A DNA stretch of 47,546 nucleotides from Muribaculaceae bacterium (GTDB taxonomy: Bacteria; Bacteroidota; Bacteroidia; Bacteroidales; Muribaculaceae): the NCBI GenBank assembly GCA_017559355.1, contig JAFYSL010000007.1, positions 1 to 47,546 on the forward strand, given 5' to 3'. Both the position numbers and the translations under genes were made by a program. Numbering within the stretch: position 1 is the stretch's first letter; every line of letters begins with the position of its first letter. The notes beneath the pieces were generated by a model. It was not told the DNA's origin and searched no databases. It saw nothing but the letters and a program-made list of their open reading frames with translations. This document shows, piece after piece, positions 1-47,546 of this stretch.

Positions 1-130
1 AAAAAAGCATTTTTTTTACCATATCAATAATATTCTTCACAAAGATATGTATTTCAGTGTATTACAAAGGTTTTATCCTACTTTTTGTCCACCTTGCCCC
101 ATTTTTTAGGTTGAGTCCTAATATGCCTGG

Positions 131-186
131 AAATAAAAAGGGGCATAAACGAGAATAAGCTAACTACTTTCGTAATTAGCTTATTC
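131..186 (-). terminator. Probable terminator of tRNA-Gln
   Basis: An 11-bp perfect inverted repeat (153-163 with 176-186, 12-nt loop) lies just downstream of the tRNA in its direction of transcription. On the minus strand it is followed by CCCCTTTTTATTT. The stem is AT-rich, so strength is uncertain, but position and T-run fit an intrinsic terminator. The remaining bases 1-130 show no gene that I can recognise. Confidence 0.6.
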
Positions 187-192
187 CCTAAG

Positions 193-263
193 TTGTCTTA
201 CCAGGACTCGAACCTAGACAGGCAGAACCAAAAACTGCAGTGCTACCATTACACCATAAGACA
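193..263 (-). tRNA. tRNA-Gln (anticodon TTG)
   Basis: The minus strand folds into a tRNA. The acceptor stem TGTCTTA/TAAGACA and the T stem CTAGG/CCTGG around TTCGAGT are clear, the D arm carries TAATGGTAG, and the anticodon loop TTTTGGT reads UUG, which decodes CAA/CAG glutamine. The anticodon stem has one T-T mismatch next to the loop. The discriminator base is A and CCA is not encoded, so it must be added after transcription. It has its own well-formed promoter (300-331) and a downstream hairpin, so it is probably transcribed separately from tyrS, which lies upstream on the same strand. Confidence 0.93.
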
Positions 264-299
264 ATCCTTATTGCCCAAGACTTCCGTCCTAAAGCGTTG

Positions 300-331
300 C
301 AAAGGTACGCACATTTTTTATACTGTGCAAA
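300..331 (-). promoter_or_regulatory. Promoter of tRNA-Gln
   Basis: On the minus strand TTTG (331-328) and TACCTTTG (307-300) are separated by 20 bp, matching the Bacteroidetes primary sigma factor pattern TTTG-N19-21-TAnnTTTG. Transcription would start about 30 nt before the mature tRNA 5' end. Confidence 0.7.
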
Positions 332-359
332 TATTTTTGCAACTTTTTTTTATTTTTTA

Positions 360-1652
360 TTACTTTGCGATGAGCAAGAAGTAATTCTTTTTGCCTTTTT
401 GAACGAGTATATACTTATCGTTTAGCAACATATCTACTGAAGCATCGGTATATACATCGGCAATTTTTTCTTTGTTAATTGATACACCACCTTGTTGAGC
501 AAGTTTGCGAAGTTCGCCTTTTGAAGGGAACACTGCGGCTTTTTCAGTCAAAAGGTCGGCAATCTTAACTCCTGCTTCAATGTCGGCTTTCTCAACTTCA
601 AAAGTAGGAACACCTTCAAATACTGCCAAGAGTGTTGCTTCATCGATTTTGCGAAGAGTTTCAGATGCTTTGTTGCTGAAAAGTATTTGAGATGCTTCAA
701 CTGCTGCTTCATATTCTTCGGCAGAGTGTACCATTGTAGTAATCTCTTTTGCAAGACGTTTTTGCAATGGGCGCAAACCTGGATCTTTTTCTTGCTCTTC
801 AACGAGTGATTGAATTTCTTCGCGAGAGAGTTCGGTGAAGATTTTGATATATTTTTCAGCGTCAGCGTCAGATACGTTCAACCAGAATTGGTAGAATTTG
901 TAAGGAGAAGTGTAACGAGCATCTAACCACACGTTTCCACTTTCAGTCTTACCAAATTTACCACCATCAGCTTTTGTGATAAGTGGGCAAGTGAGTGCGT
1001 ATGCTTCACCACCTACTGTGCGACGAATCAACTCAGTACCAGTAGTGATGTTACCCCATTGGTCAGAGCCACCGAGTTGAAGACGGCAATTTTTATCTTT
1101 GTAAAGTGTCAAGAAGTCGTAACCTTGCACGAGTTGGTAAGAGAACTCGGTGAACGACATGCCTTGTTGAGACTCACCTGAAAGACGTTTCTTTACAGAG
1201 TCTTTTGCCATCATATAGTTAACAGTAATATGCTTACCCACATCACGGATAAAATCGAGGAATGAAAAATTTTTCATCCAGTCGTAGTTGTTAACTAATT
1301 CAGCAGCATTTGGAGCATCGCTATCGAAATCGAGGAATTTAGCGAGTTGCTTTTTGATTGCTTCTTGGTTGTGACGCAAAGTTTCTTCATCGAGCAATTT
1401 GCGTTCTTGGCTTTTCATTGATGGGTCACCAATCATACCCGTTGCACCACCAACGAGCGCGATAGGTTTGTGACCAGCGCGTTGAAAATGTTTAAGCATC
1501 ATCACGCCCACCAAGTGGCCAATATGTAAAGAGTCGGCAGTAGGGTCAATACCCAAGTAAGCCGTAGTCATTTCTTTTTTGAGTTGTTCGTCGGTTCCTG
1601 GCATCACTGTGTGAATCATACCACGCCAGGTCAATTCTTCAATAAAATCCAT
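360..1652 (-). CDS. tyrS: Tyrosine--tRNA ligase
   Basis: This cytoplasmic class I aminoacyl-tRNA synthetase charges tRNA-Tyr with tyrosine using ATP. The 430-residue length is normal for the bacterial TyrRS family. The HIGH signature is at residues 43-46 (SLHIGHLVG), the tyrosine-pocket segment [10 protein letters not shown] is near 192-201, and the second signature is KFGKT at 232-236, the usual TyrRS variant of KMSKS. The last ~70 residues form an S4-type RNA-binding domain. ATG at 1652 gives the expected N-terminus. A consensus -7 element lies 32 bp upstream, so it can be transcribed apart from sufS, 81 bp away on the same strand. Confidence 0.97.
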
Positions 1653-1683
1653 TGTATTATATAGTTAATTTATTTTTCTATTG

Positions 1684-1691
1684 CAAAGTTA
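1684..1691 (-). promoter_or_regulatory. -7 element for tyrS
   Basis: The minus strand reads TAACTTTG, a full match to TAnnTTTG, in the 81-bp gap between sufS and tyrS. No good -33 element is visible. Confidence 0.5.
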
Positions 1692-1733
1692 AACAATTTA
1701 TTTGTTTTCGACACTCACATTTACATAAATATA

Positions 1734-2954
1734 TTATCCAAGCATTGCCGACACTCGACGAAGCGCAGAAATAAAAGCATCTATCTCTTCGCGAGTATTA
1801 TACACAGCAAACGATGCTCTCACCGTTCCCTCTATACCGAGAGCGTGCATCAATGGCTGAGCACAATGATGCCCAGTGCGCACCTCAACACCTAGCTTAT
1901 CAAGCAACATTCCCAAGTCGTAGTGGTGTTCATTCCCTATAAGAAACGAGACTACTCCACTCTTTTGAGGCGCTGTGCCAAATATCCTCATGTTAGGAAT
2001 TTTCTCCATCTCAGCAGTCGCATAAGAGAGTAATTCATGCTCATAAGCAGCTATATTCTCCACGCCTATGGATTGTATAAACTCTATCGCTTTCTTAAAT
2101 GCAGCAATCCCCACAAAATCGGGAGTTCCTGCTTCAAACTTAAATGGGAGTTCGGCATAAGTAGTCTTTTTGAAGTCAACCGTACCAATCATCTCGCCAC
2201 CTCCTTGATATGGGGGCATCATTTTAAGGAGATGCTTTTTACCATAAAGTACACCCACCCCAGTAGGGCCATACATTTTATGCGCCGAAAAGGCGTAAAA
2301 ATCAGCATCAAGGTCTTGCACATCTACTTTTATATGCGAAATTGCTTGTGCTCCATCAACCAACACTGGCACGTTATATTGATGTGCTTCCTTTATTATC
2401 TCCTTTATAGGGTTGATTGTTCCAAGCACATTTGATACATGACATACTGCTACCAATTTTGTGCGTTCGTTGAACAATGATTGATAAGCCTCCATGTCGA
2501 GAGTGCCATCTTTCTTAATTGGCACAACTCGCAATATGATGCGCTTGCGCGAACCCAACAATTGCCAGGGTACAATATTAGCGTGATGCTCCATCGTAGT
2601 AACAATGATTTCATCGCCATTTTCAAGCAATTGACCATAAGATGACGCTACGAGGTTTATCGCCTCAGTAGTGCCACGAGTAAAAATTATTTCTTGTGTA
2701 GATGAGGCATTAATAAATTCTCTCACACATTCGCGAGTAGCTTCTTGAAGATCTGTTGCCTCTTGTGAGAGCGAATGCACACCTCGATGCACATTTGCCT
2801 TGCATGTAGTATACACTCGAGTGATTTCATCAACCACACATTGAGGAGTAAACGATGTTGCTGCACTATCAAGATACACCAATGGTTTATTCCACACCGT
2901 GCGATTAAGTATGGGAAATTGGCTACGAATATGTGTTATATCAATACCTTCCAT
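1734..2954 (-). CDS. sufS: SufS cysteine desulfurase
   Basis: This PLP enzyme converts cysteine to alanine and donates the sulfur as persulfide for Fe-S cluster assembly by the SufBCD scaffold. The PLP lysine lies in SAHKMYGPTGVG and the active-site cysteine in RTGHHCAQPLM (the RxGxHCA group II motif). I chose the ATG at 2954, giving 406 residues starting MEGIDITHIRSQFPIL. This matches where family members begin and lies 13 nt after the sufD stop. The frame is open further upstream (ATG at 2987, overlapping sufD by 20 nt), so a start there is possible. It is last in the suf operon. No sufE or sufU acceptor is encoded beside it. Confidence 0.95.
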   Translation of the reverse strand: MEGIDITHIRSQFPILNRTVWNKPLVYLDSAATSFTPQCVVDEITRVYTTCKANVHRGVHSLSQEATDLQEATRECVREFINASSTQEIIFTRGTTEAINLVASSYGQLLENGDEIIVTTMEHHANIVPWQLLGSRKRIILRVVPIKKDGTLDMEAYQSLFNERTKLVAVCHVSNVLGTINPIKEIIKEAHQYNVPVLVDGAQAISHIKVDVQDLDADFYAFSAHKMYGPTGVGVLYGKKHLLKMMPPYQGGGEMIGTVDFKKTTYAELPFKFEAGTPDFVGIAAFKKAIEFIQSIGVENIAAYEHELLSYATAEMEKIPNMRIFGTAPQKSGVVSFLIGNEHHYDLGMLLDKLGVEVRTGHHCAQPLMHALGIEGTVRASFAVYNTREEIDAFISALRRVSAMLG

Positions 2955-2967
2955 TATATCTTTATTA

Positions 2968-4329
2968 TCAGTCTTTTTTTGATTCATGACAAGAAGCAGC
3001 ACATTCCCCACACGACGCTTGCTGTCCGTAAAATCTTTTTTCTACCAAGTGACGCAAACGGTCGCACAACCCTTCCATTTTTACCATGTCGATTACATCA
3101 ACCATAAACGCTTGCATCAACATTGTGCGAGCCTCTTTTTCGGGTATACCACGCGAACGCATATAGAACAAAGCATCGGCATCAAGTTGACCCGTCGTTG
3201 CTCCATGACTACACTTAACATCGTCGTTATAGATTTCAAGTTGTGGCTTAGTGTGCATACGTGCTTGTTTTGAAGCAAGAAGATTGCGATTGCTTTGGTA
3301 TGCCTCAGTAAAACGAGCATCGGGTGCTACATATATCACACCATCAAATGCACCTGTTGACTCATCATCAAGCACATACTTAAACAACTGATTACTCATG
3401 CCATGAGTAGATGCATGCTTGATATATGTATTATTATCAACGTGTTGACTACCCGAAGCAATAGCCATACCAGCAAGAGTGGTCTTGCTATTATCTTCTA
3501 CCAAGTCGATATGGTAATCGTTGCGAGTGTTGCCCCCTGAAAGAGTTACACCATTAACCAACAATTGCGAATCTCGTTGTTGACGAGCAAAGAGTTGAGA
3601 GTAGCGTGCTGTTGTAGCCGACGACTCCTCAATATCATAAATATCAAGCGACGCATTTTTACCCACATATGCCTCCACTACTTGTGATGAGAGATATTGA
3701 TATTCACTATTTTGCGTATGGTCGCAGATAAGTAACTGTGCCGAAGCCCCATCTTCAACAACAACAAGCAATCGACGCACACCCATCATAGGCGCAGCCG
3801 AGTTGAATATATTTACAAGTTGAATAGGGCGTTCCATCACTACCCCACGAGGCACATAGATAAACACTCCATCTTGCACAAGCATCGTATTCAATGCCAC
3901 TCCTGGTTTTTCGTTTTGAGCCAAACCATTATAGAAACAGCCAACCAACTCGGGATGTTCAACCGATGCCTTTGCCAAAGAGTCGATAATAACCCCTTGA
4001 GGCATTTTATTGTGAAGTGTTGATGATGGTGCAAATGTATCATTTACAACAAAAGCCATGATTGTGCTCATATTGGGCACATCACACTTAAATGACAATG
4101 ACACATCTACAGGTATATTAACTCGATTAATATTCACACCAAAGTCGGGCGCAAACATCTCTTCAATCGAGGTCTTTTCATATCCCTCCTCACCTTTCTG
4201 TGGCAAAGATTTCCCCTCTAGCGACTTGCGAGCATCGCGGCGATGTTGATTTAAGACTTCGCTCGATTTGCCCTCTATCACACTGAGATGAGAATCATAC
4301 AATTCTATATATTGCGATAATGCACTCAT
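2968..4329 (-). CDS. sufD: SufD, Fe-S scaffold subunit
   Basis: SufD pairs with SufB in the SufBC2D complex that builds and transfers Fe-S clusters. The C-terminal half is the SufBD beta-helix core, with motifs such as KCSHGATTG and FYMRSRGIPEKEAR, and the far C-terminus is helical. I place the start at ATG 4329 (MSALSQYIELYD, 453 residues). The frame is open back to a TTG directly after the sufC stop, but ATG is preferred. It lies 21 nt after sufC and before sufS. Confidence 0.95.
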   Translation of the reverse strand: MSALSQYIELYDSHLSVIEGKSSEVLNQHRRDARKSLEGKSLPQKGEEGYEKTSIEEMFAPDFGVNINRVNIPVDVSLSFKCDVPNMSTIMAFVVNDTFAPSSTLHNKMPQGVIIDSLAKASVEHPELVGCFYNGLAQNEKPGVALNTMLVQDGVFIYVPRGVVMERPIQLVNIFNSAAPMMGVRRLLVVVEDGASAQLLICDHTQNSEYQYLSSQVVEAYVGKNASLDIYDIEESSATTARYSQLFARQQRDSQLLVNGVTLSGGNTRNDYHIDLVEDNSKTTLAGMAIASGSQHVDNNTYIKHASTHGMSNQLFKYVLDDESTGAFDGVIYVAPDARFTEAYQSNRNLLASKQARMHTKPQLEIYNDDVKCSHGATTGQLDADALFYMRSRGIPEKEARTMLMQAFMVDVIDMVKMEGLCDRLRHLVEKRFYGQQASCGECAASCHESKKD

Positions 4330-4350
4330 CGTATTATTACTATATAGCAA

Positions 4351-5118
4351 TTATTGATTATCAATTTCTTGTTTAATCCAATCATAACCACGCTCTTCGA
4401 GCACGAGTGCGAGTTCAGGACCACCAGTTTTTACAATGCGACCCTTGTAAAGCACATGCACAAAGTCGGGCTTAATATAATCAAGCAATCGTTGATAGTG
4501 AGTAATCACAATTGTGGCGTTTTCAGATGTTTTGAGTTTGTTTACACCACCAGCCACAATGCGAAGTGCGTCAATATCAAGACCACTATCGGTTTCGTCA
4601 AGAATTGAGAGGCGTGGTTCGAGCATCGCCATTTGGAAAATCTCGTTACGTTTCTTTTCTCCACCCGAGAACCCCTCGTTAACCGAACGAGAAGCCAACT
4701 TGTTATCAAGCTCTACTACCTCACGCTTTTGACGCATAAGTTTCAAGAAATCACTTGCAGAAAGAGGCTCTTGATTGAAATATTTACGTTTAGCATTAAT
4801 TGCAGCACGCATAAAATTCACCATTGACACCCCGGGAATTTCCACTGGATATTGAAACGAAAGGAACAATCCTTCGTGTGAACGATTCTCGGGCGCAAGT
4901 TCAAGCAAATCTACACCATGAAAGTTCACCTCTCCTTCGGAAACTGTAAATGAAGGATCACCAGCGAGCACCGATGAAAGCGTACTCTTTCCCGCTCCAT
5001 TAGGGCCCATTATAGCATGCACTTCTCCAGGGCGCACTGTTAAGTTTACCCCTTTTAATATCTCTTTGCCTTCAATGCCAGCACGAAGATTTTTTACCTC
5101 TAACAATATATTATCCAT
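4351..5118 (-). CDS. sufC: SufC, Fe-S assembly ATPase
   Basis: This ABC-type ATPase energises the SufBCD scaffold. Walker A GPNGAGKST is at residues 38-46, the signature SGGEKKR at 151-157 and Walker B LSILDE at 170-175, followed by the D-loop-like DSGLD. The 255-residue length is typical. It has no membrane segments and is cytoplasmic. It sits between sufB (27 nt upstream) and sufD in the usual sufBCDS order. Confidence 0.97.
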   Translation of the reverse strand: MDNILLEVKNLRAGIEGKEILKGVNLTVRPGEVHAIMGPNGAGKSTLSSVLAGDPSFTVSEGEVNFHGVDLLELAPENRSHEGLFLSFQYPVEIPGVSMVNFMRAAINAKRKYFNQEPLSASDFLKLMRQKREVVELDNKLASRSVNEGFSGGEKKRNEIFQMAMLEPRLSILDETDSGLDIDALRIVAGGVNKLKTSENATIVITHYQRLLDYIKPDFVHVLYKGRIVKTGGPELALVLEERGYDWIKQEIDNQ

Positions 5119-5145
5119 ATCGATTATGATGTTTCTATTTAATAA

Positions 5146-6645
5146 TTATCCTACCGAACCTTCAAGCGTGATTTGCAATAGTTTTTGTGCCTCAACAGCA
5201 AACTCCATTGGCAACTTATTCATCACCTCCTTGGCATAACCATTGACAATTAATGCCACTGCCTCCTCGGTGGGAATACCACGCTGATTACAGTAGAATA
5301 TTTGATCTTCACTAATTTTTGATGTTGTAGCCTCATGTTCCACTACTGCTGTATCGTTCAACACATCAATGTAGGGAAATGTGTGAGCTCCACAATGCGA
5401 ACCGAGCAAAAGACTATCACATTGAGTGTAATTGCGACAACCATCGGCATTAGGTGCCACCTTCACCAATCCTCGATAAGAGTTTTGGCTATGTCCTGCC
5501 GATATACCCTTTGATACAATTGTGCTGCGAGTATTGCGACCTGTGTGTATCATCTTTGTACCAGTATCGGCTTGTTGACGATTGTTGGTAACAGCAACCG
5601 AATAGAACTCACCTATTGCGCCATCGCCAGCGAGCACACAACTTGGGTATTTCCAAGTAATAGCCGAACCAGTTTCGACTTGTGTCCACGACAATTTTGA
5701 ATTATCGCCACGGCACAAACCTCGTTTTGTCACGAAATTATATACCCCACCTTTGCCATCTTTATCGCCAGCATACCAGTTTTGCACGGTTGAATATTTC
5801 ACTTCGGCACGATCTTCTACGATAATCTCTACAATCGCAGCATGTAGTTGATTTTCATCGCGCATTGGAGCTGTACAACCCTCGAGATAACTTACATATG
5901 CATCGTCGTCGGCAACAATCAATGTGCGTTCAAATTGCCCTGTTCCCGATGCATTGATACGGAAATAGGTTGACAATTCCATTGGACAACGCACCCCTTT
6001 AGGAATATACACAAATGAACCATCGCTAAACACAGCCGAGTTGAGTGCTGCATAGAAATTATCACGATATGATACTACCGAACCAAGATAGCGTTTTACC
6101 AAATCGGGATAATCACGCACTGCTTCAGAGAATGAGCAGAAAATAATACCCAATTCAGCAAGTTTCTCTTTATGTGTCGTTTTAACCGATACTGAGTCCA
6201 ACACAGCATCAACAGCCATACCCGAAAGGACCTTTTGCTCTTCAAGAGGAATACCAAGTTTGTTAAACGTGTCGAGCAATTCAGGGTCAACCTCGTCAAG
6301 ACTTTTTGGGCCCTCCTTCTTTTTAGGAGCAGCATAATAGCTTATCGCTTGGAAATCTATTTCGGGAATGTCGAGATGTGCCCAAGTAGGCACGTCAAGT
6401 GTGAGCCAATGGCGAAATGCTTTAAGTCGGAATTCAAGCAACCACTCTGGTTCACCTTTCTTTTGCGAAATCAATCTCACCACATCTTCATTAAGCCCTT
6501 GTGGAATGATTTCGGTATCAATGTTTGAAACAAATCCATACTTATACTCGCCCGATGTAACATCGTTGATGATGTCATCGTTTGTTTCGGGACGAGTAGG
6601 ATTTGCCTTTTTATCCATATCTTTATTTTCGTTGATTTCTTTCAT
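5146..6645 (-). CDS. sufB: SufB, Fe-S scaffold subunit
   Basis: SufB is the main scaffold on which the nascent Fe-S cluster forms. Recognisable segments include [14 protein letters not shown] near the N-terminus, the beta-helix core with [15 protein letters not shown], and the C-terminal [20 protein letters not shown]. The length is 499 residues from ATG 6645. A second ATG nine codons later ([10 protein letters not shown]) could be the true start, because the first residues are low-complexity and charged. It lies 34 nt after the cvpA-like gene and is probably cotranscribed from the promoter before cvpA. Confidence 0.96.
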
Positions 6646-6679
6646 TATCTTGATAAAATCATACTTTTACAATCTATAC

Positions 6680-7207
6680 CTATTTTGCCAAGTTTTTAGT
6701 TGTTTCAAAAAACTCTTTGGCTGTTTCTGATCCCAAAATATCGGGAGCAAGATTTATTAATCGCTCATCAACAAAGCTACTTGATTCGGCAACTATCGTT
6801 GATGATGGAAATATTGCAATCCACAAATTGAGCGCTAAACTCAACAATACCAACCATTGTACTACGGCAAACACAGCCCCTGCAGCACGATTTACCGAAT
6901 TCAATTTTACCTTCTTCAGCAATGATGTTAACAATGAAGCAACCCATCGAGCGCCAAAGTAACCAAGTATAAACAAAACAACTTGAGCCACAACTGAGTT
7001 CAAAAAACGCGAAGAGGCTTTTGTTGATGTTGAATCGAGAAAGAAGTCATTAAGAAATACTGTAAAATCAGCAGCGAAGACGCGACAACAAATAATACCG
7101 GCAATAATTCCCACCAATGCCCCTATTTGTCGCACAAATCCTTTGTAGTATCCATATATCGCTGAAACTACTACAACTACTATCAATATTATGTCTAACG
7201 TACTCAT
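6680..7207 (-). CDS. CvpA-family inner-membrane protein
   Basis: This 175-residue protein starts MSTLDIILIVVVVVSAIYGYYKG, the hallmark N-terminus of the CvpA (colicin V production) family, and has about four hydrophobic segments (roughly residues 5-22, 27-45, 75-95 and 108-130). The role of the family outside E. coli is poorly defined; envelope homeostasis is the usual suggestion. It is the first gene of the run leading into sufBCDS, but I infer no direct link to Fe-S assembly beyond cotranscription. Confidence 0.85.
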   Translation of the reverse strand: MSTLDIILIVVVVVSAIYGYYKGFVRQIGALVGIIAGIICCRVFAADFTVFLNDFFLDSTSTKASSRFLNSVVAQVVLFILGYFGARWVASLLTSLLKKVKLNSVNRAAGAVFAVVQWLVLLSLALNLWIAIFPSSTIVAESSSFVDERLINLAPDILGSETAKEFFETTKNLAK

Positions 7208-7232
7208 TTCTACTTGACAGCCATTAAATTTG

Positions 7233-7240
7233 CAAAGTTA
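7233..7240 (-). promoter_or_regulatory. -7 element for cvpA-sufBCDS
   Basis: The minus strand reads TAACTTTG (match to TAnnTTTG), 26 bp before the cvpA-like ATG. It is the only such element I see before the suf genes. No iron or redox operator is recognisable by eye. Confidence 0.5.
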
Positions 7241-7444
7241 GCAAAATTTATCCACTATTCACGTCTATATCGACATAAAGTGAATACTCAAATCAACATT
7301 TATTCATTTCATTTTACCACACATTACATCAATTTCGCTACTCCATGACCTATCGCCAATCACCACTCTAGCAAATATTACAAAGATGTTGGTCTTTTTT
7401 TCTTTATTTGCATTATTTAAGACTATATTTTGGTTATTTTTGGT

Positions 7445-7452
7445 TACTTTTG
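7445..7452 (+). promoter_or_regulatory. -7 element for the AraC-type regulator
   Basis: TACTTTTG lies 26 bp before the ATG at 7479, in the 271-bp divergent intergenic region shared with cvpA. TTTTGG and TTTTTGG runs occur upstream, but none at ideal -33 spacing. Confidence 0.5.
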
Positions 7453-7478
7453 CCACACAAACCTATTAAACTTAAAAA

Positions 7479-8396
7479 ATGGATCAATCATTACGCATTA
7501 CTCAACTAAGTGGCATAAAACGCTTCTCTTTTGATTATAGCAAATTTGGCGATGATTACATGTTTGCTCATTTTACTTCAAGCAAAAATGGGCTTGAATA
7601 TTTCTCATCTCCTGTGAGATTTGATGGTCTGCTATTTGTGCTATGCCTTAAGGGGAATCTCGAGGTTGAAATAAACCTTGAGAAGGTAGTTATTGAACAA
7701 AATTCATTGCTTTGCCTAAGCCCCGACCGCATTATATCTTCAAAACAAACCGACTTTACAAACTTTGAAGCATATTTCTTATTCCTTTCGCCACAACTAT
7801 TACGCAATCTCAATATTGATATAAACATCATTAATCACTCAGGACCTATTGCTTCGTTCAAGTCAAATAGTCGCACATCGGTTATCGAACTCGAATCAAA
7901 CGAAACTGAATTGTTGCAAAAATACTTGGAGTTGCTACACCTCAACACGACCGAAAACAGCAACGACATATATATCAAAAGCATCTCTCGCAATATCATT
8001 GCATCAACACTCTATCAAATACTCCATTTTGCATCAAAAAGAGTTTCCCCAGAAGTTTCTGATGACCGACCAAAATCACGCCGTTCTAATTATGTTCACG
8101 AGTTTATATCCCTTGTTCATAGACATTTCCGACAAGAACGTTCAGTAAAATTTTATGCCGATAAACTTTTCATATCTCCAAAATATCTTTCATTGATAAT
8201 CAAAGAAATGACTGGTCGTTCTGCAGCTGAATGGATTGACGAGTGCGTTATTCTCGAAGCAAAAAATCTACTCCGTTTTTCGGGTAAAAACATTCAACAA
8301 ATTGCTTACGACCTCAACTTTACAAACCAATCATCATTTGGCAAATATTTCAAACATTTAACTGGAATGTCGCCATCTGAATTTCAAAAGACATAA
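7479..8396 (+). CDS. AraC-family transcriptional regulator
   Basis: A 305-residue predicted DNA-binding regulator. Residues ~1-180 form a cupin-like sensing region with no recognised ligand motif. Residues ~205-300 form the paired helix-turn-helix of the AraC family, including FYADKLFISPKYLSLIIKEMTG (first helix-turn-helix) and IAYDLNFTNQSSFGKYFKHLTGMSPSEF (second, with the family consensus). It is a single gene, divergent from cvpA-suf and followed by a strong terminator hairpin, so its target is not indicated by an operon partner. The architecture resembles Bacteroidetes AraC regulators of stress or envelope genes; the ligand is unknown. Confidence 0.9.
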   Translation: MDQSLRITQLSGIKRFSFDYSKFGDDYMFAHFTSSKNGLEYFSSPVRFDGLLFVLCLKGNLEVEINLEKVVIEQNSLLCLSPDRIISSKQTDFTNFEAYFLFLSPQLLRNLNIDINIINHSGPIASFKSNSRTSVIELESNETELLQKYLELLHLNTTENSNDIYIKSISRNIIASTLYQILHFASKRVSPEVSDDRPKSRRSNYVHEFISLVHRHFRQERSVKFYADKLFISPKYLSLIIKEMTGRSAAEWIDECVILEAKNLLRFSGKNIQQIAYDLNFTNQSSFGKYFKHLTGMSPSEFQKT

Positions 8397-8423
8397 TACC
8401 CTAAGTTGATTAAATAATAACAC

Positions 8424-8460
8424 AAGCGCGTGAATGACAATCATTCACGCGCTTCTATTT
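8424..8460. terminator. Terminator between convergent genes
   Basis: A 14-bp perfect stem (8424-8437 with 8441-8454) with a 3-nt CAA loop is followed on the plus strand by CTATTTTTTC. It lies between the araC-type gene (plus) and the small membrane protein (minus). It is a strong intrinsic terminator for the plus strand and possibly acts both ways. Confidence 0.85.
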
Positions 8461-8487
8461 TTTCATTTAATTTATCTAGAGTATTTT

Positions 8488-8775
8488 TCAAATAGAGTTG
8501 AAAACATAATAAAATGCTACTCTCATGATTCCTACAACTAAAAGCAAAATTCCCGATAATAAAAGTCCAAACATTGACATATTATGGAATCGACCTCGCA
8601 ATCCTATTATTGATAGCACTATTCCCACTACCGCCAAGCAGGTACCTCCAAGTTGCATACGATATAATACCACCCAAGCAAGAATGCCGATTATCAGCCC
8701 CAATATACCCAGAATATTACCTTTGGGAGTTGCTTTTGACTCCTTATTTTCGTTATTTTCTACTATTTCGCACAT
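8488..8775 (-). CDS. Small multi-pass membrane protein, unknown function
   Basis: A 95-residue protein with a short charged N-terminus (MCEIVENNENKESKATPKG) followed by three hydrophobic stretches (about residues 20-38, 44-58 and 68-90). The repeated GI(L/I)xLIIGI and LSIIGLRGR patterns resemble DUF4190/DUF6142-type small membrane proteins, but I cannot assign a family firmly. A consensus -7 element (8801-8808) lies 25 bp upstream and the terminator at 8424-8454 lies beyond its end, so it looks monocistronic and real despite its size. Confidence 0.7.
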   Translation of the reverse strand: MCEIVENNENKESKATPKGNILGILGLIIGILAWVVLYRMQLGGTCLAVVGIVLSIIGLRGRFHNMSMFGLLLSGILLLVVGIMRVAFYYVFNSI

Positions 8776-8800
8776 TGCTTATGTATCAATAATTCTATCG

Positions 8801-8808
8801 CAAATTTA
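8801..8808 (-). promoter_or_regulatory. -7 element for the small membrane protein
   Basis: The minus strand reads TAAATTTG, matching TAnnTTTG, 25 bp upstream of the ATG at 8775. Confidence 0.45.
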
Positions 8809-8890
8809 GAGAATCAAATGCAATTATCCTAAAAATGATTCATCTTTTTCCTTTTTGTGCCAACAATCAATCAAATTAGACTAATTAGTT

Positions 8891-8920
8891 TTTGCATATC
8901 CATTTTTATGTGTAAGTTTG
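8891..8920 (+). promoter_or_regulatory. Promoter of the DUF2851 gene
   Basis: TTTG (8891-8894) and TAAGTTTG (8913-8920) are separated by 18 bp. The predicted transcript begins about 8927, leaving a short leader that supports translation from TTG 8951 or ATG 8963. Confidence 0.55.
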
Positions 8921-8950
8921 CAATAATGTTTCATCTCTCAGGCATTACAA

Positions 8951-10243
8951 TTGGAAAAATTAATGCAATATGTGTGGCAACATAGATTGTGGATGGCACA
9001 GACTATGTTTACGGTCGATGGGCGAAAAATACAAGTCATCGACCCAGGTCGTCTTAACACCGATGCTGGGCCCGATTTTTTCAATGCCAAAGTAAAGATC
9101 GATGGCGAAATGTGGGTGGGAAACATCGAAATCCACGTGAGAGCAAGCGATTGGTTTCGACACCACCACGACACCAACAAAGCATACGATAACGTAATCC
9201 TCCATGTTGTAGAGAAAGATGATATGCCAGTGCGCCGAGCAAATGGAGAGATTATCCCACAGTTATGCATGCCATGTTCTGCCCAATTTAGCGAGCAATA
9301 TCATCGATTGGTCAATAGCGCCACAAGCGAACTCCCTTGCGCTGAAGAGATTTCTCTAATTCCATCAATTTACATAACCGACATGATTTCGACTCTCGGT
9401 TATGAACGCCTATTTGACAAAGTTGAGCGCATTGAAAAACTACTCCACACTTTTGCTGGCGATTGGAATGAAGTGTGCTATGTGCTATTGGCTCGCAGTC
9501 TTGGATTTGGAATAAACAGCGATGCTTTTGAGCGTTTAGCAATGGCAACTCCGCTCAAAATAATGGCCAAGCATAACGATTCTCTCACTGCAATTGAGGC
9601 AATGCTATTTGGTCAGTCGGGGTTACTTGATTCTGTACCCAATGATGACTCTTATGTATCAACTTTGAAGAATGAATATTCTTTCTACGCTCAGAAGTTT
9701 GGTCTAAAACAACCTTCTTCATTGGGGTGGAAAATGGCAAGAATGCGTCCACAAAACTTTCCTCATCGTCGCATTGCAATATTAGCCACAATGATTGAAG
9801 GGGGCTTCTCTTATGCTTCGAAAATGATGACAGCAAAAAATATCGACGAAGTAAAAGACCTTTTCAACATTGAACTATCGGGCTATTGGTCGAGGAGATA
9901 TTCGTTTAATGCCTCAGAGGGTATCGCTACTCGTGGATTAAACGACAGCTCTATTAATATTCTTATTATCAACGCTGTTGCACCCACAATATATGCCTAT
10001 GGTAAGTTATGTGGTGATGAAGATGCTTGCGCTCGAGCTGTAGAAATGCTACAATCACTCAAAGCCGAACGCAACTCCATTGTTGAATTATTCACTCGAG
10101 CCGGCATTGAATGTAAAGATGCCTTTGCATCTCAAGCACTAATACAATTGCGACGCAACTACTGCGAAACACGCAAGTGTTTGTACTGCCGCATCGGGCA
10201 TCGCATGCTTGCTCGCCACGCTCGCAACAATAACGCTCAATAA
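8951..10243 (+). CDS. DUF2851 family protein
   Basis: A 430-residue protein of the Bacteroidetes-typical DUF2851 family, function unproven. Residues ~1-110 contain the conserved block with DPGRLNTDAGPDFFNAKVKIDG and EIHVRASDWFRHHHD, rich in Asp, Glu and His and resembling a nuclease-type catalytic patch. The C-terminus has a CRIGH segment and a Cys pair (CETRKCLYC). No signal peptide, so probably cytoplasmic. The start is unusual: the N-terminus expected for the family (M-E-K-L-M-Q-Y-V-W) needs TTG at 8951, with no in-frame ATG before it; the first ATG is four codons later at 8963. It converges with the DUF4919 gene, only 21 bp away. Confidence 0.85.
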   Translation: MEKLMQYVWQHRLWMAQTMFTVDGRKIQVIDPGRLNTDAGPDFFNAKVKIDGEMWVGNIEIHVRASDWFRHHHDTNKAYDNVILHVVEKDDMPVRRANGEIIPQLCMPCSAQFSEQYHRLVNSATSELPCAEEISLIPSIYITDMISTLGYERLFDKVERIEKLLHTFAGDWNEVCYVLLARSLGFGINSDAFERLAMATPLKIMAKHNDSLTAIEAMLFGQSGLLDSVPNDDSYVSTLKNEYSFYAQKFGLKQPSSLGWKMARMRPQNFPHRRIAILATMIEGGFSYASKMMTAKNIDEVKDLFNIELSGYWSRRYSFNASEGIATRGLNDSSINILIINAVAPTIYAYGKLCGDEDACARAVEMLQSLKAERNSIVELFTRAGIECKDAFASQALIQLRRNYCETRKCLYCRIGHRMLARHARNNNAQ

Positions 10244-10264
10244 TCCTAAAAAATACTATTGGTT

Positions 10265-11005
10265 TTAGTTGCCCGAACGGTCAAAGTCGTCGAGCATATA
10301 TTTTATGTTGAAGTAGAAGCCTGAAGGAAGATGCTCCGAAATACGCCTCAATATAATATGATCATAATAAGGCTCAATAAACTCCTGGCGTTCAACAACG
10401 TAATGAGGACTTATAAAGTCAATCAACGCATACTCATGTCCAATATTTATCACATGCCATGCTGTTTCTTGCGACTCACCTGTACCAGTTGACAATATTG
10501 CTCGCAACACATTATTGAGACGAGTTTGCCAATGTCGCGCCAAATTATGTTTTTTCTTTTCCTTATAGGCATAGATAAGATAATTCATTTGTTGCAAATC
10601 AAATGGATCATCCTTCAACGACATTTCGGCATACTTAATAATTGAATCACACTCTAAACGCGAAAGATGTTCTTTGTAATAAAGTGTTGATATAGATTGT
10701 GAATAGTCATTTCTGCTATATGGTTGATATTCGGGCTGAAACACATACCCATAGTAGAGTTGACGATAGTCGTTGACACTCATCGTAGGGTCGTTTTTTT
10801 CATAACGCTTCATCAACTTATCATACTTGCGTGAATCAGCAAAATCACGAATCTTTTCAAGGTCGGGCGAAAGATCGGGTACCTTCTTTTGCGCCACATA
10901 TACAATAACAGTACCTTGTACAGACACCGTATCTTGTATTTGCGCCATCAATTGCATATTGATAGCAGTGAATAATATAGTGAGTATTAACCAAAGTCTC
11001 TTCAT
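10265..11005 (-). CDS. Exported DUF4919-like protein
   Basis: A 246-residue protein with a clear signal peptide (MKRLWLILTILFTAINMQLMAQ, cleavage after about residue 21-22). The mature part is mostly helical and Tyr-rich, with segments such as YRQLYYGYVFQPEYQPYSRND and a C-terminal GFYFNIKYMLDDF, as in the DUF4919 family found in Bacteroidetes. The biochemical role is unknown and the location is probably periplasmic. It lies 30 nt downstream of the membrane-protein gene at 11036-11524 and is likely cotranscribed with it. Confidence 0.8.
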   Translation of the reverse strand: MKRLWLILTILFTAINMQLMAQIQDTVSVQGTVIVYVAQKKVPDLSPDLEKIRDFADSRKYDKLMKRYEKNDPTMSVNDYRQLYYGYVFQPEYQPYSRNDYSQSISTLYYKEHLSRLECDSIIKYAEMSLKDDPFDLQQMNYLIYAYKEKKKHNLARHWQTRLNNVLRAILSTGTGESQETAWHVINIGHEYALIDFISPHYVVERQEFIEPYYDHIILRRISEHLPSGFYFNIKYMLDDFDRSGN

Positions 11006-11035
11006 TTTAGGTATATGCTTTTAAGTGATGTGTTG

Positions 11036-11524
11036 TTATCGTATATAGTTTGTTAGTAATTTTTCTAATATCGTAGCGAAGATGCTCATGGCAACAATCA
11101 TCGGTAATCCCATTGAAGCCAATCGTTTTACAAACTCGCGTGATGGGAATTGTATTACTTGTCCCTCGGGAGTGCAACAATATGCCACAAGTCCCATTGA
11201 AGCGCCCAATGCAGCGCCAATTATAATACCTGCGTGCGACATTAACATTCCCACTACGGCTCCTGCTAATGTCCCCACTGCAACATATCCTCGACCACTT
11301 TCATTACGACGAATTGCTGGCTGTGCCATATTTATAAGTAGCACCATCAATGTGGCCATACCCCAAAACATGAGACTATTGCTACTCACAACAATATTGT
11401 TACTTGCATCTAATATCCACATTGCCGCATAACAAAGAAGCACCGATGGAATGACGGGACGAAATGCTAATACTAACGCCCCTATTATCAGCAATAATCC
11501 TATTATGAGACAAAAAGTTGACAT
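11036..11524 (-). CDS. DUF456-like membrane protein
   Basis: A 162-residue protein with about five hydrophobic segments: two at the N-terminus (residues 4-42), one around 52-66, a glycine-rich pair around 80-112 (VGTLAGAVVGMLMSHAGIIIGAALGASMG) and one at the C-terminus. The Gly-rich hairpin pattern resembles DUF456 membrane proteins, whose role is unknown; I assign this tentatively. It is first in a two-gene unit with the DUF4919 gene and has a -7 element 30 bp upstream. Confidence 0.7.
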   Translation of the reverse strand: MSTFCLIIGLLLIIGALVLAFRPVIPSVLLCYAAMWILDASNNIVVSSNSLMFWGMATLMVLLINMAQPAIRRNESGRGYVAVGTLAGAVVGMLMSHAGIIIGAALGASMGLVAYCCTPEGQVIQFPSREFVKRLASMGLPMIVAMSIFATILEKLLTNYIR

Positions 11525-11554
11525 AGTTATCCAATTTGCATTTATAGTCGTTTA

Positions 11555-11562
11555 CAAATATA
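11555..11562 (-). promoter_or_regulatory. -7 element for the DUF456-like gene
   Basis: The minus strand reads TATATTTG, matching TAnnTTTG, 30 bp before the ATG at 11524. The rest of the 188-bp gap up to birA contains only a weak 5-bp hairpin (11684-11696). Confidence 0.45.
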
Positions 11563-11712
11563 CAAATTATTTTGCAGAATGTTGATAATGAAACTTTTTT
11601 TGACACGAATTAGCATTTCCCTAATAAATCGAGAAATAATATACATAATTTAAGGTTACAATATTAATACAAAAGACAATCTCATCTGATACAGATAATA
11701 CAATCCTCTAAT

Positions 11713-12459
11713 TTATAATATTGCCATTACCTCTTTGAAAGCGAAGGAGCGTGAGTTTTCCTGTGTATCACAAAGGGTGAGAATGCCGTCGGGGGCTACA
11801 TCGGCAATTCTAGCATCAAACTTTTCGCCCTGAGGTGTAGAGTATGTGTAATAGCCATCGTTACGCCACAATTTTTCGCAGTATTCCTTATGAAGTGTAT
11901 CAAATGATTGCGTAGCATCGTAATGGTCAAATGTGGCAACTATTTCATCGGTTACCTCCTCAAGCAAATCGTCAAGAGATAGTTCTTTATCAATGTAATT
12001 TATTATTGAAATAGGGTTTGGTGCATCAGAGATGAATTCACGTTGATTTACATTCAACCCCACCCCCACTATTGATTGTGAAATATTCATTCCACACAAA
12101 GTATTTTCAATGAGTATGCCACAAATTTTATGGTCATCAACATAAATATCGTTAGGCCACTTAATCGCTACTCGATGATTTGTGATATAACGTGTTAATG
12201 TATTGATAATCGCCACGCTCACGGCCTCTGAAATGTAAAATTGCTGACGAGCAATGATGTTATTGGGGCGTAATAGCACTGAGAAAGATAGGTTTTTATT
12301 GGGCTGCGACTCCCATGTATTACCTCGTTGCCCACGACCTGCAGTTTGACAATATGTTGACACTACTGTAGCATGGGGCAAATCAATGGCTCTACCAGCA
12401 AGATATGTATTAGTAGAGCCGATTGAATCGAGGTGTATTATATTTGTTTTTTTTGACAT
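11713..12459 (-). CDS. birA: Biotin--[acetyl-CoA-carboxylase] ligase
   Basis: This enzyme activates biotin with ATP and attaches it to a lysine of biotin carrier proteins such as acetyl-CoA carboxylase. The catalytic GRGQRGNTWES motif is near residue 40, the conserved KWPNDIYVDDHKICGILIE near 100, and VGVGLNVNQ follows. The 248-residue length and absent N-terminal helix-turn-helix show a group I ligase with no repressor function. It is last in the operon, 5 nt after tsaE. The C-terminal domain is present (KEVMAIL end). Confidence 0.95.
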   Translation of the reverse strand: MSKKTNIIHLDSIGSTNTYLAGRAIDLPHATVVSTYCQTAGRGQRGNTWESQPNKNLSFSVLLRPNNIIARQQFYISEAVSVAIINTLTRYITNHRVAIKWPNDIYVDDHKICGILIENTLCGMNISQSIVGVGLNVNQREFISDAPNPISIINYIDKELSLDDLLEEVTDEIVATFDHYDATQSFDTLHKEYCEKLWRNDGYYTYSTPQGEKFDARIADVAPDGILTLCDTQENSRSFAFKEVMAIL

Positions 12460-12464
12460 CGCTA

Positions 12465-12887
12465 TTATTCGATAGTAATGGTGCGAGTGTCATCATCGTT
12501 TACAATGATATTAACTCTCACTGTGTCATGAGGTAGAATATCCTCGATGCGTTCGGGCCACTCAAGGAAACACAATGCGCCCGAGTCAAAGTAATCCTCT
12601 ACACCTATATCAAATGCTTCTTCAAGCGACTCAAGACGATAGAGGTCGAAGTGATAAATCAATTCGGCAGTAGTGTCGGAGCGATACTCATTGATAATTG
12701 AGAATGAAGGAGAGTTGGTTGTATCATCTTCCACTCCAAGTGCTTTACATAGAGCGTTGATGAATGTCGTTTTACCAGCACCCATTTCACCATTGAATGC
12801 ATATACTGTTTCATCGCCCATTTGTGCAATAAATTCTTTTGCCACTTCAGCGATATCGTTGAGTGATTTTAATTGAATAGTTTTCAT
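12465..12887 (-). CDS. tsaE: TsaE, tRNA t6A biosynthesis ATPase
   Basis: A 140-residue P-loop ATPase needed with TsaB, TsaC and TsaD to make threonylcarbamoyladenosine at position 37 of ANN-decoding tRNAs. Walker A is [10 protein letters not shown] (about residues 34-43), followed by [12 protein letters not shown] and the HFDLYRLES and FLEWPERI motifs typical of the family. It lies 12 nt after porX and 5 nt before birA, so it is clearly cotranscribed; its cofactors are not in this window. Confidence 0.96.
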
Positions 12888-12899
12888 ATATTGTTTTTT

Positions 12900-14441
12900 T
12901 TATTTTGCTGATAATGTAATTAATGGAATAATCATCTCCTCAAGAGAGATACCACCATGTTGGAATGTATCGGTATAATATTGCACATAGTAGTTGTAGT
13001 TATTTGGATAAGCAAAGAAATCGCGATTGCCTGCAAATACATATGTGGTTGACACATTAGGCGATGGCAATCCATACACCTCGGGGCGTTTTATCTCATA
13101 CACCTGTTTGGGGTTATAACTAAGATTTTTGCCAAGTTTGTAACGCAAATTAGTGTTGGTATTTCTATCACCCACAACCTTTATTGGATTATCTACTCGA
13201 ATTGTACCATGGTCGGTAGTAAGTACAATCTTATACCCTTTTTCGGCGATTTTACGCAATAACTCAAGAGCTGAAGAGTGACGAAACCACGACTCGGTCA
13301 ACGAGCGATATGCTGCATTTGATGCTGCAAGTTCGCGAATCATCTTTGACTCGGTACGAGCATGCGAAAGCATATCTATAAAGTTAAGTACAATAATGTT
13401 GAGGTCGTTATTCTCAAGATTTGAAAACTCACGAATAAGTCGTTCGCCTGCTGCTGAGTCATTAATCTTATTATAAGAAAACTTACATTGACGACGGTAG
13501 CGATTAAACATCGTTTCAATCAATGGTGATTCATTGATATTTTTACCCTCTTCTTCATCTTCGTCAATCCACAAATCGGGGAACATTTTCTCAATCTGCA
13601 CAGGCATCAATCCTGAGAAGATGGCATTGCGAGCATATTGTGTTGCAGTAGGGAGTATTGAGCAATATACATCTTCGTCAAATGTAAAATAATCGCTCAA
13701 CAAAGGCTTCACTGTGCGCCATTGGTCAAGACGGAAGTTATCAATAAGAATGAAGAACACCTTTTCCCCTTTATCGAGCAATGGGAATACTTTATTCTTA
13801 AACACATCAGGGCTCATCACCGGATGCGAATCGCCCGACATCCATTTCTCGTAGTTCTTCTTAACAAACTTGTAAAAGGTTGAATTGGCTTCAATCTTTT
13901 GCATATTGAGTAGTTCGTCCATATTGGTATCGGCCGATGCCAATTCCAATTCCCAGAACACCAATTTACTATAAAGTTCATACCAATCTTCTATTGATGA
14001 AGCGTTGGAAATGAGGGTTGTAATATTGTTAAATTCCTGACGATAATCAGATGTAGCTTGTACCGATACGAGTTGCTCACTATGAAGATTTTTCTTTATC
14101 GAAAGCAAGATTTGATTAGGATTAACTGGTTTAATAAGATAATCGGCTATTTTATTACCAACAGCTTGGTCCATAATATTCTCCTCCTCACTCTTTGTAA
14201 TCATAATTACAGGAATGTGGGGTGAAATTTGTTTAATCCTCGACAATGTTTCAAGACCTGTCAACCCTGGCATATTCTCATCGAGAATAATCAAATCAAA
14301 GTGTTGCGACTCAACCAATTCAAGGGCATCACGACCATTATTAACCGTTACAAGATTATACCCTTTATTCTTAAGAAACATAATGTGGGGCTTGAGAAGA
14401 TCTATTTCATCATCGGCCCAAAGTATAGTGTGAGTACTCAT
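12900..14441 (-). CDS. porX: PorX, T9SS response regulator with PglZ domain
   Basis: PorX is the response regulator of the PorX/PorY pair that controls T9SS genes and also acts as a PglZ-type phosphodiesterase. Residues 1-125 form a receiver domain with the acidic pair D10-D11, phosphoacceptor D54 (LIILDENMPGL) and K104. Residues ~225-513 are alkaline-phosphatase-like: D233 (FILIDNFRLDQW), a conserved Thr in ILPTATQYARNAIFSG and a metal-binding DHG motif (VLTTDHGT). The 513-residue length matches known PorX. The sensor PorY is not in this window. It lies 24 nt after porW and 12 nt before tsaE. Confidence 0.95.
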   Translation of the reverse strand: MSTHTILWADDEIDLLKPHIMFLKNKGYNLVTVNNGRDALELVESQHFDLIILDENMPGLTGLETLSRIKQISPHIPVIMITKSEEENIMDQAVGNKIADYLIKPVNPNQILLSIKKNLHSEQLVSVQATSDYRQEFNNITTLISNASSIEDWYELYSKLVFWELELASADTNMDELLNMQKIEANSTFYKFVKKNYEKWMSGDSHPVMSPDVFKNKVFPLLDKGEKVFFILIDNFRLDQWRTVKPLLSDYFTFDEDVYCSILPTATQYARNAIFSGLMPVQIEKMFPDLWIDEDEEEGKNINESPLIETMFNRYRRQCKFSYNKINDSAAGERLIREFSNLENNDLNIIVLNFIDMLSHARTESKMIRELAASNAAYRSLTESWFRHSSALELLRKIAEKGYKIVLTTDHGTIRVDNPIKVVGDRNTNTNLRYKLGKNLSYNPKQVYEIKRPEVYGLPSPNVSTTYVFAGNRDFFAYPNNYNYYVQYYTDTFQHGGISLEEMIIPLITLSAK

Positions 14442-14465
14442 TGCTTAAATTGTTGAGGTTAATAA

Positions 14466-17400
14466 TTACGGCATATCAAATAAAGGGTCATCACCTTCCG
14501 ACCCAGTAGGATATGCCACTGGTTGAGATTTTTGTGGATTATCTTGTTTTTGACTCACTGGAGTCTTTTCTGTTTTTTCTACTTTTACAGGAGTTTCCGT
14601 CTTTGGTTCCTCTTTTGGAGTTTGTTGTTTTGTCACCTTTTGATCTTTAACTTCTTGAGTCGGCGCTACGGGTTCTTCTTGTTTCACTGGAGCAACATCT
14701 TTTACAGGCTCTACTGGAACAGAATCTTCTACTATATGTTTAGGAGTTGGAATTCCTTCACTTTTACCAAATTCTTCGGGTGGCAACACAGCCTCTTCTG
14801 TTGCTATATAATCCTCCTCGCCGATAAACTCAAAATACTCTTCAAATGAACGGCCTTCATTGATTAATATCTCAAAGTTCTTAACACTTATTTCTACTTG
14901 ACGCACTCCCACTGGAATGTTGATATCGGTACTTTCGTTCAATTTTTGGCGATATTGTTTCAATTCCTCAACATTGTTGCAACCTTTAATAAGAACTAAT
15001 CCAAGATTGCCAAAGTGCATCAATTGCAAATCAAAGTCTCTAACTGTATAAGCCGAGAAGTTGTGCATTGCCACATCATACAACAATTGATTTGCCGATA
15101 TCTTATCATTAGGGAATAACAACACAAGTAATTGTGGTTCATTTACATCGAGTGTAAATGCAGCTGGTTTATCAGCGTTAGCACTTGCAATAGAGTCATT
15201 GCCCAATCGAGTTTCCCACACCATACCACGCAAGTTGGTTGAACCACTCTCAACCTTGCGGCCTTGTGCCATCTGCTTGAGATAAGATGATGCCAATGGA
15301 GTAATATCTGTATCGGGATACTTTTCGAGTAATTCTTTAAGTGTAGTATTAAATTGTTCAGAATCCCCTTCGGTCAAGAATGAAAGCCCATGCAAGAACA
15401 TAAACTTAGGCATGATGCGACTCAATGGGAATTTTTCTGACATGTATTTATATGCATCGTGCACTTCATCATTGCGATTAGCAAGATATGCTTCATAAGC
15501 CGAGGCATAAAGTGTTTCTTGATGCGTGTTCATCATCTTAAGATTATCAAAATAATTAGGATCACGCATTGCTATACCATATCCACTCTCGGGGAAATGT
15601 TCAAGAATAAGGTCGCGATACTTATTAGCTTGTGCCACATCGTTTTCTCTCACGCTCATTATATACATATTATAATATGTGTCGAGACGATATATGTTGT
15701 CGGGATAATCCGATAACAATCTGTTAAACTCTGAACGAGAAGCACTAAAATCCTCCATCTTATCTTTCAATATAAGCCCCATATTATACAACCCTTCTTG
15801 TATGATTTCGTGGGCAGTATTTCGTTCCTCATCAGTTTTAGGAATTTGCTTGAGATAATATTCGGGATAGTGAGGATCTTCGGCTCTCTTCAATTTTTCC
15901 TCATCCTCTTTTGTGAGTTCTTTTGCTTCGCCTTCGGGGGCATCAGCATTTCCTTCTTCGCCTTCGCCACCACTATCTGCCCCATTTGCTTCAAACTCTG
16001 AGGCATCAAACGATGCTTTGTTTCTACGACGCCAGTCATCTTCAAGTTTACGGCTACCCCACACCTTTTGGAATTCGGTCTTACCCGCATTTTTTGTTGC
16101 AGAGTTATAGAAATACCATGAATCGTCGGTATTCAGAGTAAATGTTTTAGGGGCAGAATTATTTTGCAGATTAGAACCTTGCGCACGTTGCTGAGCAAGA
16201 TACTCCTCACGTTGAGCATTTTCAGCTTCCTCTTTCTCTTTCTTCTTAAGGTCGTCGATTATTTTGTCTATGACCTTTTCAAGTTCTTCGGGCGACAACT
16301 TTGATAGTCGCAAAAGTGAATCTTGCAATGTTACATTTTGTGAATACACGGCAAGTTCATCAAGCACGTCTGAGCGACGCTTTATCTGCTTATAATTAGG
16401 ATAAGTTTCGGGTAATTGTGGCACAGCCTCCGAATAACATGGTTGCGCCTTGTCATAATTGTGTCGTATATAATACAAATTACCCAATGTAACTTGATTT
16501 ATCGCTTTATCAATGCCATTACGAGTACTCTTTTCATTTGCGAGCACATAGTTTTCAATAGCATTAACAGTATCCTTTCGTGACAAATATAGATTACCTA
16601 TCGCATAATATATCTGATCGAGATAATCTTTATTGCGGTCATAAATAGTCATTCGCTTGAGGGATTTTACCTCGGGATCAATCTTGCTACCTGAATAAAC
16701 TTCACTTTGCTTAATTCGGGCATTGAATTTTGTGCGATAAGTAGCACTTGATGCACCACTTACCTTCTTAAACATTGCATACGCCTCATCATTTTTCCCT
16801 TCACGTGAATAGAGTTGACCTAATAGGAATCGTTGGCGTATCTTCTGCGCTCCATCGGCATAATCTATTGATTTTTGCAAATGAGGTATCGCCTTTTCGT
16901 AATCATTGAGTTTGATATAATAACTTGCATACACATTGTGATATAATTCACGATGTGTGCTATTCATCAAATCAGATTCTTTTATTCTTACAATAATATT
17001 TTCGGTTTCAAACAGCCACTCAAGTGCACAATAGCTACGTGCTTGCCACAATTTAGCCTCAAGGACTATGTCGGGCAACCACCAAAAATGCTTTGAAGTA
17101 TAGAAGAATGTTGATGCTGCTCCAAGAAAATCACCATTAAAAAACTGACTACGCCCCATCATCATCCAAGCATTATGAAGGAAAGGATTATATTCCTCTC
17201 GTTTCATCCAATCTTTATATTTTTGGTCCTTTTTGCCCGATTTCTTTTTTGGACGTTTGGTTATTGAACGAAGTTGTATCGCTTTTTGCGCTTTCTCTAT
17301 TGATCGGTCAAAATTTCCACTTGGTTGAGGTGCTTTTGAATTATTTTTAGCCTCAATAGGATGAAGATAAAGTATTTGACTATAATCATCTTCATATTTC

Positions 17401-17588
17401 AACTCCATATCTTTGAGAGTTTCATCAAAGTGAGTTTCGCCGTTGAAATAAATGTTGTATTTTGTTATAAATGCCTGATAACGACGCGAAGAAGCCGTAT
17501 TCTTCTTTGCCGAACACGATGACATTACCACAACAACAACTATTGTAGCAATACAAAATAATATATGTCGTATTTGGCGATATTTCAT
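14466..17588 (-). CDS. porW: PorW/SprE-type TPR lipoprotein of the T9SS
   Basis: A 1040-residue lipoprotein matching PorW (P. gingivalis) / SprE (F. johnsoniae), needed for T9SS assembly and thought to link the translocon to the PorKN ring. A lipoprotein signal ends at C25 (VVMSSCSAKK). Next comes the family start (RRYQAFITKYNIYFNGETHFDE), then TPR-like helical repeats (about 200-450 and 590-780) separated by a Glu/Gln-rich stretch (~440-600), and a C-terminal Pro/Glu/Lys/Val low-complexity tail (~960-1040). The adjacent porX strengthens the call. It lies 36 nt after the 7TM-HD gene. Confidence 0.88.
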   Translation of the reverse strand: MKYRQIRHILFCIATIVVVVVMSSCSAKKNTASSRRYQAFITKYNIYFNGETHFDETLKDMELKYEDDYSQILYLHPIEAKNNSKAPQPSGNFDRSIEKAQKAIQLRSITKRPKKKSGKKDQKYKDWMKREEYNPFLHNAWMMMGRSQFFNGDFLGAASTFFYTSKHFWWLPDIVLEAKLWQARSYCALEWLFETENIIVRIKESDLMNSTHRELYHNVYASYYIKLNDYEKAIPHLQKSIDYADGAQKIRQRFLLGQLYSREGKNDEAYAMFKKVSGASSATYRTKFNARIKQSEVYSGSKIDPEVKSLKRMTIYDRNKDYLDQIYYAIGNLYLSRKDTVNAIENYVLANEKSTRNGIDKAINQVTLGNLYYIRHNYDKAQPCYSEAVPQLPETYPNYKQIKRRSDVLDELAVYSQNVTLQDSLLRLSKLSPEELEKVIDKIIDDLKKKEKEEAENAQREEYLAQQRAQGSNLQNNSAPKTFTLNTDDSWYFYNSATKNAGKTEFQKVWGSRKLEDDWRRRNKASFDASEFEANGADSGGEGEEGNADAPEGEAKELTKEDEEKLKRAEDPHYPEYYLKQIPKTDEERNTAHEIIQEGLYNMGLILKDKMEDFSASRSEFNRLLSDYPDNIYRLDTYYNMYIMSVRENDVAQANKYRDLILEHFPESGYGIAMRDPNYFDNLKMMNTHQETLYASAYEAYLANRNDEVHDAYKYMSEKFPLSRIMPKFMFLHGLSFLTEGDSEQFNTTLKELLEKYPDTDITPLASSYLKQMAQGRKVESGSTNLRGMVWETRLGNDSIASANADKPAAFTLDVNEPQLLVLLFPNDKISANQLLYDVAMHNFSAYTVRDFDLQLMHFGNLGLVLIKGCNNVEELKQYRQKLNESTDINIPVGVRQVEISVKNFEILINEGRSFEEYFEFIGEEDYIATEEAVLPPEEFGKSEGIPTPKHIVEDSVPVEPVKDVAPVKQEEPVAPTQEVKDQKVTKQQTPKEEPKTETPVKVEKTEKTPVSQKQDNPQKSQPVAYPTGSEGDDPLFDMP

Positions 17589-17624
17589 CTATAATTTAAC
17601 GGCAAACTTATGGCGTTTATTGCA

Positions 17625-19646
17625 TTAGAGTTTTAGCGTGGTTTGCTGAGTTTTTGGGCTTTCGGGATACACCACTCGTGAATGATATATTGTGCTCACA
17701 CGATTCACAAAAGCCTCTTTAATCACTTTAATATCGTGGAATGAAATAGGAGAATCATTATGCAATCCATCTTCGATTTGGCTATCAATAATGCGATTTA
17801 CCAACGCTGTTATTGATTGCACCGAGTGATCAGAAAGAGAGCGAGATGCAGCCTCAACAGCATCGGCCATCATCAATACCGATGCTTCTTTACTTGTAGG
17901 ATTAGGTCCTGGATAAGTAAATTGTGCTTCATCAACCACCTCATTAGGATGATTTTGACAATATGTGATATAGAAATATTTTGCTTTACCACAACCATGA
18001 TGTTGAGAAATAAAGTCGTTTATCACACTTGGCAACTTTGCTTTAGATGCTCGTTTTAACCCGTCATGCACATGGTTAATTACAATTTCTGCACTCTTTA
18101 TCGGATTGAGAGCATCATGAGGATTCACACCTCGTTGATTTTCAGTAAAGAATGCAGGGTTGTCGAGTTTACCTATATCGTGATATAATGCACCAGTTCT
18201 TACCAATTGCACATTACCACCAATGCGTCCTACTGCATCAGCAGCAAGATTGCTCACAGCCATTGAGTGCTGGAAAGTACCCGGACATTGCTCTGAGAGT
18301 TCTCGCAACAATGGATTGTTGATATCCGATAGTTCCACAAGTGTTACCACCGATACAAATCCAAACATTTTTTCCACCACAAATATCAAGATATATGCAA
18401 AAGAGGTGAGCACCGCATTAATTGCAAAATATCCCAACACCTTTATTGCACTCACTGTCATTGTTCCATTTAGCAATATTTCCACCGATGTATATGACAA
18501 GGCATACGCCAAAAACACAAAGAATGCTGTGCGCAACAATTGTGAACGGCGAGACAGTTCTTTTAGTGAATAAATTGCAATTGCTCCTGCGCAGAATTCC
18601 ACTACTACAAATTCCAATGGATATGGCGCAAATGACGCACATATCAATATCTCTACAAGGTGACAAAATAGTGCTGTACGTGCGTCAAAGAACACAAGTA
18701 TCACAATAGGGATTATCACAAACGGCACTAAATAATTACCATTTCCAAAAAATGATGTTATAAATATCGCTCCCACTGTGCACAATGCTATCATCAACAA
18801 AATGAACAATAGACTACCCTTGCGATATACCATATCATTGCAGAAATTTTGCATATAGAGATACAATACTACAATCAAGATAGTCACATACATAATTTGT
18901 CCCAAAAGTTTAATCCATTGTGTGCGACTTGACTCGGGCGATTGCAGCTCAAGCATCTCTTGATAAGTATTAAGAATGCGATACAACTTGTGTGTAACGA
19001 TTTCCCCCCGGTCGATAATACGTTCGTTTTGCATTATCATTCCTATTGGAGCTGTTGCTCTTGCCAATTCATCGTTATATGTTGATTGTGTACGCGCTTC
19101 ATTCACTACAACATTGGGTTGTAATAGTTGTGCAAGGTTGATTGATTTCATAAAACTACGCGACATAGTGTCTTGCGCTAATGAGTCAATCATTAGATAG
19201 AGTTTGCGAGGAGACACAAAATTCTCTGTAGTTTCGCGTTTAAGAATCTTTCCATCGAGCACTCTTATTATAGGCAAAGAGTCTTTCTCTATATCGGCAT
19301 ACATATTTGCGGTAACTACCCCTTTGTTGTATTGGTCTCGAATTGTGGTTGCAATTTTCTTATACACAATGTTATTTTTAGCCACTTTTGCCAATATGCT
19401 ATCACACAACTTATCATTGCGATCACAGATAGGTGTAAATACCTTATTCAACGAATCAATAACTTCAGTGCTGTCGGGATAAATATATATTTCAAACGGA
19501 GCACGAAGCATTCCATGAATCCATGGACGATTCTCCTCATAGGTCAAAGATTGTTCTTTATCGCGAGGCAAAAAATACACTATCAAGGCAATTGTTGCCA
19601 CTAAAAACAATATATGCGTTGTAATTTTCTTAGAATCAAATTTCAT
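17625..19646 (-). CDS. 7TM-HD phosphodiesterase, PgpH-like
   Basis: A 673-residue membrane protein of the 7TMR-HDED/7TM-HD family, whose Gram-positive member PgpH hydrolyses c-di-AMP. One N-terminal helix (~10-26) is followed by an extracytoplasmic domain (~30-245), then a block of about seven membrane helices (~248-430) and a cytoplasmic HD domain. Conserved residues are H460 (GTFQHSMAVSNLA), H489-D490 (LYHDIGKL), the HHG motif (ISQHHGCGKAKYF) and a later Asp (MMADAVEAASRSL), so catalysis looks intact. The substrate in Bacteroidetes is inferred. It lies 52 nt after the relA-type gene with a 9-bp tandem repeat between. Confidence 0.9.
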   Translation of the reverse strand: MKFDSKKITTHILFLVATIALIVYFLPRDKEQSLTYEENRPWIHGMLRAPFEIYIYPDSTEVIDSLNKVFTPICDRNDKLCDSILAKVAKNNIVYKKIATTIRDQYNKGVVTANMYADIEKDSLPIIRVLDGKILKRETTENFVSPRKLYLMIDSLAQDTMSRSFMKSINLAQLLQPNVVVNEARTQSTYNDELARATAPIGMIMQNERIIDRGEIVTHKLYRILNTYQEMLELQSPESSRTQWIKLLGQIMYVTILIVVLYLYMQNFCNDMVYRKGSLLFILLMIALCTVGAIFITSFFGNGNYLVPFVIIPIVILVFFDARTALFCHLVEILICASFAPYPLEFVVVEFCAGAIAIYSLKELSRRSQLLRTAFFVFLAYALSYTSVEILLNGTMTVSAIKVLGYFAINAVLTSFAYILIFVVEKMFGFVSVVTLVELSDINNPLLRELSEQCPGTFQHSMAVSNLAADAVGRIGGNVQLVRTGALYHDIGKLDNPAFFTENQRGVNPHDALNPIKSAEIVINHVHDGLKRASKAKLPSVINDFISQHHGCGKAKYFYITYCQNHPNEVVDEAQFTYPGPNPTSKEASVLMMADAVEAASRSLSDHSVQSITALVNRIIDSQIEDGLHNDSPISFHDIKVIKEAFVNRVSTIYHSRVVYPESPKTQQTTLKL

Positions 19647-19662
19647 CTCCTAAATATATTTT

Positions 19663-19689
19663 GTTTCTGTTGTTTCTGTTGTTTCTGTT
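19663..19689 (-). repeat. 9-bp tandem repeat, three perfect copies
   Basis: GTTTCTGTT occurs three times without change (19663-19671, 19672-19680, 19681-19689), followed by a run of T. It lies in the 52-bp spacer between the relA/spoT-type stop and the 7TM-HD start codon. On the transcribed strand it reads AACAGAAAC x3, just upstream of the 7TM-HD ribosome-binding region. Confidence 0.9.
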
Positions 19690-19698
19690 TTTTTCTAG

Positions 19699-21915
19699 TT
19701 AATACACTCGACTCACCTTCTTAACTCCGTTGATTTTCTTCACTTTGTTACATAAGTCGGTTACCACTTGTGAATCTTCTATCAATACCACTAATTCACA
19801 ACTAAAAACCTCTTCATGAGCTTCTATATTCAATTTGCGTATATCGATTGACAGATTTGTTGAAATCATTTGTATAAGCTCTTGAAGAATACCAAAACGA
19901 TCAAGACCTTCAATTTGTATCGTTGCTAAAAATTTGCCCGACGATATATCCCATTGTGTTGATACAATACTTGAACCATATCCAGCCTTCAACACACTTG
20001 CACGAGGACAATCCAATGCATGAACTACTACTTCATTGTTTTCATCAATAAACCCAAGCACCTCATCGCCTGGAATTGGACAACAACAATCGGCAATCTT
20101 AAAATTTGCTCCACGGTCATCATGCTTAAGGATATATGTTTCTTTTGTATCAATTACTATTGGTTCTTGAACCTCAACTAGTTTTGATGGTTTGCGACGG
20201 AATATTTTTGACAACAACGATTGAGAGTCTTGGCGTGAGAGTTGCTTTACGATATTATCATCAAGCGCCACCTCGTTTGCGCCCAATGCCAAATATAATT
20301 CCTCTTTATTTGACAAATGCAATATGCCTAAAATCTTTGTAACCACCTCATTTGTAGCCACAAGATTATGTTTTTGCAAAAACTCCACAAACATCTTTTT
20401 CCCTTCAGTAATGATAGGTTGTTGCGACTTACGCAATGCCGCTCGAAGGCGAGTTTTAGCCTTTGCTGTCGCCAAGAAATTAACCCATTCTGCCTTTGGT
20501 TGCTGTGTATTTGAGGTAAGCACCTCCACTTGGTCACCACTTTTGAGTTTGTGTGACAGTGGAACCAATTTATGATTTACCTTCCCTGCAATGCAATGAA
20601 GACCTAACTGCGAATGCAATTCAAAAGCCACATCAAGCACTGTTGAATTATTGGGAAGTGTAAGGAGTTCTCCTTTAGGGGTAAACACCACAATCTCCGA
20701 AGCAAAGAGATTGAGTTTCAATGTGTCCAAAAAGTCGATTGCGCTTGGTTCGGGATTATCGAGAATGTCTTTAATGGTACGGAGCCACACATTCAATTCC
20801 GATTCTTCATCTCCATCGCCAATTTTGTACTTCCAATGTGCAGCAAAACCCTTTTCTGCAATTTCGTCCATTCGACGACTACGTATTTGCACCTCAATCC
20901 AGTTCCCATCAGGACCCATTACAGTTATATGAAGCGCTTGATAACCATTAGCTTTAGGCACACTAATCCAGTCGCGCGTACGGTCGGGGTGCAATCGGTA
21001 TAAGTCGGTAATTATCGAATAGATATTCCAACAAGTGAGTTTCTCCTTGTCGGGGTCATCGCAATCAAAGATGATGCGCATTGCATAAATGTCGTAGATT
21101 TCTTCAAATGGAACTTGCTTTTTCTCCATCTTGTTCCATATTGAATAAACCGTTTTCATACGAGCCTTTGCCTCATATTTCAATCCCAATTCCTTGAGTT
21201 TTTGATGTATTGGAGTTGAGAATTTCTTATAAATCTCAGTACGATGTGCCTCTGACTCCTTTATCAATTCACGAATGCGTGAATAGGCCACTGGGTGCTC
21301 ATATTTGAAACTCAAGTCCTCAAGTTCACTCTTTATAGAAAACAGCCCCAAACGATGTGCCAAAGGAGCATAGATATATAGTGTTTCACCCGCAATTTTA
21401 TACTGTTTATTGGGGGCCAATGACCCAAGTGTGCGCATATTATGAAGTCGGTCGGCCATTTTTAACAACACCACTCGAATATCTTCCGACATGGTAAGTA
21501 GTAGTTTGCGAAAGTTTTCGGCTTGTACCGATGCCTTATCGCCAAAAATACCCCCTGAGATTTTGGTGAGTCCTGCTACAATTTGAGCAATTTTTTTACC
21601 AAAATGTTGCTCCAAATCTTCAATCGTGTAATCGGTATCCTCTACTACATCATGAAGCAGTGCAGCACATATCGATGTAGACCCAAGACCAATTTCTTGA
21701 CTTGCAATTTTTGCGACAGCAATAGGATGAAGAATATATGGTTCACCTGATTGGCGACGAACACCTTTATGTGCCTCTTTTGCAAATTTATAGGCGCGAG
21801 TGATTATCTCGACTTTCTTGCGGTGATTGCTGGCCAAATAGCCCTCAAGCACCTCTTGAAACGCCGCTTCAATCATCGTCTCTTCGGCTTGGTGATCTAT
21901 CTTATATTGCTCCAT
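19699..21915 (-). CDS. Bifunctional (p)ppGpp synthetase/hydrolase (Rel/SpoT family)
   Basis: A 738-residue long RSH protein that makes and degrades the stringent-response alarmone (p)ppGpp. The hydrolase HD domain is intact (LLHDVVEDT with H88-D89 and E92-D93). The synthetase domain (about 220-390) has YDIYAMRIIFDC and the catalytic EVQIRS segment. TGS is about 405-465 (FTPKGELLTLPNNSTVLDVAF), a zinc-finger-like region has DCCCPIPGD near 615, and a C-terminal ACT domain spans ~660-738. Both active sites look functional. It heads the unit leading to the 7TM-HD gene, porW, porX, tsaE and birA, with a good promoter 61-93 bp upstream. Confidence 0.95.
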   Translation of the reverse strand: MEQYKIDHQAEETMIEAAFQEVLEGYLASNHRKKVEIITRAYKFAKEAHKGVRRQSGEPYILHPIAVAKIASQEIGLGSTSICAALLHDVVEDTDYTIEDLEQHFGKKIAQIVAGLTKISGGIFGDKASVQAENFRKLLLTMSEDIRVVLLKMADRLHNMRTLGSLAPNKQYKIAGETLYIYAPLAHRLGLFSIKSELEDLSFKYEHPVAYSRIRELIKESEAHRTEIYKKFSTPIHQKLKELGLKYEAKARMKTVYSIWNKMEKKQVPFEEIYDIYAMRIIFDCDDPDKEKLTCWNIYSIITDLYRLHPDRTRDWISVPKANGYQALHITVMGPDGNWIEVQIRSRRMDEIAEKGFAAHWKYKIGDGDEESELNVWLRTIKDILDNPEPSAIDFLDTLKLNLFASEIVVFTPKGELLTLPNNSTVLDVAFELHSQLGLHCIAGKVNHKLVPLSHKLKSGDQVEVLTSNTQQPKAEWVNFLATAKAKTRLRAALRKSQQPIITEGKKMFVEFLQKHNLVATNEVVTKILGILHLSNKEELYLALGANEVALDDNIVKQLSRQDSQSLLSKIFRRKPSKLVEVQEPIVIDTKETYILKHDDRGANFKIADCCCPIPGDEVLGFIDENNEVVVHALDCPRASVLKAGYGSSIVSTQWDISSGKFLATIQIEGLDRFGILQELIQMISTNLSIDIRKLNIEAHEEVFSCELVVLIEDSQVVTDLCNKVKKINGVKKVSRVY

Positions 21916-21975
21916 ATCGGTGTTCTAACTGCTGTTTTTTATTTCTTACAGATTGCTTTACCGTAATTCAATATA

Positions 21976-22008
21976 CAAACATACGGAAAAAACACGGAAC
22001 AATCACAA
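21976..22008 (-). promoter_or_regulatory. Promoter of the rel-porW-porX-tsaE-birA unit
   Basis: On the minus strand TTTG (22008-22005) and TATGTTTG (21983-21976) are 21 bp apart. The divergent malY promoter element (22018-22025) starts only 10 bp away, so the two transcripts share a very compact control region. Confidence 0.6.
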
Positions 22009-22017
22009 AAAAAGTAT

Positions 22018-22025
22018 TACTTTTG
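22018..22025 (+). promoter_or_regulatory. -7 element for the malY-type gene
   Basis: TACTTTTG matches TAnnTTTG and lies 73 bp before the ATG at 22099, implying a leader of roughly 65 nt that contains the hairpin at 22043-22070. Confidence 0.5.
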
Positions 22026-22042
22026 TAGAAATTTTTCATCCC

Positions 22043-22075
22043 AGCAATATTTTGTAAAAATATTATTGCTCCTTT
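22043..22075 (+). promoter_or_regulatory. Terminator-like leader hairpin before malY-type gene
   Basis: AGCAATA (22043-22049) pairs with TATTGCT (22064-22070), with further A/T pairing possible in the loop, and CCTTTTTG follows. It lies inside the predicted leader of the malY-type gene, so it could attenuate transcription; the AT-rich stem makes this uncertain. Confidence 0.35.
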
Positions 22076-22098
22076 TTGATTTCCCAACCATTGTAAAA

Positions 22099-23277
22099 AT
22101 GAAAAAATACAACTTCGACCAAGTAATCAATCGCCAATCAAGTGGTGCATTAAAATGCGATGCACTTCAACCTCTTTTTGGCAGTAGTGAACTAACTCCT
22201 CTTTGGGTTGCCGACCTCGATTTTGCCGTATGCCCCGAAATCACTAAAGCACTAAAAGAACGCGTTGAACACCCTATCTATGGCTATGCTTCAACTCCCG
22301 ATAGTTATTGGCAATCAATCATTAATTGGCTCGATCGTCGCCACGATTTCAAGGTTACTCGCGAAGAACTTACATTCGTGCCTGGCGTGGTGCGTGGTGT
22401 TGCTTATGCTATTAACTATTTCACTCAACGAGGCGATAAAATTCTCATTCAACAGCCTGTTTACCACCCATTCAAAATGGTTATTGAAGGGAATGAACGT
22501 ATCGTTGTAAACAATCCTCTTCGTCTCACTGAGAACGGATATGAAATGGACCTTGAAAACCTTCGCGAAGTAGTTGAAACCGAGCATCCAAAGATGATGA
22601 TCCTTTGCAATCCCCACAACCCTATCGGCATTCAATGGGAGGCAGATGTAATGCGTGAAGTCGCGAAAATTTGTCGCGAAAATGGTGTAGTCGTAGTGTC
22701 TGATGAAATACATGGCGACTTAATGCTTTATGGCAAACCTCACATTCCATTTGTAGAGGTGAGCGACGATGCTAAAGCTATTACAATCACCCTTGGCGCT
22801 CCTTCAAAAACATTCAACGTTCCTGGACTCGTCAGTTCATGGATCATTGTAAAAGATGAAGCATTGAGAGCTCCATTTTTCCACTGGTTGGAGGTAAATG
22901 AATTTAGTTCACCAACCATGTTTGCCACAATCGGCACCGAAGTAGCATATACCCACGGCGAAGAATGGCTCAATCAAATGACCTCTTATATCGAAGAGAG
23001 CATCGATATCATCGACGATTATTTGAAGAAAAATATTCCTCAAATTAAGATATTCCGTCCACAAGCATCATTCCTTTTGTGGCTCGACTGTCGCGAGTTA
23101 AAACTATCTCAAGATGAATTAGTTAACCTATTTGTCAACAAAGCTAAATTAGCACTTAATAACGGCACAATGTTTGGCAAAGAAGGCGAAGGATTTATGC
23201 GTCTTAACATTGGTTCGCCACGTTGTGTTATCCTTGACGCATTAGCACAACTTGCTGAAGCCGTAAAATCACTCTAA
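22099..23277 (+). CDS. MalY/PatB-type PLP enzyme (cystathionine beta-lyase-like aminotransferase)
   Basis: A fold-type I PLP enzyme of 392 residues from ATG 22099; the frame is open upstream only to a TTG at 22066, which I reject. The PLP lysine lies in TLGAPSKTFNVPG, with VVSDEIHGDL providing the cofactor-binding Asp and CNPHNPIG the conserved loop, all as in MalY/PatB. Members cleave C-S bonds of cystathionine or cysteine conjugates, or act as aminotransferases; the substrate cannot be read from sequence. It is followed 18 nt later by aroA and probably cotranscribed, which would fit an amino-acid role. Confidence 0.88.
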   Translation: MKKYNFDQVINRQSSGALKCDALQPLFGSSELTPLWVADLDFAVCPEITKALKERVEHPIYGYASTPDSYWQSIINWLDRRHDFKVTREELTFVPGVVRGVAYAINYFTQRGDKILIQQPVYHPFKMVIEGNERIVVNNPLRLTENGYEMDLENLREVVETEHPKMMILCNPHNPIGIQWEADVMREVAKICRENGVVVVSDEIHGDLMLYGKPHIPFVEVSDDAKAITITLGAPSKTFNVPGLVSSWIIVKDEALRAPFFHWLEVNEFSSPTMFATIGTEVAYTHGEEWLNQMTSYIEESIDIIDDYLKKNIPQIKIFRPQASFLLWLDCRELKLSQDELVNLFVNKAKLALNNGTMFGKEGEGFMRLNIGSPRCVILDALAQLAEAVKSL

Positions 23278-23295
23278 ATCAATTTTACCTCAATC

Positions 23296-24549
23296 ATGGA
23301 CTATCGCATATTCCCTCCCGAAGAGATGATTGATGCTACAATCACGCTACCTCTATCAAAGAGCATTAGCAATCGTGCATTAATCATCAACGCACTTACT
23401 CCCAACGCAAAAACATTACAAAGCGTAGCGAAATGCGACGATACAGATGCAATGCTCGGTGCGCTCAATTCATGCGAGGAGAATATCAATATTGGCGCCG
23501 CAGGAACTGCTATGCGATTTCTCACAGCCTATTTTGCTTCAACACCTGGGCACAATGTAGTGCTCGACGGTACAGAACGAATGCGCCAACGCCCCATTAA
23601 GGCCCTCGTTGACGCGCTTCGCGATTGTGGAGCAAAGATTGAATACACCCAAAATGAAGGATTTCCTCCATTAGCAATTGAGGGTAGTAATTTAGCGGGT
23701 GGAGAGGTATCTCTTCCCGCCTCAATAAGTTCGCAATATATATCAGCCATTATTATGGTTGCACCATTGATGCAGAATGGATTAACCATAACTCTTGAAG
23801 GAGTGATTACTTCGCGCCCCTACATTTTAATGACTCTATCAATGATGGAATATTGGGGTGTAAAATGCACCTTTGAAGGGAACGTTATCAGAGTGCCTCA
23901 TTGCCAATATTCGCCCATTGAATTTGATATTGAAGCCGATTGGAGCGCAGCGTCTTATTGGTATGAAATATCGGCTCTTTCTGCTGGTTGCATCTCATTA
24001 AAAGAATTGAAAAATAATAGCATACAAGGAGATAGTCTCTTGATGAAATATTTTGAGAAATTAGGAGTTGATTCTCAGTTTGAAGATGAGGAGTTGACAC
24101 TCTTGCCCTCGCCTGAACAATTGTCGCATATCGAACTTGATTTGAGCGAACAACCCGACATTGCACAAACCATTGCTGTAACATGTTGCATGCTTCGTAT
24201 TCCATTCAGACTAACCGGATTAGCAACTCTAAAAATCAAAGAAACCGATCGATTAGAAGCGCTCAAAAACGAGTTGGCAAAATTGAGTTTTGACCTTCGC
24301 ATCGAACAAGATTCAGTTCTCATTTGGGATGGAGACCAACACCCAGTGTTTGAAATCCCTCGCATTGACACATATAAAGACCACCGCATGGCAATGGCAT
24401 TCGCTCCAGCAGCTCTATATATTCCAGGATTGATTATCAACGATATCGAAGTAGTTTCAAAATCATATCCCGAATATTGGGAACACCTCACCGAGGCTGG
24501 TTTTGTATGCACTGATGCAAGTCTTCCTTATCAAGAAATTTCCGAATAA
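23296..24549 (+). CDS. aroA: 3-phosphoshikimate 1-carboxyvinyltransferase (EPSP synthase)
   Basis: This cytoplasmic enzyme joins phosphoenolpyruvate to shikimate-3-phosphate in the sixth step of the shikimate pathway to aromatic amino acids. Motifs in order are LPLSKSISNRALI (residues ~18-30), GAAGTAMRFLTAYF, ERMRQRPIKALVDALRDCGA, the catalytic KETDRLEAL near 315 and YKDHRMAMAFAPA near 355. The length is 417 residues. The N-terminal strand is a little shorter than in E. coli AroA, which is usual in this phylum. It lies between the malY-type gene and a metal transporter permease. Confidence 0.96.
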   Translation: MDYRIFPPEEMIDATITLPLSKSISNRALIINALTPNAKTLQSVAKCDDTDAMLGALNSCEENINIGAAGTAMRFLTAYFASTPGHNVVLDGTERMRQRPIKALVDALRDCGAKIEYTQNEGFPPLAIEGSNLAGGEVSLPASISSQYISAIIMVAPLMQNGLTITLEGVITSRPYILMTLSMMEYWGVKCTFEGNVIRVPHCQYSPIEFDIEADWSAASYWYEISALSAGCISLKELKNNSIQGDSLLMKYFEKLGVDSQFEDEELTLLPSPEQLSHIELDLSEQPDIAQTIAVTCCMLRIPFRLTGLATLKIKETDRLEALKNELAKLSFDLRIEQDSVLIWDGDQHPVFEIPRIDTYKDHRMAMAFAPAALYIPGLIINDIEVVSKSYPEYWEHLTEAGFVCTDASLPYQEISE

Positions 24550-24609
24550 TAACGTCGGTTAATTAACAAAATTAGCATTAACCACGTTATATAATATATG
24601 TGAATTTAT

Positions 24610-25413
24610 ATGTTTGAACTTCTTCAATATTCATTCTTTACCAATGCTCTGCTTGGCATCGTAATAATTAGCGTTGCCGCAGCATTCATTGGCACATATA
24701 TTATAACACGCCGTTTGGTTGCCATTTCGGGAGGAGTTACCCATGCCTGTTTTGGCGGATTAGGATTAGGCTACTACCTCGGCATCAACCCCATTATTAT
24801 GGCATCAGCATTTGCAGTAGCCGCATCGGCTGGCGTAGAGTGGATGTCTCAACGCTATCGTGTGCGCGAAGACTCCGCCACAGCTGTAGTATGGGCATTA
24901 GGTATGGCTATTGGTGTGTTATTCATATTTCTCACCCCTGGATATGTACCCGAGTTAAACGCATTTCTCTTTGGCAACATATTAACCATCACCCCAAATG
25001 ACCTTATAGCATTTGCTATATACACTATTGTATTAGTACTCTTTTTTGCACTCTTTTATAATAAAATCATTGCTTGTTCATTTGACCGCGACTTTGCTCA
25101 AGTGTCGCATCTCCCAGTTAAAATCATCTCTTATGCTATGACGGCATTAGTTGCTGTGTGTATCGTACTCACCATTCGCCTTGTGGGCATAATGCTACTT
25201 ATGTCAATGCTCACACTCCCACAAATGATTGCCGAGATGTTTGCTCCTCGGTTTAAGATGATGGTAATATTATCTATGATTATATCTATTGTATGTGGAG
25301 TGGCAGGTTTATTCATTTCAGCAACAATCAATGTGCCATGCGCAGCGATAATAGTAATATTATTTGCTGTAACATTTATTTTAGGTCGAATTTTCGTTTC
25401 CGTTCGCCATTAA
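24610..25413 (+). CDS. Metal ABC transporter permease (ZnuB/MntB type)
   Basis: A 267-residue integral membrane protein of the ABC-3 family that moves zinc, manganese or iron across the inner membrane. It has about eight hydrophobic segments and family motifs ITRRLVAISGGVTHACFGGLGLG near the N-terminus and a C-terminal LLMSMLTLPQMIAEMF. The partner ATPase and substrate-binding protein are not encoded here, so it must work with genes elsewhere. It is 60 bp after aroA. Confidence 0.92.
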   Translation: MFELLQYSFFTNALLGIVIISVAAAFIGTYIITRRLVAISGGVTHACFGGLGLGYYLGINPIIMASAFAVAASAGVEWMSQRYRVREDSATAVVWALGMAIGVLFIFLTPGYVPELNAFLFGNILTITPNDLIAFAIYTIVLVLFFALFYNKIIACSFDRDFAQVSHLPVKIISYAMTALVAVCIVLTIRLVGIMLLMSMLTLPQMIAEMFAPRFKMMVILSMIISIVCGVAGLFISATINVPCAAIIVILFAVTFILGRIFVSVRH

Positions 25414-25524
25414 TTCCGATTTCCTCCATTCACTGCATTTTAGGATAGTTTGTGCAAATTAAAAAAAATCCTAATAAATGTTAATCCTAAAGTCTAAATT
25501 ACACCTTTTAATCAAATTAATGTC

Positions 25525-25532
25525 TATATTTG
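25525..25532 (+). promoter_or_regulatory. -7 element for the TolB-like/amidase pair
   Basis: TATATTTG matches TAnnTTTG and lies 65 bp before the ATG at 25598, leaving an AT-rich leader. The codon use of both downstream genes suggests a strong promoter. Confidence 0.5.
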
Positions 25533-25597
25533 CAAATTATAGTGCATAAAACTAACATAACTAAATAAATTAAATAACTTCTTAAACCAGTTTCTAC

Positions 25598-26524
25598 ATG
25601 AAAAAGCTTCTGTTGACACTCGCTGCAGTAGCTGCTTTGACAGCTCAAGCTCAGCAATTCGAAGTTGTTAGTACACAACAACTTTCAGTAGGGGTAGAAG
25701 ACGTTTTCCATCCAAAATTTACTCCTGATGGAAAGTCACTTTTGGTTTCTTCTGCCGGTTATGACGGTATCGGTATCATCGATATCAAGTCTCAAAAGTA
25801 TCAAAAAATTACCGACATGCGTGGTGCAGGTTGGATGCCAGCAATCAGTGAAGATGGCAAAACTTTGGTAGTTCGTCAAAAAGATGATGAAATCCAAGGC
25901 AACTCACTTTTCAGCATCAACCTCAACACATTGGAGCGTACTGCTATTCTTCAAAAAGCAGACCACTTCAATCAAATCAACTTCGTAAACGGTAAAGTAT
26001 CTGTAGGTTTGCAAGGTAAAGTTACTACTAAACAAGTAACTCGTCCAATCTCTGCAGTACAAGTTCCTAACGAAATCTTCGTAGCTGAAGAAGACCTTAA
26101 GATTGCTGTTTACAACAATGGTCGTCGCATTGAGCTCGATCCTCTTCAAGGTCAATTCGGTTCTTGGGATCCTCAATACATTTGGGTAAGCCTTTCTCCC
26201 GACAAAACAAAAATCCTTTTCCACTGCTCAAACAACGCGTACGTTTGTGACATCAATGGAAAGAACCTTGTTAACCTCGGTCACATGGGTTGTCCTCAAT
26301 GGCGTGGAAACTCTCACGTTGTAGGTCACAGAGAATCTCACGATGGTTACTACCTCACAAAAGGCGAAATCCTCATCGTAGGTGCTGATGGTAAAAACCT
26401 CCAACAACTCTCTACTTCATCTTCTGAAATCAAAACTTTCCCAGCTGTTAGTGCTGATGGTAGCCAAATCGCTTACCACACTGAAGATGGTAAACTTTAT
26501 TTAATGACTATTAAAGAAAAATAA
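25598..26524 (+). CDS. Exported TolB-like beta-propeller protein
   Basis: A 308-residue protein with a signal peptide (MKKLLLTLAAVAALTAQAQQ). The mature part has repeating PD40/WD40-like blades (HPKFTPDGKSLLVSSAGYDG, MPAISEDGKTLVV, WVSLSPDKTKILFH, PAVSADGSQIAYHTEDGKLYLM), as in TolB-type propellers. It lacks the N-terminal TolB domain, so it is not canonical TolB; it may bind a polymer or a partner at the periplasmic or outer face. It is only 3 nt from the amidase gene and shares its biased codon use, so the two probably act together, perhaps on peptidoglycan. Confidence 0.85.
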   Translation: MKKLLLTLAAVAALTAQAQQFEVVSTQQLSVGVEDVFHPKFTPDGKSLLVSSAGYDGIGIIDIKSQKYQKITDMRGAGWMPAISEDGKTLVVRQKDDEIQGNSLFSINLNTLERTAILQKADHFNQINFVNGKVSVGLQGKVTTKQVTRPISAVQVPNEIFVAEEDLKIAVYNNGRRIELDPLQGQFGSWDPQYIWVSLSPDKTKILFHCSNNAYVCDINGKNLVNLGHMGCPQWRGNSHVVGHRESHDGYYLTKGEILIVGADGKNLQQLSTSSSEIKTFPAVSADGSQIAYHTEDGKLYLMTIKEK

Positions 26525-26527
26525 GCC

Positions 26528-29500
26528 ATGAAAAAGATATTAATTTCAGCATTATTAATGGCTGGCGTTGCATATAGTGCTAACGCTGTCACTTATGCTT
26601 ACGACGTAGCATCAAACTATACTGGAACTTATGCTCTTTCTTCACCTGCTAACTACAAAACAGGTAACACAAGCATCAGCTCTAACTATAATAAATCGGG
26701 TAAATGGTATGTGAACGCTGGTCACGGTGGTTTCGAATCTGACGACCGTCCAACTCCAATGCCATTGCTTTCAGGTGGTGAATACTTCTACGAATCAGAA
26801 GGTAACCTCGACCGTGCTTTCCACATGCAAAAATTCTTGGAAAAGAACGGTGGTACTGTGAAGATGTCTCGTACAACTAACACATCTTCTTCAGATATGG
26901 ACCTTACTGCTATCGCAACTGCTTCATCTTCTTATGGTGGTTACTTCATCTCTATGCACTCTAACGGTGCTAACGCGTCAGCTAACTACCACGTTGCGCT
27001 TTACAAAGGTACTAACTCTACTAACTCTGTAGCTGGTTCTGAACGTATGGCATATTGGGACTCTTACAACAACTACAACAATGGTTGTTTGACTGAGTAT
27101 ACTTATGGCACTCCTCGTTCAATGGCCGACTACGACTTGATGGGATGGCACTATGGTGTGCTTCGTACCAACGCTCAACCTGGTTACTTGGTTGAAACTT
27201 GGTTCCACGACTACCGTCCTGAATCATTGCGTTTCAAATCTTCACTTTATAACAAATTCCTTGCATGGCAAATCGCTGTTGCTCGTTTGACTGCTCCTGG
27301 TGGTTCAGGTTCACTTCCTGGCTGTATCGTGGGTGACGTTCGCGACACTTCAAAAGGTTGTGGTTACTCAAGCTACACAACTCGTGGCCGTGACTCTTAC
27401 CTCGCATTGAACGATGTAACTGTAACATTGGAAGGTAATGGTTTGAACCAATCAGTAACTACTGGTGCTAAATGTAATGGTGTATATGCATTCTTCGTTC
27501 CTGCTGGTACATATACTCTTACATTTAAGAAATCAGGTTACAAAACAGTAACTAAATCAGTAACTGTTCAAAACAATAAAGCTGCTCAAAACGACATTAA
27601 CATGAGCGAAGGAGTTGACACTGGCATCTCATTGAACCCAACTTCTACTGGCTTCGGTGAAACAGCTGTAGGTAACACTTCAAGCAAAAACATTACTGTA
27701 ACTGGTACTTCACTTTCTGCTAACATCACAGTTTCTAACTCTGATAACACTAACTTCGCTATCGATAAAACTTCATTCGGTGCTACTGGTGGTACTTTGA
27801 AAGTTACTTATCAACCTAAGTCTGCAGGTTCACACTCTACTACTATCTCATTCGTGAGTGGAACAAGCAAAGCATCTATGGTTGTAACTGGTACAGCTAA
27901 GAACCCTCCTTTGACTTTCACTGAAGGTTGGAACTACTCTGAAAATTCTAACAAGAAAGCTGCTTGGATGGCTAACTGGACTAACTACCGTAACATGGCA
28001 TTTGGCGACGGTAAACTTTATGTAGTTGACGCTGCTAATGGTGTTGTAAAAGTTATCAAAGCTCAAACTGCTGAACACATTAAAGACCTTAACATGACTG
28101 GTGTATCAGGTGGTGCATTGAAGCTTGTTGACGTTGCTTATGTTGATGGTAAAATCATCGGTACTAACATCGCTTTGTCAAGCAATGAAACAATGAAAAC
28201 TCTCAAAGTTTACATTTGGGATAACGACGATGCTGCTCCACGTGTACTTCTTGAAACTACTAACCTCGGTGGTATGACTCGTATCGGTGACGCTATCGAA
28301 GTTCAAGGAAACTTGTCAAGTGGTAAACTTTGCTACCTCGCTCAACAAACTCGTGATTACACTGACGCAGATGGTAATACTAAGAGTGGTAACTGTAACT
28401 CAATCGTTACTTATGCTCTTACAAATGGTGTAGCTTCTACAACTCCTGTTGTAGCTAACATCGACGCATTCATCATTGGTCTTTCTCCACGTGCAATTCC
28501 TGATGGAAATAACTTCTGGGTGGCTGGTCAATCTTATTTGCCAACTCAAGTAACTGCTAACGGTCAATTGACTGCTTCAGTTCCATTGACAGCATTCAAT
28601 ATTGAAGCTGCATTCCACGGTTGTGGTAATGACTTCGTTCCTTTCACATTCAAAGGTAACAAATATGCATTCGCAACTGACTACCAAGCTGTAACTAAAG
28701 CTGGTACATCTGCTACAGCTGACGAAATCAAAACTACTTCACTCCTCGGTGGTCGCGCTGTTCTTATCGACGGTAGTGCTGGTTGGGCTGTTGAAGGTCT
28801 CAAAAATGATGGTAGCTATCCATCTGCTGGTTTGAGCTCTAAAACTCGTAACACTACTTACTCTTCAAGCATCTGTGTTAACGTAAACGAAGACAAGGGT
28901 GTTGAAATGTGGGTATTGGTACACAACCAAGGTATCGCATACTACAAGAACGGTACAGTTCCTACTTACTCTTACGAAAAAGTTCCTGAAATCACAGCTC
29001 CTGCTGAAGTTTCATTAACTGCTGTTGAAGGTCAATCAGCTACTCAAACTATCACAGTTGGTGGTGAACTCCTTACTGGTAACATCTCTGTAGCTCTTTC
29101 TGGTAACTCAGCATTCTCTATTGATAAGACTTCTCTTGCTGCTACTGGTGGTGACATCAAAGTTACTTACAAACCAACTGCTGCTGGTTCACACGAAACA
29201 AAAATTACTTTGACTGCTACTGGCGCTGCTACTAAAACTATCACAGTGAAAGGTACAGCTGAAGCTGCTATCCCAACTGGTCTTACTAAAGTATGGCAAA
29301 ATACTTCAAGCGTTCCTGGTACTGCTGCTGGTGGTGAACTCCGTTTCGCAGCTGTTTCTAATGGCAAACTTATCGTTAACGATAAATCAACTAACTTGAT
29401 TGTCGAAGTAACAGCTACTGGTAACACTACTTACTACGATCCTTCTTCTGCTATCTCTACTAACTATAGTGGCAAGGTTATCGGTACTGCTATCGGTTGT

Positions 29501-30442
29501 GACGATGCTGGTAACATCCTTGTTAACTCAGGCTTCTCTGGTGCTGTTTCAGGTTCTGCATTCACTCTTATCTCTGCCGACCTCAAATCAACTTACAAAA
29601 TTGACTTGAGCGCTATCGAAGGTTACACTTCTGCTCGTTGTGACCAAATTGGTCGCATCCGTGGTAACATGCTTTCAAGCGAAGGTGGTTATGCATTCAT
29701 TACTCCTAATGGTGGCACTTCTGTTCTTGTTGTTAAGATTAAGAATGGTGCTGTAGATACTGACTACACTCAAGTTTCTAACCCAGTTGTAGGTGTTACA
29801 TTGAATACTTCTTGTATGCCTCAACCAGCATTTGCTACTGTTGCTGAAATTGATGCTCTTATGGATGACAACGGTGACCTTTCAAATGCATTCATCATGC
29901 GTTCTCGTGGTGTTCCTGGTAGCGTATATGCTTGGAATGATGACAACTCTTCAATGGTTAAAACATGGACATGTGGCGCTGCAGCTAATGGTTGTACAAC
30001 AGCTAACGCTAGTGTTGAAGGTTTCGACTGGTTTACACTCTATGGTAAATCATACTTCATCATGCCTGTAACTACTGATGGTACAACTGGTACTCGTGGT
30101 TCTAACTTTGCAATCTATGACGAAGAGGGTACTTGCGTTGCTACTTGGACTGAAGGTCAAAAAACTGGTCTCGGTGCTGCAATGGGTAGCTTCATCGCAG
30201 TTCCTAACAACGACTACTCTGTATTCATCTACCACTATGTTCCTGGAACAGTTGCTGAAAAACTCTGCTTCGCAGTTGAACCAATACCAAGTGGTATTGA
30301 CAACATCGTAGTTGAAGAAATGGAAGAAGTTGAAGTTCCTGTTGAATACTACAACCTCCAAGGTGTTAAAGTTGCAGAACCATCTAATGGTATCTTCATC
30401 AAACGCCAAGGTAAAAAAGTTTCAAAAGTTTACGTTAAGTAA
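26528..30442 (+). CDS. Large secreted N-acetylmuramoyl-L-alanine amidase, multidomain
   Basis: A 1304-residue exported protein predicted to cut the amide bond between muramic acid and the stem peptide. A signal peptide (1-20) is followed by an Amidase_3 domain (~58-255) with all four expected catalytic/zinc residues: H66 (NAGHGG), E91 (ESEGNL), H144 (ISMHSNG) and E223 (YLVETWF). Next come a carboxypeptidase-regulatory-like domain (~262-360) and two copies of a beta-sandwich (~362-460 and ~835-930, each with SIDKTS/AIDKTS and ATGG), each followed by a propeller-like region. The tail (YYNLQGVKV...GKKVSKVYVK) resembles a T9SS sorting tail. It is codon-biased and the second gene of the pair. Confidence 0.88.
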   Translation: MKKILISALLMAGVAYSANAVTYAYDVASNYTGTYALSSPANYKTGNTSISSNYNKSGKWYVNAGHGGFESDDRPTPMPLLSGGEYFYESEGNLDRAFHMQKFLEKNGGTVKMSRTTNTSSSDMDLTAIATASSSYGGYFISMHSNGANASANYHVALYKGTNSTNSVAGSERMAYWDSYNNYNNGCLTEYTYGTPRSMADYDLMGWHYGVLRTNAQPGYLVETWFHDYRPESLRFKSSLYNKFLAWQIAVARLTAPGGSGSLPGCIVGDVRDTSKGCGYSSYTTRGRDSYLALNDVTVTLEGNGLNQSVTTGAKCNGVYAFFVPAGTYTLTFKKSGYKTVTKSVTVQNNKAAQNDINMSEGVDTGISLNPTSTGFGETAVGNTSSKNITVTGTSLSANITVSNSDNTNFAIDKTSFGATGGTLKVTYQPKSAGSHSTTISFVSGTSKASMVVTGTAKNPPLTFTEGWNYSENSNKKAAWMANWTNYRNMAFGDGKLYVVDAANGVVKVIKAQTAEHIKDLNMTGVSGGALKLVDVAYVDGKIIGTNIALSSNETMKTLKVYIWDNDDAAPRVLLETTNLGGMTRIGDAIEVQGNLSSGKLCYLAQQTRDYTDADGNTKSGNCNSIVTYALTNGVASTTPVVANIDAFIIGLSPRAIPDGNNFWVAGQSYLPTQVTANGQLTASVPLTAFNIEAAFHGCGNDFVPFTFKGNKYAFATDYQAVTKAGTSATADEIKTTSLLGGRAVLIDGSAGWAVEGLKNDGSYPSAGLSSKTRNTTYSSSICVNVNEDKGVEMWVLVHNQGIAYYKNGTVPTYSYEKVPEITAPAEVSLTAVEGQSATQTITVGGELLTGNISVALSGNSAFSIDKTSLAATGGDIKVTYKPTAAGSHETKITLTATGAATKTITVKGTAEAAIPTGLTKVWQNTSSVPGTAAGGELRFAAVSNGKLIVNDKSTNLIVEVTATGNTTYYDPSSAISTNYSGKVIGTAIGCDDAGNILVNSGFSGAVSGSAFTLISADLKSTYKIDLSAIEGYTSARCDQIGRIRGNMLSSEGGYAFITPNGGTSVLVVKIKNGAVDTDYTQVSNPVVGVTLNTSCMPQPAFATVAEIDALMDDNGDLSNAFIMRSRGVPGSVYAWNDDNSSMVKTWTCGAAANGCTTANASVEGFDWFTLYGKSYFIMPVTTDGTTGTRGSNFAIYDEEGTCVATWTEGQKTGLGAAMGSFIAVPNNDYSVFIYHYVPGTVAEKLCFAVEPIPSGIDNIVVEEMEEVEVPVEYYNLQGVKVAEPSNGIFIKRQGKKVSKVYVK

Positions 30443-30464
30443 TTTGAAATAACCTCACTATAGG

Positions 30465-30500
30465 GAAGGACAGCGTCTAGACGCTGTCCTTTCTTTTTAT
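30465..30500 (+). terminator. Terminator after the amidase gene
   Basis: A 24-nt perfect palindrome (30467-30490; 10-bp stem, CTAG centre, flanked by a further A-T pair) is followed by TTTCTTTTTAT. It is a strong intrinsic terminator that separates the amidase unit from the first PorU-like gene. Confidence 0.9.
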
Positions 30501-30607
30501 CTATACTCATATTCACATCTTAATTTTGATTTACTTATCAATAAATTATTACACAATAAATAAGTGCTATTATGCGTTTATATCTTTAGGAATTTTAGTA
30601 TTAAATC

Positions 30608-33600
30608 ATGAGCGACAACATAATATTGCGAATAATATATATTTTCATCGGAGTGATTTTAGCAATCTCTCCCATCTCTATTAACGCCTTTTCTCTATCA
30701 AAATATAGCGAAAACTCAGCATTAAGTGAAGGACGTTGGGTAAAAGTAAGCATTCCCTCCTCTGGCATATATATGATTTCTAACGAAGATTTGCAAAAAT
30801 GGGGGTTCAATAATCCGTCAAAAGTGCACATATATGGATATGGAGGGAAACGCATATCTGACCACCTTACTGCTAATTCGTATATTGATGATCTTCCTAT
30901 CGTTCAATCTAAAACCACAAATCGTGGTATTGTGTTTTATGCACAGGGAGCCGAATCTTGGGAACGAAATTCAAGCAACCGGTTTACTCACTCCTTAAAT
31001 CCATTTTCATCTGTTGGATACTATCTCGTTAGTGATCGTGAAATCGAGGAAGAGCCCACTTTTGAAATAATAAATAACAACATAACAGAATCTGACATAA
31101 ATAATGCCACAACAAGTTTTACCGAAAGTCTTTATCACGAGACAAACCTCGTAAACCATGGTGAAACTGGGCATCTTCTTTTAGGAGAAGATTTCAAATA
31201 TACCCCTTCGCAAACATTCAAGTTTGTACTCACCGACATAGTACCAGGAGAAAAAGCTTGGTTGCAATGTCAATTTGCCGCAAAAACCTACAATACATCT
31301 TCTTCCCTCACATTTACTGCAAACGGGACGATACTCCCTACAGTTCAAGAAGACATTATTCCAAGTACTTCAGCGAGCGCATATGTGCATGGCAAACTCA
31401 CTACTACACGACACACCTTTGACATTTCAAGCAACCAATTGTCTTTAGGCATTAAAATAGCGTCACAAGCCACGATACAAATGGCTAATCTAGACCATAT
31501 TATAATCAACTATACCCGCAAGCTTAAATTAGTAAATGGTGTTTTGAATTTCCGCTCACTCAATACCTTAATGGCTCTCGACGGAGGTGACACTGGCACT
31601 GAAGTGTGGGACGTTACCGATCCTTTAAATATATACTCACTAAACACCACCAAAAGTGGCAATTCTATTATATTCCAAAATGATTATACTGGATTACGCA
31701 ACTATGTAGCATGGAACGAAAATGCCACATTTCCTTCCCCTTCTTATGTAGGCTCCGTAACCAATCAAAATATCCATGCGACATCAACTCCCGACATGGT
31801 AATTTTCACTCCTAATGAATGGATTGATCAAGCCAATCGACTTGCAAACATTCATCGCAACTCTTCAGACTCTCTAAAGGTTGAGGTGTTTACTGACGAA
31901 GCTGTATATAATGAATTTTCATCGGGTACTCCCGACATCAATGCTTTCCGCAAACTTTTGAAGATGTTCTGGGATAGAGGCGAACAAGAAGGCACTACGC
32001 TAAAATATGCGTTAATGTTTGGTAGAGGTTCGTTTGACAATAAACATCTCACCTATGAGATGAAATCATCTAATTATATTACGCTACCATTATGGGAAAC
32101 CGACAAAGGTCTTGACGATAACGAAAGTTACTGTACTGATGATATCCTTGCATTCCTTCGCGATAATTCAGGTTCAAACATGGGCACAGACCATTATTGC
32201 ATAGGAGTGGGACGTATTCCAGCACGCACTGCCAACGAAGCAAAAAATGCAGTTGACAAGATTGCAACCTATATCAATAATTCTATCAAAAGCGAATGGA
32301 AAAACCAAATGTTGGTAGTGGCCGACGACATGGATAATGGTGTACACATGGAACAAGCCGAAAAGATGATTGATATTTGGGATAACAAAAAAGAAAACAG
32401 CAATTTCCTTGTTAACAAAGTATATATTGACGCATTTACTCGAGAAGGAGTTACATATCCTCAAGCAAAAGCTCAAATGTTTCGTCTTCTCAACGAGGGT
32501 GTAGTGTGGTGGACATACATTGGTCATGCTAATACGACTTCATGGACTCATGATGGGTTATTCTCTTACACCGAAATGAGTTCGCTTTACCTCAAAAATT
32601 TCCCCTTCCTCTATGCAGCGACTTGCGACTATATGCGTTGGGATGCAAATGCCACAAGTGGAGCTGAGGTAATGAACAATCTCACCGATGGAGGTACAAT
32701 TGGAACATTCAGTGCAACACGCCCAGTATATATCGCCAACAACGGATTACTATCTAATGCATTAGCACCATACATTTTAGCTCGCGACAATAATGGCAAA
32801 GCATTGCCATTAGGCGATATAGTACGAAACACTAAAAACAACATTCGTGACTATAAAGGATCGGTGGTATCAGACCGTAATAAACTTCGTTATGCTCTCA
32901 TGGGCGACCCAGCTTTGCGCCTTGCCATACCAGCCTCAACAATTACCATAAGTTCAATCAATGATGCACTTGTAGAACAAGGGGAGGAGGCGGTAATGCA
33001 AGCACGACAAAACTCGGTAGTTAAAGGTTATATTACCGATTTCAATGGCAAACCTCTTAGCAATTTCAATGGTATAATCCATTCAACACTCTATGACGCC
33101 GAAAAGAGTACGGTATCACATGGATATTCCAATGAAGATGACGGCAAAGAAGTGGCATTTGAAGAACATGGCGAAAAATTATTCGCTGGTCGCGACACAG
33201 TAATCAATGGCGAATTTACTATTAACATTTCAATGCCTACCGAAATCACCAATAATTATCGTCCTGCAACCCTCAACCTCTATGCTCAAGCCGACAATGG
33301 AATGGAAGCAATAGGATGTAATCACTCATTCTATGTTTATGGTTTTGATGCTGCTGCCGAAGTTGATACTATCGCACCTCAAATTGAATATTTCTACATC
33401 AATCACGAAGAATTTGACAATGAAGATATTGTAAACGAATCACCAATGATTATTGCTCAAATTTCTGACAATGTGGGTATCAACCTTTCAACAGCGGGAG
33501 TAGGACATCAAATGACATTGCGACTTGATGGAGAGAAATCTTACAATGATGTATCTCTATATTATACTCCTACTGTAAGCGAAATCCCTTCAGGAATCAT

Positions 33601-34030
33601 AAACTACCCTATAGAAAACCTCCCCGACGGCAAACACGAAATACGTCTAAAAGTATGGGATACATCGGGTAATTCTACTGCAAAAGCTCTCACTTTCGAA
33701 GTAAAAAACGGAGCAGTGCCCAATCTATTTGATGTATATACAGATGCTAACCCAGCATATACCGAGGCCAATTTCTTCATCAAGCACGATCGCCCCGATG
33801 CAATGGCAACAGTAACCATTGAGGTGTATAATCTAATGGGTACTCTTGTATGGAGTAACACTAAAACCGCACGTAGTAATATGTTTATATCATCTCCTAT
33901 CAATTGGAATTTGTGCGACATGGCTGGTCGTCGTGTAAATCGAGGCATTTATGTATATCGCGCTTCAATGTCAACCGATGGGATACAATTCAATTCGGTT
34001 GCACAAAAAATTGCGATTGGTGCACAATAA
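30608..34030 (+). CDS. PorU-like C25 peptidase (first copy)
   Basis: A 1140-residue gingipain-type (C25) protease like PorU, which at the outer membrane removes the C-terminal signal of T9SS cargo and attaches A-LPS. Signal peptide is about residues 1-27; the N-terminal region has PSKVHIYGYGG (70-80); the catalytic domain (about 390-745) keeps H640 (YIGHANTTSW) and C673 (YAATCDYMRWD). The C-terminus ends in a beta-sandwich with YNLMGTLVWS, WNLCDMAGRRV and GIYVYR, like the PorU tail. It stands alone between a terminator and rex; TATCTTTA at 30581 is only a near-match to a -7 element. A second copy lies 1.3 kb downstream. See the findings. Confidence 0.88.
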   Translation: MSDNIILRIIYIFIGVILAISPISINAFSLSKYSENSALSEGRWVKVSIPSSGIYMISNEDLQKWGFNNPSKVHIYGYGGKRISDHLTANSYIDDLPIVQSKTTNRGIVFYAQGAESWERNSSNRFTHSLNPFSSVGYYLVSDREIEEEPTFEIINNNITESDINNATTSFTESLYHETNLVNHGETGHLLLGEDFKYTPSQTFKFVLTDIVPGEKAWLQCQFAAKTYNTSSSLTFTANGTILPTVQEDIIPSTSASAYVHGKLTTTRHTFDISSNQLSLGIKIASQATIQMANLDHIIINYTRKLKLVNGVLNFRSLNTLMALDGGDTGTEVWDVTDPLNIYSLNTTKSGNSIIFQNDYTGLRNYVAWNENATFPSPSYVGSVTNQNIHATSTPDMVIFTPNEWIDQANRLANIHRNSSDSLKVEVFTDEAVYNEFSSGTPDINAFRKLLKMFWDRGEQEGTTLKYALMFGRGSFDNKHLTYEMKSSNYITLPLWETDKGLDDNESYCTDDILAFLRDNSGSNMGTDHYCIGVGRIPARTANEAKNAVDKIATYINNSIKSEWKNQMLVVADDMDNGVHMEQAEKMIDIWDNKKENSNFLVNKVYIDAFTREGVTYPQAKAQMFRLLNEGVVWWTYIGHANTTSWTHDGLFSYTEMSSLYLKNFPFLYAATCDYMRWDANATSGAEVMNNLTDGGTIGTFSATRPVYIANNGLLSNALAPYILARDNNGKALPLGDIVRNTKNNIRDYKGSVVSDRNKLRYALMGDPALRLAIPASTITISSINDALVEQGEEAVMQARQNSVVKGYITDFNGKPLSNFNGIIHSTLYDAEKSTVSHGYSNEDDGKEVAFEEHGEKLFAGRDTVINGEFTINISMPTEITNNYRPATLNLYAQADNGMEAIGCNHSFYVYGFDAAAEVDTIAPQIEYFYINHEEFDNEDIVNESPMIIAQISDNVGINLSTAGVGHQMTLRLDGEKSYNDVSLYYTPTVSEIPSGIINYPIENLPDGKHEIRLKVWDTSGNSTAKALTFEVKNGAVPNLFDVYTDANPAYTEANFFIKHDRPDAMATVTIEVYNLMGTLVWSNTKTARSNMFISSPINWNLCDMAGRRVNRGIYVYRASMSTDGIQFNSVAQKIAIGAQ

Positions 34031-34082
34031 TTGATTCTCTCACTATCTTTTATCTTGTGACATTGCGTTTTTTACAATCGCA

Positions 34083-34114
34083 TTTGTATAAAACCATAAT
34101 TATTAGTAATTTTG
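34083..34114 (+). promoter_or_regulatory. Promoter of rex-FAH-porU
   Basis: TTTG (34083-34086) and TAATTTTG (34107-34114) are 20 bp apart, an excellent match. Transcription starting near 34121 rules out translation from the ATG at 34112 and supports ATG 34136 for rex. Confidence 0.7.
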
Positions 34115-34135
34115 CCACAAAACAGCATTCATTAT

Positions 34136-34795
34136 ATGACAGATATTCGCAACCATACACGAGAAATACTTCCTGAGCCTACGCTTAGAAGGTTGCCTTG
34201 GTACTTGGCATATGTGAATATGCTGAATGCTCGCAATGTGGAATTTGTATCATCAACACAAATAGCCAAAGATCTTAATGTTGATGCCTCACAAATAGCC
34301 AAAGACCTCTCATGCCTAAATATCAAGGGAAAAACTCGTATTGGATATGAGGTAAAAATACTCGAACAAGTGCTCCAAAATTTCCTTGGATTTAAGGAGA
34401 TACATAATGCTATTTTGATAGGTGTCGGCAGTCTTGGTGGTGCATTAATTCAAGACTCAGGACTTTCACGATATGGTCTTAACATTGTAGCTGGATTTGA
34501 TGTCAATCCAGCAATCGTAGGCACTAAAATATGTGGTATACCCATTTATAACATTGCCGACCTTGAGTATAAGCGTAAATCACTTAAGGCCGAAATTGCC
34601 ATCATCGCTGTGCCAGTTGACCAAGCACAAAGCGTGGCGGATCTCACTGTTGCTAATGGTATTAAAGCATTGTGGAATTTTACCCCTTCGCGCATAAAAT
34701 TGTCAGACAATATCGTAGTACAAAACACTTCAATCTATTCTCATCTTGCGGTGATGTACAACCGTCTTGACATTCAAAAACAGCAGTCAAAATGA
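34136..34795 (+). CDS. rex: Redox-sensing transcriptional repressor Rex
   Basis: Rex binds DNA when NADH is low and releases it when NADH rises, controlling fermentation and respiration genes. The 219-residue protein begins with a winged-helix domain (PEPTLRRLPWYLAYVNMLNA, then VSSTQIAKDLNVDASQIAKDLS) and has a Rossmann domain with GVGSLGGAL near 95-103 and a domain-swapping C-terminal helix (TSIYSHLAVMYNRL). I chose ATG 34136 because the promoter ends at 34114. The stop overlaps the next gene by 4 nt (ATGA), so translation is coupled to the FAH-family protein. Confidence 0.95.
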   Translation: MTDIRNHTREILPEPTLRRLPWYLAYVNMLNARNVEFVSSTQIAKDLNVDASQIAKDLSCLNIKGKTRIGYEVKILEQVLQNFLGFKEIHNAILIGVGSLGGALIQDSGLSRYGLNIVAGFDVNPAIVGTKICGIPIYNIADLEYKRKSLKAEIAIIAVPVDQAQSVADLTVANGIKALWNFTPSRIKLSDNIVVQNTSIYSHLAVMYNRLDIQKQQSK

Positions 34796-35355
34796 AAATC
34801 ATTTCAATAAATAGAGAACTCAATCAACCCGTAGCAACAGCCATTAACCATGTTACGATTATTCCCGACTCAGCAATTATTCGCGACGGGAAACCTTTTT
34901 TTGTACCAGGGTTCTCTTCTCAATGGAAATATCAAGCTACAATAGCATTTCGCGTAAAACGTTTAGGAAAAAACATCTCTACTCGCTTTGCTCATCGTTA
35001 CATTGATGCTATTGCTTTAGCAGTTAACACCCTTCCCCTCGATCTTATCAATTCCATTGCTCCATCAGCAACTACTACAGCTTTTGACGGAGCATTTATT
35101 ATTGGCGATTGGGTTGAGACTGAAACCTTTAACGATTCAACGCTATCAGTAACGATTGGAGATGATACTCAATCGATTGCTCTCTCTCAACTTGCCATTG
35201 AAGAAACTGTTGCTTCTTTGAGTCAATATTTCACACTCAAAATTGGAGACATCATCTGCCCAGCAGTACTTCCAATTTGCAACGATATTAAACTCAATAC
35301 AATAATCGAAGGAACGCTCAACGGCGACAATAATTTGAAACTAAAATTTAAATAA
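34792..35355 (+). CDS. Degenerate fumarylacetoacetate hydrolase (FAH) family protein
   Basis: A 187-residue protein with the FAH-family fold pattern: IPDSAIIRDGKPFFVPGF (25-41), RLGKNISTRFAHRY (57-70) and AFDGAFIIGDWV near 98-109. Family enzymes hold Mg2+ through an E-x-E pair and a later Asp. By my alignment with typical Bacteroidetes members (from memory), these positions are Q48, T50 and N79 here, and the usual substrate-side Lys residues are also missing. It is therefore probably catalytically dead. It overlaps rex by 4 nt and precedes the second porU by 11 nt. The gene order FAH-porU-porV-ispF is, as I recall, also present in Porphyromonas. Confidence 0.75.
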   Translation: MKIISINRELNQPVATAINHVTIIPDSAIIRDGKPFFVPGFSSQWKYQATIAFRVKRLGKNISTRFAHRYIDAIALAVNTLPLDLINSIAPSATTTAFDGAFIIGDWVETETFNDSTLSVTIGDDTQSIALSQLAIEETVASLSQYFTLKIGDIICPAVLPICNDIKLNTIIEGTLNGDNNLKLKFK

Positions 35356-35366
35356 CATACAACACT

Positions 35367-38300
35367 ATGATGTTTCGTAACATATTCAAAGCGATTCTCA
35401 CTCTCACTGCCGTCATTATTGGCTGTGGAGTTGCTAATGCATATTCTTCAAGCTATTATGCTACCAATTCAAAATTAAGCACAGGCCATTGGGCAAAGGT
35501 AAAAGTATCAGAAATAGGGATGCAAGAAATTTCACACGAGCAATTGCGCCAATTGGGATTCTCTGATCCTTCTAAGGTGTGTGTATATGGATATGGTGGT
35601 GCATTACTCACAAAAAACACTTTTAGTGAAGACCTCCCCGACGATCTTATTGCTCAACCTGTATATTATGGAGAGGATAAAATTATATTCTATGGTGAAC
35701 CCGATTTAAGAGTTAACATCGGCAAAAAAGATGAGAATATTAGCGTTTTACGCAATATGTATTCTTTATATGGATGTTATTTATTGAGCGACTGCAATCC
35801 TAATGCAAGCAATCAATATAGTAAAAAGAATTTCGATCTCAGCAATATTATAGTAAGAGAATACCACACATCTACCATTTACATTGAAAACGAGCTTGAC
35901 AATCCTGGCAAAGCTGGCGCATACTTCTTTGACAAGAGCATACTTGATGAACCTAGCACATATTCATTCAACATTTCAAAACCATATTTTAACAACGAAA
36001 ATAAAGAAGCATATTTAAGATATAACTATGCTGCAAAGGTGCCTAGTTACGCCTCGCTAAATGTAAATTTATACATTCCCGATTCGTTGATTGTCAGCGA
36101 AAAGCACAACACCACAATCCCTAGTAGTTTATCATCACAATACTACTATACAAGCTCGGGAGAAATAAATTTCTACCCATTTAATACAGCCGACACTACA
36201 TATACCATATCGTTTGCTATACCAAATAGCGGTGCAGAATATGCTGCTATTGACAATATCTACATCAACTACCTTCGCAAAAACGACTTCAAAGACGAAT
36301 CTCAAATGAGAATGACATTTATCAATTATCCCTCCAATAGCGTAAATGCCAATTCTAATTTCATTATTTCAAATGCCAACGCCAATGTACAAGTGTGGAA
36401 CGTATCTAATCCAACAAACATTTACTCTCACTCACTAAAATTCTACGAGAGCAGCAAAAATGCTATTGGCACATTTGACAAATCTTATAACTACTCTTCC
36501 GATGGCAATGCTTGTCTCATAGCATTTGATCCCACAAAAACGATGCACCAAGTTGAGATTGTTGGCAATATTGACAACCAAAACTTGCATGGTCTTGCGA
36601 CACCTCAAATGGTTATCATTTCTAACAAGTTTAGTCGCCCTTATGCCGAAAAAGTAGCGCAAGCACACCGTGACTATCAAAATCTTGATGTAGTTGTAGT
36701 TGACCAAGAGGAGGTTTTCAACGAATTCTCTTCAGGAACTCCATCGGCAATGGGTTATCGTCGTTTCTTAAAAATGCTCTACGACCGCAATAGTAACCGT
36801 TTCAAATATCTTCTTCTCTTTGGCGAAGGTTCATGGGATAATCGTGGTGCAATCTATCCAAAAGAGGATCGCCTACTCACCTATCAAGCCGAATCGGTTG
36901 AAGATTCTCGTAGTGCCGCTAAAGCTTTTTGTGGCGATGCTTACTTTGGTATGCTAAATGATGATTATGACCCCGACGTATTCTATAGCAATCCTACTCA
37001 GATAGCAGTGGGGCGCATCCCTGCTCAAAACGCAGTTGATGCTCAAGCCATCACTAACAAAATCATCAAATACCTTCAAAATCCTCCAACTCAAGCTCTC
37101 TTCAATCACGCAATCATTCTTGCCGATGAAGGAGATAGCTATGGGCACATTATTCAACAAGAAGAAAACATTGATTCTATTCATTCAGCTTCTCCTGAGG
37201 TAACTTGCTCTCGCGCATTCGTCTCATTGTATCCATCTAAGGGCACTGATGCTACCGAAGCTCGTGATTGTATCAAGCAAGCACTTTGCAAAGGTCAAGG
37301 ATTCTTCTCTTTTGCTGGACACGGTGGTTCAACATCTTTCACCGGAAAGAAATTGTGGAGCATCGGCGCTATTAAGGAAACATCATATCAAAATCCTCCT
37401 ATCGCAATGTTTGCCACTTGCGATGCATTCTCATTTGACCGTGGAGATGCTGGCATGGCCGAACAAGGTCTTTACAAAGAAGATGGTGGATTTATTGCTA
37501 TCGTTGCTGCAAGCCGTACAGTATACATGCAATTCAACCAATATATCAACCGAGCCTTCACTCACGAATTATTCAACGCAGGAGAGAATGACTTAATTGG
37601 TGATGTATATCGTCGTGCCCGCAATTATGCTGCTACTGAAATTGTGGACCGCACACTCGGCGTCAACACTATGTGTTACAACCTCGCTGGCGACCCTGCG
37701 CTCCCAATCTACAAACCAACATTAAAGATTAAAACCACTGCAGTAAACGATGCTACTCCCGATGGTGAAACTTATCATAAAATCACACCTCTTGCAAAAA
37801 ACAGCATCAAGGGTGAAATAACCGACAAAAATGGCACAACACTTGAATCATTCAATGGTGCTGTAACATTAGAAATATATGATGCACCATCAGCTTATTC
37901 AATTTACACTAATAAGAACAAAGTACTTACAACTGAATATAACGACACTATCTTAACTGAGCCTGCGACCCAATACCTCGCAAGCGATAGTTTGTGGTTA
38001 AGTGTTGATGAAAATCTTCTCACACAAGTTACCGTTCCTGTAACAAACGGCATATTTGAAGCATCATTTGTTGTTCCTACTACGTCAAAAGCAAATTCTA
38101 TTAATCGCGTTTCATATTTTGCTGTTAATGATAACAAATCATTACGTGCTAATGGCTCGTTCAATCACTTAAGCATCACTAATTATGATGCAGAGGCTAC
38201 TATTGAGGATACTACAGCACCAATTATTGAGCAATGCTACATCAACGAACCTTCATTCACTAATGGCGACATTGTTGATAGCGATTTCATATTGTACGCA

Positions 38301-38837
38301 GTGATTAGCGCCGACGAATCGGGCATTAACACTTCAGCAAATTCTTTTGGTAGCAATGCTACACTCGTTCTTGACAATAGCAAAACATATCCACGCGTAA
38401 GTTCTGCAATCGAGACTCATGCCGACGGCACATCTTCAATTGCATTTGCCGTTACTCAAGTGGAAGATGGCAAACATACATTAACGCTCAGCGTAAGCGA
38501 TAACTTTGGCAATCGTATTTCTCGCGACATTAATTTCGTTGTTATCAACCGTTCGGCACAAGCAACACTTTCAGTCGATAATACTCCTGCTCGCTCTGAA
38601 GCAACATTTGACCTAAATCACAACTTCCTTTCTGAACCTTCCGGCCGCCTCATCATTGAAGATGCAGAAGGAAATGCCGTATTCTCTAAAGCAAACTGTT
38701 CATTCCCTTACACATGGGATTTAACTAATGACAATGGAGAAAAAGTAGCAGATGGCAACTACAAAGCATCAGCAATCCTTAACGGAGACAAACAATATGG
38801 CGCTACTCAAAAAATCGATGTAATTGTGATTAAATAA
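35367..38837 (+). CDS. porU: PorU-like C25 peptidase (second copy), T9SS sortase
   Basis: A 1156-residue PorU-type protease, close to the 1158 residues of P. gingivalis PorU. Signal peptide about 1-25; PSKVCVYGYGG at 69-79; catalytic domain with H652 (FAGHGGSTSF) and C685 (MFATCDAFSF), the same 33-residue spacing as in the first copy. The C-terminal sandwich has IEDAEGNAVFS and WDLTNDNGEKVADGNY. It lies 11 nt after the FAH-family gene, in the rex unit, and is followed by a terminator and then porV. Position beside porV makes this the best candidate for the orthologous sortase, although the first copy has catalytic-region wording closer to my memory of PorU. Confidence 0.88.
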   Translation: MMFRNIFKAILTLTAVIIGCGVANAYSSSYYATNSKLSTGHWAKVKVSEIGMQEISHEQLRQLGFSDPSKVCVYGYGGALLTKNTFSEDLPDDLIAQPVYYGEDKIIFYGEPDLRVNIGKKDENISVLRNMYSLYGCYLLSDCNPNASNQYSKKNFDLSNIIVREYHTSTIYIENELDNPGKAGAYFFDKSILDEPSTYSFNISKPYFNNENKEAYLRYNYAAKVPSYASLNVNLYIPDSLIVSEKHNTTIPSSLSSQYYYTSSGEINFYPFNTADTTYTISFAIPNSGAEYAAIDNIYINYLRKNDFKDESQMRMTFINYPSNSVNANSNFIISNANANVQVWNVSNPTNIYSHSLKFYESSKNAIGTFDKSYNYSSDGNACLIAFDPTKTMHQVEIVGNIDNQNLHGLATPQMVIISNKFSRPYAEKVAQAHRDYQNLDVVVVDQEEVFNEFSSGTPSAMGYRRFLKMLYDRNSNRFKYLLLFGEGSWDNRGAIYPKEDRLLTYQAESVEDSRSAAKAFCGDAYFGMLNDDYDPDVFYSNPTQIAVGRIPAQNAVDAQAITNKIIKYLQNPPTQALFNHAIILADEGDSYGHIIQQEENIDSIHSASPEVTCSRAFVSLYPSKGTDATEARDCIKQALCKGQGFFSFAGHGGSTSFTGKKLWSIGAIKETSYQNPPIAMFATCDAFSFDRGDAGMAEQGLYKEDGGFIAIVAASRTVYMQFNQYINRAFTHELFNAGENDLIGDVYRRARNYAATEIVDRTLGVNTMCYNLAGDPALPIYKPTLKIKTTAVNDATPDGETYHKITPLAKNSIKGEITDKNGTTLESFNGAVTLEIYDAPSAYSIYTNKNKVLTTEYNDTILTEPATQYLASDSLWLSVDENLLTQVTVPVTNGIFEASFVVPTTSKANSINRVSYFAVNDNKSLRANGSFNHLSITNYDAEATIEDTTAPIIEQCYINEPSFTNGDIVDSDFILYAVISADESGINTSANSFGSNATLVLDNSKTYPRVSSAIETHADGTSSIAFAVTQVEDGKHTLTLSVSDNFGNRISRDINFVVINRSAQATLSVDNTPARSEATFDLNHNFLSEPSGRLIIEDAEGNAVFSKANCSFPYTWDLTNDNGEKVADGNYKASAILNGDKQYGATQKIDVIVIK

Positions 38838-38863
38838 AACAGTCATAACAAATAGCTAATTAT

Positions 38864-38892
38864 AAAGGGTGGGTCTTTAGGCACACCCTTTT
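38864..38892 (+). terminator. Terminator after the second PorU
   Basis: AAAGGGTG (38864-38871) pairs perfectly with CACCCTTT (38884-38891), followed by T and CATATCC. The loop is 12 nt. The stem and position fit an intrinsic terminator at the end of rex-FAH-porU, although the T-run is short. Confidence 0.7.
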
Positions 38893-38953
38893 CATATCCT
38901 AAAAATTCATAAACAACACTCCTTAAGCAATAAAATGCACTTTTTTTAGTTTA

Positions 38954-38961
38954 TATATTTG
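38954..38961 (+). promoter_or_regulatory. -7 element for porV
   Basis: TATATTTG matches TAnnTTTG and lies 20 bp before the porV ATG. Together with the preceding terminator it indicates that porV can be expressed independently of porU. Confidence 0.55.
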
Positions 38962-38981
38962 ACTACATTTCAAATAATAAT

Positions 38982-40184
38982 ATGAATAAGACATTAAAAA
39001 CTATAGTTATAATACTCATTAGCATCGTAATCTGCTCATCTTCAGTCTTTGCTCAAGATGTAAAAAATGAGTTTAATCCTATCCAAACTGGTGTTACATC
39101 ACTCAACATCGCTCCTGATGCTCGTGCGGCTTCAATGGGTGACCTTGGTGTTGCTACCGACCCTGACGTCAACTCACAATACTGGAACCCATCAAAATAT
39201 GCATTTGCATATAGCAAAGGCGCTGTAGGTTTAAGCTACACTCCATGGTTGAGAAAACTCGTTAACGACATCTTCCTTGCTAATCTTGCAGGTTATTGGA
39301 AAGTAGGTTACAATGACAACCAAGCACTAAGTGCATCTTTGCGTTATTTTTCCCTTGGCGAAGTAAATACATCAGATGCATCGGGCGTTACTACTCAAAG
39401 CCTCAACCCTTACGAGATGGCTTTCGACCTCGGTTATTCTCGCAAACTCTCTGAAAAATTCTCTATGGGTGTTGCATTCCGTTATATCTACTCCGATCTC
39501 GGCTTCTCAAACTCTTATGCTGGAGACCAAACATCGGGAGCATCAGCATTTGCTGCCGACATCTCGGGATTCTATAACTGCTACCCTATAATCGGTCGCA
39601 ACGAGTGTCAATGGTCATGGGGTTGGAATATCTCAAATATCGGTTCAAAGGTATCTTATAACAATGGTGAGGATCCCGCATTTCTCCCTACTAACTTGCG
39701 TCTTGGTACAACATTCGCATTCCCTCTTGCCGATTATCACACTCTCGCGCTCTCTCTTGATTTGAACAAACTATTAGTTCCTGCAAAACCTCGTCAAAGC
39801 GACTTTGACATGGACACTCCTGAAGGTCAACAAGCATATAACGACAAACTTGAAGACTGGGAAAACATGTCATCTATTTCGGGTATCTTCAATTCATTCA
39901 CCGATGCCCCTGGAGGTCTAAAAGAGGAACTTCGCGAAATTACCTACTCTGTGGGTGCTGAATACAACTACAACCAACAATTCTTCATTCGCGCTGGTTA
40001 CTTCTACGAAAACGAATTCAAAGGTAATCGCCAATACTTCGGTATGGGTGCAGGGTTTGCCCTCAACGTAATTCGCCTTGATGCATCATATATGATTGCA
40101 ACAGCTCAAACATCACCTCTTGACCAAACTCTCCGTTTCACACTCTCATTTGATATGGACGGACTCAAAGAACTCGTACGCTAA
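38982..40184 (+). CDS. porV: PorV, T9SS outer-membrane shuttle protein
   Basis: PorV (LptO) is a FadL-like outer-membrane barrel that carries cargo from the T9SS translocon to PorU for trimming. The 400-residue protein has a signal peptide (about 1-24, ending VFAQ). The start of the mature protein ([44 protein letters not shown]) is diagnostic of the family, followed by alternating beta strands ([34 protein letters not shown]). It ends with a barrel-type aromatic strand ([11 protein letters not shown]). ispF starts 5 nt after its stop. Confidence 0.95.
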
Positions 40185-40188
40185 GATT

Positions 40189-40662
40189 ATGATTAGAGTA
40201 GGACAAGGAATAGATGTTCACAAACTAGTTGAAGGACGAGACCTTTGGATTGCTGGAGTAAAAATCCCTTACCACTTGGGGTTGCTTGGTCATAGCGATG
40301 CCGATGTAGCTCTTCACGCTCTCAGCGATGCTTTATTAGGAGCCGCATCTATGCGTGATATCGGTTATCATTTCCCCGACACCGACCCTACTTACAAAGG
40401 CGCCGATTCTCGAGTGTTGTTGCGTCGTGTGCGCGAACTTCTTGCCGAGAAAGGGTATTCAATAGGCAATGTCGATGTAACAATCGCTGCACAAGCTCCA
40501 AAAATGCTCCCTCATATCCCTCAAATGATACAAAACATCGCCGATGATTTAATGATTGATTGCGATTGTGTATCAGTAAAAGCCACTACTACCGAGCTCC
40601 TTGGTTTTACAGGAAGAGGTGAAGGCATCGCTGCATTTGCGGTTGCTTTGATTGAAAAATAG
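40189..40662 (+). CDS. ispF: 2-C-methyl-D-erythritol 2,4-cyclodiphosphate synthase
   Basis: IspF cyclises 4-diphosphocytidyl-methylerythritol 2-phosphate in the non-mevalonate isoprenoid pathway. The protein has 157 residues from ATG 40189 ([16 protein letters not shown]); the frame is open earlier but that part lies inside porV. Zinc-binding [28 protein letters not shown] and the C-terminal [20 protein letters not shown] motif are all present. Gap to porV is 5 nt, so it is cotranscribed. Confidence 0.97.
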
Positions 40663-40672
40663 AGCTAATATT

Positions 40673-40705
40673 ACTTAAATTATCTCACATTTTGTTAATT
40701 TAAGT
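40673..40705 (+). repeat. AT-rich inverted repeat after ispF
   Basis: ACTTAAATTA (40673-40682) pairs perfectly with TAATTTAAGT (40696-40705) around a 13-nt loop. It may terminate porV-ispF weakly, but the stem is almost all A-T and no T-run follows. Confidence 0.5.
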
Positions 40706-40746
40706 TATATACACCCCAAATACCCCACTAATCAACACGCTGCAAG

Positions 40747-40777
40747 TTGCAAACCGCTGAAAATTATTGTAATTTTG
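40747..40777 (+). promoter_or_regulatory. Promoter of rimP-nusA-infB
   Basis: TTG (40747-40749, in GTTGC) and TAATTTTG (40770-40777) are 20 bp apart. The transcript would begin near 40784, about 55 nt before rimP, and would include the hairpin at 40794-40815. Confidence 0.65.
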
Positions 40778-40793
40778 CAGTTGAAATAGTCAC

Positions 40794-40820
40794 GGAGGAG
40801 GCAAATGCTTCCTCCTTTTT
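40794..40820 (+). terminator. Terminator-like hairpin in the rimP leader (possible attenuator)
   Basis: GGAGGAGGC (40794-40802) pairs with GCTTCCTCC (40807-40815), a 9-bp GC-rich stem including one G-T pair and a 4-nt AAAT loop, followed at once by TTTTT. It has every feature of an intrinsic terminator but lies inside the leader, 18 nt before the rimP ATG and after a good promoter. No upstream gene needs it except ispF, 130 bp away. Confidence 0.7.
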
Positions 40821-40838
40821 ATTAAATCTCTCAAAAAA

Positions 40839-41306
40839 ATGATTGACAAACAGCAACTCACACAAACTGTAGAGCAAGCAATTGAAGGCACATCAATCTT
40901 CATTGTTGACATCAAAGTCAACCCAGGCAATGCCATCGTTGTTGAAATTGATAGTCCTGAATGTATTGATATTGACACTTGCGCTAAAATAACTCGCCAA
41001 ATCGAAGCTACTTTCGATCGCGATATTGAAGACTACGAACTTGAAGTGGGTTCAGCAGGGCTCACAGCGTCTTTCAAAGTAAAAGGGCAATACCTCAAAA
41101 ACATCGGCAACGAAGTAGAGGTGCTCACAAGCGATGGTCGCAAACTACAAGGAGTGCTCACCTCAGTTAGCGACAACGACTTCACTATCGAGATAGCGAA
41201 GAAAGTAAAAGAACCAGGAGCCAAACGTCCAACACTCGTCATGGAACCTACAACAATTGAAATGAGCAATGCTAAATCAGTAAAATATTTAATTAACTTC
41301 AAATAA
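40839..41306 (+). CDS. rimP: Ribosome maturation factor RimP
   Basis: A 155-residue protein that helps 30S ribosomal subunit maturation. The N-terminal alpha/beta domain carries IFIVDIKVNPGNAIVVEIDSPECI and the conserved DYELEVGSAGL (the family SPGL motif, here SAGL). The C-terminal SH3-like domain runs from ~90, with NIGNEVEVLTSDGRKLQGVLT. It heads the rimP-nusA-infB unit and is 14 nt from nusA, the usual bacterial arrangement. Confidence 0.94.
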   Translation: MIDKQQLTQTVEQAIEGTSIFIVDIKVNPGNAIVVEIDSPECIDIDTCAKITRQIEATFDRDIEDYELEVGSAGLTASFKVKGQYLKNIGNEVEVLTSDGRKLQGVLTSVSDNDFTIEIAKKVKEPGAKRPTLVMEPTTIEMSNAKSVKYLINFK

Positions 41307-41320
41307 AATACCCCTAAAAA

Positions 41321-42577
41321 ATGGCAAAAAAAGAGGTAACTCCAAGTATGGTAGATCAATTTGCGGAGTTTAAAAACAACAAACACATCGACAAAGCAAC
41401 AATGGTAAGCGTATTGGAAGATTCATTCCGTAGCGTACTTACAAAAATGTTAAGCCCCGATGTGAAACTTAACATAATTCTTAATGCCGATAATGGCGAC
41501 GTTCAAATTCTCCAAAACTTAACAATCGTGCCTAACGGCGAGGTTGAAAACCCTCATACTCAAATCAGCCTTGACGACGCTCACTCTAATGGCGACCCCG
41601 ATGCTGAAGTTGGAGAAGACTTTACTAAAGAAATCGTATTTGCCGATTTTGGTCGTCGTGCAATCCTCAACTTGCGTCAAACTCTTCAATCTAAAATCCT
41701 CGACCTTCAAAAAGAAGCTATCTATGCTAAATTCAAAGAACTTGAAGGTGAACTCGTATCGGGCGAGGTATATCAAACATGGTCAAAAGAAATTCTCCTT
41801 CTTGACGATGACAAAAACGAGCTCTTGCTTCCAAAGTCAGAATCAATCAATGGCGATTTCTTCCGCAAAGGCGAAACTGTAAGAGCTGTTGTTGCTAATG
41901 TTGACAACAAAAACAACAACCCCAAAATTACTGTTTCACGTACAAACGAACAATTCCTTCGTCGCTTGTTTGAACTTGAAGTTCCTGAAATTCACGATGG
42001 CCTTATCAACATTCGCGCCGTAGCTCGTATTCCAGGAGAACGTGCAAAAATCGCTGTTGAAAGCTACGACGATCGTATCGACGCAGTAGGTGCTTGCGTA
42101 GGGGTTAAAGGTTCACGCATTCATGGTATCGTGCGCGAACTTCGCAACGAGAACATCGACGTAATCAACTATTCTTCTAACCCAGAAGTATTAATTGGTC
42201 GCGCTCTCAACCTCTCTCGCGTACCTCAAATGCGCCTCAGCCAAGAAAACAAGAAAGCTGAAGTATTCCTTCACCCCGATGAAATTTCTTTGGCAATCGG
42301 CAAAGGTGGTCTTAACATTAAGCTCGCTTCAATGCTCACAGGCTACGAAATCGATGTATATCGTGAAGGCGTATACGAAAACGAAGAAGACATCTACCTC
42401 GATGACTTCAATGACGAAATCGAAGGTTGGATTATCGATGCACTTAAGAGCATCGGCTGCATCACAGCTAAATCAGTAATCAACACTCCTCGTCAAGATC
42501 TTATTGACAAAGCCGACCTCGAAGAGGATACTGTTGATGAAATCCTTCAAATCCTCAACGCTGAATTTGAAGACTAA
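41321..42577 (+). CDS. nusA: Transcription termination/antitermination factor NusA
   Basis: NusA binds RNA polymerase and modulates pausing, termination and antitermination. The 418-residue protein has the N-terminal polymerase-binding domain (ATMVSVLEDSFRSVLTKML), an S1 domain (~145-210), KH1 with GVKGSRIHGIVREL (~265-280) and KH2 with AIGKGGLNIKLAS (~325-337), then an acidic C-terminus with one helical unit. The length is normal for this phylum and lacks the second acidic repeat of E. coli NusA. Its promoter-proximal leader hairpin raises the possibility of feedback control by NusA itself. Confidence 0.96.
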   Translation: MAKKEVTPSMVDQFAEFKNNKHIDKATMVSVLEDSFRSVLTKMLSPDVKLNIILNADNGDVQILQNLTIVPNGEVENPHTQISLDDAHSNGDPDAEVGEDFTKEIVFADFGRRAILNLRQTLQSKILDLQKEAIYAKFKELEGELVSGEVYQTWSKEILLLDDDKNELLLPKSESINGDFFRKGETVRAVVANVDNKNNNPKITVSRTNEQFLRRLFELEVPEIHDGLINIRAVARIPGERAKIAVESYDDRIDAVGACVGVKGSRIHGIVRELRNENIDVINYSSNPEVLIGRALNLSRVPQMRLSQENKKAEVFLHPDEISLAIGKGGLNIKLASMLTGYEIDVYREGVYENEEDIYLDDFNDEIEGWIIDALKSIGCITAKSVINTPRQDLIDKADLEEDTVDEILQILNAEFED

Positions 42578-42650
42578 TCGTCTCTACTTTTAGCATTACA
42601 TACCCTCTCCTCAAAACTCATACAATTAAGCAGTAATATCTTTATAATAT

Positions 42651-45443
42651 ATGGCGAAAACGAAAATAAGTAAAATTGCAACCGACCTCAATGTGGCACT
42701 CCCCACAGTGATTGAGTTTTTGCGCAAAAAGAATATCAACATCGACGACAACCCCAACACTCGTGTTGAAGACGATGTAGTGGATATTCTCATCAAAGCG
42801 TTCCCTAACGATAATATCAAAAAGAATAAACCCGAACAGGCTCCTATTGAACGCCAAAAAGAAGTCAATAAGCCAACTAAAAAGGAAGCAACAAAACCAG
42901 TTGTTGAAGAAATCACTTTGACTGCAGAACCTGCTGCTCAACCTAAAATTCTTGGCAAAATTGACATCAACAATATTGGCAAACCTGCGCCCAAAACTCC
43001 TGAAAAGCCAGTTGTAGCAGAGAAACCTATACAACCTAAAAAAGAGAAAGCGCAACCTGCGCCTAAAGCAACTCCTGTTCAACCTAAAGCTGAAAAAACT
43101 GAAGCGCCAAAGGCTAAACCTGTAGTTGTCGAAACAAAACCTGAGGAAAAACCTCAAGAAGAGCCAGCTCTACCACAAGAAAAGAAAGAGGAGGAAGTCT
43201 TTTCTGTGAGCCGTCCTACAAACACCCCTACCATTAACGTAGTGGGCAAAATCGATCTATCGGCTATCAACCAACAAACTCGCCCAAAAAAGAAAACTAA
43301 AGAGGAAAAACGCAAAGAACGTCTCGCCAAAGATAATGCTGCTCAACAAAACAATGCTAATGCACAAAACGGCGATCGCAAAAAACGCAAACGCATTGTT
43401 GTAAAAGAAAAAATTGATATCGAAAAAGCTGGCCAACAAGTTAGCAACAATAACAATCACGGTGGCAACAAAAACGAACACTCTCGCCGTGAAAAAGTTG
43501 GCAAAGATAAAAATAAACGTCCTATTCACACCGAAGTGAATGACGACGACGTACAAAAACAAATTAAAGAAACTCTTGCTCGTCTCACAAGCAAAGACAA
43601 AGGTCAAAAGAAAGGTGCAAAATGGCGTAAAGAAAAACGCGAAGCAATCGCATCACGCGAACGCGAAGCTGCCGAACTCGCACAAGCAGAAAGCAAGATT
43701 CTTAAACTCACCGAATTTGTTACTGCCAACGACTTGGCTGTGATGATGAACGTGCCCATCAACAACGTCATCGCTACATGTATGAACCTCGGTGTAATGG
43801 TGTCAATCAACCAACGTCTCGACGCAGAAACAATCAATATCGTTGCTGAAGAATTTGGTTATGAAACAGAATATGTTTCAGCTGAAGTATCTGAGGCAAT
43901 CGTACAAGAAGAGGACCGCGAAGAAGACTTAACAACTCGTCCACCAGTAGTAACTGTAATGGGACACGTTGACCACGGTAAAACATCATTGCTCGACTAC
44001 ATTCGTAGCGCAAACGTTATCGCTGGTGAAGCGGGTGGTATCACACAACATATCGGTGCATACAATGTAAAACTCGCTGATGGTCGTCGCATTACATTCC
44101 TTGACACTCCTGGTCACGAAGCATTTACTGCGATGCGTGCCCGTGGTGCTAAAATCACCGACTTGTGTATCATCATCGTAGCAGCCGACGACAGCGTCAT
44201 GCCTCAAACTGTGGAAGCTATCAACCACGCTTCAGCTGCAGGTGTGCCCATCGTGTTTGCTATCAACAAAATTGATAAACCAACAGCCAACCCTGACAAA
44301 ATCAAGGAAGCTCTCGCTGCGATGAACTACCTTGTTGAAGACTGGGGTGGTAAATACCAATCTCAAGACATCTCTGCTAAAAAAGGTATCGGCGTAGATG
44401 ACTTGATGGAAAAAGTACTTCTCGAAGCCGAAATGCTCGAGCTCAAAGCTAATCCTAACCGCAAAGCAGTAGGTTCAATCATCGAATCTTCACTCGACAA
44501 AGGTCGTGGTTATGTGGCTACAGTACTCGTTCAAAATGGTACACTCAAAGTAGGTGATACAATCCTCGCCGGAACTCACTATGGTAAAGTTAAAGCGATG
44601 TTCAACGAGCGTAACCAACGCATCACTGAGGCAGGTCCTGCTACTCCAGCATTGATTCTCGGTCTTAATGGTGCTCCTACTGCTGGTGACACATTCAACG
44701 TAATGGATACCGACCAAGAGGCTCGCGAAATCGCTACTAAACGCGAACAATTGCAACGTGAACAACGCGACCGTACTGCTAAGACTCTTACTCTTGAAGA
44801 AATTGCTCGTCGTCGTGCTCTTGGCAACTTCCACGAACTCAATATCATCGTTAAGGGTGACGTGGACGGTTCAATCGAAGCGTTGTCTGACTCACTTCTC
44901 AAACTTTCAACTGAAGAAATTCAAGTCAACGTTATCCACAAAGCTGTGGGTGCTATCTCTGAAAGCGACGTTGTACTTGCAGCAGCTTCTGATGCTATCA
45001 TCATCGGTTTCCAAGTGCGTCCTTCAGCAGCAGCTCGTCGTGCAGCAGAGCATGATGGCGTTGAAATTCGCCTCTACTCAGTCATCTATAAAGCTCTCGA
45101 AGAGGTTAAAGATGCAATGGCAGGTATGCTTGCTCCTGAAATCAAAGAAGAAATCACTGGTACAGCCGAAGTTCTTCAAACCTACAAGATTTCAAAAGTG
45201 GGTACTATTGCCGGATGTATGGTGCGTGAAGGTAAAATCAAACGTGCTTGCAAAATCCGTCTCATTCGCGATGGCATCGTAATCTACACTGGCGACCTTG
45301 GTTCACTCAAACGCTTCAAAGATGACGTGAAAGAAGTTTCCTTCGGTTATGACTGTGGTCTTAACATCGCAGGCTACAACGACATCAAAGAGGGCGACAT
45401 CATCGAAGGATTTGAAGAAGTTGAAGTATCTCGCACACTGTAA
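42651..45443 (+). CDS. infB: Translation initiation factor IF-2
   Basis: A 930-residue GTPase that brings initiator tRNA to the 30S subunit. Residues 1-60 are the IF2N-type domain, about 60-340 a long Lys/Pro/Glu/Ala-rich linker, then a second IF2N domain ([20 protein letters not shown]) and the G domain from ~430: GHVDHGKTS (G1), DTPGHEAF (G3) and NKIDK (G4). The domain II to IV core follows to the C-terminus ([11 protein letters not shown]). The start ATG is 73 nt after nusA. Codon use is typical of a highly expressed gene. Confidence 0.97.
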
Positions 45444-45455
45444 TATTTAGGGCTA

Positions 45456-45923
45456 ATGTCAATAGCCTACATAAATATAGGTTCTAATATGGGTAACCGC
45501 GCAGCTCTCATTGAGCAAGTGGTTGCCCATATTGAATTATTATGCCAATCAGTTGCCATGCGTTCACCTTTCATTGAATCTGAACCATGGGGATTTGATT
45601 CTCCTCACCCCTTTCTCAATCTCGGCATCGCTATTGAGTCTCACTTTGAACCGATAGCACTACTTCACGAATTGCTCAAAATCGAAAAAAGCATTTGCTC
45701 TGCTTCTCATCGCGATGAAAACGGCAACTATATTGATCGCATGATTGACATTGACATCATTGCCATTGACAACATCGTGATTGATACGCCACAACTACAA
45801 CTCCCTCACCCTCGCATGCATCTACGCAACTTTGTATTGATACCAATGCAACATCTCAACCCAACGTGGGTGCACCCCATATTAAACAAAAGCATAGGAC
45901 AATTACTAAACGAACTTAAATGA
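45456..45923 (+). CDS. folK: HPPK, folate biosynthesis pyrophosphokinase
   Basis: A 155-residue 2-amino-4-hydroxy-6-hydroxymethyldihydropteridine pyrophosphokinase that transfers pyrophosphate from ATP to the pterin. Motifs are YINIGSNMGNR (N-terminal), PFIESEPWGF, HPFLNLGIAIES, the metal-binding RMIDIDIIAID and PHPRMHLRNFVLIPM. It is a stand-alone folK, 12 nt after infB, and overlaps the following thioesterase gene by 4 nt (ATGA). Confidence 0.94.
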   Translation: MSIAYINIGSNMGNRAALIEQVVAHIELLCQSVAMRSPFIESEPWGFDSPHPFLNLGIAIESHFEPIALLHELLKIEKSICSASHRDENGNYIDRMIDIDIIAIDNIVIDTPQLQLPHPRMHLRNFVLIPMQHLNPTWVHPILNKSIGQLLNELK

Positions 45924-46396
45924 AAAAGATAATCAACCCTTGGCGAGACCTCGCTGATGAAGGGTACAACTGTTTTGCATGCGCCCCTCACAACCCCTGT
46001 GGACTTAAAATGGAATTTTGGGAAGATGGCGACGACATCGTATCATTTTGGAATCCCGATGATAATTTTCAAGGTTGGGTAAAAACTCTTCATGGAGGCA
46101 TTCAAGCAACCCTTATTGATGAAATCGGTGCTTGGGTAATTGCTCGCAAACTACAAACAACAGGTGTTACTACTAATCTCAACATGAAATATCGCCGACC
46201 AATACCCACTGGCGACAATGTAACACTTGAAATTCGCGCTCACTTGCGCGAACAAAAGAGAATGTTTGCTATTATTGATGCTACAATATCGGTAAAAGGG
46301 CGCGTATGTTCCGAAGGAGAACTAACTTACTACTGCTTCCCTCGCGAAAAAGCCGAAGAGGAATTCCTCTTCCGTGGCTGCGAAACCGAAAAATAA
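45920..46396 (+). CDS. PaaI-type hotdog thioesterase
   Basis: A 158-residue protein of the acyl-CoA thioesterase superfamily with the PaaI fold. Features are CFACAPHNPCGLKMEFW at the start, the HGG motif in KTLHGGIQATLIDEIGAW and a typical beta-strand tail with TNLNMKYRRPIPTGDNVTLE. The acyl substrate is not indicated. Translation is coupled to folK by a 4-nt overlap, so it is the last gene of the rimP-nusA-infB-folK unit. Confidence 0.9.
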   Translation: MKKIINPWRDLADEGYNCFACAPHNPCGLKMEFWEDGDDIVSFWNPDDNFQGWVKTLHGGIQATLIDEIGAWVIARKLQTTGVTTNLNMKYRRPIPTGDNVTLEIRAHLREQKRMFAIIDATISVKGRVCSEGELTYYCFPREKAEEEFLFRGCETEK

Positions 46397-46411
46397 CTTA
46401 GAAAACTATCA

Positions 46412-46524
46412 CGTAGTGACTGAGGTGTTCACTGCGACAAAATTGGAATCAAACTTACCAAATTGACTCGGACGAACCTCGTCGAGCCAAAGCTTCACAC
46501 GATTGTAGTTTTGGTAATTTTGAT
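46412..46524. repeat. Inverted-repeat element in the 529-bp non-coding stretch (part A)
   Basis: The largest gene-free stretch is 46397-46925. In its first part, CGTAGTGA (46412-46419) pairs with TCACTGCG (46429-46436; one G-T). Further on, 46448-46462 pairs with 46510-46524 over 15 positions with a single mismatch, enclosing an 8-bp hairpin with one bulge (46467-46486). A 70-residue open frame on the minus strand covers this part but shows no family signature. Function unknown; it may include the terminator of the infB unit. Confidence 0.55.
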
Positions 46525-46573
46525 GCGATTGCGATTTTTCATCTTTCATCTTTCCTTTTTCATCTTTAATTGT

Positions 46574-46581
46574 TACCTTTG
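46574..46581 (+). promoter_or_regulatory. -7 element before the structured region
   Basis: TACCTTTG matches TAnnTTTG exactly. The upstream region is an AT-rich pyrimidine tract without a clear TTTG. A transcript starting near 46588 would open directly with the 46592-46619 hairpin. Confidence 0.4.
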
Positions 46582-46587
46582 CAGTAA

Positions 46588-46850
46588 TCTTGTGGGTGGC
46601 AAAGTGTTGCCCTCCCCACATGAGACATATTAGTGAAAGCGTTTTCAGCTTTATCCTTTGTTAGGAAATCGCCAATTTTCAATCTGAGAAGGTAAAGCGG
46701 TCAATGACGCTCATGTGTGCCTATTTTCCACCCCATAGGCGGGGTGTCATATATAGGTATGGCGTGGGGTGGATTGGACTGTTTATTTCTCAGATGGGTG
46801 TTTGGCGATGCCTCTAACAAAATAAACCGAACGAACTCCCACGTTTTCAC
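46588..46850 (+). ncRNA. Candidate structured non-coding RNA or long structured leader (part B)
   Basis: After the -7 element at 46574, several complementary segments nest without conflict: hairpin GGG-t-GGCAA/TTGCC-ct-CCC (46594-46616); CACATGAG (46617-46624) with CTCATGTG (46710-46717); CACCCC (46729-46734) with GGGGTG (46741-46746); CGTGGG (46763-46768) with CCCACG (46838-46843); and inside that GTTTATTT (46781-46788) with AAATAAAC (46820-46827). It is visibly more GC-rich than other intergenic DNA here. It does not contain motifs of tmRNA, RNase P or SRP RNA that I know. It could equally be the 5' leader of the LRR gene, whose ATG is at 46926. Confidence 0.4.
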
Positions 46851-46925
46851 ATTTTATAAACTAAACAATCACGTTATTAACCGCCAAATTAGGGGAGGCA
46901 GGAGGCACACAAAACATTCATTTCT

Positions 46926-47336
46926 ATGAAAAAGATTTTACGTATTCCGCTACTCCTTGTAGCCCTGCTTCTATCATCAATCCCCATCTTCGCCTACGAC
47001 TTTGTGGTTGATGGAATCTATTACAATATTACCGATAAAACAGCCAAAACTGTCGCTGTTACTTATAAAGGAATCTATGCCTCTAGTTATGATAACGAAT
47101 ATACTGGCAGTGTCGTTATACTCGAAACAGTAACCTATTCTGGTACTACTTATTCTGTGACCTCGATTGGTAACTCTGCGTTCGTTAATTGCAAAAGTTT
47201 GACTGAGGTAACAATCCCTAATTCCGTAACTTCAATTGGCGAGTCTGCGTTCAGTAAATGCACTGGCTTGACTGAGGTAACTATTTCCAATTCCGTAACC
47301 TCGATTGGTTCGTCTGCATTCTCTGTTTGTATTTAG
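46926..47336 (+). CDS. Short BspA-like leucine-rich-repeat secreted protein
   Basis: A 136-residue protein with a signal peptide ([23 protein letters not shown]). A short beta region ([22 protein letters not shown]) precedes two full and one partial 23-residue LRR_5 units (consensus [23 protein letters not shown]). Family members usually run to several hundred residues with many units and a C-terminal tail; this one stops with TAG in the third unit and lacks any sorting tail. The following 210 bases show no further repeats. It is either a truncated gene or an array end left after recombination, and may not be functional. Confidence 0.75.
47157..47336 (+). repeat. 69-bp tandem LRR-coding repeat, 2.6 units
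   Basis: Units begin at 47157, 47226 and 47295. The first two are full 69-bp copies with high identity (both contain TTGACTGAGGTAAC and AATTCCGTAAC); the third breaks off after 42 bp at the stop codon. Nucleotide-level similarity suggests recent duplication. Confidence 0.8.
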
Positions 47337-47546
47337 AAGCCTCAAACAACCAAAACCATCCAGAAATAACCAAATATAAACCTTTAATTATCAATACATT
47401 CTAAAATTTAACACTTTCAGACTGCTTTTTGATGGTTCCCAAATTTCCACATATTTTTGATACATATTTCTGACGTGGAGAATTTGCGGAGCTTATTTTT
47501 TGTCATTTCGTGTAGATAGTTGACAAGGGTTTACATCCGTTTACAA
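47337..47546. other. Gene-free 3' end of window
   Basis: No open frame, hairpin terminator or promoter of consensus quality is seen here. Near the end GTTTACA occurs twice within 17 bases (GGGTTTACATCCGTTTACAA). It could be the leader of a gene beyond the window. Confidence 0.5.

Follow-up and report, generated by a model that had tools for sequence, protein, structure and literature searches.

A multi-copy pseudoknotted RNA of Bacteroidales that probably acts as a cis-acting attenuator leader

Introduction

At the end of the window, by which we mean the whole 47,546-nucleotide stretch of Muribaculaceae DNA analysed here, a gap (46397-46925) separates a thioesterase-like ORF, judged as such by eye, from an LRR ORF of 136 aa. 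The question raised by this locus is whether positions 46588-46850 within the gap encode a functional RNA and, if so, what that RNA does. A first-pass annotation had pointed to a promoter element, a raised GC content, five nested stems and competing partners for some of their strands, and had proposed a regulatory RNA or a structured leader of the LRR gene.

Results

A strongly folding region behind a promoter motif

The GC content of 46588-46850 is 0.456, well above the 0.19-0.34 of the 12 other gaps that measure 80 nt or more and separate ORFs of 110 aa or longer, as the first-pass annotation had claimed. The predicted fold of this region (-102.3 kcal/mol, z -6.1) was matched by none of 200 shuffled sequences; the opposite strand folds nearly as well (z -5.6), as is expected because the element is a long inverted repeat. 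The -7 element claimed at 46574 is present as TAnnTTTG at 46574-46581, which we take to be the Bacteroidetes promoter consensus, and both partners proposed for GCTTTA, AAAGC and TAAAGC, are indeed in the sequence. The features of the window copy are listed here, with z values from the helix-level and swap tests described below.

46574..46581, + strand: -7 promoter element TAnnTTTG; the motif is upstream of most copies
46588..46623, + strand: 5′ hairpin, mostly in the window's genus; folding compared with shuffles in 27 copies
46635..46639, + strand: P1 5′ strand, partner 46844-46848; z 3.5 (0/200 simulations; control maximum 4.2)
46648..46656, + strand: B1 5′ strand GCTTTATCC, partner 46691-46698; z 2.6 (0/200), tentative
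46658..46664, + strand: H1 5′ strand TTGTTAG; tree null z 39, 71 further copies z 29.5
46665..46679, + strand: H4 hairpin, loop TCGCCAA (46669-46675); z 5.3
46683..46689, + strand: H2 5′ strand TCTGAGA; z 36, 71 further copies z 23.2
46710..46715, + strand: E1 5′ strand CTCATG, a second possible partner for the G-strand; from the swap test, window coordinates by eye
46717..46761, + strand: apical arm of the long form, with competing pairings R1, C1, C2 and C3; z 5.8, 3.3, 4.5 and 1.1
46763..46768, + strand: G-strand CGTGGG, the B3 5′ arm and also the E1 partner; B3 columns 99.1% paired
46781..46786, + strand: B4 5′ strand GTTTAT, partner 46822-46827; conserved, tree null z -0.7
46788..46794, + strand: H2 3′ strand TCTCAGA; values as for the 5′ strand
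46797..46812, + strand: H3 hairpin GGTGTTTGGCGATGCC; loop invariant, closing pair varies
46814..46820, + strand: H1 3′ strand CTAACAA; values as for the 5′ strand
46836..46843, + strand: CTCCCACG, B3 3′ arm (46838-46843), shared in part with the PK 5′ strand (46836-46840); PK z 9.8, swap z 7.9 and 11.0
46844..46857, + strand: U-rich tract after B3, interrupted here (TTTTCACATTTTAT); weak in the window copy
46883..46906, + strand: D hairpin GCC..GGC, loop holding the PK 3′ strand GGGAG (46893-46897); D z 5.4, PK z 9.8
46926..47336, + strand: downstream gene, BspA-type LRR protein of 136 aa; Pfam LRR_5 E 1.1e-18, signal-like N-terminus (heuristic)

The element is one copy of an order-wide class

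Homologues were found by DNA search in 31 of 99 genomes, the window's own counted; 176 nhmmer hits were reduced to 164 by removal of 11 partial hits and one edge hit, then to 138 unique sequences and to 137 at 95% identity. A covariance model gave matches at E <=0.001 in all 12 genomes of the window's genus, those in two of them (G002 and G011) being weak at 30-41 bits, while the richest genome holds 13 matches, 8 of which exceed 150 bits and one of which is the opposite strand of a copy. At least 119 stretches were returned by a pattern scan of named genomes. The titles of the listed stretches include Muribaculaceae, Duncaniella muris, Heminiphilus faecis, Prevotella, Xylanibacter, Butyricimonas, Odoribacter, Coprobacter, Barnesiella, Rikenellaceae and others, all Bacteroidales with the exception of one record labelled Lachnoclostridium. 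Carriers that can be cultured include Duncaniella muris DSM 103720, Butyricimonas synergistica DSM 23225 and Odoribacter lunatus DSM 112344. The copy in that record (L067 1085-1117, on a contig titled Lachnoclostridium sp.) is a typical one, and because the remaining titles are Bacteroidales names the record is probably mislabelled or contaminated. Another copy (L176 6572-6783) lies on a contig catalogued as viral in IMG/VR and is the sole stretch from viral contigs. Of 393 Bacteroidales genomes, 74 contain the signature pattern GGYGTTTGGCGATRCC, whereas a reversed control occurs once. Spread beyond the order was considered and rejected: the motif is found in 3 of 147 non-Bacteroidales genomes of the phylum, one instance having a mispaired closing pair, and these are probably chance matches. 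The element is one member of an order-wide multi-copy class and is not particular to the LRR gene of the window.

A second set of 80 loci across the order was picked by the H3 pattern alone. An H4 loop motif lay upstream in 78 of these, which entered the first test of H1 and H2; L204 (element visible, misanchored) and L248 (a chance-like match) were then dropped, and removal of duplicates of the first set (L186, L187, L201, L226 and L252) left 71 copies. Among the second-set loci L194 resembles chance and L241 resembles a variant. These 71 copies and 135 of the 137 first copies make up a unified set of 206, of which 41 are of a short form (loop-to-loop distance below 100 nt, most of the apical arm absent). 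Alignment A1 contains 87 of 93 chosen homologues and the window (88 sequences), and alignment A2 contains 110 of 118 listed downstream ORFs and the window ORF.

Covariation defines a conserved core

In a per-pair test (G-test/APC) on the 137 non-redundant copies, H1, most of H2 and the closing pair of H3 exceed every tree-simulated null value, under a null with random root states that proved too loose at helix level (control z sd 0.46). A helix-level test was therefore calibrated with 200 tree simulations, in which 120 control strand pairs gave a mean of 0.5, an sd of 1.1 and a maximum of 4.2. In this test z was 39 for H1, 36 for H2, 9.8 for PK, 5.8 for R1, 5.4 for D, 5.3 for H4 and 4.5 for C2. 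Values below about 4 we regard as weak, because control pairs reach 4.2; these include P1 (3.5), C1 (3.3) and B1 (2.6, within the spread of the 120 control pairs). Under the same tree null A7 (1.7), B3 (1.1), C3 (1.1), H3 (0.9), A2 (0.6), R2 (0.5), A6 (0.2) and B4 (-0.7) were not significant; for B3, B4, A6 and H3 this is because they are so conserved. A branch migration between B1 plus B4 and A2 plus A6 was rejected, as A2 and A6 are unsupported by the helix-level null.

The strongest signal comes from two helices, H1 (46658-46664/46814-46820) and H2 (46683-46689/46788-46794), which exceed all 200 tree-simulated alignments. Each of the seven H1 pairs has changes on both sides in A1, and four of the five P1 pairs do likewise. 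In the 78 second-set loci H1 and H2 were complementary within copies and not between them (z 29.5 and 27.8), and the 71 de-duplicated copies gave z 29.5 and 23.2, with no permutation of 300 as high; since this set was chosen by the H3 pattern, it tests H1 and H2, not H3. Over the whole of A1, scored for H1, four H2 pairs, H3, H4, the loops, B3 and P1, 91.8% of cells are paired, compared with 78.2% after shuffling and about 50% when strands are slid by one. Cells changed on both sides number 449 (152 shuffled; none of 500 shuffles as high), and pairs with both-side change number 20 (16.5 shuffled; equalled by one of 500).

H1 and H2 join two loop hairpins, H4 and H3. The H4 loop, UCGCCAA, is complementary to the H3 loop UUUGGCGAU, and both are nearly invariant. 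Complementarity holds in 99.8% of A1 cells with hardly any variation; the predicted loop-loop pairing therefore rests on complementarity, not covariation. The H3 loop is invariant, and the single significant pair of H3 is its closing pair (CG 71, UA 16, UG 1, n=88), with a statistic of 111 compared with a null maximum of 54.7.

Among the five nested stems first proposed, two recur across the homologues: 46763-46768/46838-46843 (B3), paired in 787 of 810 cells, and 46781-46788/46820-46827 (B4), paired in 1005 of 1092. Two others do not hold up in the 137 homologues, 46617-46624/46710-46717 being paired in only 473 of 994 cells and 46729-46734/46741-46746 in only 318 of 576. With the 46617 stem not conserved, the suggested coaxial stacking of the first hairpin upon it is unsupported. 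That hairpin, 46594-46602/46607-46616, folds better than shuffled sequence (mean MFE -15.2 compared with -8.1 kcal/mol) in the 27 copies whose match reaches it. Nearly all of these belong to the window's genus, and in most other genera the match begins 3′ of the hairpin. Homologues are abundant and covariation is very strong, mostly in helices that the first-pass annotation lacked: H1 and H2, which are the best supported, the complementary loops and the downstream pseudoknot PK were all absent from it. The region is a real structured RNA.

H1 and H2 change rapidly and remain paired

The number of changes per column on the tree is 41-47 in H1 and H2, compared with 16-22 in the linkers and 37 in the region after the element, the last being a comparison over 12 less well aligned columns. 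H1 and H2 stay paired despite this fast change, which is unusual for a conserved RNA. Both helices could cross-pair in only 2 of 166 same-genome pairs of copies and in 0.86% of 28,534 different-genome pairs, compared with 86% for a copy's own strands. For single helices, cross-pairing within and between genomes was 7.8% and 3.7% for H1, and 18.1% and 14.0% for H2. Same-genome copies cross-pair no less than different-genome ones, so active avoidance of cross-pairing within a genome is unsupported.

Most copies lie between a promoter motif and the start codons of diverse genes

In 178 of 204 copies the H4 loop is preceded, at a distance of 30-150 nt, by TAnnTTTG; shuffled sequences predict 16.4 such copies, and a control region gives 11 of 200. 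At the other end, a same-strand ORF lies within 300 nt of 129 of the 137 copies, and 108 of the 137 have an ATG in the interval from 10 nt before the model end to 20 nt beyond it, compared with 11/136 on the minus strand measured from the 5′ end and 152/1370 at random places in the same loci (8-11%). An ORF start lies within 400 nt of 156 of 165 long forms and of 39 of 41 short ones. Together with the homologues and the covariation, this adjacency to start codons supports the original proposal, namely an RNA that is regulatory or serves the LRR gene as a structured leader.

Downstream proteins look exported in 91 of 129 cases, compared with 135 of 400 other ORFs from these loci, by a heuristic of hydrophobicity and lipobox and with minimum lengths that differ between the two ORF groups. 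A Pfam search of 111 downstream proteins gave LRR_5 in 25; the other families among the 25 listed of 48 include FGE-sulfatase and PEGA (3 each) and DUF1643, BACON and HTH_3 (2 each). These 111 proteins share no metabolic theme by Pfam, unlike the genes behind a usual metabolite riboswitch. The LRR ORF of the window, at 136 aa, may be a short or truncated member: its relatives behind other copies range in length from several hundred aa to about 1070 aa, or extend beyond the end of their stretch. By eye, a small helix-turn-helix family, often starting M-x-IGxxI, was seen directly behind the short forms L188, L225, L253 and L254, and also behind L057, L070, L074, L087, L110, L138, L144 and L176. 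As a dedicated partner of the element this gene was rejected, since both loop motifs were upstream in none of the 16 homologues that were retrieved from 7 of 60 genomes, a single one of which contributed 8.

Overlapping and possibly competing pairings near the 3′ end

The G-strand GCGTGGG and its B3 partner CCCACGC are paired in 99.1% of A1 cells. Both-side changes occur in two of the five B3 pairs, in a handful of compensated copies. Wobble cells in B3 (U-G and G-U) number 41 and C-A cells one, which indicates an RNA transcribed from the + strand. In swap tests, in which own partners were compared with swapped ones in both sets, z was 9.6 and 10.2 for E1, 10.6 and 4.7 for B3, and 7.9 and 11.0 for PK (57 and 125 copies); these values are uncorrected for kinship among the copies and, in the case of E1, constitute the whole of its support. 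The G-strand is used by both E1 and B3, and one CCC by both B3 and PK. In 134 of 196 copies, 6 or more of the 9 nt following the B3 arm are T (T content 66%, compared with 28%), a count that leaves aside 10 of the 206 unified copies, those with no recognisable G-strand. In the window copy the U-tract is weak and interrupted, and a simple terminator scan of the window finds none. The sharing of nucleotides among E1, B3 and PK suggests a terminator/antiterminator choice, followed by a pseudoknot beside the start codon. Some of these pairings may coexist rather than switch.

A leader that does no switching, and constitutively stabilises the mRNA or aids its translation through one mostly static fold, would also be in keeping with much of this: most of the helices can be drawn together as a single pseudoknotted structure, no pathway is common to the genes served, and Bacteroidetes mRNAs depend little on Shine-Dalgarno pairing. 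We nevertheless consider such a leader rather unlikely, given the overlap of E1 with B3 in the G-strand and of B3 with PK in the CCC, and given a U-tract for which a static fold would have no use, apart from a portion that might contribute to P1. Quite unlikely, in our judgement, is a stand-alone, trans-acting small RNA gene ending at the B3 terminator, with the downstream gene as a bystander. The promoter motif, the compact conserved fold and the terminator-like end would all suit it, and Bacteroides has multi-copy small RNA families such as FopS, as described in the portion of PMC11697453 that was covered; however, start codons cluster within 20 nt of the model end, and PK and D, which covary, reach beyond the putative terminator as far as the start codon, so that a leader fits better. 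A mobile DNA element or inverted repeat with no RNA function, as multiple copies, a long imperfect inverted repeat and good folding of both strands might suggest, is scarcely credible against the + strand wobbles in B3, the promoter motif, the position beside start codons and the absence of any match at E 1e-5 among 50,697 phage and 72,556 plasmid records.

Comparison with known RNAs

A cmscan search with Rfam 15 of the window and 60 loci found no family at the gathering threshold over the element core; the only matches were tRNAs, one DUF805 and one DUF805b, none of them over the core, and when the E cutoff is relaxed to 5 a single chance snoRNA match of 8.5 bits appears for the window element. 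The DUF805 cis-regulatory RNA (RF03081; L195 1364-1432, - strand) is on the same strand as the element and just downstream of it, apparently in the same leader, and the DUF805b RNA (RF02914; L181 5-39, - strand) is on the opposite strand, upstream of the element.

By position and covariation the element qualifies as a conserved structured element in a putative 5′ mRNA leader, as riboswitches do. With riboswitches and attenuators it shares this location, a covarying pseudoknotted fold and a terminator-like stem that has strands in common with proposed alternative helices; it differs from them in the great diversity of the genes behind it, in having no known ligand, in its absence from Rfam 15 and in H1 and H2, which are hypervariable around nearly invariant complementary loops. 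Like Bacteroidales-1 (RF01693), Bacteroides-1 (RF01694) and other Bacteroidetes motifs (Weinberg et al. 2010, PMC2864571, covered in part), it is structured and restricted to an order or phylum, but no such family is matched over the element in the window or the 60 loci. The FopS/GibS small RNAs are likewise a multi-copy Bacteroidales family with an intrinsic terminator (terminator-like in our element); according to the covered part of PMC11697453, FopS is trans-acting and consists of a single-stranded 5′ stretch and a terminator hairpin, an architecture that sets it apart from a large, pseudoknotted element beside start codons. Some of the candidate structured RNAs from human microbiomes are also Bacteroidetes-specific (PMC8040213, covered in part). 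The element is not described in the covered portions of PMC8040213, PMC2864571, PMC7366714 and PMC11697453, nor was it found by term search in PMC11109978. Among the papers listed by a literature search that covered main texts, mostly of open-access papers, nothing was recognisable as the element; a prior description under another name may exist.

Discussion

Our best reading is that an attenuator leader has been reused before genes for secreted proteins, lipoproteins and BspA-type proteins. On balance we favour the view that the region is an uncatalogued cis-acting leader of this kind, consisting of a promoter, a pseudoknotted RNA, a terminator-like stem and then the gene, and that the element probably has a part in determining if the gene behind it is transcribed. 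We propose that H4 and H3 present complementary, nearly invariant loops able to kiss in three dimensions, and that the flanking sequences pair across as H1 and H2 to clamp the two halves. The G-strand would then have E1 as a possible partner on its upstream side and B3 on its downstream side. If B3 forms, the U-tract that often follows it would end transcription before the gene; if E1 forms, RNA polymerase would read on into the gene. The freed 3′ arm of B3 could then form PK with a sequence in hairpin D, immediately ahead of the start codon, which would hold B3 apart and possibly set translation. A putative signal that stabilises or undoes the fold of the kissing loops, H1 and H2 would tip the balance.

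More speculatively, the attenuator leader may belong to an order-wide, modular class of RNA switches through which gut Bacteroidales regulate a large part of their variable surface and secreted proteome. The kissing loops might then be the sensing core, and the hypervariable, self-complementary H1 and H2 might act as copy-specific address helices, such that each copy folds only with itself; we offer this as a tentative idea, which we would not yet expect to hold. As a problem in RNA folding, hairpins with complementary loops that are clamped by two pseudoknot helices changing faster than the linkers are a puzzle in their own right. Bacteroidales are a dominant order of animal guts, and to our knowledge few regulatory RNAs have been found in them. 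A large, multi-copy class of leaders before genes for BspA-type proteins, lipoproteins and other secreted proteins would give these bacteria a further level of control over their cell surface.
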